Part shown: piece after piece, positions 1 to 36,436 of the stretch | Layout: each line of letters starts with the position of its first letter | Numbering within the stretch: the first letter of the stretch is position 1 | From: a virus | Length of the DNA stretch: 36,436 bases | IMG/VR virus record: IMGVR_UViG_3300025000_000266 | Coordinates: 1 to 36,436 of that record | Strand: one strand, 5' to 3' | Program-made: the position numbers and the translations under genes | Notes under the pieces: generated by a model | What the model was told of the DNA's origin: nothing | The model's database searches: none | What the model saw: the letters and a program-made list of their open reading frames with translations, nothing else

Positions 1-38
1 GTGCCCGCACAGCCCTCTCCCAGAAAGGAACGAACTAA
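1..38 (+). CDS. 3' end of a small phage gene (partial)
   Basis: The frame starting at base 3 reads ARTALSQKGTN and stops with TAA that overlaps the next ATG (TAATG). The same tail ends the 107-aa gene at 34556-34879, so this is the C-terminus of a related small protein whose start lies outside the window, or across the junction if the molecule is circular. No function can be given. Confidence 0.5.
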   Translation, partial: ARTALSQKGTN

Positions 39-108
39 TGGAAGGCGCAACACTGGAAGGAATGACTGCACTTGTTCTCGAACTTCAAGACGAGGTGAAA
101 CGACTGAG
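1..108 (+). repeat. 108-bp perfect direct repeat, first copy
   Basis: Identical to 34842-34949. It begins at the very edge of the window, which may reflect how the sequence was assembled or cut. Confidence 0.95.
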
Positions 109-244
109 GGAGGCGCTTGGACTCGCTCAGAAACTCGAATGCAAAACGAACTGCGTACGGGGTATCCACGGGCCAATTTGCGAAAGCTATTCGGAAGCCC
201 TCTCCCAGAAAGGCGCGGACGTATGGGTAAGGAACGGGAAATAA
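38..244 (+). CDS. Small coiled-coil phage protein, mosaic paralogue of 34879-35100
   Basis: A 68-aa protein of unknown function. Its N-terminus (MEGATLEGMTALVLELQDEV, then a heptad-like KRLREAL) forms a short amphipathic helix. The first 26 residues are identical to the gene at 34879-35100, and both end in or near ALSQKGADV. Here the frame runs on for five more residues past the paralogue's stop because a different gene (DUF2493) follows at the shared ATG. It begins in a TAATG overlap with the preceding gene, and AGAAAGG just upstream is the likely ribosome site. I infer a recent swap of cassettes rather than a special role. Confidence 0.6.
   Translation: MEGATLEGMTALVLELQDEVKRLREALGLAQKLECKTNCVRGIHGPICESYSEALSQKGADVWVRNGK
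196..213 (+). repeat. 18-bp linker repeat, one of four
   Basis: AGCCCTCTCCCAGAAAGG occurs at 11-28, 196-213, 34852-34869 and 35070-35087. Each copy ends a small gene and provides the ribosome site of the next. Confidence 0.9.
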
Positions 245-570
245 TCGTAACGGGCGGAAGGAACTACGACGACAGCCCTATGATGTGCGACGTTCTCAAC
301 TTCTTAGCGCCATCAAGAGTGATTCAGGGCGGTGCGCCGGGAGCGGACACCTTGGCTGTATTTTGGTGCGAAGCTGAGGACGTAGAACACAAAACCTACA
401 TTGCTGACTGGGCGACACATGGAAGGGCAGCGGGACCAATTAGGAACAAGGAGATGCTTGACGCCCATCCTGAAGCAGTTGTTGTTGCGTTCCCCGGTGG
501 GAGGGGGACGGAGGACTGCGTGAGACAAGCCCAGTCAAGAAACATGATTATTCTGAGGGTTGAGAAATGA
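223..570 (+). CDS. DUF2493 / SLOG-type nucleotide-binding protein
   Basis: A 115-aa protein with the features of DUF2493 (YspA, SLOG/Rossmann superfamily): TGGRNY near the N-terminus, GGAPGADTLA, a W-x-hGraAGPIRN stretch, and FPGGRGTEDC near the C-terminus. SLOG proteins bind nucleotides or nucleotide-derived ligands; the role in phages is not known. I chose the ATG at 223 because the family begins right at the IIVTGGR strand and the ATG follows the conserved linker with AGAAAGG. It overlaps the preceding gene by 22 bases and the next by 4 (ATGA). Confidence 0.8.
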   Translation: MGKEREIIVTGGRNYDDSPMMCDVLNFLAPSRVIQGGAPGADTLAVFWCEAEDVEHKTYIADWATHGRAAGPIRNKEMLDAHPEAVVVAFPGGRGTEDCVRQAQSRNMIILRVEK

Positions 571-809
571 CGGAACGGGAAGCGGCATTCGAGGAAATTG
601 TAACGATCATCTCAAATGAAATTGGCGCATACCCAACAACTGATGAAAAGGTGATGGTGCGTCGGATATTCGACGCCGGCTACGCCAAGGCCATCGAGGA
701 TGCGGCGAAAGCAGCGGATGATTTTATTGATGGCCCCGATGGGCCTGACCACGCTGGCTTGAGCTTTCGGTTGGCGGAAGTAATCCGATCACTAGCGAGG
801 GGCGAATGA
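567..809 (+). CDS. Small MTEREAA-type phage protein
   Basis: An 80-aa protein opening with MTEREAAFEEI and carrying GYAKAIEDAA in its middle. The same two blocks occur in 35276-35548 (TEREAA and GYSKAIEDAA), and the N-terminal block recurs in 35545-36174. It is acidic, probably helical, and has no catalytic motif that I recognise. Start and stop overlap both neighbours by four bases, so the chain is translationally coupled. Function unknown; it belongs to the mosaic accessory family described under findings. Confidence 0.7.
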   Translation: MTEREAAFEEIVTIISNEIGAYPTTDEKVMVRRIFDAGYAKAIEDAAKAADDFIDGPDGPDHAGLSFRLAEVIRSLARGE

Positions 810-1009
810 CAGAGATGGAGGCGCTGCGAGGCCGCTACAACACTTTCTTGATGCGGGTGAAGCATATCACTTTTAGCTCCATCCCAAGGATGAGCAAGAA
901 AATGGCGTCGCAGTCAAAATACAACGCGGGCTACCGGGACGCATGCGAAACGGTTAGGCGAAGGATGAGAAAGATTCTGATTAATGAGTCTTGGAAGGAG
1001 TCCAAATGA
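806..1009 (+). CDS. Small basic phage protein
   Basis: A 67-aa protein starting MTEMEAL, with YNAGYRDACETVRRR, a divergent form of the GY-x-AIEDAA block in its neighbours. The net charge is positive. It overlaps the genes on both sides by ATGA. The open frame, spacing and family resemblance support a real gene, but no function can be assigned. Confidence 0.6.
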   Translation: MTEMEALRGRYNTFLMRVKHITFSSIPRMSKKMASQSKYNAGYRDACETVRRRMRKILINESWKESK

Positions 1010-1419
1010 CGGAAGCGGAGAAGGCGGCTGCAAAGCACGCAGAATCTGAAGGCGATAACGGGAATGCGGAAATCAGCTTCTTGGCTGGCATCGCATGGCA
1101 GAAGGAGCGGGACGCTGAGAACCGCGTCTGCACATGCGTTAACAGGGTTCATCTCTGCTCGACCTACGTGTGTCCGACATGCCTTACGGCAGAACTCGCC
1201 CAGGCGCGGGGGGAGGCTGAGAGGCTGAAGAAGCGGTTAGTTGGATGCCAAGGCTGTGATGTCCAAGTACTTGAAGCAGAGAACATAAGAATGCGGGACT
1301 GCCTTGAGGGTAAGCACCATGGGTGCAACTACTTGGCGTCGTCCCCGTACTGCAATAAGTGCGGAGCATTCCCGGCACGCGCAGTCCTCGCCGCGCTGAC
1401 CCCAGAAGGAGAGAAGTAG
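1006..1419 (+). CDS. Cys-rich mosaic phage protein, paralogue of 35545-36174
   Basis: A 137-aa protein made of blocks: MTEAEKAAA, then GIAWQKERD, a Cys-rich patch with several CxC/CxxC pairs, a short coiled coil (ELAQARGEAERLKKRL), a second Cys group (CQGC, CNKC) and the tail AALTPEGEK. The GIAWQKER, ELAQARGE and LTPEGEK blocks are shared almost base for base with 35545-36174, while the intervening sequence differs. Zinc binding is plausible from the cysteines. The start at 1006 is set by the ATGA overlap. The tail carries AAGGAG, the ribosome site of the next gene. Confidence 0.7.
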   Translation: MTEAEKAAAKHAESEGDNGNAEISFLAGIAWQKERDAENRVCTCVNRVHLCSTYVCPTCLTAELAQARGEAERLKKRLVGCQGCDVQVLEAENIRMRDCLEGKHHGCNYLASSPYCNKCGAFPARAVLAALTPEGEK

Positions 1420-1423
1420 ATGG
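1387..1423 (+). repeat. 37-bp perfect repeat (with 36142-36178)
   Basis: Encodes the LAALTPEGEK tail, the AAGGAG ribosome site and the next ATG. It joins different downstream genes at the two places. Confidence 0.9.
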
Positions 1424-1704
1424 ACTGGAACTGGATTCCGTTTGATCAGGCGAAATATGCAGGTCAACCCTTGCCACGCGAAAGGCGGTACGTCCTGTGC
1501 CAAGTGGCAGAGAGGGAAGAAAAAGGTCTGCCACCTTCTGTTGCCGTTGGATACCTAAGGTTTGCAGCAGGAGACAGGGACAGCCCAGGGTTTATAGTCC
1601 CAGGAGTCGGCGGTCCCGTTGTGGCGTGGTGTGACTGCCTCGGTGATGACTTCGTTGCTCCACTGTGGCCGGGGACTCACAAGAAGAAAGCGGCACAGCC
1701 ATGA
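1420..1704 (+). CDS. DUF551-like small phage protein
   Basis: A 94-aa protein with an N-terminal DWNWIPFDQA, a central RRYVLCQV strand and a C-terminal VVAWCDCLGDDFVAPLWPG. This layout (W-x-P-x-D near the start, a strand with V-L, and a W-x-PLP-like end) resembles the DUF551 family common in phage accessory regions, whose function is unknown. The assignment is by general look only. It starts directly after the stop of the previous gene. Its last residues KAAQP are shared with the gene at 36175-36324. Confidence 0.55.
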   Translation: MDWNWIPFDQAKYAGQPLPRERRYVLCQVAEREEKGLPPSVAVGYLRFAAGDRDSPGFIVPGVGGPVVAWCDCLGDDFVAPLWPGTHKKKAAQP

Positions 1705-1940
1705 AGCTGGCGCAAGTCTTTGAGGTGATCCACAGCAACGGCGCACACGAGGCAGATGAGCAGCCGCCGGATAAGTTCTACTGTCGGAAGTGCAAAAAGT
1801 TCACGCAGAACACAAAACAAGAGAGGTCCCGCGTATTCATGTCAGGAGCGGAGCCTTGGAACGGTGATGTGATTTGGCATAGGTGCTGGCGCTGCGGGTT
1901 GGGTTGCACACTTGTCGCTGTAAACGAGATTACGGAGTGA
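1701..1940 (+). CDS. Zinc-finger-like small phage protein
   Basis: A 79-aa protein with two Cys pairs, C28-x2-C31 and C62-x2-C65 (CRKC and CWRC), the spacing of a zinc ribbon. It begins at an ATG that overlaps the stop of the preceding gene, and the bases around that start match those at 36321. A nucleic-acid or protein-binding role is possible but only inferred from the cysteines. Confidence 0.65.
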   Translation: MKLAQVFEVIHSNGAHEADEQPPDKFYCRKCKKFTQNTKQERSRVFMSGAEPWNGDVIWHRCWRCGLGCTLVAVNEITE

Positions 1941-1944
1941 AGCC

Positions 1945-1989
1945 ATGAAGCACGAAGTGGATAAGCACAATTTGCAATTTGCAATTTAG
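1945..1989 (+). pseudogene. 14-codon remnant of a gene-start cassette
   Basis: MKHE, identical to the opening of the gene at 36321, continues only to a TAG after 14 codons. The stop lies in a short tandem repeat of CAATTTG. The matching start context and the abrupt end suggest a cassette broken by deletion or slippage. It could also be chance. Confidence 0.35.
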
Positions 1990-2015
1990 CGGCCCAGTTA
2001 TGCACCAAAAAGTAG

Positions 2016-2040
2016 GTCATCAATGACGCTGTGCTATACT
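2016..2040 (+). promoter_or_regulatory. Dyad GTCAT-CA-ATGAC and -10-like TATACT
   Basis: A perfect 5-bp inverted repeat (2016-2020 and 2023-2027) sits just ahead of TATACT at 2035-2040, which is followed 22 bases later by the ATG of the small Cys protein. No good -35 box is visible at the usual distance, so this may be an activated or repressed promoter. Unproven. Confidence 0.35.
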
Positions 2041-2061
2041 GTGTAGACAAGGAGGCTTCCA

Positions 2062-2178
2062 ATGACGGAAACCACTTGTCAGGGATGCGGCAATAACACC
2101 GAAGAGTTCGCGGATAGGTTCGAGAGCCTACCGGACGGGACGATAATTCGCTGCGAGCGCTGCCCTAAAGTAGCTTAG
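2062..2178 (+). CDS. 38-aa zinc-knuckle-like protein
   Basis: A tiny protein with two pairs of cysteines, C6-x2-C9 (CQGC) and C31-x2-C34 (CERC), separated by 21 residues, as in minimal zinc ribbons. The ribosome site AAGGAGG lies 7 bases ahead of the ATG and is among the best in this region, which argues for real translation. It is the last plus-strand gene of the left chain and converges on the minus-strand late operon. Confidence 0.6.
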   Translation: MTETTCQGCGNNTEEFADRFESLPDGTIIRCERCPKVA

Positions 2179-2269
2179 GCTTTCGCTTCTTCTTCCGATA
2201 CTTCCACGACCCCGGCGGTAAGATGCAGAACTCCGGCGGGCAGGGCTGGTCTATCGGCTCGATCTCCAT
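2165..2269 (-). CDS. Possible 34-aa basic peptide at the end of the late operon
   Basis: The frame starts MEIEPIDQPCPPEFC and ends in a Lys/Arg-rich tail (KYRKKKRKPK). It lies downstream of the metallophosphoesterase in the same direction and overlaps the end of the convergent zinc-knuckle gene by 14 bases. The ribosome site is weak (GAAAG). The Pro-rich front and basic end look protein-like, but length and weak signals keep this tentative. Confidence 0.35.
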   Translation of the reverse strand: MEIEPIDQPCPPEFCILPPGSWKYRKKKRKPKLL

Positions 2270-2318
2270 GCTTTCAGTGTGAGGTCGCAGGCCGCGTCAA
2301 TGCTAAATTGGTCGGGTG

Positions 2319-3257
2319 TTATCCTGGAATAAATCTCGGACCGCGCTTATCGATTGCGCCGAAACCGTGAGTCCAATTTGTTATTTTTTGTCCGGTGTAC
2401 GTCAGGCCCTTGGCGGCAGGATCGCCAGCATAGCCACAATTCAGCTCCCACAAGACCTTACCCTTGATCTGTCGGTAGGACACGCCGCCGAGGTGACTGT
2501 GGCCCGTTACAACGTTCATCATGGTAAAGTCCCTGTGAGAGCCGAGCTGAGTTTTGTAGCCGTGAAACACTGCCAGATCATCAGCAAGGAATAACTCTTG
2601 TCTGTGGTCATAGATGATTTCAACGCCAGGCGCTTCGTAAGATTCCCGTAATCCCTTTTCAATCCAAGTGTAAGCCTCTGGATACTGGCCTAACGACTGC
2701 TTAAGTGGGCGTATGTCATGGTTCCCGAGGGTTTGTACACATCGCGAGCGTGGGGAAACCTTCTTGATAGCTTCCCAAAATGCGAGGTTTTGGCTCTTTG
2801 ACAGCGCCTCTTCTTCTTCGGGTTTAAATATGTTGTGGCTGCGGGGAAATTTGGCGTGAGCATACCTGTCGCGTGCATCACCGTTAAGTATTACCCACTC
2901 GGGCTTTACGTCTGCAACGTACTCGATGAATAGATCCACCACGCGTTGCATGTGGAAAGGCCAGTGAGTATCCGAAAGAATTGCGGCGTTTGGGTACGGC
3001 CCACGAGGGATGAACGCCTCAGGCTTGTACTCTCCAAAATGATCCTGGATAGGCCGCTGAAATACCGTTTTATCAATCTTCCTCGGCTTCTCGTCTGCAA
3101 GTCCTGCGGCCTGTTTCGCTACCGTGAAGCTGCTGAATTCAGCGTTGATTTGATGCTTGTTGAACCGGCCATGTTTCAAATACTCGTCACGAGTCGGGAC
3201 GCGGCCTAGTTCCTGAGCCACACGCATTAGGTCTTGAATCATGTCATGTTGACTCAT
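2319..3257 (-). CDS. Calcineurin-like metallophosphoesterase
   Basis: A 312-aa protein. From about residue 92 it carries the metallophosphoesterase signature in order: SDTH (95-98), NGDARD (125-130), GNHD (178-181), FHG around H232, and GHSH (252-255). These form the two-metal site that hydrolyses phosphoesters. The first 55 residues look like a helix-turn-helix DNA-binding segment (VPTRDEYLKHG, then KHQINAEF). I chose the ATG at 3257 because GAAAGG lies upstream; longer starts lack a site. It overlaps the peptidase gene by 14 bases. Its substrate in phage infection is unknown; nucleic acid processing late in infection is an inference from the fused DNA-binding segment. Confidence 0.88.
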   Translation of the reverse strand: MSQHDMIQDLMRVAQELGRVPTRDEYLKHGRFNKHQINAEFSSFTVAKQAAGLADEKPRKIDKTVFQRPIQDHFGEYKPEAFIPRGPYPNAAILSDTHWPFHMQRVVDLFIEYVADVKPEWVILNGDARDRYAHAKFPRSHNIFKPEEEEALSKSQNLAFWEAIKKVSPRSRCVQTLGNHDIRPLKQSLGQYPEAYTWIEKGLRESYEAPGVEIIYDHRQELFLADDLAVFHGYKTQLGSHRDFTMMNVVTGHSHLGGVSYRQIKGKVLWELNCGYAGDPAAKGLTYTGQKITNWTHGFGAIDKRGPRFIPG

Positions 3258-3660
3258 GCTCGGCCTTTCGAATGAAGAAATGCAGGTAATCCCGACCACC
3301 CCCGGGTAGCTTGATCTCTTTGCCGGAGTAGATTTTGTTCTTCGCCTCTTCGTTCTCCTTGTCGATCATCACGGCGAACGGAACGGACCACCGAGCCACA
3401 CCGTCAGCGTCGATCTGGAATAGATCCAAGGCTTCCGATGGCATCCGGTTGTGGAATGAATTAGGGTAGGCGACTCGTGACAGTCCCTCTTTCAGGAAGT
3501 GGTTCTGTGCGGCCTCGCCTCGGTAGGCCCACGAGATATGCGCGGTGGGGTGCTTCTTCTTCAGCGCGAGAAACCACGCTTGTAAAACGGGGTGCGCGGT
3601 CTGTAACTTCTCCGAGCAAAGTGGACAGTCGAGCTTATCGGGGGCGTGGCGGTTTCTCAT
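3244..3660 (-). CDS. M15-family peptidase, probable endolysin
   Basis: A 138-aa protein with the zinc-ligand pattern of peptidase M15 (L-Ala-D-Glu or D-Ala-D-Ala peptidases): NSFHNRMPSEALDL gives H70 and D79, and DYLHFF gives H127. Such enzymes cut peptide bonds of peptidoglycan and serve as phage endolysins. The N-terminus has an extra CPLC pair (C12, C15), which is less usual. There is no signal peptide or membrane segment, so export would need the holin-like neighbours. The ATG overlaps the stop of the lipoprotein gene (ATGA). Position in the lysis cassette supports the call. Confidence 0.8.
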   Translation of the reverse strand: MRNRHAPDKLDCPLCSEKLQTAHPVLQAWFLALKKKHPTAHISWAYRGEAAQNHFLKEGLSRVAYPNSFHNRMPSEALDLFQIDADGVARWSVPFAVMIDKENEEAKNKIYSGKEIKLPGGGRDYLHFFIRKAEHEST

Positions 3661-3956
3661 TCAGCACCCGCCTTTGCCTCAGTCCATAGCCGGCGCATTT
3701 CGCTGCGCACGTACTTGGGTTTCACGTCGTAGCACCAGCTTGCAAACCGCTCCATATCGGGCTGCGTGGTGATCCATGCATTTTCTAACTTCGATGGAGG
3801 CCAGTATTCGTTAACACCACTTGGAAGCAGACAGTCAGCTCCACCGAAGCCGTCACCGATACAAATGGTGATCTGCGGCGGTGGATCTTTGCGAGGACAC
3901 CCGCTAAGTAACACGAGGGCGACTAAGAGCAGCCCGCCAAGCCTTAAGTGCTTCAC
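3657..3956 (-). CDS. Lipoprotein of the lysis cassette, possible outer-membrane spanin
   Basis: A 99-aa protein starting at GTG (3956), chosen because AGGAGG lies 6 bases upstream. Residues 4-19 are hydrophobic and end in the lipobox LSGC (17-20), so the mature protein would be a lipoprotein. Its start overlaps the 3' end of the gene before it by 53 bases in another frame, a layout typical of Rz/Rz1 pairs, though o-spanins are usually proline-rich and shorter than this. Placement between holin-like genes and the endolysin supports a role in lysis; this part is inference. Confidence 0.65.
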   Translation of the reverse strand: MKHLRLGGLLLVALVLLSGCPRKDPPPQITICIGDGFGGADCLLPSGVNEYWPPSKLENAWITTQPDMERFASWCYDVKPKYVRSEMRRLWTEAKAGAE

Positions 3957-4146
3957 GCCTTTCCTCCTGGTTGGTAGCTCGAGCGGATAATGCCGCTGCG
4001 TCTGCAATAAACGCTAAGTTCTCTTTAGTCTGGGATTCAACCATCCACAGAACAATTTTCCCCGCAAACGCGATAGCGTACTTTGCCAGCTTCTCGGTGG
4101 CGACAACTGCGGAGAACAGACTAAAGAGGAACTCAACGACCCCCAT
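3904..4146 (-). CDS. Small membrane-associated helical protein, possible inner spanin
   Basis: An 80-aa protein with a hydrophobic N-terminal half (residues 3-35, interrupted by charged residues) and an Ala/Glu/Arg-rich helical C-terminal half. Its ATG overlaps the preceding stop by one base (TGATG), and its 3' end is overlapped by the lipoprotein gene. By position it could be the inner-membrane partner of a spanin pair. The membrane segment is not a clean single helix, so it might instead be a holin or antiholin. Confidence 0.6.
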   Translation of the reverse strand: MGVVEFLFSLFSAVVATEKLAKYAIAFAGKIVLWMVESQTKENLAFIADAAALSARATNQEERREALKAWRAALSRPRVT

Positions 4147-4331
4147 CAGACCGCCGGCTGCTTGGCCTTCAGCTTCTCAAACACCCATTTCACGCCGTTG
4201 CGAATGGCCTGAAACACGCCGTTTGCCGCGACCTTCGGGAACACCGTCAGGAACTCGCTGACCGCGAACAGAGCCGCGAACAGAAGCACGCCGCCCGGAC
4301 CCATGATGAACTCAACAATTTTCTGTACCAT
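4146..4331 (-). CDS. 61-aa single-span membrane protein, holin candidate
   Basis: One strong hydrophobic segment (about residues 8-30, from FIMGPGG to VFPKVA) is followed by an amphipathic, Lys-rich tail. Size and topology fit small phage holins, which open the membrane for the endolysin. It has a very strong ribosome site (AAGGAGGAG) and lies directly before the rest of the lysis genes. No family was recognised. Confidence 0.6.
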   Translation of the reverse strand: MVQKIVEFIMGPGGVLLFAALFAVSEFLTVFPKVAANGVFQAIRNGVKWVFEKLKAKQPAV

Positions 4332-4343
4332 TTTCTCTCCTCC

Positions 4344-4505
4344 TTATTTGGCTACTGCCAAACCGATTTGCAGCAGAATCCCGCCGATTGTTCCGGCTGC
4401 TGCGGAAATTAAAACCCACTTTGTTTCGAGCTTGGTCAAGCGGTGATCCAGCTTTTCCAGTTTCCCGAACACGTACTTTTCAAAATCTGTCCAGTTGTCG
4501 TTCAT
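4344..4505 (-). CDS. 53-aa XhlA-like coiled-coil/membrane protein
   Basis: The frame reads MNDNWTDFEKYVFGKLEKLD, continues RLTKLETKW, and ends in one hydrophobic helix (VLISAAAGTIGGILLQIGLA). An amphipathic helix followed by one C-terminal membrane span is the layout of XhlA-type haemolysin/holin helpers that assist lysis. GGAG stands 7 bases before the ATG. The stop TAA at 4344 abuts the ribosome site of the next gene. It is too short for most gene callers, but its features and position make it convincing. Confidence 0.65.
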   Translation of the reverse strand: MNDNWTDFEKYVFGKLEKLDHRLTKLETKWVLISAAAGTIGGILLQIGLAVAK

Positions 4506-4571
4506 GCAGTAACTCCGTATTTACGCGGCCTTACTGCGTCCGATTTCATGCACAGCGGGCGGCTTGTTTGA

Positions 4572-4583
4572 TATAATTGAGGT
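4572..4583 (+). promoter_or_regulatory. Consensus -10 box immediately before a plus-strand lipoprotein gene
   Basis: TATAAT at 4572-4577 lies so close to the ATG at 4584 that transcription would begin at or near the start codon. GAGG at 4579-4582 is only one base from the ATG. A clear -35 is lacking (TGCACA at 4549-4554 is the closest). The gene may be transcribed as a leaderless message from inside the opposing late operon. Confidence 0.4.
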
Positions 4584-4790
4584 ATGAGATCGCTCGCTCT
4601 GATCATTCCAATCCTCCTGGCCGCTTGCGGGCAAGATCCGGCAACGACGTACACCGTTGATTATTCTCACTGCGAAATGGACAACCGCTGCGACTCCAAT
4701 ATTGATGCGTGCTCGGTGCTCGTGGACTACGACGCCGCTGGAAACTGTTTTGTTGAGGTTGTCCCATCTGACGATCACCCCAACTCGTAG
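4584..4790 (+). CDS. Small Cys-rich lipoprotein carried against the late operon
   Basis: A 68-aa protein with a short signal peptide (MRSLALIIPILLAAC) and lipobox LAAC at residues 12-15; Gly follows the Cys, so outer-membrane sorting is likely by the usual +2 rule. Four further cysteines in the mature part could form disulfides. It is on the opposite strand to the surrounding late genes and overlaps the end of the tail fibre gene by 16 bases. This fits a moron-type cargo gene expressed on its own, perhaps altering the surface of a lysogen; that role is inference. Confidence 0.6.
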   Translation: MRSLALIIPILLAACGQDPATTYTVDYSHCEMDNRCDSNIDACSVLVDYDAAGNCFVEVVPSDDHPNS

Positions 4791-5749
4791 CCAACAAGCA
4801 CGGAATACCATATGCGGATATGGCCGTATGATGATGCAGACCTAATTTGAACCGTATACACATTGCTTCCTGCGGTTGCTCCAGTGTCAGTCATTGATAT
4901 AACTGAGGACGGATTACCGCTTGAGTATCCATACTCTGAAACTGACGGAACGTCCCTCATGGAAAACGTGCGAATTATCGCGCCATTTCGCAAGATTGCA
5001 ACTTCTGCACGATTTTCTAACTGTCCAGTATTCCACCATTCGATGTAACCAGGCTGAGCGCCGTCGGGCTGAAGCTTGAGTTCAACCGGTGAACCCAGTG
5101 TTTCAATCGTGACCGATAGATTGGCAACAGTTGTAAATGTTGTACCGTCAACGGTTGCTGAAAGACCCGAACTCGCACTGATTGCCACGCCGCCAGCTGC
5201 TACGCTTGCGCCTGCGGCGCCTACTGATCGAATCGCTTTCTTTGCTTGCGTTACGCCCGCATCCTTAATTCGCAGCGCCCCGCCGTTATGCTCAAGCGTG
5301 CTATTGTCCACCACGTTTGTGGCGAGCTTGCCCGCAGTGACGCAATCATCTTTTAGGTGATTCGTCGTCACCGCGCGCGCCGAGTCATCGCTTGCGTGGT
5401 CTGCAAGTTTGTCAGCTGTCACGGCGTCGTTAGCAAGTTCGGTCGTGCCGATTGCACCAGCCGCGAGCGAAACGGCTCCAGTAACATTGTCTTTCGTCCA
5501 CTGAGTGGCATCAGCTGAACTCTTTAGAATGAACTTGTAAGAAAGCGACGGAGAGAGCCACACATCAGCTTCCCCATTCGCATCAAGCACCACCGGGTTA
5601 GCGTTCGGAGTCCCGCCGCCGCTATCGGTGTAGGTGGCTTGCGGCGTCGAGGTTCCGGCCTGATAGGTGTAAAGCTTACCGCCCGCTAGAGGGTTTCCGT
5701 TCGCGTCGAAGAACCTCTGACGGAGTACCGGAGATAGATTCATTGCCAT
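4775..5749 (-). CDS. Tail fibre or tailspike-like protein
   Basis: A 324-aa protein. The N-terminus (QRFFDANGNPLAGGKLYTYQ, then AGTSTPQATYTD and LDANGEADVWL) is a block I know from the head- or tail-binding ends of phage fibre and spike proteins. The middle holds ELANDAVTADKLADHA-type short repeats typical of fibre shafts, and the C-terminus is strand-rich. It starts at an ATG with AGAAAGG upstream and overlaps the end of the large ejection gene by 74 bases. Its place after the ejection genes matches the position of the P22 tailspike. It likely recognises the host surface. Confidence 0.75.
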   Translation of the reverse strand: MAMNLSPVLRQRFFDANGNPLAGGKLYTYQAGTSTPQATYTDSGGGTPNANPVVLDANGEADVWLSPSLSYKFILKSSADATQWTKDNVTGAVSLAAGAIGTTELANDAVTADKLADHASDDSARAVTTNHLKDDCVTAGKLATNVVDNSTLEHNGGALRIKDAGVTQAKKAIRSVGAAGASVAAGGVAISASSGLSATVDGTTFTTVANLSVTIETLGSPVELKLQPDGAQPGYIEWWNTGQLENRAEVAILRNGAIIRTFSMRDVPSVSEYGYSSGNPSSVISMTDTGATAGSNVYTVQIRSASSYGHIRIWYSVLVGYELG

Positions 5750-7568
5750 AGTTCACACCTTTCTGGATTTTGTCTTGAATACGTTTCATGGCCTGACTTC
5801 CCGCCGGGAGATCAGAAGCCTCGATTAAAAGACGTCTACCTTCTTTGCTTTCGAGCAGTTTTTTAGTTAGGGCAGGGTCATCGATGCCGAGTTTTTGGAG
5901 TCCGGTCTGTGCCCAGCGGTCCTCGCCGCGCTTGGGAGCAACGGCGCGCTCGATCCGCACACGCACCTTTTCGTCCCGAACGTCTTGAAGGAGTTTTGGA
6001 TTTTCCTGAAAGTATTGTTCAACCTCAGGAGTGATTTCAGCGGGTGGATTGGCGCGCCTGATCTGTCCCGACACAAGCTGCGCCACGGTCTGCGCTGCTA
6101 TCGGGTTCTCCCGGGTGAACTTGGCAAACGATGGGAAGCGCGCTGCAATTTCTTTTGCGCCAGACAGTGCATTAATGCCAACCTTGAGCGCCAGCGGGCT
6201 TGCTAGTCCTGCTCCGATTGCGCCACCAAGAGGACCGGCGAGAGCTGTTCCAGCGCCACCAGCCAAAAGCACGCGGGCCGCTGCTTTACCTGTCCAGTCG
6301 GTAGGGGATAGGCTTGGGTTTGCGAATACCTTGGCAGTAGCCAGGTCCTTCGCTCTTTGGCTAACGGGCACTCCTGAGATGCGTTCGAGTTCGCGAAGGT
6401 TCGCGGCGTTCCTCGGGTTCGCGCCGGATCCTGCTGCGACAAGTGCGGCATCCGGTTTACCTGCGGCAAGCATGTTCTTATTCAGTCTTCGCTCAATGGC
6501 GTGGAGTTTCGATAGCTGCCCATCGGCTTCAGATATCGCGCCCGCCACAGGCTTTAACAGCGTGCGGGTTTCTCCGGCTGCATCTTTTGCAGCCCTGGCT
6601 GCCTCGCTTGCGCGGCTGAATATCTGACCGCCTTTGTTGTAGGCGGATGCAGAGCCCTCATTCAGGAATTGCTTGATCTGGTAGAGGCTCTTGACGTTTA
6701 CCTTTCCGTCTTTCGATTCCTTACCGATTGAAGCAATCATTTCGTCGATTTCGGCAATCGCGCCGGACTTAAAATTCGGGTTCAGTTTGGCTTTTGCCGC
6801 CTCAAGGCGGTCAACGATTGGCTGAATGGAAACGCTTGCTTCGGGCGACGCAGACTCAAGCGTCCTTGATATCTGAGAGTTCAGCCGCGACTTTGCTCCT
6901 TGAATTCCATCGGCAAGCTCCGTGCGCACCCTGTCTGCGGCTTCCGTGATATCGCCGCCGCTTTGCTTGATGAGATCGTTTACCTCGTCCGTTCGCCCTG
7001 CGTAGTTCTGAATCAGCGACTCATCAACGCCCGAAACCGCCTGACCGATCTTGCGTCCTGCGTATCCAAGCGCCTTGCCCACGACGGGGATGCTTTCAGC
7101 GGCAAGCTGAATGCCACCGGATAGCTTTGCGCCGGACTCTGCGCGGTCTAGCTTGTCCTGCCAGCTTTCGCCCTCTTTGCCGTCCACAGCAGACATGACA
7201 GCGCCCTGTCCCGTTGACAGAGCGGTGCGGCCAAGCAGATAGCCAAGTCCTTTGCCCTCGGATAGTGCTGTTGCGGCTTTCGCGAGCCTCGGAAGCGCGC
7301 CACCAGGCGTAACAAGCGGTGCAGTGCCTTGAACGACCTTTTCAGCGTAGGGGCCTTCACCGGTTGCAATGGCCTTCCACCGCTGCGGATCTTGAACGCG
7401 CTCAACGAAGCGGTCCACCGCCGAAGCCTGTTCCGGGCCTGCGGGCTTGTCGTAGACCTGGGCGCCCTTTTCTTGCTCCGCTGGAAACTGATTCCAGTCG
7501 AATTTCTTCGGCTTCTCGGGTGCCGCTGCGTCTTCGGCAGGAAACTGGTTCCAATCGAATTTTGCCAT
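5676..7568 (-). CDS. Large DNA-ejection protein, P22 gp16-like position
   Basis: A 630-aa protein, the third of three ejection-type genes. It is Ala/Lys/Glu-rich, with a mostly helical middle and a Gly/Ala-rich hydrophobic patch around residues 440-475 (ARVLLAGGAGTALAGPLGGA region) that could insert into a membrane. The N-terminus carries the motif KFDWNQFPAE twice, at residues 3-12 and 22-31. The P22 gp16 group forms the channel for DNA entry; the call here rests on order, size and composition rather than clear motifs. It begins directly after the stop of the previous gene with GAGGG as ribosome site. Confidence 0.65.
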   Translation of the reverse strand: MAKFDWNQFPAEDAAAPEKPKKFDWNQFPAEQEKGAQVYDKPAGPEQASAVDRFVERVQDPQRWKAIATGEGPYAEKVVQGTAPLVTPGGALPRLAKAATALSEGKGLGYLLGRTALSTGQGAVMSAVDGKEGESWQDKLDRAESGAKLSGGIQLAAESIPVVGKALGYAGRKIGQAVSGVDESLIQNYAGRTDEVNDLIKQSGGDITEAADRVRTELADGIQGAKSRLNSQISRTLESASPEASVSIQPIVDRLEAAKAKLNPNFKSGAIAEIDEMIASIGKESKDGKVNVKSLYQIKQFLNEGSASAYNKGGQIFSRASEAARAAKDAAGETRTLLKPVAGAISEADGQLSKLHAIERRLNKNMLAAGKPDAALVAAGSGANPRNAANLRELERISGVPVSQRAKDLATAKVFANPSLSPTDWTGKAAARVLLAGGAGTALAGPLGGAIGAGLASPLALKVGINALSGAKEIAARFPSFAKFTRENPIAAQTVAQLVSGQIRRANPPAEITPEVEQYFQENPKLLQDVRDEKVRVRIERAVAPKRGEDRWAQTGLQKLGIDDPALTKKLLESKEGRRLLIEASDLPAGSQAMKRIQDKIQKGVNYGNESISGTPSEVLRRERKPSSGR

Positions 7569-8648
7569 TTACTTGGCCCTCTTTCCGCCCGCTGCGATTG
7601 CCTCGCCCACCATTGACTCAGGAACGACTCGCACCTTGCCGTCAGGACCGATCATCCGGACGCCAGAGGGTTGCGAAGGTCCGCGTCCGTCCGCCATTGC
7701 AGAGGGAATGATGCCACCGCTGCCGCCACCCCTGAGCGTTGCGGGAACCTCAGGAATAGCTGCGTCCATCCCGCGAAATGCGCGAGTGTCATACCCAGAC
7801 GCAGAAAGCGCCTGAACGTCTGCGGCAGACTTCGATTTCAGAAGCCGGTCAACAATCGCGAGCTTGTTCTTGGCCACTTCCGGCGTGTCAGAAAGCTGCG
7901 GGAACATCTTGCGATATTTTTCCTCGTCCTCTTTGCGAAGAACGCCGCCTTCCATGAATCGACCAAATGCTTGCGAACCGGCACGCATCTGAGCGTCAAT
8001 GGTTGCAGCCTTTTCGTTGTAGGGATTCATGGCGCTCAAGCGTCCAGAAATCGGTCCGAATGAATCGACGTTTGCACCAATGGTCCCGCTGATGTCTTCG
8101 AGCATCCGTGGAATCTGCTTACCCTCGTTGACGGACAGAACCTTGTCAGCGGGGAGCATCTTTTGCCCGATGACGACCTGACCCGTCACAGGGTCAACCA
8201 TGCCCTTACCTCTTGCCAGCGCGTTGTCTTTCGCAGTCTTAGCCTTAATCTCCCCAATCTGCGCCATCTTCAACTGCTGCTCAATACCGTCCCTGCTCAT
8301 GCGGTACTTGCGGAGATTCCCGTTGTAAAAGATCGGGTCATAGTCTGCCGGAGCGTCTTGCTCGCCCATGATGCCGGCGCCGATTAGTTCTTGACGGGCT
8401 TTCGGGTACATCGCCGCGCGCTCTTGCTCCGACAGTCCCGACATGGATTCAAGCGCGTTTCCAAACATTGACGCCTTCTGAAGGAGCGCCTTCGTTTTCG
8501 AGTCGCGGTCGAATGCTTCGCTTTCTTTCGCCATCTGGTTCTGCTGCATCGCGAGCCCGCGCAGATTCATCGCCTTGGTTTGCGAGTCGAGCATTGACGG
8601 CATTTCAAGCGGCTTCAGGTTCTGATAAATGCTTGAGTCGATAGGCAT
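7569..8648 (-). CDS. DNA-ejection protein, P22 gp20-like position
   Basis: A 359-aa helical protein of Gln/Met/Ala-rich type, with a C-terminal tail GPDGKVRVVPESMVGEAIAA that is common as an anchor end in phage virion proteins. It lies between two other ejection-type genes. No enzymatic motif is visible. A role in the ejected inner-virion complex is inferred from order and composition. AAGGAAAT precedes the ATG. Confidence 0.6.
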   Translation of the reverse strand: MPIDSSIYQNLKPLEMPSMLDSQTKAMNLRGLAMQQNQMAKESEAFDRDSKTKALLQKASMFGNALESMSGLSEQERAAMYPKARQELIGAGIMGEQDAPADYDPIFYNGNLRKYRMSRDGIEQQLKMAQIGEIKAKTAKDNALARGKGMVDPVTGQVVIGQKMLPADKVLSVNEGKQIPRMLEDISGTIGANVDSFGPISGRLSAMNPYNEKAATIDAQMRAGSQAFGRFMEGGVLRKEDEEKYRKMFPQLSDTPEVAKNKLAIVDRLLKSKSAADVQALSASGYDTRAFRGMDAAIPEVPATLRGGGSGGIIPSAMADGRGPSQPSGVRMIGPDGKVRVVPESMVGEAIAAGGKRAK

Positions 8649-8651
8649 GGC

Positions 8652-9392
8652 TTATTTCCTTCCGAGGAGTCCGTAAGTGCGACCGTCTGAGTAGCTAGTA
8701 GGCGAAATATTGCTATTCAGTGCTTGCGTGCTCTGGCTCATCCATCCGCCTGGGCTTATGGCCGGACTGAGCATAGCCGCGTAGTCGTTGCCCATCTTGC
8801 CAATGCCCGACAGCGTGTTGCCCCATGCCTGTGCGCTTGCCATCCCAGCGGCGCCCTGAGCATTGGCCGCGTTCATGTAGTTTTCACCGACATTGTTTGC
8901 GTAGTTCTGGCCTGTTGCCGCGTTCTGCGCGTTCGCGTTTTGACCAAAGCCAGCTAGCGAGGAGAGCCGCCCAAACCTACGATCACGGTCAGCGTTGAAG
9001 CGGGTATAGGCGTTCTGGTACTCGTTCGAGGCGTAGTCCTGTCCGTACTTGGAAAGCGCCTTGAGTGTCCCGCCGCTCTGAAGCCCGCCGCGTGCGGCTG
9101 CTGAGCGTTCAAGCGCCTTCTGTCCTTCCTTCATGCGGAAGTCGTAGCCGGGATCTTGCTGGAAATCGGCGGCAGTGAAGTCACGCATGTAGTCCGCGCC
9201 CTGCATACCGGACAGCGCAGTGACTCCGGCCTGGCGCCACGGTTCTTGATCGGCGCGAGTTTGGTTATACTGTTTCTCCTGAAGTGCTGTCGCCCTGTCA
9301 GCAGCGGCGGTTTGTTTGTCTGCCGCGTCTCCTGCCGCATCCGACTGCATCTTTGTTCCAATGACATTCGCGACTGCTGCCCAAATAGACAT
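8652..9392 (-). CDS. DNA transfer/ejection protein, P22 gp7-like position
   Basis: A 246-aa protein with the hallmark blocks QEPWRQAGVTAL, DPGYDFRMKEGQKALERSA, AARGGLQSGGTLKAL and YASNEYQNAYTRF, which I recognise from a widespread phage DNA transfer/internal virion family. It is rich in Ala, Asn, Gln and Gly. In P22 the matching gene product is ejected with the DNA. A strong site (GGGAGG) precedes the ATG. It starts the ejection set gp7-gp20-gp16 in that order. Confidence 0.78.
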   Translation of the reverse strand: MSIWAAVANVIGTKMQSDAAGDAADKQTAAADRATALQEKQYNQTRADQEPWRQAGVTALSGMQGADYMRDFTAADFQQDPGYDFRMKEGQKALERSAAARGGLQSGGTLKALSKYGQDYASNEYQNAYTRFNADRDRRFGRLSSLAGFGQNANAQNAATGQNYANNVGENYMNAANAQGAAGMASAQAWGNTLSGIGKMGNDYAAMLSPAISPGGWMSQSTQALNSNISPTSYSDGRTYGLLGRK

Positions 9393-9445
9393 TTAAATGC
9401 CTCCCTCAGTCTGTTTTTGCTTTGAATTGATATTTTTTCGGTCGC

Positions 9446-9610
9446 TCACAAATCCCTCACTTTTTCGCAGACGTGCTCATCAGTGTGCGGCACGGGCTGG
9501 CAGTCCTTCACGATCACGCGGTTCACGCCGCATCCTGAGAGCCACACGAGCACGCCGAGAGCGCCCCACCAGATAGCCATTGCGAGAGTCGCGGCGCGGA
9601 GGAGTTTCAT
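9446..9610 (-). CDS. 54-aa lipoprotein
   Basis: The hydrophobic N-terminus (residues 6-24) ends in lipobox LSGC with Cys27 as the lipidated residue, followed by a short soluble part with two more cysteines. The start at 9610 lies 7 bases after the fibre stop, with GGGTGGTG as a possible ribosome site. It resembles o-spanin-type or superinfection-exclusion lipoproteins in size, but lies far from the lysis genes. Function unknown. Confidence 0.55.
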   Translation of the reverse strand: MKLLRAATLAMAIWWGALGVLVWLSGCGVNRVIVKDCQPVPHTDEHVCEKVRDL

Positions 9611-9617
9611 AAACACA

Positions 9618-11378
9618 TCACCACCCGGTCCATCCGCTAATGGGGACAGAGAAATTAAAACTGATAACTGCACCGGCACCGGTAATTGCGTTTCCGTTTT
9701 GCGGCGTCATACTTGATGCACCCGAGGTTTGAACACCAAATTTTACTAGGTTTGTCGCGCTGGTATCCGAAAGGACAGTTAGACCGTTGAAGTAAGTTGC
9801 AGACGGCACGGCACCGACCGACCCACCCCCCACCACGGTTGTCGCTGTAACTTTTGCCCCCACCGCTACGGTTACGTTACCGTTGACTCCGGAGTGTCCA
9901 AGAGTCATCGACATTAGTGCTGCAGTAGGGGTGCCCGCCGTAACGTACCCCTGAACGAAAAGCCTGTCCTTGTCTCGCCAGCTATAAACAGCCTGCGATG
10001 AGGGTGTCCCAAGTCCAGTAAAGGTCGCCGTGTACAATTGAGCGTCCGTATCCGTTTTATGCTCAAGCACTGACCAATTCGAGCCGTCTGAAACGATCGT
10101 GTATGTCTCACGTTCTGTATGCAGAAGCCGCGTAGTTGACCCGTCTATGGTTTCTGATGCGTTCCCGTCAATTGTGATGACGTATGCCGAGCTATCCGTT
10201 TTCTTGATAATGATTTGCTTATTCGTGTTGCTCGCTGCTGCCGGGAGGTTAATCGTAGCCGCACCCGCTGTCGCATTGAACAGGATGATTTCGCTTGCGC
10301 TTGCCGTGTAGGGACTATCTGCCGTGGCCTTTGAAACAACCGTGAAACCGCCGGGAACTGCCGCCCACTTTGTGCCGCTTGCAGCCGCCGAGTCTGCTGT
10401 CAACACAGTGTCGTTGGCCCCGACCCCAAGCCTTACGTTATCCGTCCCATCGTGAACGATCACGTCACCTTTGGTTGTGCTTGGTGCGAGAGCGTCGAAT
10501 GCTGCTGTCTGTGCAGTCTGCCCCGTCCCGCCGTTTGCAATCGCCACGGTTCCGGTGATGTTCGCAGCCGTGCCCGATGCGTTACCCGTCAGGCTTGCTG
10601 TGATTGTCCCGGCGCTGAAATTACCCGACGCATCCCGCGCAACAATCGCGCTTGCCGTGTTCGCACTCGCCGCAGTCGTTGCCGAATTGGAAACCTTGCC
10701 CGCCGTTGCGATTGTCGCGAGCTTCGTGTCCACGATGGCAGCAGAAGCATTGATATCGTCATTGACGATCACGCCCGAGGCAATTGCGGTAGTCATTCCG
10801 GTTGATGTCACGTCGCCCGTTAGGTTTCCGGTAATCGTGGCAGCGGAGCCGGTTACATTGCCCGTTACGTCGCCTGTGAGGTTCCCCGTTACGTCGCCCG
10901 TTAGGTTGCCGGTAACATTTCCTGTTACGGCGCCAGTGACGTTTCCGGTAACATCCCCCGTCACATCCCCGGTTAAATTTCCCGTCACGTTACCTGTAAC
11001 ATCACCCGTGAGTGGTGCCGTCACTCCTGCGAACGTCGGAGAAGCGCCCGTGTGTAGATCCTGCGGAGCTGCAATCGTAATGGTTCCAACCCCGTGAGTG
11101 ACCGTAACTTGATTTGTCGTGCCCTGTAGCGTGGTCCATTCGGTGTCGTAGTTCGTGCCCGACGCCTTGACTAGCATCTGATCTGTGGTGCCGCCAATGG
11201 CAACGCCTGGACCCGTTGCGCCAGTGTCGCCCGTTAATCCGGTATCACCCCTGAGCGGTGTCTCGGCGCCAGCATCGTCCTTCGTGTAGAACAGTCCATC
11301 AGTCTTTGCATAGATCGAAGCCGTTCCTGCCGGTGGAGTAGGTGTCGCGTCATCTTCCGTAAATACTAAGTCACTCAT
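9618..11378 (-). CDS. Tail fibre with collagen-like and TGDV/TGNL repeats
   Basis: A 586-aa protein. The N-terminal part holds [17 protein letters not shown], a block common in fibre-attachment regions, then a short collagen-like stretch ([15 protein letters not shown], residues 44-58). Residues 123-191 are an almost perfect tetrapeptide array of TGDV, TGNV and TGNL units. A strand-rich shaft follows ([16 protein letters not shown] type) and a C-terminal head ending in [13 protein letters not shown]. Such proteins are trimeric fibres that bind the host. Its ATG overlaps the stop of the preceding gene. The repeat array is likely to vary in length. Confidence 0.8.
10806..11012 (-). repeat. 12-bp tandem repeat array coding [12 protein letters not shown]
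   Basis: About 17 imperfect 12-base units run in frame inside the fibre gene. Each encodes Thr-Gly-Asp/Asn-Val/Leu. The third codon positions vary between units, so the protein repeat is better kept than the DNA repeat. Confidence 0.85.
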
Positions 11379-11908
11379 AGAATCCTACCTCGTCCGAAGA
11401 TTTGAAGTGAACCGCCCGAAGCGATTGTGACCCGCTGGAAAGCCACGAGCTGTCTGTTGACTGGAACCTCAATCGTGTCGTTGATGTAATCAGGACTGAA
11501 CGCGCCCACGCCGGTTTCACCGATTGGTCCGGTTGCTCCGGTATCGCCAGTGTCGCCCTTTACGCCTTGGATGCCTTGGTCGCCTTGAACACCCTGAATG
11601 CCCTGCGCACCTTGCGGACCTGTCAGATTGGCTTGCAACGTCCATGATGTTTCGCCGGTCTTTTTGTAGTAATCCCCGTTTGAGCGGAAATAGAAGTCAT
11701 TGACCTCGCCAAGACTTCCAGAGGGTGCGCTAGATCCGCTGAAAATGTTCGTCCCGTCAACGTCGAGTTCGGTATTGGTGAGCGCAACGTGTCCGCCCAC
11801 GCGAAAGAACAACTGTCGGAACCATGCAGCCCATACAGGCGACAACTGCCCCTGCCGGTCCATAATCGGGCTTTGGTACGGAACTGGTGGGAGGTCGCGC
11901 TCAGCCAT
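11375..11908 (-). CDS. Short collagen-repeat fibre or needle-like protein
   Basis: A 177-aa protein. The N-terminus ([20 protein letters not shown], then [10 protein letters not shown]) resembles the virion-binding ends of small phage tail proteins. Residues about 95-132 are Gly-X-Y triplets ([19 protein letters not shown] and onward), a collagen-like shaft. It follows the gp10-like gene, the place of the P22 needle gp26, but it lacks the long coiled coil of gp26. A trimeric fibre tip or plug is the likely role. It overlaps both neighbours by a few bases. Confidence 0.65.
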
Positions 11909-13350
11909 TACGCCGTGCCCTCCTCAAATTCTATTTCAGCACCGATTAGAACGGTTTTCACCGGGTCGGTGATTCGGACGCGGTAAACGCGGTCTTCTGA
12001 CGATCCAAGTCTGCGCCAAACAACGCCGGTTTTTGTTTTGCCGATCTTCCCGATGTCGGACCACCGCTCGTTTGACCAATTGTGCCCGCCATCGTCAGAC
12101 CATTGAAGCATCGCTTGCGGGTCCGAGCCTTGGCCCGTGATGAGGCCAACGCCGGTCTGCATGTCGAGCTGGAAACGCGAATGGAAAAGCTGCTTCAGGC
12201 CTTTTGAAATGTGAGGGGCCGTTCTGATTCGCGCAATCGGTGTCTCGTTGTCGGTGTAAACGTCCGGGTCAAGCGCGTACAGGTTCCCGTTTTCGTAATC
12301 GCCCACCACGTTCAGACCGTAGGCAACGGCGTGGCAGTCTGCGCGGTGCCGTTTCAGTGCAAGCTGATCGAGGTAAGTGCGCTCGTGCCAAAGCCCTGTC
12401 GATGCGTCGTAAACCCATGTAGCGTCGTGGCCCGGAAGGTTCAAGCAGTAGAACTGATGCCCGCCCTGCTGGTATGTCCACGCGCGCGCGTCTTCTAAAT
12501 CATCCGGATCAATCCCGCGAATCACGCTTTCAATTGCTGGCGTGCTGATCCTCTCTTCTTGATATCCTTGCGCGCGGTAAATAATGCCGCTTCCGGTTTC
12601 ATCTCCTCCGAGCCAGTAGACAGTGCCGCCGAGCTTCGCAATTGAGAAGGGTGCAGCGCAGCCAACATCAATGACAGCACCTTGAATGCGCTGGAATGGG
12701 TTTTCTGCGTCACCGCCGTTGTAGAACACTTCAATGCTTTGTGTTCCAAATGCGTACAGATTTTGATTTGAAACGACATGTCCAATAAGCTCATCAGGGC
12801 TTCCCTCTGCCGTTGCAATGTCAAGAGCGTTAAAGTCGAGGGTTAAAGCATCGGTTGCGTCGATATAAAAGAACTGTCCCGACCCGGACTTATTGAAGAT
12901 GAAATAGCCATCCAAGAAGGCCACGTAATCCGCTGGCTGAAAGTCTTCATCGGTGATCTGAGTAAAGCTACTTGTCTCAATATTCCACGCGTAGCCATAC
13001 TGACCGTCTACTGCAATGAGTTGGGTACCGTTGTCGGACATGGACACATAGCCGGTGTAGGTGTTCAGGGTTCCTATTTCTGTCGCTACCCATGCGCTTG
13101 AAACCGAATAAAGTTTGTTACCTCCTACCGCGAAAAGCTGTCCGTTAGACGCACGCCACTCGCCGCGAACCGGGCTAGTGGGAAGCGTAACGAGGAGGCG
13201 AAGCCCAGGCGTCGGAACAAGCGCCGCCACTTCGCGCTCCTTTCCGGTTCCGAGTGCGTTGATTTCCGGATAAAGGTTCACGCAACGCTGACAGTCCACG
13301 TTCACCGACTGCAGCGTGTAGCTCGGGCCGATGAATCCGGGGAACCTCAC
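11908..13350 (-). CDS. Packaged DNA stabilisation protein, P22 gp10-like
   Basis: A 480-aa, mostly beta-strand protein. Its opening ([20 protein letters not shown], then VNLYPE) and later blocks ([42 protein letters not shown]) fit the phage stabilisation/hub family of P22 gp10, which closes the portal after packaging. P22 gp10 is of similar size. It starts with GTG overlapping the preceding stop (GTGA), so it is translationally coupled to the gp4-like gene, its assembly partner. Confidence 0.85.
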
Positions 13351-14057
13351 GTGGGGTCACCCGTGAGAATATTGAACCCGCCTTCACTGATTAGCGCCTC
13401 ATCTACCCGGAGGTATTGAGGCCTGTGATTCATGCGTTTAATGTTGGCCTTTGCTTCGACCGCAACGATTGCGACAGCATCGGGTACGGCTTTCCCGTAC
13501 TCAGGAGTAAGGCGAAGCGCCAAGCCATAGACCAGCGCCTCTTCGTAGCCAGGCGGGAATGCAACAGCGGTGTCGAGCGTGGAGACTTCGGTCAAGGGCT
13601 TCCAGGACCACAAAACCAGCTTATGCGCCGCGCTTGGCATCGGGTACAGGTTCAGCGTTTCGAGAGGGTAGGTGCCTTCAGCGTAAAGCGCCGTTACTCT
13701 ATCGTAGGATACTCCCTTAAGCCGGATTGAGGCCCACTCAGCAAGCGAAAGGATCCGCACGGGGTATTCAACCGCTGGTGTCTGCGTTTCATCTCGAAGC
13801 AATGCTTCGTCAATCCGCAGCGGGCGAGTCGTGCTGAAGTCTCCACCCGTACCCAGCGTATAAGAGGCAGTACTTGGCGTGAGCGTGAACTCTTCGCGTA
13901 CCCGCGCATAAATCAGTAGCTCTTCCGTGCTCCAGCTCGAAAGCATTCTATTAAGGGCCGAGAGGCCATCCGTAGCCTCTGAAGATGCCAAGCTTTCGCC
14001 TGGCGCCAATGCCCCAATCAGGCGCAGCGATGCTGAGACTAAATCTCTACCTGTCAC
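13347..14057 (-). CDS. Tail accessory factor, P22 gp4-like
   Basis: A 236-aa protein beginning TGRDLVSASLRLIGALAPGE, with SSWSTEELLIYARVREEF and a C-terminal helical region (PPGYEEALVYGLALRLTPEY). These match the gp4 head-completion family, which docks under the portal ring. P22 gp4 also has peptidoglycan-hydrolase activity; I cannot see whether this one does. GTG start in a GTGA overlap. It lies between the glycosyltransferase and the gp10-like gene. Confidence 0.8.
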   Translation of the reverse strand: MTGRDLVSASLRLIGALAPGESLASSEATDGLSALNRMLSSWSTEELLIYARVREEFTLTPSTASYTLGTGGDFSTTRPLRIDEALLRDETQTPAVEYPVRILSLAEWASIRLKGVSYDRVTALYAEGTYPLETLNLYPMPSAAHKLVLWSWKPLTEVSTLDTAVAFPPGYEEALVYGLALRLTPEYGKAVPDAVAIVAVEAKANIKRMNHRPQYLRVDEALISEGGFNILTGDPT

Positions 14058-14743
14058 GCCTTACCCCCTGCTGAAACCTGCGCGATCCCTGCGCGTTTCT
14101 TCAGCCAGTTTCCGATGTGGCCAACGTAGGGCCGGTTAAAATCCCAATGAGTGAGTTTGATCTCTGGATCGAGGAACACCTTGCCGCCGACCTTGCGCCA
14201 CTCCTTGCAAAAGTGAACGTCTTCGCCGTAAAGCGAGTCGTCTTGAAATTTCATTTCAAAGTAACAGTGCGCTTTGTGGCCGAGGTGATCGTATTCACGT
14301 TCTGGGTGCGCGGATTTCAGCGTTTCAAATACGTTCCGCGAAAGGCTCATGAAGCCGCCGGGGAGGTGCGCGATCTCAAGTAAACCGTGTTCATTCGCCC
14401 ACAGCTCTTTATTTTCGAGCCATCCAACCGGGTAGATTTCGGTTTCATTCTTGAACCGATAGGCTCCACCAACGAAGTCAACCGGCTGCTTTGCCAGCTT
14501 GATCAGTGCGCCAGGCTCAAACGTGATGTCTGAATCCAAAAACACGAGCCGGTCAAAGTCTGAGTCCATGAAGTCTTGAGCAAGCTGGTTCCTCCCCATC
14601 GCCGGGTGAGAGCAATTAGGGAGGAACCGAAACTGCACAATGTCGCCACCCAAGAGCCCAACGGTCTGCTCGTTGAGAAGACAGCGAACCGTCTCCACAG
14701 GAACTTTTCCGTCATAAACCGGGATGGCGACATTGATTTTCAT
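14054..14743 (-). CDS. GT-A fold glycosyltransferase within the head genes
   Basis: A 229-aa protein with glycosyltransferase family-2-like features: a first strand INVAIPVYDGK, the block GRNQLAQDF, the metal-binding LDSDITFEPG with DSD at residues 70-72, HLPGGFM, and GEDVHFC at 173-178. Such enzymes move a sugar from a nucleotide sugar to an acceptor. The ribosome site lies in the 3' end of the upstream gene and the stop is coupled to the gp4-like gene, so it is expressed with structural proteins. I infer that it may glycosylate a virion protein or host glycan; the acceptor is unknown. Confidence 0.82.
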   Translation of the reverse strand: MKINVAIPVYDGKVPVETVRCLLNEQTVGLLGGDIVQFRFLPNCSHPAMGRNQLAQDFMDSDFDRLVFLDSDITFEPGALIKLAKQPVDFVGGAYRFKNETEIYPVGWLENKELWANEHGLLEIAHLPGGFMSLSRNVFETLKSAHPEREYDHLGHKAHCYFEMKFQDDSLYGEDVHFCKEWRKVGGKVFLDPEIKLTHWDFNRPYVGHIGNWLKKRAGIAQVSAGGKA

Positions 14744-14744
14744 G

Positions 14745-15083
14745 TTACGCTTCGCCCTTGATGATCCCGACGGCTACGAGAGCCGCGCGGAGTTCATTCG
14801 TCAGGACCACAAGCGCGTTGCCCTGTTCGGCAAGCGTGGCGATCGAGTTCACGATCAACGTGCTGTTGTACGTTCCGGTCAGAGCCGCGATGCCGTTTGT
14901 GGCAGCAGCAGCGCCAGCAGAGGCATCGGTCACGGCGACCGCGACAGCCTGTGATGCGTTTCCACGCTGAGCAATCGGGGTGGCTCCGTAGAAGCCGACT
15001 AGATCAGCAGCAGACTGGCCGAGGGTAATTCCGCCAGGCGTTTTGACGCTGTTTGTTTCCAATGTATCTGTTGCAGTATTCAT
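14745..15083 (-). CDS. Head-fibre-like decoration protein
   Basis: A 112-aa protein with SAADLVGFYGATPIAQRGNASQ in two parts and a C-terminal LVVLTNELRAALVAVGIIKG. This combination is frequent in small phage head-fibre or decoration proteins encoded next to the coat gene. I chose the ATG at 15083 because AAGGAGAA lies 8 bases upstream; a longer frame starts at 15128 without a site. It is Ala/Thr-rich and helical at the end. Likely binds the capsid surface. Confidence 0.65.
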   Translation of the reverse strand: MNTATDTLETNSVKTPGGITLGQSAADLVGFYGATPIAQRGNASQAVAVAVTDASAGAAAATNGIAALTGTYNSTLIVNSIATLAEQGNALVVLTNELRAALVAVGIIKGEA

Positions 15084-15147
15084 TTCTATTTCTCCTTCAA
15101 GTGGGAGGCTGCGACCCGATTCACTCAAGCCGCAGCTCCGATTTTAA

Positions 15148-16392
15148 TTAGGCAGGTTGACCGACGACGCGGCAGGCGAATTCCGGATAGAGGCACTTCC
15201 ACCCGAACAAGATGTCCAGGCGAGAGTTCATCCGGTCATTCACGATGTCGAAGCCAGACACCAAGCGCATCGACAGACCGCTTTCCGGGTCAGACGCGTG
15301 AGCCGCCATGTGCATGCCCTTCGGCAAGATCAGGTCAGCGCAGCCCAGAGCGAAGGCGTCCTTATGGAACACCATGTTCTGAGGACACACGATATTGGCG
15401 TAGCTTGAGGCATGTCCAAAGACCGTGATTGCGTCGCCATCAGCCGGGAGAGAATCCACGTTCTGATAAGCGCCCGTGCTGTAGATCGCCGGAGTAAACG
15501 ACAAAGTGGCGATCTCATTCGTGGCAGCAGCCGCATCAGAGGTCACGACGAACTGAGCGAGTTCGCCCGTGCTCTGTTTCGTCTGCGGGTTCACAGCGTA
15601 GACGGTAGCGATCGAGAAAACGTCACCGGCCTTGAGGTATCCAGCAACAGACGATCCGAGTGATCCGTCCACGGCGATAGAGGTCGCGCCCTGAGCGGTG
15701 ATCGTGGTTTTCACGGCAGGAGTTCCGCCGAGAGCGCCGATTGTGTGTTTCGCAACGTTTGCGCTCGAAACGAATTTCGAGCCAGCCGCGATACCCATCA
15801 CGCCTTTTTCGTACTGCTGTTTGATCTGTTCCGAGGACTGGAACAGAGACTTCAGGCCTTCAACCATCGAGGCTTCCACGTTCGGATCCACAATGGCGGT
15901 AAGGCCATCCTGGGGAGCGCCGAGAAGAGCCATCTTCGCTTTGGCCTGGGTGAAGCCCTTCAGGGTAGAAGGGAGAGCCGTGGCAGACGGCACGCCAACA
16001 GAGCTGTAGATCTGCTTGTACATGGCAGCATAGCCGGTGTAGTCAACAGAGTTCGCCAGCGCCGTAACAGCGGGCGTGATGTAGCGTTCGCGGAACAGAT
16101 CGACCGAGAGGGTCAGATCCTTGCTTGAGAACGCCAAGCCAACGTGCTTCTGCGTGTCGAGCTGAAGCGCAACGCTCTGATCGACAGAATCCTGCACGTT
16201 CAGAACTGCGCCATCCGTCACCGCGTAGCGCGAAGGCTTGCGAATATTGATGGTGTCACCGATCTTTGCACCCGAGGCGGCAAAGCGGTCGTCATACTGA
16301 CGGCTGACGTGTTTCGTGAATCCGAGCTGATTCTTCAGCTCCATGAGGGACTCTTTCACAATGATCGAGTCGGTCAATACTGAGTTAGACAT
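15148..16392 (-). CDS. Major coat protein, P22 gp5-like
   Basis: A 414-aa protein (P22 gp5 is 430). Blocks TDSIIVKESLMELKNQLGF, KIGDTINIRKPSRYAVTDGA and LALGCADLILPKGMHMA fit the P22 coat family with HK97 fold plus an inserted domain. It follows the scaffold gene and has a strong site (GAGGAG) 7 bases before ATG. An imperfect terminator-like hairpin lies just upstream, which may tune coat level. It forms the capsid shell. Confidence 0.9.
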   Translation of the reverse strand: MSNSVLTDSIIVKESLMELKNQLGFTKHVSRQYDDRFAASGAKIGDTINIRKPSRYAVTDGAVLNVQDSVDQSVALQLDTQKHVGLAFSSKDLTLSVDLFRERYITPAVTALANSVDYTGYAAMYKQIYSSVGVPSATALPSTLKGFTQAKAKMALLGAPQDGLTAIVDPNVEASMVEGLKSLFQSSEQIKQQYEKGVMGIAAGSKFVSSANVAKHTIGALGGTPAVKTTITAQGATSIAVDGSLGSSVAGYLKAGDVFSIATVYAVNPQTKQSTGELAQFVVTSDAAAATNEIATLSFTPAIYSTGAYQNVDSLPADGDAITVFGHASSYANIVCPQNMVFHKDAFALGCADLILPKGMHMAAHASDPESGLSMRLVSGFDIVNDRMNSRLDILFGWKCLYPEFACRVVGQPA

Positions 16393-16413
16393 TTAAGAAC
16401 TCCTCATGCGTGC

Positions 16414-16433
16414 AAAAAACAGCCTATTTAGGC
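16414..16433 (-). terminator. Short hairpin plus U-run between scaffold and coat
   Basis: On the minus strand GCCTA-AA-TAGGC (16422-16433) is followed by TG and six T (16414-16419). The hairpin contains the scaffold stop codon. The stem is only five pairs, so it would be a weak attenuator at most; it might instead protect an RNA end. Confidence 0.35.
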
Positions 16434-17336
16434 GTGTTTCTGCCGCATTTGTTCGCGTCTCCATGCCTCATATTCCGATTGGCTCATATTCTCGGGTGAT
16501 TTTGTGACCGATCCCGATGAACCTTTTCCAACTGGTTCGAGAGGCTTGGGCGCCTTGGTTATTTTTTTAGGTTCTGGTTTCTTTTCTTCCGAGAGTTTGG
16601 ATTCGAGCCTTCCCAATTCACGAGCAGCAGCAAGAGGCGGAAGCTTATTGATTCGCTCAAACTCCGCGCGATTCTTTGCCAGCTCGTACATGAGAGCGGG
16701 GCCGTTATCAGACGACACAATGAGTTCTTGGACAACTGCAGAGGCAATTACGTCATCAACCTCAGCAATCACGTCGTCGAAGTCTTTGGTTTGCTTCGCA
16801 AAGGACTTGACCCGTTCAGAGTGGGCTTCCAGTAGGTTTTGCTGCTCGGTTTGCAGTTTCGTCTTCTGATCCTGCTCCTTAGCCGCTTTCTCCTTCTGTT
16901 CGATTTTCCAATCCGTAAGTGCTTCGATGTACTCAGCGTGAGTTTCAAAGCTGTCGGGATTGGGTTTGCCATCAACAACAGGTTTCGTTTCGACCTTCTC
17001 GGTTTTCTCTCCAGCGGGGGTTGTTGCTTTGCCCCGCCAATATTCGAGTTCCCGTTCACGCTCAGCGATACGGAAATTGAGCTTGTCGATTCTGCGTTGA
17101 AAGCCGCCTTTCTTCTTGGGTTTGTCCTTTTCGGAGTCATCGGCTTTGCCTTCGTCCTCATCGGATTCAGACTCTTCCGCGTCGTCTTTTTCCTCTGTCT
17201 CGGTTTCCGCAGCGTCCGATTCTGCGACTTCGTTTTGCTCAGAAGCGTTAGCTTCCAGCTCGGGCTTGATTTCCTCTTTAGCCGCTTCAGCGGATTGATC
17301 CACCGGCACGCTGTTAGAGATTACTTGGATGCTCAT
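16428..17336 (-). CDS. Scaffolding protein
   Basis: A 302-aa, very hydrophilic protein. The first 75 residues are Glu/Asp-rich, followed by KKKGGFQRRIDKLNFRIAER and a predicted coiled coil, then a helical middle and a basic C-terminus ending NMSQSEYEAWRREQMRQKHA. Highly charged helical proteins with an acidic front and basic tail, placed between portal and coat, are typical scaffolds. P22 scaffold is 303 aa. It starts in an ATGA overlap with the portal gene. Confidence 0.82.
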   Translation of the reverse strand: MSIQVISNSVPVDQSAEAAKEEIKPELEANASEQNEVAESDAAETETEEKDDAEESESDEDEGKADDSEKDKPKKKGGFQRRIDKLNFRIAERERELEYWRGKATTPAGEKTEKVETKPVVDGKPNPDSFETHAEYIEALTDWKIEQKEKAAKEQDQKTKLQTEQQNLLEAHSERVKSFAKQTKDFDDVIAEVDDVIASAVVQELIVSSDNGPALMYELAKNRAEFERINKLPPLAAARELGRLESKLSEEKKPEPKKITKAPKPLEPVGKGSSGSVTKSPENMSQSEYEAWRREQMRQKHA

Positions 17337-19546
17337 GGGTTTTCTTCCATTGGTAAGCCCGGTGATTCCCCGCCGGTAGGGTCTTGGCTCATGCCCATCT
17401 CGCCGCCCATCATGGGCTCCATGGCTTCCATGTCCTGCACGCTTTGCATGTCTTGCATGCTTTGTGGTTTGTTCATGCGTTGCATGGGTTGCATGGAGCC
17501 CACAGGGGCGCCGCTCTGGTTCATGTCCGAAAGTTCAAACTGTTCATTGAAGCCGAGCATCTGCGTGCGCTGATCAAGTTCAGCGATTTGATGCGCGAGA
17601 AGGTTCAGGGATTCTTTACTTTCAAGCTTGGCGAGTTCGATGGTCGCTTGAGTTTCAAGCTTCGCCATCTCGATGCGTTCTTTCGATTCGAGTTCAACGC
17701 GCTTGGTGTCGGCTGCGTCTTGAGCTTCGTTCAGCTTTCCGGTGAGCTGCTCGATCAGCTGGTTCATCTGCTGTATCTGGGCTTGGACTTGAGGCGGGAT
17801 TTCCTGCTTAGCCGCCTTGTCGTCGAGTAGTTTGGGGTCAATCGTTTTCTTGATGCGCTCCGCGAGTTCCTGCGCGCCTGGCACGTCCATGTTCTTAACA
17901 ACAAGGTCGCCAGCGATCTGCATCGTCGGAGGGTAGGCCTTCACCATTTCCTGCATGAACATCGCGGCTTCTTGACGTTTGGTCGCGTAGCTCGGGCCAA
18001 CGTCCATCGAAACGTCGTAGCGCCCGGTATCCATGCGATAGATGACGTTCTTCCCGTTCTCTTCAAACGCTGCGTTCAACTTCACCACGCGCTGCTCGCC
18101 GTCCTCGCCAATGATGCGTGCGGTACGTTCGGTGTCGTAGATTGCTGGAATCCATTGCACAAGAATGCGTCCCGCGTGCTTCATTGAGCGCGTGAGGTTG
18201 TCAACGAAGTGGAAGTTTGAGGTCTGCGCCTGTTGGTTCCGGCGCTGAATTGCAACGCCTGAAGTCTCGTTTGAGCGCCCGCCAAGTGATGCGTCGTGAA
18301 TGCCGGTCGTGGACTTGATATCGTCTGCGGCGCCCATCGCGGCCTGAGTGATCGCCATGACAGCGGGCTCGACTGCCATACGCTGAGGCGCTGGCATCGG
18401 CTGGCCACCGACTGAAACAGGATTGTACTCAAGCACCGAATGATTGCGGCTATTCGCGGTAGCCCAATCGTTGCGAAAGCCTTCAATCTGGCCCTTGGCT
18501 GCGACGAACGGAGCTTTTGGAGCAAGCCCGATGGCTTCCATCTCGGCAGACTTCATCACGTTGTAAACGCGCTGAGAGTCCATTGCGTCGCGAGTGATGC
18601 CCTTTAGCACGCGCTTACCGTCAATGACGTGCTCGGTTCCGTAAACGGGAATGATCGGGATGTAGTAGCCGGGGAGTTCGGTCTTTTCTAAAATCTCTGT
18701 GCCATTGAGCTTGCACCACTTGATCGAGGGGATTGAGGCTTTCCGCGTGGCTGCAACGGTGAGGCCTTGAGGAAGGGGCTTCGGTAGCTCGGCAGTTGGA
18801 ACCACCGTTCCGTCGCTGAGCAAAGAAATTTCAATGTCCTTGAATTCCTTGTACAGGTACTCGGTGATTCGAGCCGACTTGTCTTGAATCCATGCGGGCG
18901 CCGATGCAACGCCCATGTCCCACTCACCAGTCGCGTTCAGCTTTGCTTTCGGGTAGCGGGTCTTGAATTCATCCCGCGATATGTCCTCATAGATGAACGC
19001 AAAATTCGCGTCTGAACCGTCCGGCTCCTGCGAGTGCGGGTCAAACAATACGGTGAAGCGGTCGCGAATGCGCTTGATCTTGATTTCTTGGTCAAAGCTC
19101 AGAGGATCCGCGTACTCGGTCAGAAGGCGAAAATAGCCTAAGCCCTCGCCAACCGTGCCCTCAAACGCAGTGTCATAAGCGAAGTCTGCGCTCGAATTCT
19201 TTTCGATGTGGCGAATCAGCCCTGTGATGACTTTCGCGGTCTCAACGTCTGCGCCATCGTCAACCGGGTGAACCTTGATCGACGGGCGATTCTGGCGTTG
19301 ATCATTCGTGACCTGCTGAACGTGCTGCGGAAGTTTGTTAATCGTCAGACAAGGACGGTAGTCGCGCTGACGGCTTGCCTTTACCTTTTCGTCCCACTGG
19401 TCGCCTGTGCGAAATTTGAGCTCCTCTGAAGCTCTAGCGCGTATTTCGCTTTCCGCTTCTTCGGCTAACTTAAAACGTGAGTGTGCCTCAGCGAGAATTT
19501 CCTCGTCGCTGCGTTCTTGTTTCGCTTCGCTGGGAGTGGATGCCAC
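17333..19546 (-). CDS. Portal protein, P22 gp1-like
   Basis: A 737-aa protein (P22 gp1 is 725). The front RFKLAEEAESEIRARASEEL, then KFRTGDQWD, LTINKLPQHVQQVTNDQRQN and RPSIKVHP are typical of the P22-type portal family, which forms the 12-subunit ring for DNA entry. Residues about 590-680 form a long coiled coil as in the P22 barrel, and the last 60 are Met/Gln-rich (MQPMQRMNKPQSMQDMQ and onward). The start is a GTG at 19546 with no clear ribosome site; a shared three-part operator lies 25 bases upstream. Confidence 0.9.
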   Translation of the reverse strand: MASTPSEAKQERSDEEILAEAHSRFKLAEEAESEIRARASEELKFRTGDQWDEKVKASRQRDYRPCLTINKLPQHVQQVTNDQRQNRPSIKVHPVDDGADVETAKVITGLIRHIEKNSSADFAYDTAFEGTVGEGLGYFRLLTEYADPLSFDQEIKIKRIRDRFTVLFDPHSQEPDGSDANFAFIYEDISRDEFKTRYPKAKLNATGEWDMGVASAPAWIQDKSARITEYLYKEFKDIEISLLSDGTVVPTAELPKPLPQGLTVAATRKASIPSIKWCKLNGTEILEKTELPGYYIPIIPVYGTEHVIDGKRVLKGITRDAMDSQRVYNVMKSAEMEAIGLAPKAPFVAAKGQIEGFRNDWATANSRNHSVLEYNPVSVGGQPMPAPQRMAVEPAVMAITQAAMGAADDIKSTTGIHDASLGGRSNETSGVAIQRRNQQAQTSNFHFVDNLTRSMKHAGRILVQWIPAIYDTERTARIIGEDGEQRVVKLNAAFEENGKNVIYRMDTGRYDVSMDVGPSYATKRQEAAMFMQEMVKAYPPTMQIAGDLVVKNMDVPGAQELAERIKKTIDPKLLDDKAAKQEIPPQVQAQIQQMNQLIEQLTGKLNEAQDAADTKRVELESKERIEMAKLETQATIELAKLESKESLNLLAHQIAELDQRTQMLGFNEQFELSDMNQSGAPVGSMQPMQRMNKPQSMQDMQSVQDMEAMEPMMGGEMGMSQDPTGGESPGLPMEENP

Positions 19547-19570
19547 GATTCGATACTGAACCGCGAAAAC

Positions 19571-19598
19571 GTTTAAGCTAATTAAACAACTTGTTTAC
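19571..19598. promoter_or_regulatory. Three-half-site operator, copy 1
   Basis: GTTTAA-N5-TTAAAC-N5-GTTTAC. The half-sites are 11 bases apart, one helical turn, and alternate in direction. The same layout and nearly the same half-sites occur at 22561-22588. This copy lies in the divergent gap between the portal gene (minus) and the gene at 19621 (plus), so it could control either or both. Confidence 0.7.
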
Positions 19599-19620
19599 GT
19601 TTTATGGTATGGGGTACGTC

Positions 19621-19950
19621 ATGAATGAGACAAAAGCGGGAAGAGAATTGGATCGCGCCATAGCCGAGAAGGTGATGGGCCGTAAAGTAACGTGGGATGC
19701 GCCAGACGTTTTACTTCCCGGTCCCCCAGACAACGATGCGCCGAATTACTCAACTTCGATAGACGCTGCTTGGGAAGTGGTGGAGAAACTCAGACCCGAG
19801 TTCGACGTTGTTCTTGAATGTGTGACATCTGAGTTCAACTGCCACATCAATAAGCCTGGAAGGGTCGGAACGCCCGATCACAACCACGTTAGAGCCGACA
19901 CCGCCCCTATGGCGATTTGCCTGGCTGCGCTGAAAGCGGTGGGGGAGTGA
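19621..19950 (+). CDS. Phage ABA-sandwich-like small protein
   Basis: A 109-aa protein against the direction of the late operon. A helix (ETKAGRELDRAIAEKVMG) is followed by YSTSIDAAWEVVEKL, a central strand region, and RADTAPMAICLAALKAV. This order, with the ADTAP-AICLAAL end, is common in small phage proteins that I link loosely to the phage ABA sandwich domain; function unknown. The ATG at 19621 was chosen; one at 19609 is possible. It follows operator copy 1 by 22 bases and is coupled to the next gene by GTGA. Confidence 0.65.
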   Translation: MNETKAGRELDRAIAEKVMGRKVTWDAPDVLLPGPPDNDAPNYSTSIDAAWEVVEKLRPEFDVVLECVTSEFNCHINKPGRVGTPDHNHVRADTAPMAICLAALKAVGE

Positions 19951-20165
19951 ACAACGAAATTAAAAACCACTGCAAGGAGCTGTATAATCTCTGCGCTAAG
20001 GTGACCGGCATCCGAGAAGTGTGCTTGAGGTGCGGATACATCTGGGCTTCGTGGGAAGAATCACATGAGTGCTTGCCGCCTGTCTTCACGTTCACCGAAG
20101 ACGAACTAAAGAACGACGAACTAGAGAAGTTCGCCGCAAAATACGGACCTAAGAAGCGATCATAG
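19947..20165 (+). CDS. Small protein with a CxxC pair
   Basis: A 72-aa protein starting with GTG in the GTGA overlap. It carries EVCLRCGYIWASW, a CxxC-G with following aromatic residues as in half a zinc ribbon, two other Cys upstream and one downstream, and an acidic then basic tail. It ends one base before the convergent FmdB-like gene stops. Function unknown. Confidence 0.6.
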   Translation: MNNEIKNHCKELYNLCAKVTGIREVCLRCGYIWASWEESHECLPPVFTFTEDELKNDELEKFAAKYGPKKRS

Positions 20166-20369
20166 CTAAAACCTATTGTTGTGCCGCTTAGGGCTCGCTG
20201 ACGCTGAGTTATCGCCCGAAATCCAGTACGTTGACGGTGCGCTCAAGCATCTCTCTGTGTTCTCGCTCGGGCACTTGTCACAGCAAGGCCTGATTCCTGC
20301 CTCGCTGCGATACGTGATGACCTCGAAAACGTGACCGCAATCCCTGCATTTATAATCGAAAATTGGCAT
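20166..20369 (-). CDS. FmdB-like zinc-ribbon protein
   Basis: A 67-aa protein beginning MPIFDYKCRDCGHVFE, with a second Cys group RPCCDKC. This is the pattern of FmdB-type putative regulatory zinc ribbons, often seen next to terminase or portal genes in phages. It binds zinc by C8, C11 and the later pair; its target is unknown. It starts 3 bases after the terminase stop with GGGGTG as ribosome site. Confidence 0.8.
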   Translation of the reverse strand: MPIFDYKCRDCGHVFEVITYRSEAGIRPCCDKCPSENTERCLSAPSTYWISGDNSASASPKRHNNRF

Positions 20370-20372
20370 AGT

Positions 20373-21860
20373 TCACCCCATCCAGCTTGTTTCGCCGCAA
20401 TTGAAATATTGATCGTCGCGCGGCTTGTGCGGTGCGATCTTCGGCGTGTGAATGAGCGCAAGAATGTACGCACTCGCAAAGTCAGGTGAGCGACCGATGC
20501 GGCCCACAATGTCCTCTCGAGATTCCACCCGAATCTTTGAACCCTGAAGTTTCCACTTAGGAGCACAGAGGTCTGCTTTTAGCCTCGGGTCATTTGGTAG
20601 CGCGATTCCTGTGTTTTGGGTTGGGTCGAGCGCCTCGCGCATCTTCCACCAGAGTTCTGAACGCAGGTTGAAGAACGAGAGCATTCCAGAGTGATCCTTG
20701 GCGTAGGACGCTTCGGCCACGTTAACTCCTAGCGCGTGCTGGCCCGCGTCTTTCAGGAAGTCGTACGGTGCCGAGCCCACGCCGATCACGTCAACGTGAA
20801 TGGGCGCCTTGTCTCGCGCCGCTGCGATCACAAGCCCCGCAGTAGAAGGACCGTCAGGGGTTTCTTTGCCGGGATATGGCAAGGGCTCATCAAACCACAT
20901 GCCGTGCCGTCTTGCTATGACTGTGTTGTCCTTGCCGCCTCGAGCAACGTCTACCCCTAGTGAATCCATGGGCTCAAGTTTAGCGGGCTTCGTCCAGCGT
21001 GCCATAGCCGCCTCAACCCATTGAGAGGGGATGACTTGGAATGGATCATCCTCAAGCCCGGCGTGGAAGTCGCCGTTTAGCATCTGACTTCTCAATGGCT
21101 CCGGCAACCCCTGAAGCGTGGCCATGTATCCCGTACCCATCAGGTAAGGGTTATCCGTGACACGAGAAGGGATGAACGTGCGAGACATCGGCTTGATTGT
21201 TTCGCTTCCGTGCTGGAACGGTTCGCCGGTTGGGACTTCAACGTCTTTGCCGTCCATGGTGGCAAACCAACGGAGTTCGCCCGGCTGCGCGGGGTTGGGG
21301 TGTGTCTTATCGAGCCATGGAGCGAAGAATGACATCACCCACTGGCCCTCGGATGAGGTTGGCGGATTGAACGTGAGAAGCGCCTGGCAGCGTTGGCATG
21401 GGTCTGTCGTTCTCAGCCACCCAAGCAAGAACCTTACTTGGCTTTCAAGGAAGTTCGTTGCTTCGTCGAATACGAGAAAGTCATGCGCCCTGCCCTGATA
21501 CCTTGTTTCATCGCCCAGATGCGGAACGGATCCAAACTCGATTTGCCGCTTTTCCAGTCGCCATATCTTTTCCTGCCCGTTGTATCCGTCCCGGTTCTTT
21601 AGCAGTTGAGTCAGGCGGTCGATAACACCGGTAAGCTGCGTGGCCTCACGCCGCAGAATCATGGTGTTTCTGTGGCGTCTGATTGCCTTACCACAAGCGA
21701 GATCAGTCTTGCCGCCGCCGGCAGCGCCACCATAACCCAAAATGTCGGCATCGCTTTCAAAGGCTAGGGACTGCGGACCTGGAAGCGGCTTCCAGAGTGA
21801 ATCGCGCCGCTCTTTTTCCTCAAGCAGCGCCAGGAGTTCTAGCTTCTCACTGCGGTTCAT
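20373..21860 (-). CDS. terL: Terminase large subunit
   Basis: A 495-aa packaging motor. Walker A is GAAGGGKT (residues 45-52), Walker B is LVFDEATNF with D132 and E133, and a coupling motif LLTFNPP follows. The C-terminal nuclease part begins near LGVDVARGGKD, with D304 as probable metal ligand. It powers DNA packaging and cuts the concatemer. The ATG lies within the end of the small subunit gene (14-base overlap). Confidence 0.93.
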   Translation of the reverse strand: MNRSEKLELLALLEEKERRDSLWKPLPGPQSLAFESDADILGYGGAAGGGKTDLACGKAIRRHRNTMILRREATQLTGVIDRLTQLLKNRDGYNGQEKIWRLEKRQIEFGSVPHLGDETRYQGRAHDFLVFDEATNFLESQVRFLLGWLRTTDPCQRCQALLTFNPPTSSEGQWVMSFFAPWLDKTHPNPAQPGELRWFATMDGKDVEVPTGEPFQHGSETIKPMSRTFIPSRVTDNPYLMGTGYMATLQGLPEPLRSQMLNGDFHAGLEDDPFQVIPSQWVEAAMARWTKPAKLEPMDSLGVDVARGGKDNTVIARRHGMWFDEPLPYPGKETPDGPSTAGLVIAAARDKAPIHVDVIGVGSAPYDFLKDAGQHALGVNVAEASYAKDHSGMLSFFNLRSELWWKMREALDPTQNTGIALPNDPRLKADLCAPKWKLQGSKIRVESREDIVGRIGRSPDFASAYILALIHTPKIAPHKPRDDQYFNCGETSWMG

Positions 21861-22437
21861 TGGCGGGCTTTGCCTTTGCCATGTGTGCAGCTATCGCAGC
21901 GTCGAGCTGCTCATCCGGTAAGTCCGAAACGTTCTTTGTCTCGATCGGTTTGCCGTCTGGGCCGGAGTGCTCGTGGCGATCCGTAAACAGCTTGAGCTTC
22001 TTACCCAGTAATTCAAGCGCCTTCGTCTTGTCGTAAGCCTTGAACTTCCGAGCCAAGCCAATCGCGTGCTTGTCCTCGCCCTGGCCGTCAAAAATCTCAT
22101 GCACCTCAAGCCCGTTGAGTGAGCGCCTCACGTCCTCGGGTATCTCGCTCAAGGGTTTCATCTGGCCCATCTCATCGAAGGCTTGAGTCATGTCTGCCGT
22201 CGCGATGGCCGCGAGCTCTGAGAGCACTCGTCCGCGGGTTACGCCCATCTCTTCAAGCGCGTGTTCCGTCAGCTCGTCTATACGCTTGCTCAGTGACGGA
22301 TTGTGACGAAGCTCATACCCTCGCTCTTTGGCGCTGTCTGCGCTGTAACCGGCTTCCACGGCTGCTCTTGCGGCATTCCAGTGGGTCACATAGAGCTGAC
22401 AGAAGTGCTCTTGCTTCGGAGTGAGTTTCCCTTTCAC
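21847..22437 (-). CDS. terS: Terminase small subunit
   Basis: A 196-aa protein of the Terminase_2/XtmA type: GKLTPKQEHFCQLYV, then NAARAAVEAGYS (helix-turn-helix) and SLSKRIDELTEHALE. It recognises the packaging site and recruits the large subunit. I chose GTG at 22437 because GGAGG is 9 bases away; a GTG at 22446 is only 1 base from that site. Operator copy 2 lies about 125 bases upstream. Confidence 0.88.
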   Translation of the reverse strand: MKGKLTPKQEHFCQLYVTHWNAARAAVEAGYSADSAKERGYELRHNPSLSKRIDELTEHALEEMGVTRGRVLSELAAIATADMTQAFDEMGQMKPLSEIPEDVRRSLNGLEVHEIFDGQGEDKHAIGLARKFKAYDKTKALELLGKKLKLFTDRHEHSGPDGKPIETKNVSDLPDEQLDAAIAAHMAKAKPANEPQ

Positions 22438-22560
22438 GCTCCCCACCCTCCGTCAGGACCTCGAAAGATGAAAACGCCGAACGTGATAACGCTGGCACAT
22501 AAAACGCCGAAGGTTATTGGGTCGAGAGAATCCATGATTCTCAACGTACCCGCTGCACTC

Positions 22561-22588
22561 GTTTAGAAAAGTTAAACGTTATGTTTAC
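22561..22588. promoter_or_regulatory. Three-half-site operator, copy 2
   Basis: GTTTAG-N5-TTAAAC-N5-GTTTAC, the same half-site order, direction and 11-base spacing as at 19571-19598. It lies between the terminase small subunit (minus) and the ribbon-helix-helix-like gene at 22624 (plus). TATATT at 22612-22617 could be the -10 box of the plus-strand gene. Confidence 0.7.
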
Positions 22589-22623
22589 CTTTTCTTTGTA
22601 CAAAACGCGGCTATATTGGACCC

Positions 22624-22836
22624 ATGAGCATATCACTTGATTCGATTCTTGCGGACTTCGGAACCGAAGATTTAGCGCGTGCTAACTGGCGCTCTCGTGT
22701 TGCCGTAACGGTGTGGCTCTCGCCCGAGTTCAAGGCGCGATATGACAAGCTCCAACAGGCGAGCGGAAGGCGCTTTCACAAGAAGGTGCGCGAACTGCTT
22801 CAGGCCGCAATTGAGCAAGCCGAGCTGCGCATTTAG
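22624..22836 (+). CDS. Ribbon-helix-helix-like small protein
   Basis: A 70-aa protein. Residues 24-66 (RVAVTVWLSPEFKARYDKLQ and onward through HKKVRELLQAAIEQ) show one strand followed by two helices, as in Arc/CopG/MetJ-type DNA-binding proteins, which dimerise by the strand. Members bind half-sites one helical turn apart, as in the operator 36 bases upstream. Autoregulation and control of late genes are inference. The ribosome site is weak. Confidence 0.55.
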   Translation: MSISLDSILADFGTEDLARANWRSRVAVTVWLSPEFKARYDKLQQASGRRFHKKVRELLQAAIEQAELRI

Positions 22837-22850
22837 CGCGGAAAATATAC

Positions 22851-23345
22851 TCAGAAAAACAGCGAGAACCGCGCGAAATCAAACTCAATAGCAGTGTCAG
22901 ACGAACCAACAGCAAGCACCGTTGCGCTGGGCGAGTAGCTCACCCTGTCGCTCAAACGAAACCGCTTCCCGGCGGAAAACATATAAGCCATTTCAACGTC
23001 GCTAACAGTTCCAGACGAAACCCCAACGGCACCAAGCGAGGCCGATAGGTAAAACGCGTTGCCAATGTCCGCATCGCCAGCGTTTACGATCAGCCCGCCA
23101 AGGATGGACGATAGCCTTACTGTTTTATTGTTCACGGTCTCACTAACGACCGCCGCCGTAGTGATCGCGCCGACGTTTGGCGCGAAGTAATATGCTGCGG
23201 TGGATCCGACGTTCATGGTGCTTGAATCACCGACAAAGCTCAGTGACCCGGTGTAGGCGGTCATCTCCAGCCTGATGGGTGCGATCTCCTGAGCATGAAC
23301 CGTGGATACAAGAAGGGTCGAGATTGCCATTATGATTTTTTTCAT
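22851..23345 (-). CDS. Exported outer-membrane beta-barrel-like protein
   Basis: A 164-aa protein with a clear signal peptide (MKKIIMAISTLLVSTVHAQE, cleavage after AHA-like VHA). The rest is made of alternating strands with aromatic ends and finishes FDFARFSLFF, the terminal Phe motif used by the outer-membrane assembly machine. Its size would suit an eight-strand barrel such as Lom/OmpX/Ail. Phage genes of this type alter the lysogen surface. It is alone between two plus-strand genes and has its own upstream palindrome (23405-23418). Confidence 0.65.
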   Translation of the reverse strand: MKKIIMAISTLLVSTVHAQEIAPIRLEMTAYTGSLSFVGDSSTMNVGSTAAYYFAPNVGAITTAAVVSETVNNKTVRLSSILGGLIVNAGDADIGNAFYLSASLGAVGVSSGTVSDVEMAYMFSAGKRFRLSDRVSYSPSATVLAVGSSDTAIEFDFARFSLFF

Positions 23346-23404
23346 ACCCGCTCATCGGGTGCTCGCTCAAAATCCTTAAGGCCGTAGGAATTAAGTGTGT
23401 ATTT

Positions 23405-23418
23405 TACGCCACGGCGTA
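23405..23418. promoter_or_regulatory. Palindrome TACGCC-AC-GGCGTA
   Basis: Perfect six-base arms around a two-base centre, 60 bases upstream of the outer-membrane-like gene. On the minus strand a TAAAAT box overlaps the outer arm. A repressor or activator site is likely. Confidence 0.45.
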
Positions 23419-23462
23419 GGGGGTTGATTAAGGTCTTTGTGTTTATGCCGAAAAGTATTCAG

Positions 23463-23505
23463 GACTCAGGACCACTGGAATTGATCAATTGAACACACCT
23501 GAGTC
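23463..23505. promoter_or_regulatory. Nested concentric dyad
   Basis: The outer arms GACTCAGG (23463-23470) and CCTGAGTC (23498-23505) are a perfect inverted repeat. Between them lies a perfect 12-base palindrome AATTGATCAATT (23479-23490) with almost the same centre. This is a strong symmetry signal in a non-coding stretch. It may be an operator, a recombination site or a cruciform. Confidence 0.55.
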
Positions 23506-23573
23506 TCAGCGTACCGATTGCAGCGGTACACTCAATCCATTTATCGGCAGATTTTGCCGGAAGGTGAGGGTGT

Positions 23574-23723
23574 ATGTCCAAATGCAAGCGGTGCAGGGAA
23601 AAGGTCCAGAGCGGCAAGGAGAAGATCCAAGAAGGAATCCGCCAGATACTTCTAGGCGCGCACGAGATGAATGCTGTCGGTACAAAATCAGATCGCCGCA
23701 AAAAGGCTCAAAACAAGGGTTAA
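23574..23723 (+). CDS. Possible 49-aa basic protein with CxxC
   Basis: The frame begins MSKCKRCREKVQSGKEKIQE, continues helical, and ends SDRRKKAQNKG. The ribosome site AGGTGAGG lies 4-10 bases before ATG. The CKRC pair could be half a zinc site. It is the only plausible gene in 23346-24126. Its size keeps confidence modest. Confidence 0.4.
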   Translation: MSKCKRCREKVQSGKEKIQEGIRQILLGAHEMNAVGTKSDRRKKAQNKG

Positions 23724-24126
23724 CGCGGGAGGCGCCGCGCTTAGGGCCCCGTGCGCTTAACTTGAGTGGGGTGCGGGGAGAGGCCCCGCCAATAGATTCA
23801 ATGTCTGGTGGACAGCGTTAGCTGGACATGAACGAAGCCGTTTAAAGGCTGAGTGAAAATTCCTATAGAGCGAAGCGATACGGGATCAATAAGGGGTTAT
23901 GCTTTCTCTGTCGAGCGAATGTTTGCGTCAAAAACTATCTATAAGTGAGATGCGTAAAAATCCGTAAATAGCGGGTAATAGCGGGATAAAGTGGGTAGGA
24001 ATTTCCAGAAAATGCAGGATATTATGGAATCACCAAATTTGCGCACCGTAACAAACGCATCGCGCCATAGCTTCGCATTTCCACATACACATTGAGTTGG
24101 AGCCATTTATGGCTGTAAGTTGCGCG
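23724..24126. other. Non-coding stretch with hairpins and iterons
   Basis: No convincing gene here. It holds a GC-rich part with a perfect hairpin GCGGGG-N5-CCCCGC (23773-23789), a small hairpin AGCC-N7-GGCT (near 23836), then AT-richer DNA with three head-to-tail units near 23967-23997, and a hairpin AGCCA-TTTA-TGGCT near 24103 just past the repressor gene end. A structured RNA, origin or attachment site are all possible; I recognise none of the known RNA families. Confidence 0.5.
23967..23997 (+). repeat. Three short iteron-like units
   Basis: AATAGCGGGT, AATAGCGGGAT and AAAGTGGGTA follow each other without gap. Short G-rich iterons next to the repressor gene may bind a phage regulator or replication protein. 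Confidence 0.45.
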
Positions 24127-24450
24127 TTACTTTTTCTTCGGTGCCGCGGAAAGCGCGGTGATTATGGTGGCCCGGGTGATGTCGTCGTCTAGGGCCCTGC
24201 GGAGGTATTCGATAAGTTCGCCCGGTGTAGGCTCCACAAGGTCAGGGTCGAGAAATAGCGCCGTTTCGCCTACGCCAATCTTCTGCGCTAGCGCCTGCCT
24301 GGTGGCTCCCTGTGGGACGATGCCGCCAGACTCGAAGTGCTGGTACGTGCGCAAGGGAACGCCTATTTTCTCAGCGAAAGCCGCCTGTGTGGCCTTTCCC
24401 CTCAACCGTTTTAGATTATAAGAAAATACTTGTTCAATGGTTTCCAACAT
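24127..24450 (-). CDS. CI-like XRE repressor
   Basis: A 107-aa protein. Residues 10-65 form an XRE helix-turn-helix (YNLKRLRGKATQAAFAEKIG, then PLRTYQHFESGG). There is no LexA/S24 peptidase part, so it is not a classical self-cleaving CI. It is divergent from a Cro-like gene with a shared control gap, the layout of a lysis-lysogeny switch. It probably represses the early plus-strand promoter. The short C-terminal helix may serve dimerisation. Confidence 0.78.
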   Translation of the reverse strand: MLETIEQVFSYNLKRLRGKATQAAFAEKIGVPLRTYQHFESGGIVPQGATRQALAQKIGVGETALFLDPDLVEPTPGELIEYLRRALDDDITRATIITALSAAPKKK

Positions 24451-24489
24451 TTAAATGGTAACCTTTCCGACCGACAAAAAAACGACAGA

Positions 24490-24513
24490 CTTTGGCGGAT
24501 TTGACTACCAAAG
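24490..24513. promoter_or_regulatory. Switch operator with -35 box
   Basis: An inverted repeat CTTTGG (24490-24495) and CCAAAG (24508-24513) frames TTGACT (24501-24506), a near-consensus -35. A -10 is less clear (TTGTAT at 24526 with 19-base spacing). The placement fits a repressor site over the early promoter. Confidence 0.5.
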
Positions 24514-24543
24514 CCGCCAGTTTCGTTGTATTGTGCAATCAGA

Positions 24544-24768
24544 ATGAACGATCAGTACTTACTCAACAGCAGAATGGTCAGGGCGTACCTCGAAGAAGGG
24601 GATAGGAAACACTCCCATCTCGTGAAGGAACTCGGAGTTTCAGACTCTACCGTGTGCAGAATGCTTGGCGGCTATGTGCCACGGAAAGAGGTCATTGAGA
24701 GGCTCGCCCTGCTGATCGGGTGCAAACCGGAAGCGTTGCTCCTACCCAAAACAGCCAAGGCGGGCTGA
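24544..24768 (+). CDS. Cro-like helix-turn-helix protein
   Basis: A 74-aa protein with a compact helix-turn-helix: MVRAYLEEGDRKHSHLVKEL, then GVSDSTVCRMLGGYVPR and a final helix LALLIGCKPEALL. The ATG at 24544 is preferred over 24526; no strong ribosome site is present, so a very short leader is possible. Divergent from the repressor gene, it likely acts as the Cro partner and first early gene. Confidence 0.72.
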   Translation: MNDQYLLNSRMVRAYLEEGDRKHSHLVKELGVSDSTVCRMLGGYVPRKEVIERLALLIGCKPEALLLPKTAKAG

Positions 24769-24779
24769 AAGTTTTAAGC

Positions 24780-24798
24780 GACCGGCCATAACCCGGTC
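24780..24798 (+). other. Hairpin GACCGG-N7-CCGGTC
   Basis: A perfect six-pair stem after the Cro-like gene, 77 bases ahead of the next gene. There is no U-run, so it is not a standard terminator. It could be a pause or antitermination element. Confidence 0.35.
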
Positions 24799-24874
24799 AG
24801 GTGATGCTTACGACACAGTGCGTAATTGCGCAAGCAATTTATGCGATACGGATTTTTACGTCAAAGGAGCCCCT

Positions 24875-25162
24875 ATGACCGCTTCAGCAGAACTCAAAAA
24901 CGCCGTTGCAGGACTTCTCGGGCTTCCCGCTGCCGAGCTCGGGAAAGACATTAAGCCAGACCCACACTTTGAGGCGCTTGATCCGTTTACCGCGCAGGAA
25001 GTGACCGAACGCTTCTTCAACTCTAAGGACGCCTACATTGCCGTTGAGCAGGCAAACCTCGGGCACATGACCAAGGATCAGTTTAAGGAACGTATTGCCG
25101 ATATTTTCGCCACGCTGGCGCTGAACATTCAGGAAGAAAAAACTGAAGAGGAGCACGCATGA
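24875..25162 (+). CDS. Unknown early protein ahead of the nuclease
   Basis: A 95-aa acidic protein, helical at the end (TKDQFKERIADIFATLALNI). I chose the ATG at 24875 because AAAGGAG lies 6 bases ahead. It overlaps the nuclease start by ATGA, so the two are co-translated. Not recognised; perhaps a partner of the nuclease. Confidence 0.65.
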   Translation: MTASAELKNAVAGLLGLPAAELGKDIKPDPHFEALDPFTAQEVTERFFNSKDAYIAVEQANLGHMTKDQFKERIADIFATLALNIQEEKTEEEHA

Positions 25163-25941
25163 GCAACCGAAGAAGGCTCCACCAGTCAGAGGTTCAGGCT
25201 TACCTGAAGTGCGGTCTGATGTGGCAATACCGCTACGTTGACGGTCTGAAAATGCCGCCCAAGGCCGCGCTGACACTCGGCTCTGCGGTGGACGCCGCGG
25301 TAACGAAGAACCTTCAGCAGAAGATTGAAAGCAATCTGGACATGCCAACCGAGGCGGTCCTTGATGCGTTCTCTTCTGACTTCGATACCCGCGCCAAGGA
25401 AACCGAGTGGGATCCAGACGAGGATGCGGGCAAAGAAAAGGACAAGGGCGTGCAGATGGTGAGGGCTCACCACGAACACGCTGCCCCAAAAATTCAGCCC
25501 GAAACGGTGCAGGAAAGTTTCGTTATCGAAACTGATGCGGGCTACGACCTCGGCGGCACGATTGACCTTGTTGAAAAGAGCGGGGTCATCGCTGACACGA
25601 AAACAGCAAAGGCAGCTTACGCAGAGAACGCAATCGAACGCGCCATGCAGCCCGCGCTCTATGACTTCGCTTATGAGGCGCTCCGTGGGAAGCCCGCCGA
25701 AGGGTTCCGCTATGACGTGCTCGTGAAACCCACCGCAAAGAAGCCCGCCGAATACAAGCCCGTGGCTGGAAAAGTAACCGCCGAAGATCGGGAATTCCTC
25801 TTTCTCACTATCAACAACGTCCACAAGGCAATGGAGGCAGGAATTGCGATGCCCGCGCCAGAGGCTCCGGGCGTCTGGTGGTGCAGCCGAGGTTGGTGCG
25901 GGTATGCCGCAATTTGTCCGAAATTTAAGGGAAGGAAGTAA
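25159..25941 (+). CDS. PD-(D/E)XK exonuclease with a four-Cys iron-sulfur pattern
   Basis: A 260-aa protein of the RecB/Cas4-type nuclease group. The catalytic line is GGTIDLVEKSGVIADTKTAK, with D136, D146 and K148, followed by Q164 for the QxxxY motif. One Cys lies early (C18, in YLKCGLMW) and three at the end (C242, C247, C253), the arrangement that binds a 4Fe-4S cluster in Cas4/AddB relatives. Together with the next two genes it forms a recombination module. It likely resects DNA ends. Confidence 0.82.
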   Translation: MSNRRRLHQSEVQAYLKCGLMWQYRYVDGLKMPPKAALTLGSAVDAAVTKNLQQKIESNLDMPTEAVLDAFSSDFDTRAKETEWDPDEDAGKEKDKGVQMVRAHHEHAAPKIQPETVQESFVIETDAGYDLGGTIDLVEKSGVIADTKTAKAAYAENAIERAMQPALYDFAYEALRGKPAEGFRYDVLVKPTAKKPAEYKPVAGKVTAEDREFLFLTINNVHKAMEAGIAMPAPEAPGVWWCSRGWCGYAAICPKFKGRK

Positions 25942-25942
25942 C

Positions 25943-26620
25943 ATGGCTAATGAAGTAATTGAATTGAAGCAGGAGAAAGCGGTTGATCTAGCGGTCAACC
26001 TCACAGATCGGTCTATTCAGGCCATGTCTGAGCAGAGGAACATGCTCAGGCAATTCGTTGCATCACAGCTCAAGCAGGGCCTTGACGGTGATTACGCGAA
26101 GATTCCAGGCACGCAGAAAATGACGCTCCTGAAACCGGGCGCGGAAAAGATGGCTAACATCTTCCAGCTTGGAAGCCGGATTGTCACAGTCGAGCGCGAG
26201 ATTGATCAGGCCAGCCGTTTCGCAATGTTCACCTACACAATCGAGGTTTTCCACATCCCCACGGGCAAGGTGATTGCTCAGTGCCAAGGTTCTGCGAACA
26301 CGCTTGAAAAGAAACAGGGCAACAAGGATTTCGGATTCTTGCTGAACTCGCTCGGCAAGATTGCGCAGAAACGCGCGTTTGTCGGCGCAGTAATCAGCGC
26401 CACTGGCGCATCGGATTTCTTCACTCAAGACATGGAAGACGCGGCACCGGGCAATCACGCCGCTCCAACCACAGTGAGGGCATCAGTCCCGCGCGCAACG
26501 TCTGCCACGAGCCAAGAACAGGGACCACACGTCTGCTGCGGTCGCCCCATGATGGTGTCGAAGTACAACGAAAACGAACTGTACTGCACGACATGCAAGG
26601 CAAAGAAGGCGAGGGCGTAA
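25943..26620 (+). CDS. Putative recombination (annealing-type) protein with C-terminal zinc ribbon
   Basis: A 225-aa protein of a phage family I know by DYAKIPGTQKMTLLKPGAEK and SLGKIAQKRAFVGAVISATG, then ASDFFTQDMED. Its biochemical role is not settled to my knowledge. Position between an exonuclease and SSB suggests a single-strand annealing or mediator role. The C-terminus carries CCGRPM and YCTTC, a zinc ribbon. GGAAGG precedes the ATG. Confidence 0.65.
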   Translation: MANEVIELKQEKAVDLAVNLTDRSIQAMSEQRNMLRQFVASQLKQGLDGDYAKIPGTQKMTLLKPGAEKMANIFQLGSRIVTVEREIDQASRFAMFTYTIEVFHIPTGKVIAQCQGSANTLEKKQGNKDFGFLLNSLGKIAQKRAFVGAVISATGASDFFTQDMEDAAPGNHAAPTTVRASVPRATSATSQEQGPHVCCGRPMMVSKYNENELYCTTCKAKKARA

Positions 26621-26998
26621 GTGGTAAATAAGTTCATCGGCATTGGGCGGCTTACACGAGATCCAGAATTTAAAGAAACCCAAGGGGGAGGGTTATGCAA
26701 TTTTTCAATCGCGATCAACGAACGCTGGAAAGGCAAGAACGGGGAACAGCAGGAACGCGTGGAGTTCGTGAAACTAGTGGCGTTTGGGAAGCTGGCCGAA
26801 CTTTGCTCGCAGTACCTAACGAAGGGCCGACAGGTTTACGTCGAAGGCAAGCTACAAACCCGCTCATGGGAAAAGGACGGCAAGACGAACTATTCCACGG
26901 AAATTGTTGCTTCGACGGTTCAATTCCTTGGGAGCGGTGAACGCCAGGAGCAGGAAGCCCCGGCACAACAGGACACGGACGAAACCATTCCATTCTGA
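26621..26998 (+). CDS. ssb: Single-stranded DNA-binding protein
   Basis: A 125-aa OB-fold SSB: FIGIGRLTRDPEFKET, NFSIAINERW, VEFVKLVAFGKLAELCSQYL and GRQVYVEGKLQTRSW are classic. The acidic tail ends DETIPF, the peptide by which SSB calls other replication proteins. It starts with GTG immediately after the preceding stop. It protects single-stranded DNA in replication and recombination. Confidence 0.93.
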   Translation: MVNKFIGIGRLTRDPEFKETQGGGLCNFSIAINERWKGKNGEQQERVEFVKLVAFGKLAELCSQYLTKGRQVYVEGKLQTRSWEKDGKTNYSTEIVASTVQFLGSGERQEQEAPAQQDTDETIPF

Positions 26999-27005
26999 GG
27001 TTCCC

Positions 27006-27197
27006 ATGCTTACCGGCGATGAGAACGACAGGCATTTAAGGTGCGGGTGTTGCGATGCGTGGCTGCATGAAGGGCGGTGCCCGAAGTGCGAGGGCTGCGA
27101 TGAAGGGTGCAATCAATGCAGTGAGGACCGCGAACCCGCCGCGACTCTTGGCCGCACGGCGGAATCTTTTAACGACGATGGAGATGGATGGAAATGA
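27006..27197 (+). CDS. Cys-rich small protein
   Basis: A 63-aa protein with eight cysteines within residues 13-38 (CGCC, CPKC, CDEGCNQC), most likely a small zinc-binding domain. The rest is acidic and disordered. It overlaps the next gene by 4 bases or more. Function unknown. Confidence 0.6.
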   Translation: MLTGDENDRHLRCGCCDAWLHEGRCPKCEGCDEGCNQCSEDREPAATLGRTAESFNDDGDGWK

Positions 27198-27475
27198 AAC
27201 ACACACATGGAGAGTGGGTATACGACCGCGCCGCCGACAAACGCAGTGATGGGTATATCAGGATGGCTGAATCACCAGAGGGCACGCTGGCAATCTGCAA
27301 AGTTATGAGCAGGCCAGAAAAAGAAGAAAACGCCCGCCTGATAGCAGCTGCGCCAGAGATGCTCGCGTTTCTGAAGTACCTTACGAGGGACTGCGACCAA
27401 TCAAATCCAGACAGCTACGACTGCGACAAGCTGACTGCGCTTACAATAATCGCCAAAGCCGAGGGCAAGTCATGA
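27194..27475 (+). CDS. Phage NARLIAAAPEML-type protein
   Basis: A 93-aa protein with KHTHGEWVYDRAADKR and the widespread block EENARLIAAAPEMLAFLKYL, seen in many phage accessory genes of unknown function. ATG at 27194 taken; 27188 in the same frame is possible. It overlaps the next gene (ATGA). Confidence 0.7.
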   Translation: MKHTHGEWVYDRAADKRSDGYIRMAESPEGTLAICKVMSRPEKEENARLIAAAPEMLAFLKYLTRDCDQSNPDSYDCDKLTALTIIAKAEGKS

Positions 27476-27573
27476 CCGACCTAGAAACCAAGGCCCTGAA
27501 ACTAGCCATCCTGTTCGCGCTTGCAAGCATCGTATTTGCCGCGACATGGGCGACTGCGGAAATGGTGATGTGA
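27472..27573 (+). CDS. 33-aa single-span membrane peptide
   Basis: The frame starts MTDLETKALKLAILFALASI and continues to a stop with one membrane helix (residues 9-26). Start and stop overlap both neighbours (ATGA and TGATG), which argues that it is a real gene despite its size. Confidence 0.5.
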   Translation: MTDLETKALKLAILFALASIVFAATWATAEMVM

Positions 27574-27854
27574 TGAGTAAGGGTAATGAGAGTGCGTTTC
27601 CAGGAGTGGCACAGCAGCGCTACGAAGACCCGGTTCACGGGGTCATCTTCCCCGGTCAATTGGGTGAATTTGGATCAGTTGGCCTAACCAAGCGCGAGTA
27701 TTTTGCAGCGAAGATTCTTCAGGGCTTCGTTTCGGCGGACGACCACCAGCATGTCGCATTCAATTACGGCGAGGACAACTACACCATGGCAAAGGCAGCC
27801 GTTCGGCTTGCCGATGCCCTAATCGAAGAACTCTCGAAGGACGCGGTGAAGTAA
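27573..27854 (+). CDS. Phage GLTKREYFAAKILQG-type protein
   Basis: A 93-aa protein with GLTKREYFAAKILQGFVS and AAVRLADALIEEL, a pair of blocks common in small phage genes. The front SAFPGVAQQRYEDP also fits that family. Function unknown. Coupled to both neighbours by overlapping start and stop codons. Confidence 0.7.
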   Translation: MSKGNESAFPGVAQQRYEDPVHGVIFPGQLGEFGSVGLTKREYFAAKILQGFVSADDHQHVAFNYGEDNYTMAKAAVRLADALIEELSKDAVK

Positions 27855-27976
27855 TGACCCGCACCGAGATCATCGAGGCGGTGCTTAGTCACCTGATCGA
27901 GAACAATCCAGAGATCAACGATTCACTCGCAGTCAGCATAGCTCACGACTGCGCGGAAGTTTGGGGGGGGAGATGA
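27854..27976 (+). CDS. 40-aa helical peptide
   Basis: The frame starts in a TAATG overlap and ends where the next gene begins (ATGA). The protein, MTRTEIIEAVLSHLIENNPE and onward, is mainly helical. Its stop sits beside a run of eight G, a place where frameshift could occur. Tentative but well fitted in the chain. Confidence 0.5.
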   Translation: MTRTEIIEAVLSHLIENNPEINDSLAVSIAHDCAEVWGGR

Positions 27977-28437
27977 CTGACGACGCAAAGAAGCTGCCGC
28001 CAGCAGATACCCCCGAAAAGGATGACGTTGCTTATTGGAAGTTCGGCAATCGTCCAGAGAAGGACAAGGAGAACAAGGACGCCTTTGTGTCTCCGATATT
28101 CGACGCCCACGCTGGCGAACGTATGAGGCTCGTCAGGATGAAGCGCCTTTGGGATCAGGCTGAACTAGGCGAGCAGCTTGGGATCTCACAGACCCAGGTT
28201 TCCAAGATTGAGATGGGCAAACTCAAGCACGTCGAAATCACGATGGAGAAATTCAAGGCAGTGTTCGGTGCTCACCACAAATACATTTTGTATTCGACCT
28301 ACATGGGCGAGTTCAACCCACGAGTCATCCATACAAAATATTGGGAAGCGAGGCTTCAGCTTCGCAGAAAAAACAAGTCCGACAATCCGTACAGAGAGGG
28401 CGCGAAGAAGTACAAACTTGGTAAACGTTTGAGATAA
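27973..28437 (+). CDS. XRE-family regulator
   Basis: A 154-aa protein with a central helix-turn-helix (RMKRLWDQAELGEQLGISQT, then QVSKIEMGKL) and a basic C-terminus. The first 45 residues are polar. As the last gene of its chain, before a 146-base control gap, it may regulate the next group. GGGGGGAG upstream of the ATG is the ribosome site. Confidence 0.75.
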   Translation: MTDDAKKLPPADTPEKDDVAYWKFGNRPEKDKENKDAFVSPIFDAHAGERMRLVRMKRLWDQAELGEQLGISQTQVSKIEMGKLKHVEITMEKFKAVFGAHHKYILYSTYMGEFNPRVIHTKYWEARLQLRRKNKSDNPYREGAKKYKLGKRLR

Positions 28438-28583
28438 TTGGTCAATTAAAATTGGTGCTGTGCACGAGGTCCGATAATAGTTATTATGTGATTCCGACTA
28501 CTTAGCCGCTAACGATTAAGTATTGGTTTAACGCGGTAATTCTTGTCGAAGATTTTGTGCATAGCCCCTGAGTTGGGGGCGAA
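28438..28583 (+). promoter_or_regulatory. Control gap with dyads
   Basis: No gene. It carries CAATT-AA-AATTG (28443-28454), ATAATA-GT-TATTAT (28474-28487) and a hairpin GCCCC-N7-GGGGC (28564-28580) close to the following GTG. These suggest an operator/promoter and an RNA structure hiding the next start. Confidence 0.45.
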
Positions 28584-29201
28584 GTGGGAGCAAGAAGTGG
28601 AAAAAGGTGTGTCGAAAATGACATTAGACATACCAAAATAGTAGGTGACTTTCGGCGCGATGGCAAGCGGCTAACAGGCGCCGATCAAATCATCATTCTG
28701 CCGCGGGGTGAGTTTACCGTTGTCGATGCTGACGATTACGCCATGGTCAGCAAGCACCGGTTTCGGGTGCGCGGCGGATACGCCATCACAACAATTGATG
28801 GGCGCACGGTCGGCCTTCACCGCCTGATTCTTGACGCCAAGCCAGGACAGACCGTTGACCACATCGACGGAAACCCGCTGAACAATCGCCGTTCCAATCT
28901 GCGGTTTTGCACACATACGCAGAACATGCACAACCGCCGCAAGGACAGGGGCGGCAACACGTCCAAATTCAAAGGCGTCCACTTCGCGCCGCATGTCGGC
29001 AAATGGATTGCCAAGATCGGTTACCAGAAAAAACAGCAACACATCGGATGCTTCGACACTGAGGAAGCTGCCGCGCAAGCCTACGACCAGCGTGCGCTCG
29101 ATTTATTTGGAAAGTTCGCAAAGACAAACCTTCCTTGCTGCTTCTGGCAGGGAACGGGCGTGTGCGCTTGCGAGATTTGTCAGCCGGGCGGTGCCGCGTG
29201 A
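28584..29201 (+). CDS. HNH endonuclease with AP2 DNA-binding domain
   Basis: A 205-aa protein. Residues 78-118 form an HNH nuclease (GLHRLILDAKPGQTVDHIDG, then NPLNNRRSNLRFCT) with H93 and N101, and residues 127-182 an AP2-like domain (SKFKGVHFAPHVGKWIAKIG). This is a free-standing homing endonuclease type. The C-terminal extension has five cysteines (C185, C186, C194, C196, C199), less usual. The start is uncertain: GTG at 28584 has only a weak site. It is coupled to the next gene by GTGA. Confidence 0.82.
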   Translation: MGARSGKRCVENDIRHTKIVGDFRRDGKRLTGADQIIILPRGEFTVVDADDYAMVSKHRFRVRGGYAITTIDGRTVGLHRLILDAKPGQTVDHIDGNPLNNRRSNLRFCTHTQNMHNRRKDRGGNTSKFKGVHFAPHVGKWIAKIGYQKKQQHIGCFDTEEAAAQAYDQRALDLFGKFAKTNLPCCFWQGTGVCACEICQPGGAA

Positions 29202-30175
29202 GCATCCTTCGCGTTGTCTCTGTGTCCGGCGGGAAGGACTCCACCGCTCTTTACTGTTGGGCTATCGACCAGTGGGGCAGAGACGGATTTAAGGCCGTGT
29301 TTGCAGACACGGGCCATGAGCACCCGGTTACTTATAATTATCTGCGCAATCTTCCTGATATGGCGGGTGGTCCAGAAATCACATGGGTTAGGGCAGACTT
29401 TTCAGAGAAGTTAAAAAACAAGGGCATCGAGCCGAGCGGAAATCCGTTTTTGGACATGATGCTGTGGAAGGGGCGGGCACCAAGCACGACCGCTCAGTTC
29501 TGCACAGAAAACACCAAACTCGCACCCATGGCTGCGTGGCTTGAAACAGTCCGTGAAGATCGTGGCGACGGGGAGGTAATTCAGTATACCGGGATCAGGG
29601 CGGGTGAGAGCGCAAAGCGTGCGCTAATGCCGCCTCGCGAGTTTGTTGACTACTTTGATTGCTACACCGAGCGCCCGCTGCTTCGCTGGAATGAGGAACA
29701 GGTTTTTGATTACCTGAAATCCAAAGGCGTCCCTCCGAACCCTCTCTATGAGCATGGCTCGGCTCGCGTTGGCTGTTACCCCTGCATTCACTCGCGTAAA
29801 TCCGAACTCGCAAACATGCCCGACTGGGCGTGGGACAAGCTACAAGAGTGGGAGTCTCGCCTTGGCGGTAATTGGTTTTTGCCTGGGATCATCCCCCTCT
29901 CGCCAGAGATTGCCCGCCGAAAATCCGAAATCATGACTGAGCGGGATGCAATGGTTTGCGACGAAGAAAAGGGAAGTTCGGGAAAGCTCAAGTCTGAACT
30001 GGATCGCCCAAGATACGATGAACTCACTGCGGAACTTCTTGGCTTAATAATTCCAAAAATAAAAGACGTTCGAGAATGGTGCCGGACTGCTCGCGGGGGG
30101 CGGCAGTTCGACCTCTTCGGAGAGGACGCAAAAGACATTCCCACCTGCATGAGCACATGGGGGATCTGCGAATGA
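29198..30175 (+). CDS. PAPS-reductase / ATP-pyrophosphatase family protein
   Basis: A 325-aa PP-loop protein. SGGKDS (residues 10-15) binds ATP, FCTENTKLAP (101-110) and GIRAGES (132-138) are family marks, and VGCYPCIHSR provides C193 and C196. Members adenylate or transfer sulfur; phage relatives are named PAPS reductase or DndC-like. No dnd partners are seen here, so phosphorothioation is not shown. GTG start overlaps the HNH stop. Could also be nucleotide or tRNA thiolation. Confidence 0.8.
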   Translation: MSILRVVSVSGGKDSTALYCWAIDQWGRDGFKAVFADTGHEHPVTYNYLRNLPDMAGGPEITWVRADFSEKLKNKGIEPSGNPFLDMMLWKGRAPSTTAQFCTENTKLAPMAAWLETVREDRGDGEVIQYTGIRAGESAKRALMPPREFVDYFDCYTERPLLRWNEEQVFDYLKSKGVPPNPLYEHGSARVGCYPCIHSRKSELANMPDWAWDKLQEWESRLGGNWFLPGIIPLSPEIARRKSEIMTERDAMVCDEEKGSSGKLKSELDRPRYDELTAELLGLIIPKIKDVREWCRTARGGRQFDLFGEDAKDIPTCMSTWGICE

Positions 30176-30450
30176 GCGAGGTTCTTTCCGTGATGGGTTT
30201 GGCTGTTCTCCAGAACGCCAGCTTCACACTTGTATCGCGAGCTAGGAATAGCAGTTCGATTGCCTATCACTCAGTGGCAGCGGTGCTTTCTAACGGCATT
30301 TGGCTGCTGATGTTTCGCAAGCTGTCCATGAACCTGGACCAGTCTTGGGTGCTCGCGGCCTATGTGGGCGGCAGCGTGCTCGGGTCGGTGGGGATGCACT
30401 GGGTGGCAATACACAAGATTGAAAAGAAGAAGCCGCACGACGCGGCTTGA
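30172..30450 (+). CDS. Small membrane protein
   Basis: A 92-aa protein with two or three hydrophobic helices (around residues 3-18, 34-48 and 60-80) and a short Lys/His tail. It starts in an ATGA overlap with the sulfur-family gene. Not recognised. Its stop lies within a hairpin (AGCCGC-N5-GCGGCT, 30431-30447). Confidence 0.6.
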   Translation: MSEVLSVMGLAVLQNASFTLVSRARNSSSIAYHSVAAVLSNGIWLLMFRKLSMNLDQSWVLAAYVGGSVLGSVGMHWVAIHKIEKKKPHDAA

Positions 30451-30507
30451 GTAGTTAAACCTTGCCCACGGTTGGGCAGGATCAGTTCCCCCAGGGATGG
30501 GGTGTTT
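30431..30507 (+). terminator. Three successive hairpins before the replication gene
   Basis: AGCCGC-N5-GCGGCT (30431-30447), TGCCCA-N4-TGGGCA (30463-30478) and CCCCA-GGGA-TGGGG (30489-30502) followed by TGTTTT. The last has a short T-run and could terminate or attenuate transcription entering the O-like gene. Confidence 0.45.
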
Positions 30508-30531
30508 TGCATCGAGAGGGTAGGGGGAAAA

Positions 30532-31425
30532 ATGGCAAGGATTAACGTGGAGGATTCCATCTTCAAGGATGGGAGATTCTTCAAGCTGTCAATGCGCTTA
30601 GGGTCACAAGAGCGAGCATTAGGGTCGCTCGTGATGGCATGGGTGCTGGCGCAAAAGTGGTGGCTCAAGTCAGCACACCGGACAATCCCGATAGACGACT
30701 GGAAACGGTCGTTAACGGTCGTTGATGAGATCCTAGAGTGTGGGTTTGCAGAGATCACAGACACAGGCGTGTATGTATCGGGTTCACGCGAGCAGTTTGG
30801 ATGGCTAGAACAGCGTTCACAGGCGGGCCGCAAAAACATTAGGGAAAAAAGTGAACGGTCGTTAACGGGACTTCAACGGAACCTAACGGAACCTAACGGG
30901 TCGAATCCTCTTACTCTTACTCTTCCTCTTTCTCCTTCTCTTCCTCTTTCTCTTAACTCTAGCTCAATCTCTGAAAACAGTTCCCAAAACGTAAACGTTT
31001 CGGGTCCGGTGGATTTGGTGTTGTTCGAGCAGAGGGAATCCGTAAGCCGCTCCCGGAAGCCGAACCCGCTGAACGTCGCCGTATGGGATTCCTACCAAGA
31101 GGCTTACAAGGGGCGCTACGGGGAACCTCCGATCAGGAACGCGGCAGTCAATGCCAAGATCGCGCAGCTCGTGAAGCGCCTGGGTGAAGAGGCTCCCGAG
31201 GTGGCTAGGTTCTACGTCAGCCACAACAAACAGTTCTACGTCCAGAACCTCCACCCGGTGGGGATGCTTCTTTCTGATGCCGAAAGTCTGCGCACGCAGT
31301 GGGCGCTAGGTAAGCAGGTGCTTTCCACCACTGGCCGCGAAGTCGAGCGAATGCAGCATAACTCGGACGTGTGGCAGGGGGCTGCTTCCAGAATCGCGGC
31401 AAGAAAGGCAGACCAAAATGGATAG
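30532..31425 (+). CDS. O-like replication initiation protein carrying the putative origin
   Basis: A 297-aa protein. The N-terminal 95 residues (DGRFFKLSMRLGSQERALGS and onward) look like a winged-helix DNA-binding part. A low-complexity linker of Leu, Ser, Pro and Thr (residues 126-145) leads to a C-terminal domain (VWDSYQEAYKGRYGEPPIRN, then AAVNAKIAQLVKRLGEE) typical of phage replication proteins. Direct 10-base repeats lie in its coding sequence, as in the lambda O gene. AGGGGGAA precedes the ATG. It likely binds the origin and recruits the loader encoded next. Confidence 0.72.
   Translation: MARINVEDSIFKDGRFFKLSMRLGSQERALGSLVMAWVLAQKWWLKSAHRTIPIDDWKRSLTVVDEILECGFAEITDTGVYVSGSREQFGWLEQRSQAGRKNIREKSERSLTGLQRNLTEPNGSNPLTLTLPLSPSLPLSLNSSSISENSSQNVNVSGPVDLVLFEQRESVSRSRKPNPLNVAVWDSYQEAYKGRYGEPPIRNAAVNAKIAQLVKRLGEEAPEVARFYVSHNKQFYVQNLHPVGMLLSDAESLRTQWALGKQVLSTTGREVERMQHNSDVWQGAASRIAARKADQNG
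30704..30723 (+). repeat. Iteron pair AACGGTCGTT x2
   Basis: Two perfect head-to-tail copies of AACGGTCGTT within the O-like gene. The same unit opens the larger array at 30854. Confidence 0.75.
30854..30903 (+). repeat. Five-unit iteron array, putative replication origin
   Basis: Tandem units: AACGGTCGTT, AACGGGACTTC, AACGGAACCT, AACGGAACCT, AACGGGTCG. All start AACGG and repeat about every 10-11 bases, one helix turn. They lie mid-gene in the replication protein, as the lambda origin does, and are followed by a pyrimidine tract. Confidence 0.7.
30906..30954 (+). other. 49-base pyrimidine tract
   Basis: The plus strand contains only C and T apart from two A. It directly follows the iterons and encodes the Leu/Ser/Pro linker. 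Such a tract may unwind easily or form a triplex and could be the site of strand opening. Confidence 0.6.
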
Positions 31426-32014
31426 CAGACTGATTCAGATTATCCAAGCGACCGGAGAAATCTACGGCAAGACCATGACTCCCGTTGCCGCTGAACTGTT
31501 TCTCTCAGACCTCGGAGAGTTCCCAGACGCAGCAGTAGCCGCCGCGCTCACGAAATGCCGGAAGGAACTGAAGTTCTTCCCGACCGTTTCAGACGTAGTA
31601 GCTCGCATCGACGATGGGCGCGTTGGACCCGAGGAAGCCTGGGCCATGATTCCAAAAGACGAGTCTGGTTCCGTGGTCTGGTCTGACGAGATGGCGGAAG
31701 CCTACAACGTGGTCAGGTTCATGATCGAGGATGACCCGATAGCCGCACGAGTGGCGTTCAAAGAAACCTACACCCGCCTAGTAGCCGATGCGCGGTCAAA
31801 CCGTAAGCCTGTGAAGTGGTCGCCAAGTCTCGGCCATGACCCACACAGCCGCGCCTCTGCGCTGATGGACGCCGTGAACAAGCGCCGCATGGCGCTCGAG
31901 GACGCACGCACGCACGCGCCGGAACTTGAATACCAGGGAACGCCGAACCTGAAGCAGCTTGGATTCTCAGGCTTGATGAAACAACTGAATGCGCCGGCGG
32001 AGGGGGGATGTTGA
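31418..32014 (+). CDS. Putative replicative helicase loader
   Basis: A 198-aa protein. Its front (GEIYGKTMTPVAAELFLSDL, then AALTKCRKELKFFPTVSDVV) resembles the N-terminal helical domain of phage helicase loaders such as SPP1 G39P, and it lies directly after the O-like gene, where lambda P is found. The rest is helical and charged. It would hand host DnaB to the origin. No ATPase motif is visible, in line with G39P-type loaders. It overlaps the preceding stop by 8 bases. Confidence 0.65.
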   Translation: MDSRLIQIIQATGEIYGKTMTPVAAELFLSDLGEFPDAAVAAALTKCRKELKFFPTVSDVVARIDDGRVGPEEAWAMIPKDESGSVVWSDEMAEAYNVVRFMIEDDPIAARVAFKETYTRLVADARSNRKPVKWSPSLGHDPHSRASALMDAVNKRRMALEDARTHAPELEYQGTPNLKQLGFSGLMKQLNAPAEGGC

Positions 32015-32829
32015 ATGGGTTGGATTTGTTTTCAGGCTACGGTGGAATCGGTCGAGCACTCAGGCCGTGGGTGCGAACAGTGGCGTATTGTGAAATCGAG
32101 CAATACTGCCACGGCATTCTTGTGTCCGAAATGTCACGAGGTCGGATTGACCGAGCTCCAATCTGGGATGACGTGCGAACGCTGCGGCGAGAACACATCA
32201 GCGCACCGATTGACATTATCTCAGGAGGCTTCCCCTGCCAGGACGTTAGCGTTGCAGGAAATGGAAAGGGCCTGGACGGAGAGCGAAGCGGATTATTCTT
32301 CGAAGTCGTTAGGCTTGCTTGCGAGTTTCGACCGCGCTTCCTGTTCTTGGAAAACGTCCCAGGCCTCATTGTTCGAGGAATTGACCGAGTTGCCGCAGAA
32401 CTGGCCGCGAATGGGTATGTGGGACGCTACGGGGTTTTATCCGCTTACGATGTGGGAGCGCCGCACCTCCGCGAAAGAGTCTGGATTGCTGCCTACGCCG
32501 ATAGCGAGCGATGCAGACAAGGATCCAACAGACTCACTTTCTCGAATGGTTCGTCTTTGGCCGACGCCGGCAGCAAGGGATTATCGCTCGCCGGGATCGA
32601 AGGAGGGATACGGGCGCAGAACGGCAGCGGGACATCAGCAGGCGCTGAACGAGGAAGCGGTTCACCGAGAAGGACTGATTGGTGGGCAACTGAACCCGGA
32701 GTGGGTCGAGTGGTTGATGGGTTTACCTATCGGTGCGACCGAATTAGAGCCCTGGGCAACGGAGTTGTGCCCCAGACGGCAGAAGAAGCGTTCAAGCGTT
32801 TGCTCGGAATTGAAAGAGGTTGGAAATGA
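32008..32829 (+). CDS. C5 cytosine DNA methyltransferase
   Basis: A 273-aa enzyme with all main motifs: I DLFSGYGGIG (6-15), IV GGFPCQD with catalytic C77, VI ENV (115-117), VIII HLRERVW (153-159), a short target-recognition part, then EPGVGRVVDGF and the final RALGNGVVPQ (247-256). It transfers a methyl group from S-adenosylmethionine to cytosine, perhaps to escape restriction. The ATG has GGAGG 4 bases ahead. The whole gene is overlapped by another open frame starting at 32015. Confidence 0.92.
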   Translation: MLNGLDLFSGYGGIGRALRPWVRTVAYCEIEQYCHGILVSEMSRGRIDRAPIWDDVRTLRREHISAPIDIISGGFPCQDVSVAGNGKGLDGERSGLFFEVVRLACEFRPRFLFLENVPGLIVRGIDRVAAELAANGYVGRYGVLSAYDVGAPHLRERVWIAAYADSERCRQGSNRLTFSNGSSLADAGSKGLSLAGIEGGIRAQNGSGTSAGAERGSGSPRRTDWWATEPGVGRVVDGFTYRCDRIRALGNGVVPQTAEEAFKRLLGIERGWK

Positions 32830-32848
32830 AATTCTGCTCGAAGTGTAA
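32015..32848 (+). CDS. Long overlapping +1-frame gene across the methyltransferase
   Basis: A 277-codon frame in the +1 register. It is not a featureless shadow: residues 37-57 hold CPKC and CERC, a zinc-ribbon pattern; then TSAHRLTLSQEASPARTLAL, FDRASCSWKTSQASLFEEL, RTSAKESGLLPTPIASDAD, RLWPTPAARDYRSPG and GGQLNPEWVEWLMGLPIG. From memory these blocks belong to a widespread phage protein group often labelled methyltransferase-related. At GGQLNPEWVEWLMG the methyltransferase frame reads WWATEPGVGRVVDG, also a family block. The same GGAGG lies 11 bases before this ATG. Both frames may be used; translation is not proved. Confidence 0.5.
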   Translation: MGWICFQATVESVEHSGRGCEQWRIVKSSNTATAFLCPKCHEVGLTELQSGMTCERCGENTSAHRLTLSQEASPARTLALQEMERAWTESEADYSSKSLGLLASFDRASCSWKTSQASLFEELTELPQNWPRMGMWDATGFYPLTMWERRTSAKESGLLPTPIASDADKDPTDSLSRMVRLWPTPAARDYRSPGSKEGYGRRTAAGHQQALNEEAVHREGLIGGQLNPEWVEWLMGLPIGATELEPWATELCPRRQKKRSSVCSELKEVGNEILLEV

Positions 32849-33200
32849 GCAAGACAAACCCCACACCGATTTCAGCCCCGCCAAGCGCGCAAAGGACGGA
32901 TTCATGCCCTGGTGCCGCGTGTGCTGCAACGAATACCAAACAGAGCGGAGGAACAAAATGGACCGTGATGAACGCTGTCTGAACGATCAGGACTTTGGAA
33001 GGTGGATCAGGAAACACCGGCTCAGTGTCGGGTTGAAACTTCAAGACGCAGAGAAGCTAGCGAAGCTGCCCGAGTACCGGCTTGAGGATTTGGAGAATGG
33101 GCGGGGGTTCGGAATAAACAGGCGTGAGGTAGTCGCGCTGTCCCTGGTTTACAAGCTGGACAAGGGATTGATCGAGCGGAAAGCGGTGGGTGAGGCATGA
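32826..33200 (+). CDS. Zinc-ribbon plus helix-turn-helix protein
   Basis: A 124-aa protein. The front has C4-x2-C7 (FCSKCKQDKP) and C30-x2-C33 (WCRVCC), a zinc ribbon as found at the ends of HNH nucleases. From about residue 57 an XRE-like helix-turn-helix follows (WIRKHRLSVGLKLQDAEKLA). It could be a transcription factor, for example of late genes. The ATG overlaps the methyltransferase stop (ATGA) and has AGAGG upstream. Confidence 0.7.
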   Translation: MKFCSKCKQDKPHTDFSPAKRAKDGFMPWCRVCCNEYQTERRNKMDRDERCLNDQDFGRWIRKHRLSVGLKLQDAEKLAKLPEYRLEDLENGRGFGINRREVVALSLVYKLDKGLIERKAVGEA

Positions 33201-33391
33201 AAACCAAAACGACGCAGACGGTGCGCGTGTACCCGGCATCGCAGCACACGTTCCTGAATTACGACGCTGAATTTTATGGAATCGTCAAAGACAAGAACGG
33301 CAAAGAGTGGGCGAAGATCAGAGCCAAGAAACAGGGAGCGCCGATCAAGCTGGTGCATCCCGAGAGCGTGGTGGTGTGTGATGTGGGCTAA
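33197..33391 (+). CDS. Small SH3-like basic protein
   Basis: A 64-aa protein with alternating strands (QTVRVYPASQHTFLNYDAEF, then KEWAKIRAKKQGAPIKLVHP), perhaps a small barrel. Function unknown. It overlaps the genes on both sides. Confidence 0.6.
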   Translation: MKTKTTQTVRVYPASQHTFLNYDAEFYGIVKDKNGKEWAKIRAKKQGAPIKLVHPESVVVCDVG

Positions 33392-33842
33392 ACGACGCGG
33401 GCAGAAATTTGGGGCGACCAGGACGAATCACGCGGGCAGGAGTTTCGCGAGTAAGTTGGAAGCATCGGTGTTCGACCTGCTGACGTTGCGAGAGAAGGCG
33501 GGCGAGATTCGCGACATTCGGTGCCAGCACACCGTTGACCTTGGCTTCGATATTCGCTGGCGGGTGGACTACAGCTTCGAGGAAGTCGCGACAGGCGAAC
33601 GCGTGTGGGCTGAGGCAAAGGGACTTGAGACACCGGACTACGCGCTGAAGCTGAAACTTTGGCGCAACGGGTGTGGGCCTGGACGCATCGAAATTTGGAA
33701 AGGTACGCATGTGCGACCAAGACTGGTGGAAGTCGTTAAGCCTCACGGGATGAAGCAAGCGCACCCCGACTGCGTGGCGTGCCCCGGTTCACCGCTTGCC
33801 GACGAACTGGAATCGGTCGAAGCGGTGGGGCCGACGCAGTGA
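33381..33842 (+). CDS. DUF1064 phage nuclease-like protein
   Basis: A 153-aa protein of the DUF1064 type (PD-(D/E)XK-like endonuclease group). SFASKLEASVFDLL provides E28, RWRVDYSFEE gives D63, and VWAEAKGLETPDYALKLKLW gives E78 and K80. These residues match the active site of that fold. It may resolve branched DNA, as RusA or endonuclease I do in other phages; that is inference. The ATG at 33381 overlaps the preceding stop. Confidence 0.8.
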   Translation: MWAKRRGQKFGATRTNHAGRSFASKLEASVFDLLTLREKAGEIRDIRCQHTVDLGFDIRWRVDYSFEEVATGERVWAEAKGLETPDYALKLKLWRNGCGPGRIEIWKGTHVRPRLVEVVKPHGMKQAHPDCVACPGSPLADELESVEAVGPTQ

Positions 33843-34017
33843 ATGCGACCGGATGTGTCCAAAGGGGCAGAAAAATCAACCTGAGCCAACCGTGGAAGTC
33901 TGAAGGGGTGTTTATGCAAAGTCTGAACGTCAGTTTTGAGGCCGGTTTCTAGGGGTGCAAGAAATAGTATCTAAATGAAGTGTATAAAATCAGTCAACTA
34001 ATAAGGAGAGAGAAAGC
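33843..34017 (+). promoter_or_regulatory. Gap with possible promoter for the right-hand gene chain
   Basis: No gene seen. TATAAA at 33983-33988 lies 30 bases before the next ATG and may be a -10 box, but a good -35 is lacking. A strong ribosome site (AAGGAGAG) follows. Confidence 0.35.
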
Positions 34018-34230
34018 ATGACAACGCAAGAAGCAGTAAACCATCTGTGCAAAGCACTGAGGGCAGATCCAGCGTATTGGCATTCTTGGAAGGCGAACAT
34101 CGCGGTGTGTTTTCAGGACGAGTTCCGCCGCAGCCATCGCATGAATGGCGTGTACGACATTTCCAACAACGCAGCCGAGCAGTTCTTAGAGAAACTTACT
34201 TACGAACCAAAGGAAGGCGGTGCAGCGTGA
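34018..34230 (+). CDS. Small phage protein
   Basis: A 70-aa protein (TTQEAVNHLCKALRADPAYW, then NIAVCFQDEF and NNAAEQFLEKL). The block with W-x-N-I-A plus F-x-DEF is familiar from small phage accessory proteins of unknown function. It opens the right-hand gene chain with a strong ribosome site. Confidence 0.7.
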   Translation: MTTQEAVNHLCKALRADPAYWHSWKANIAVCFQDEFRRSHRMNGVYDISNNAAEQFLEKLTYEPKEGGAA

Positions 34231-34559
34231 GCAAGTTTAAGAGTGGTGATCGGGTAGCAATTTATACGTCTCCACAGGCGTCAGCGAGGCCACGGCAAAC
34301 CGGAACCGTTATTACTTCGAGCAATCACACCGTCATCGTCATGCAGGACGTGACACAAACCGCGTACACCTTTCATGCAAAGCAACTTCGCCGCCTGAAG
34401 CCGAAAGCGAAGCCGAGGAGGGTGTGGATTACTACGATGGACATACCCAAGGACACAGGCATCAAGTACCACTGCATGGTTTCGACATGGCCGGAACGTC
34501 ATGGGCCAGGCGCTGAGTGGGTTGAATTTGTGGAAGTGAAGAAAGGCGGCACCTCATGA
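34227..34559 (+). CDS. KOW/SH3-like two-part small protein
   Basis: A 110-aa protein starting with GTG in a GTGA overlap. Residues 3-55 (FKSGDRVAIY, TGTVITS, YTFHAKQLRRL) form an SH3-like barrel, followed by a second part (RRVWITTMDI to WVEFVEVKK). Such proteins are frequent in phage accessory chains; function unknown. Confidence 0.65.
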   Translation: MSKFKSGDRVAIYTSPQASARPRQTGTVITSSNHTVIVMQDVTQTAYTFHAKQLRRLKPKAKPRRVWITTMDIPKDTGIKYHCMVSTWPERHGPGAEWVEFVEVKKGGTS

Positions 34560-34879
34560 CCTGTACAGAAACAAATCACCCCCGGCTGCTGATCTGCCAA
34601 TGCTACATCGCCGCCAAGGATAAGCAGATTCTGGAGTTAGAGGAACTCGCAGATGCTTGGCATCGAAACTGTGTCGCCGCAGACCACGAGAACGAAAGGC
34701 TGCGGGCGGCGCTTCAATACTACGCCGACTATATGAATTACTCAGTTGACTACGACACTTCCGATAACGGGTTTGTTAGGCGATGTGTTCTGTATGGCGA
34801 TATAGAAGAAAGAAATGAATCAAGCGGACTAGCTGGAAGGCGTGCCCGCACAGCCCTCTCCCAGAAAGGAACGAACTAA
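34556..34879 (+). CDS. Coiled-coil mosaic protein
   Basis: A 107-aa protein. The middle ILELEELADAWHRNCVAADH, then ENERLRAALQYYADY, is a coiled coil. The tail RARTALSQKGTN matches the partial gene at base 1. Start overlaps the previous stop (ATGA); its stop overlaps the next ATG (TAATG). Confidence 0.65.
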   Translation: MTCTETNHPRLLICQCYIAAKDKQILELEELADAWHRNCVAADHENERLRAALQYYADYMNYSVDYDTSDNGFVRRCVLYGDIEERNESSGLAGRRARTALSQKGTN

Positions 34880-34949
34880 TGGAAGGCGCAACACTGGAAG
34901 GAATGACTGCACTTGTTCTCGAACTTCAAGACGAGGTGAAACGACTGAG
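34842..34949 (+). repeat. 108-bp perfect direct repeat, second copy
   Basis: Bases 34842-34949 equal bases 1-108. The repeat covers the end of one small gene, the linker with ribosome site, and the first 24 codons of the next. It ends at exactly the first base of the window. Confidence 0.95.
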
Positions 34950-35100
34950 AGAAGCACTTGAGCACGCGATGAAACACTTGAAAAGCGATTCATGCGGCAA
35001 GAATCCTTATCTAAACAATACGCTGTGGTGGATTGACGAGGCACTCTCGGGTGAGGTTAGGCTCAGGCGAGCCCTCTCCCAGAAAGGCGCGGACGTATGA
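34879..35100 (+). CDS. Coiled-coil paralogue of 38-244
   Basis: A 73-aa protein. Its first 26 residues equal those of 38-244; the middle (AMKHLKSDSCGKNPYLNNTL) differs; the end ALSQKGADV is shared again. It stops at the ATGA where the next gene starts. A clear case of shared ends with a swapped centre. Confidence 0.7.
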   Translation: MEGATLEGMTALVLELQDEVKRLREALEHAMKHLKSDSCGKNPYLNNTLWWIDEALSGEVRLRRALSQKGADV

Positions 35101-35285
35101 ACCAATTTGAAAAGCAATGGCAGGACTATTTCCGAAGTGAGAAATCAGACCTTCACGTTATGCCGAACGATGACAAGCACAAGTGTTCGTCAGAATGTTT
35201 CTGCGAACCTAAATGCACCTACCGCGACGAGGTTACGGGCAAAGGCGTGTGGACACACAAAAGTCAGGAGGAGTTATGTCAGTGA
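35097..35285 (+). CDS. Cys-rich small protein
   Basis: A 62-aa protein with a Cys cluster KCSSECFCEPKC (residues 29-40), likely zinc-binding. The front is helical (NQFEKQWQDYFRSEK). It overlaps the next gene by 10 bases. Function unknown. Confidence 0.6.
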   Translation: MNQFEKQWQDYFRSEKSDLHVMPNDDKHKCSSECFCEPKCTYRDEVTGKGVWTHKSQEELCQ

Positions 35286-35548
35286 CCACCACGGAACGGG
35301 AAGCTGCGATGGATTATGCAAACAATCTGGCGAGGCCGGAGTTGCGTAGTATGGTCACAATGTCTAGGAGCGAATACAGGGATCATCTGTACCTGACTTA
35401 CCGTGCAGGCTACTCCAAGGCCATCGAGGATGCGGCGAGGATTGCGGATAAGTACGAGATGGATTGCGGCATAGCCGACAAGTTTGAGGCGGGTATACAG
35501 ATAAGTTGGGTTGCGAACGACATACGCGCACTACTGGAGGCCAAATGA
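35276..35548 (+). CDS. Mosaic paralogue of 567-809
   Basis: A 90-aa protein with TTEREAAMDYANNL and GYSKAIEDAARIADKYEM. These blocks repeat those of 567-809, with different sequence between and after them. AGGAGG lies directly before the ATG at 35276. Function unknown. Confidence 0.7.
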   Translation: MSVTTTEREAAMDYANNLARPELRSMVTMSRSEYRDHLYLTYRAGYSKAIEDAARIADKYEMDCGIADKFEAGIQISWVANDIRALLEAK

Positions 35549-36174
35549 CGGAACGGGAAGCGGCTGCTGAGGAGTATGCCTCTAGGTCTTTTAATAAGTT
35601 TCTCGGATCTTACATTAACGAATCGTGGAGCAGAGAGCGCGAGGCAGTCCTGTATGGCATCGCATGGCAGAAGGAGCGGGAGAAATCTCCTAGAAGTTAC
35701 TGCAACGAATCACTAGAAGTTAGTGCACTGGATTGCGGCGACAACTCCTGTCTGTTCGCCAAGAACAAGGGCGGCATGAGAACAAACGGGGGATGCCGTT
35801 GCTTTGAGCTACATGGCTTTGAGCGGTCGCAAGTTAGGTCTGCACAGTTGATGCTGCCGGAAATTCTCAGGCTCCGCGCAGAACTCGCCCAGGCGCGGGG
35901 GGAGGTTGAGATGCTGAAGGGACTGTTCACGGGCGCGGACACTGTTGCCCAAATCAATGCTCGGGATAGAGATTGCGCAATCGCAGACTGCGACTCCCTC
36001 CGCTCGCAGCTTGAGGCGGCGAAAGAGGCGCTTAAGTACTACGCTGACACAAAGATCATGGACCAGCAGGACGACTGCGAATCCAAATGCGTTCCGGGTA
36101 AAGGCGTAGTTGTAGCAGCGGGCAAAAGGGCGCGAAAAGCACTCGCCGCGCTGACCCCAGAAGGAGAGAAGTAG
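35545..36174 (+). CDS. Mosaic paralogue of 1006-1419
   Basis: A 209-aa protein made of blocks: MTEREAAAEEYASR, GIAWQKERE, a Cys-containing stretch, a coiled coil (RLRAELAQARGEVEMLKGL, then LRSQLEAAKEALKYYAD), and the tail AALTPEGEK. The GIAWQKER, ELAQARGE and LTPEGEK blocks match 1006-1419. The start is set by the ATGA overlap. Function unknown. Confidence 0.72.
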   Translation: MTEREAAAEEYASRSFNKFLGSYINESWSREREAVLYGIAWQKEREKSPRSYCNESLEVSALDCGDNSCLFAKNKGGMRTNGGCRCFELHGFERSQVRSAQLMLPEILRLRAELAQARGEVEMLKGLFTGADTVAQINARDRDCAIADCDSLRSQLEAAKEALKYYADTKIMDQQDDCESKCVPGKGVVVAAGKRARKALAALTPEGEK

Positions 36175-36178
36175 ATGG
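36142..36178 (+). repeat. 37-bp perfect repeat (with 1387-1423)
   Basis: Second copy of the tail-plus-ribosome-site linker. Other shared blocks are 1086-1112 with 35655-35681, 1189-1216 with 35878-35905, and 1685-1707 with 36305-36327. Confidence 0.9.
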
Positions 36179-36324
36179 CTAAGATTATCGAACTGATTTA
36201 CGTCGATGTTTGCAAGGGGCGAGGGACCGATGCAGACCCCTATAGAACCGTTCATCAATACTGGACAAAGGACGGTGAATTACTTTGGGAGGATGACCCG
36301 GTAGAGAAAGCGGCACAGCCATGA
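36175..36324 (+). CDS. 49-aa small phage protein
   Basis: The protein AKIIELIYVDVCKGRG, then YRTVHQYWTKDGELLWEDDP and EKAAQP, has the QYWTKDGELL block common in small phage proteins. The last residues KAAQP are shared with 1420-1704. AAGGAGAG at 36160-36167 is its ribosome site. It overlaps the next ATG. Confidence 0.65.
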   Translation: MAKIIELIYVDVCKGRGTDADPYRTVHQYWTKDGELLWEDDPVEKAAQP

Positions 36325-36436
36325 AGCACGAAGAGAAGGCGAGGGAGATTACCGAGTACGTGATGATTGACCCCATTGTACGAGTCGGGTCCGGCGAACT
36401 TGAGCACGTCATTGCAGCCGCGCTCAGGGAGGCTTA
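36321..36436 (+). CDS. Small helical protein reaching the window end
   Basis: The frame reads MKHEEKAREITEYVMIDPIV, then HVIAAALREA, and runs off the window after GCT-TA. If the ends are joined the next base (G) completes a TAG, giving a 38-aa protein. Its start context matches that at 1701 and the remnant at 1945. Confidence 0.55.
   Translation, partial: MKHEEKAREITEYVMIDPIVRVGSGELEHVIAAALREA

Follow-up and report, generated by a model that had tools for sequence, protein, structure and literature searches.

The locus described here raises the question of why two late units of a phage should be preceded by the same short, evenly phased DNA boxes, and which protein would recognize them. The window, by which we mean the whole analysed stretch of 36,436 nucleotides, is an IMG/VR virus record (IMGVR_UViG_3300025000_000266) in which PHROGs families account for the portal, scaffold, coat, head-closure and terminase proteins; P22-type phages are among the relatives found for the portal. 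The late genes are encoded on the minus strand: the terminase subunits (terS and terL) are read from a gap at 22561, and the portal and the genes following it from another at 19571. Both gaps are divergent, as a sequence-only reading of this DNA had stated, and each holds one copy of the motif GTTTAR-N5-TTAAAC-N5-GTTTAC (Table 1).

Table 1. Arrays, putative promoter elements and neighbouring genes in the window
Feature	Position	Strand	Remarks
Portal gene	17333..19546	-	GTG start 24 nt past array 1; without clear Shine-Dalgarno; first in the capsid/tail unit
Putative -10 of the portal promoter	19553..19558	-	CAGTAT, 12 nt past the last box
Array 1	19571..19598	+	Three 6-bp boxes 11 bp apart, GTTTAA (19571-19576), TTAAAC (19582-19587), GTTTAC (19593-19598); before portal
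Terminase large subunit	20373..21860	-	
Terminase small subunit	21847..22446	-	
33-aa hydrophobic ORF	22434..22535	-	MDSLDPITFG...; probably leaderless; ATG 25 nt past array 2; overlaps the terS start
Putative -10 of the terS-unit promoter	22543..22548	-	TACGTT, 12 nt past the last box
Array 2	22561..22588	+	Three boxes, GTTTAG (22561-22566), TTAAAC (22572-22577), GTTTAC (22583-22588); in the gap from which the 22624 gene and the terS unit diverge
Degenerate fourth box	22594..22599		CTTTGT, in the 11-bp register of array 2, on the 22624-gene side
Putative -10 of the 22624 gene	22612..22617	+	TATATT, 6 nt ahead of the ATG; leaderless-type promoter
Probable ribbon-helix-helix regulator (22624 gene)	22624..22836	+	70 aa; proposed binder of both arrays

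The two copies, with their equal spacing and order, had been noticed from the letters alone, and they are confirmed. A search of the window allowing up to three mismatches returned two matches in total, both exact, against a mean of 0.01 in 100 dinucleotide shuffles of the window, none of which contained two copies. Furthermore, of the 46 occurrences of GTTTA in the window, none lie closer together than 25 bases except at the two arrays, and these also rank at the top window-wide when three 6-mers that resemble one another, 11 bp apart and in either orientation, are sought without any consensus. Array 2 extends in register toward the 22624 gene with one weak box. Since each box comes close to a palindrome (GTWWAC), little meaning would attach to the half-site order, though it is the same in both copies.

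The pattern is kept at the same two places in relatives. One contig, recovered as L032, L063 and L143, is identical to the window (100% over 11,943 bases) and, being the same phage, was not counted among the relatives. In five other related contigs, two to four 6-bp boxes stand before the portal and/or the terS unit; the boxes are mostly STWWAS-like, quasi-palindromic and normally 11 bp apart, and their exact letters vary from phage to phage. In L064 (G001; portal 54% and terL 82% identical), the boxes, given here in the late-gene direction and with N5 spacers, read CTATAC-GTAAAC-TTATAC-GTAAAG before the portal and GTAAAA-TTATAC-GTAAAA-ATAAAG on the terS side. L159 (G002; portal 56% identical) has four times CTATAG before the portal and GTATAC-ATATAG-TTATAG on the terS side; L167, a short contig without capsid genes, has CTTTAA-CTTTAA-TTAAAG; and L010, which was reached through the DNA motif alone, encodes a portal 56% identical and shows CTAAAC-ATAAAC-GTTTAA-GTAAAC before it, the contig stopping before the regulator gap. 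L169 (portal 45% identical) fits partly: GTTAAC-N5-TATAAC, two boxes 11 bp apart, is present at both places, with further boxes at a spacing of 10 to 12. This contig comes from a Bdellovibrionaceae MAG, which hints, if weakly, at Bdellovibrio-like bacteria as hosts. Homologs of the 22624 protein are encoded in L064, L159 (48% identical), L167 (51%) and L169. Among 32 assigned boxes, T at position 2 and A at position 5 occur in 30 and an A/T centre in all 32, counts which are descriptive only, the boxes having been picked by us; this pattern suggests quasi-palindromic sites occupied by one dimer each, so that here too the half-site order need not mean anything. The earlier proposal of fixed half-sites and variable spacers, repeated at one turn of the helix before portal and terminase unit, is thus supported, and its own test on relatives, which might have lacked the pattern, came out in its favour.

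The position of the arrays relative to the late genes is even more constant than their letters. In all ten array/late-gene pairs, from six contigs, 24 or 25 nt separate the end of the last box from the late start codon, and in eight of them a -10-like hexamer of the form YAnnnT starts 12 nt past the box. The first seven pairs all have this 12-nt distance, the extra base of the 25-nt cases lying between the -10 and the start codon; when these pairs are aligned at the last box, the -10 score is maximal at +12, columns 14 and 18 hold A and T, respectively, in every pair (7/7), and none of 20,000 shuffles reaches the score. The same holds for all ten pairs (0/20,000), although both shuffle counts are post hoc, as both rules, on spacing and on the -10, had been derived from the first seven pairs before they were tested. 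The three pairs found later, in L010 and L169, all obey the 24/25-nt rule and one of them the exact YAnnnT rule: in L010 the array ends 24 nt before the portal start, with CAGGAT at +12, and in L169 the corresponding position holds GACAAT at terS and no match at the portal.

Hexamers read by eye at the -35 position of the seven pairs match TTGACA at three of six positions at most, so that the late promoters appear to combine weak -10 elements with no consensus -35. The promoters of the 22624-type genes, likewise read by eye, have no recognisable -35 either, and its absence at the late promoters may then reflect the host rather than activation. Moreover, at nine array-linked late starts the Shine-Dalgarno match is three bases at the longest, or none, as compared with four or more bases at 15 of the 31 listed window starts; because these array-linked starts mostly have no clear Shine-Dalgarno, the late mRNAs are probably leaderless. 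On the other side of the gap, the 22624-type genes carry TATANT 6 nt ahead of the ATG in four of five cases, L169 having GAACAT. The lengths of the divergent gap in five contigs (88, 88, 87, 87 and 98 nt) fit the sum of 24/25 nt, four boxes and 24/25 nt, with one more box in L169. In terms of sequence geometry, the array sits where a -35 element would be, as in class II activator promoters. Between array and terS, L064 has a different 72-aa ORF in the place of the 33-aa ORF of the window.

How specific this arrangement is can be seen from a consensus-free promoter scan in which the array, its spacing, the start codon and the -10 are scored together. Lower thresholds were used because at 15 the scan recovered four of the seven late pairs then known. 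At threshold 13 it gave seven hits in the five contigs that carry the regulator (126.8 kb), each at an expected start: six are late starts (terS unit or portal) and one is the start of a 22624-type gene, with none in L169. The 92 loci lacking the regulator (896 kb) gave no hit. At threshold 12 there were nine hits in the five contigs, again all at expected starts, and nine in the 92 regulator-less loci. In 12 named P22-like regions no homolog of the 22624 regulator was detected and none passed at threshold 13; three of them (L146, L150 and L154) have one chance-like hit each at threshold 12.

The exact motif was also considered as a family marker and rejected: among the 80 terL relatives listed plus L143, matches with up to three mismatches occur in L063 and L143 only, which are not independent of the window. 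In IMG/VR it was found in 60 stretches, at 62 places altogether. Four of these places have an ATG/GTG ORF at 24/25 nt: two in L032, which is the same phage as the window, one in L010 and one in L006, which is unrelated. The promoter scan of these 60 loci gave eight hits, L032 twice, L010 and five others that we take for chance in AT-rich DNA. In L006, a 60.7-kb contig with no detected homologs of window genes in the stretch compared, two copies of the same box pattern lie 260 bp apart (3813-3839 and 4073-4099).

The sequence-only reading had also linked the arrays to plus-strand small genes, those at 19621 in the case of the portal gap. These genes start out of register with the array, and L159 and L010 have a portal array without any counter-oriented genes, which shows that the arrays go with the portal and not with the 19621 genes. 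The segment in question (19621-20165, plus strand) is a counter-oriented cassette between terL and portal that includes a Phage_ABA_S domain protein; a cassette of this type is also present in L064 and, by its visible end, in L167.

What kind of protein, then, is encoded next to array 2? That it has a ribbon-helix-helix (RHH) fold, as proposed from the sequence, is plausible and in our view likely, although the matches pointing to it are weak. The family shows a strand with an invariant W followed by two helices. AF2 models of two monomers reach mean pLDDT values of 63.5 and 69.2: the window-first model is one long helix of low confidence and uninformative, and that of the L167 homolog, made with five sequences, has an extended stretch followed by helices at 32-44 and 46-67 with a pLDDT of about 80-85 there. 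Foldseek against the PDB returned six matches, the best with an E of 2.8, including 3no7 ParB (Z 2.8 with VIA), which we take to be an RHH centromere protein; a viral fold search gave nothing significant. The NCBIfam RelB-like model matches one of five members (residues 32-67, E 0.01, 16.1 bits against a cut-off of 50), no RHH family of Pfam was detected at E up to 1 in the four members scanned, and hhalign produced no alignment to P22 Arc and a weak one to P22 Mnt (P 0.017). Searches for RHH proteins gave no match in phages, none in genome contigs and nothing relevant among solved structures. Operators of RHH proteins in which repeats follow each other at one turn are known, and the similar sub-sites found here, about one turn apart and overlapping the promoter of the putative regulator itself, fit this type. 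The regulator gene adjoins a secreted-looking protein with a signal-like N-terminus (22851-23345, minus strand) that has no PHROGs match and no Pfam match above cut-off.

We consider it quite probable, from gene association and conservation, that the arrays are the binding sites of the 22624 protein and serve to control these transcripts. The regulator gene noted earlier beside copy 2 is divergent from the terS unit in all five contigs holding the gap, with the array in its own promoter, and among 55 window ORFs it is the sole non-structural, non-packaging one with homologs in G001, G002, L167 and L169. Several helix-turn-helix (HTH) proteins are encoded in the window, and it is conceivable, if unlikely, that the binder is one of these (the 24127 repressor, the Cro-like protein at 24526 or the 27961 protein), TerS, or a host regulator. 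The three HTH proteins have no homolog in the same four relatives, nor has the 27973 regulator which, with the 24127 repressor, had been suggested as a binder, and TerS has none in L169. Moreover, the array boxes were not found in the 24450/24526 switch gap; this divergent HTH gap (24451-24525) has an inverted repeat of its own (CTTTGGCGG ... CCAAAGCCGCC) that does not resemble the arrays. As for a host factor common to these phages, box letters that differ from one related phage to another would not be expected of it, unless the hosts differ. Very improbable, to our mind, is a partition or packaging site, with an RHH protein of the ParR type on repeats like those of a centromere, or with a pac/cos role. 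It is true that one array adjoins terS and that ParR of plasmid R1, an RHH protein as the 22624 product probably is, binds 11-bp repeats according to a passage of PMC9426499; however, no ParM/ParA, partition ATPase or actin-like gene was found among the subset of window ORFs scanned against PHROGs, and each of the two arrays is fixed 24-25 nt before a start codon, a placing that a centromere or pac site does not need. Least probable of all is a stray type II antitoxin with the arrays as its ordinary operator: the RelB-like match that speaks for it lies below cut-off, the relatives share no partner gene, the next gene in the window is on the opposite strand, and such an operator would leave the portal arrays unexplained.

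If the 22624 protein is the binder, each quasi-symmetric 6-bp box would take up a single RHH dimer, and neighbouring dimers, spaced by one turn of the helix, would bind cooperatively along one face of the DNA. With the last box 12 nt upstream of a weak -10, the array would flank and replace the -35 of two late promoters, those of terS-terL and of portal-scaffold-capsid-tail, and would at the same time lie within the leaderless promoter of the 22624 gene itself, in the 87-98 nt gap shared by the divergent units. The protein would then most likely be a late activator that recruits RNA polymerase to the late promoters and regulates its own gene. Given binding, we provisionally favour activation, with chances a little better than even, because the array surrounds the -35 in the manner of a cII-like or PhoP-like class II site, the late -10s are weak and a consensus -35 is lacking; the whole proposition, that the 22624 protein binds the arrays, activates both late operons and autoregulates, has a nearly even chance. 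The same binder and arrays could instead serve repression in the manner of Arc, Mnt or CopG, with both late operons kept off early (or in a lysogen) and the regulator's own gene repressed, a doubtful but serious alternative given what RHH proteins usually do and that the promoter of the regulator gene has no recognisable -35 either. Most known RHH regulators are repressors and repress their own genes; the array would crowd the -35 region, the annotated operator of P22 arc lies inside its promoter, and the degenerate box nearest the 22624 promoter in the window would suit a self-repression weaker than that of the late genes. Against this, late promoters with weak -10s and no visible -35 would be weak for structural genes once freed, and by the presumed geometry a repressor on the boxes, about half a turn away from the -35 groove, need not clash with sigma.

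Compared with known systems, P22 Arc and Mnt are likewise small regulators of a phage, their operators lie within or close to promoters, and Arc half-sites are about one turn apart. Nevertheless, as the hhalign results above indicate, the 22624 protein is not readily aligned with either; Arc controls an antirepressor gene, not late structural operons, and the window phage has three to four boxes, located further upstream and at two late promoters. Class II sites offer another parallel: passages of PMC3335776 and PMC7419079 describe PhoP class II boxes about 12 nt upstream of the -10 and lambda cII repeats straddling the -35, and one of PMC3978041 a pho box of two 11-bp repeats. In the cII and PhoP/PhoB promoters the repeats are likewise about one turn apart around the -35, but the window phage has a probable RHH protein rather than an HTH or winged-helix one, three to four boxes and leaderless-type starts. 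No open-access title was found that reports an RHH array at a fixed distance to two probable leaderless late promoters. It is possible, though we would put its chances somewhat below even, that we are dealing with a new class of phage late-gene switch, in which a 70-aa RHH activator, aligned on three to four phased boxes, stands in for the -35 at its own promoter as well as at two leaderless late promoters, the geometry being kept while the box sequence drifts. More generally, the scheme proposed here would give a function to an unannotated family of phage proteins and define the late promoters of a P22-like podovirus group; it would also provide a natural series of related regulators, useful for the study of DNA recognition, in which binding letters drift and promoter geometry stays fixed. 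If the protein does activate, it would stand out among phage late activators, its proposed fold being one found mostly in repressors.

Elsewhere in the window, on the plus strand, the phage carries a phosphoadenosine phosphosulfate reductase-like gene (29135-30175) and a homing-type HNH endonuclease with a weak AP2 domain match (28584-29201).

Follow-up and report, generated by a model that had tools for sequence, protein, structure and literature searches.

In the window, that is, the whole stretch of DNA analysed here, a 36 kb virus contig of 36,436 nt, two long open reading frames are superimposed on the plus strand, to which all coordinates below refer unless stated otherwise. The first, denoted α, occupies 32008..32829 and encodes a catalytic subunit of 273 aa with C5 methyltransferase motifs I-VIII and X (PF00145, phrog_363). 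The second, denoted β, encodes a putative second subunit of 277 aa in the +1 frame at 32015..32848 (phrog_1008). The two overlap over approximately 812 nt, and their start codons are 7 nt apart in the sequence. A ribosome-binding site, GGAGG (31999..32003), precedes the α start by 4 nt and the β start by 11 nt, while the upstream gene (31418..32014) ends at a TGA codon (32012-32014) situated between both start codons. The coordinates of the two frames, the 7-nt offset and the single shared GGAGG are as given in a preliminary description of this DNA; the β blocks named there are present in the +1 frame, CPKC and CERC are 13 residues apart, and WWATEPGVGRV (α) and GGQLNPEWVEW (β) are indeed read from the same DNA, at about 32680-32714. 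The +1 frame is open beyond chance, since the observed 270 open codons were reached in 3 of 5000 synonymous shuffles preserving α, the mean being 100. The +2 frame over α is open for just 47 codons. HNH, PAPS-reductase-like, replication and endonuclease VII/Lar-like genes are found near the locus; these neighbours fit a DNA-modification role, without being proof of it. The phosphoadenosine phosphosulfate reductase-like gene (29135-30175; phrog_424, E 1.9e-58) lies ~1.8 kb upstream of the methyltransferase. The next gene (32820-33200), with endonuclease VII and Lar-like restriction-alleviation matches, overlaps the β end and probably begins at ATG 32826, overlapping the α stop. Elsewhere in the window, three long ORFs overlap one another on both strands, at 25159-25941 (+), 25186-26004 (-) and 25844-26620 (+).

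The catalytic core of α, with motifs I-VIII, extends over 32014..32511, where substitutions fall mainly at α codon position 3. The Pfam match to PF00145 is confined to residues 3-168 (E 2.6e-33), and phrog_363 is matched with E 8.2e-66. The PCQ and ENV catalytic motifs are present within motifs I-VIII, and PC, EN and RxR are invariant in 41 sequences. By both sequence and fold, the best solved matches to the core are M.HhaI and M.HaeIII, which share it with α and, unlike the window, carry all motifs and the target-recognition domain (TRD) in one chain. The structure model of α is confident at residues 1-165 and 240-266 and disordered between them, with pLDDT <50 at residues 174-222 and 228-241. 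This variable linker (32512..32679), predicted to be disordered, holds no TRD in the α frame, where the TRD profile signal of the window is 0.3 bits, equivalent to none. Motif X (RCDRIRALGNGVVPQTAEEAFKRL; 32728..32805, residues 241-266, pLDDT ~90) follows, scoring 46.2 bits in comparison with a maximum of 18.0 in β-preserving shuffles. Because the model is disordered between residues 165 and 240, α is regarded as a catalytic domain plus motif X without a TRD. The methyltransferase frame had been described as intact with every motif, which proved to be wrong: PF00145 ends at residue 168, and the TRD and motif IX are absent from the chain bearing the catalytic core and are assigned to β.

Regarding the latter, residues 60-205 match phrog_1008, labelled 'DNA methyltransferase' (E 1.7e-27), and the C-terminal end of the same profile is matched by α residues 235-267. 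It was this shared match that initially suggested that α and β are parts of one enzyme; a single profile joins what the window splits over two frames, and its label is silent on half-enzyme status. No Pfam family was found for β. The PTPxAxD region (SGLLPTPIASD ... WPTPAARDY; 32471..32683), supported by shuffles and by substitutions at β position 3, is taken as the probable TRD from its place between motifs VIII and IX and from its variability. The putative motif IX (GQLNPEWVEWLMGLPIGAT; 32684..32740) is supported by shuffles, invariant residues and a weak IX-X register. Here, the most invariant block of β, LNPxWVEWLMGxPxGWT, resembles motif IX (cf. RRLTPQECARLMGFD of the single-chain enzyme L207), and P228, E232, M235 and G236 are invariant in 71 sequences. 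Alignment of separate-type β ORFs, described below, with six single-chain enzymes placed IX and X in register, weakly (E 0.002, probability 14%); the identification of motif IX in β thus draws on its pattern and position together with this weak alignment. Pfam matched nothing in 7 separate-type β ORFs and therefore does not confirm motif IX. A PDB profile search using β gave no match, and with a pLDDT of 58 for the AlphaFold model of β alone, for which Foldseek returned no hit, no fold is claimed. At 32680..32727, β GGQLNPEWVEWLMG lies over α WWATEPGVGRVVDG, a doubly conserved block. Its substitutions track the β wobble (24/5/4) and its α reading keeps 44% of its bits when β alone is preserved, so that the α block mostly, though not entirely, shadows motif IX. 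The CPKC-x13-CERC pattern (32123..32185) had been proposed as a zinc ribbon of the β family. It is not a family feature: of 183 loci, just 2 (the window and L096) have CxxC...CxxC, and no zinc family of Pfam scored above cut-off on β.

Relatives of β were found in 114 phage records by tblastn and, by profile scan, in viral contigs (at least 548 confirmed) and in GTDB species genomes (314, spread over many bacterial phyla, with one assembly bearing an archaeal label). About 190 loci, most chosen for the β motif without regard to its frame, were kept, and all six reading frames were scanned with profiles for the catalytic core, the β middle part, motif IX and motif X. In every intact locus (about 180 loci) motif IX is +1 relative to motifs I-VIII. 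Motif X is read in the α frame in most cases: 94 of 96 for viral loci, 73 of 80 for those from genomes and 11 of 15 for the phage records that were scored. The larger chain carries motifs I-VIII and X, and the smaller chain motif IX, in the window and in 178 of about 190 loci. In seven loci motif VIII is the last motif of α, and TRD, IX and X follow one another in canonical order within the β ORF; these separate-type loci, with both IX and X on the second chain (L005, L006, L169, L176, L178, L193 and L197), include phiBT1, Wile, Samy and Heather. Versions of the second protein largely separate from the methyltransferase frame, which the preliminary description had proposed to look for, therefore exist, and they also carry motif X. 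No single-chain fusion containing this TRD was found among the about 190 loci. One candidate for a natural α-β fusion, L182, was rejected and looks like a frameshifted or deleted copy. Another relative, in E. coli PCP07014 (L205 1501-2262), is annotated as a pseudogene and has an internal stop.

In M.EcoHK31I, the smaller chain comes from another frame within the larger gene, is about 176 aa long and lies in the 3' part of that gene only. The second chain of the window is likewise in another frame, which is +1 in all intact loci, whereas β spans nearly all of α and starts 7 nt downstream. This enzyme (YGGCCR) consists of two polypeptides, the larger with motifs I-VIII and X and the smaller with motif IX, and its predicted TRD was placed in the larger chain (PMC3404938). 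The window shows the same division of motifs and differs in that its TRD region is under β-frame selection. By this analogy, the pair looks like a two-subunit C5 methyltransferase of the M.EcoHK31I type. M.AquI (CYCGRG) is similarly split, with motifs I-VIII on the larger chain and IX, X and half of the variable region on the second (PMC3404938); unlike this second chain, β in the window lacks motif X, which is in α. The phiBT1, Wile, Samy and Heather loci can be described as AquI-like members of the overlapping-frame family. Paenibacillus phage Diva has the same +1 overlap in gp49/gp50, with gp50 annotated 'g49 internal gene', hypothetical and without function, and differs in that β starts 184 nt inside α.

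One alternative is that α, having a minimal TRD, is active by itself, with β a separate overprinted protein, for example a regulator or an anti-restriction factor. That β has no structural match and that its N-terminal half is under mild selection of its own would suit this account, but α contains neither motif IX nor any folded TRD, the most invariant β block stands at the place expected of motif IX, the seven separate-type β ORFs carry TRD, IX and X in order where α ends after VIII, and M.EcoHK31I needs two proteins, according to the title of a 1995 report cited in PMC3404938. Such an arrangement is considered improbable. Since the enzyme is incomplete without β, β makes more sense as the missing half of the enzyme than as an overprinted gene with no relation to it; of the earlier proposal of a real second gene on an intact enzyme, the second gene stands and the intact enzyme does not.

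The start region was compared across loci. In most loci the β start is located 4-7 nt from that of α, and no β start is close to the α start in 52 of 163. Where a nearby β start exists, its initiation codon is ATG in 100 of 111 loci, that of α being ATG in 60. Median distances from the ribosome site are 4 nt for α and 8 nt for β. Asn codons at the α N-terminus are AAT in 91 cases and AAC in 2, in comparison with 81 and 172 elsewhere in these genes; as AAT alone creates the β ATG, this bias indicates that the β start is conserved. The TGA between α ATG (32008) and β ATG (32015), together with one GGAGG, suggests coupled initiation at either start, and translational coupling with the upstream gene is possible. 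The start region also bears on the idea that one chain is made by a programmed frameshift from α to β after motif VIII, perhaps with a return for X. The joined segments would stand in canonical order and the 52 loci without a nearby β start codon would be accommodated, but most loci have a conserved β start 4-7 nt from that of α, and the inclusion of motif X would take two opposite shifts. This route is considered improbable, slightly more so than a separate overprinted protein.

Selection acts on both frames, for the most part in different segments. When 91 loci were shuffled so that α was preserved, with the window left out of the profiles used for scoring, β motif IX fell from 61.5 to 4.3 bits and the β TRD from 43 to 4.5 bits. 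In the window itself, motif IX scores 60.0 bits and the TRD 45.1 bits, the maxima in α-preserving shuffles being 38.0 and 20.3, respectively. In eight independent pairs, substitutions by α position 1/2/3 numbered 49/19/152 in the core and 20/7/45 in motif X, in comparison with 90/24/18 in the TRD and 13/4/3 in motif IX. The freest position is thus α 3 in the core and motif X; in the TRD and motif IX it is α 1, equivalent to β position 3. The p-value for the difference between core and TRD (5e-23) is indicative, as are those of all the selection tests, because the loci are related. Among α-synonymous changes in the core of 33 independent pairs, 0 β stops were observed against 45 expected, a depletion that is partly built in as only the open part of β was counted. 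The same changes are milder in β than expected, including within the first 210 nt (p=0.003, indicative), and this conservatism is unaffected by the way of counting. The +2 control frame displayed neither stop depletion nor conservative changes in the 33 pairs. The N-terminal half of β is under mild selection of its own; residues 1-152 are about half a shadow of α, as about half of their bits survive shuffles that preserve α alone. Extra constraint at α synonymous sites, which had been named beforehand as a check, is therefore present, both as milder β changes and as the AAT bias at the start, and within the open part counted no +1 stop was found among close relatives. That β is a translated shadow, unexpressed and conserved via α alone, is scarcely credible and the weakest of the alternatives, for although residues 1-152 keep roughly half of their profile score when α alone is preserved, the loss of the TRD and motif IX in α-preserving shuffles contradicts it for both segments, and the codon-position switch between core and TRD, the lack of β stops, the conservative β changes and the conserved β start codon all stand against it. 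The shadow envisaged in the preliminary description is thus real for about half of the conservation of the first 150 β residues, while that of the TRD and motif IX is β's own.

As described above, the locus very probably encodes a heterodimeric C5 methyltransferase from one DNA read in two frames, with β most likely serving as the subunit for TRD and motif IX in a two-frame methyltransferase that resembles M.EcoHK31I and has near-full-length overlap. For translation, assembly, activity and biological role of the α-β pair, we infer the following process. The α chain would provide the cofactor site, the catalytic cysteine, motifs I-VIII and motif X, while β, from its own start 7 nt downstream in the +1 frame, would provide the target-recognition domain and motif IX, both chains being made from one mRNA and one ribosome site. 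Together they would assemble into an active enzyme, the sequence specificity of which would be determined by β. Regarding specificity, 65 of 95 pairs with core DNA identity >85% have β-TRD identity <40%; for example, L028 and L069 share 96% in the core and 27% in the TRD, and L028 and L146 display the reverse, with 83% in the TRD and 76% in the core. Near-identical cores with swapped TRDs indicate that the 3' part appears to move as a cassette carrying both frames, and recombination swapping the 3' half would change specificity with both frames kept. The likely role would be modification of phage DNA against host restriction.

Annotation of these loci is uneven. The listed frame varies, being β only in Vibrio phage 1.236.O (L009 2001-2699), α only in 1.091.O (L202 982-1704) and both in Diva (L188 1953-2657). 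In phiBT1 (L005 1853-2353 and 1971-2903), gp9.1 carries the annotation of a methylase that 'may be inactive', and an unannotated +1 ORF downstream, overlapping gp9.1, carries TRD, IX and X; the phiBT1 enzyme may be complete as two chains. In 12 genomes, many non-full-length PF00145 genes end in the overlapping-type WW..EP.VGRVAHG...RVDR..GLGN (L215, L217, L220, L221, L222 and L235), and the overlapping class may account for a sizeable fraction of the C5 methyltransferases of prophage-rich genomes. One frame alone is listed in most annotated records examined, so that half of the enzyme, presumably the specificity-setting one, is absent from databases, and overlapping-type enzymes may be given a wrong assignment or taken for inactive. 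M.EcoHK31I had already provided the example of a two-polypeptide enzyme in which motif IX has a separate chain, and a literature search of mostly open papers found no paper on this arrangement in phages; in the present family the overlap extends over nearly the entire gene, a second start is conserved, and the arrangement is found in at least 548 viral-contig and 314 genome stretches. A wider reading, offered tentatively and with somewhat less than even confidence, is that of a very common, largely unrecognised phage and prophage class with twin starts, a dual-frame 3' specificity cassette that phages exchange as one unit, and a β N-terminal half, overprinted on the catalytic core, that serves a separate function, for example in subunit assembly. 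As one DNA switches its functional frame by segment, the locus is a good test bed for the evolution of overprinted genes and for recombination.
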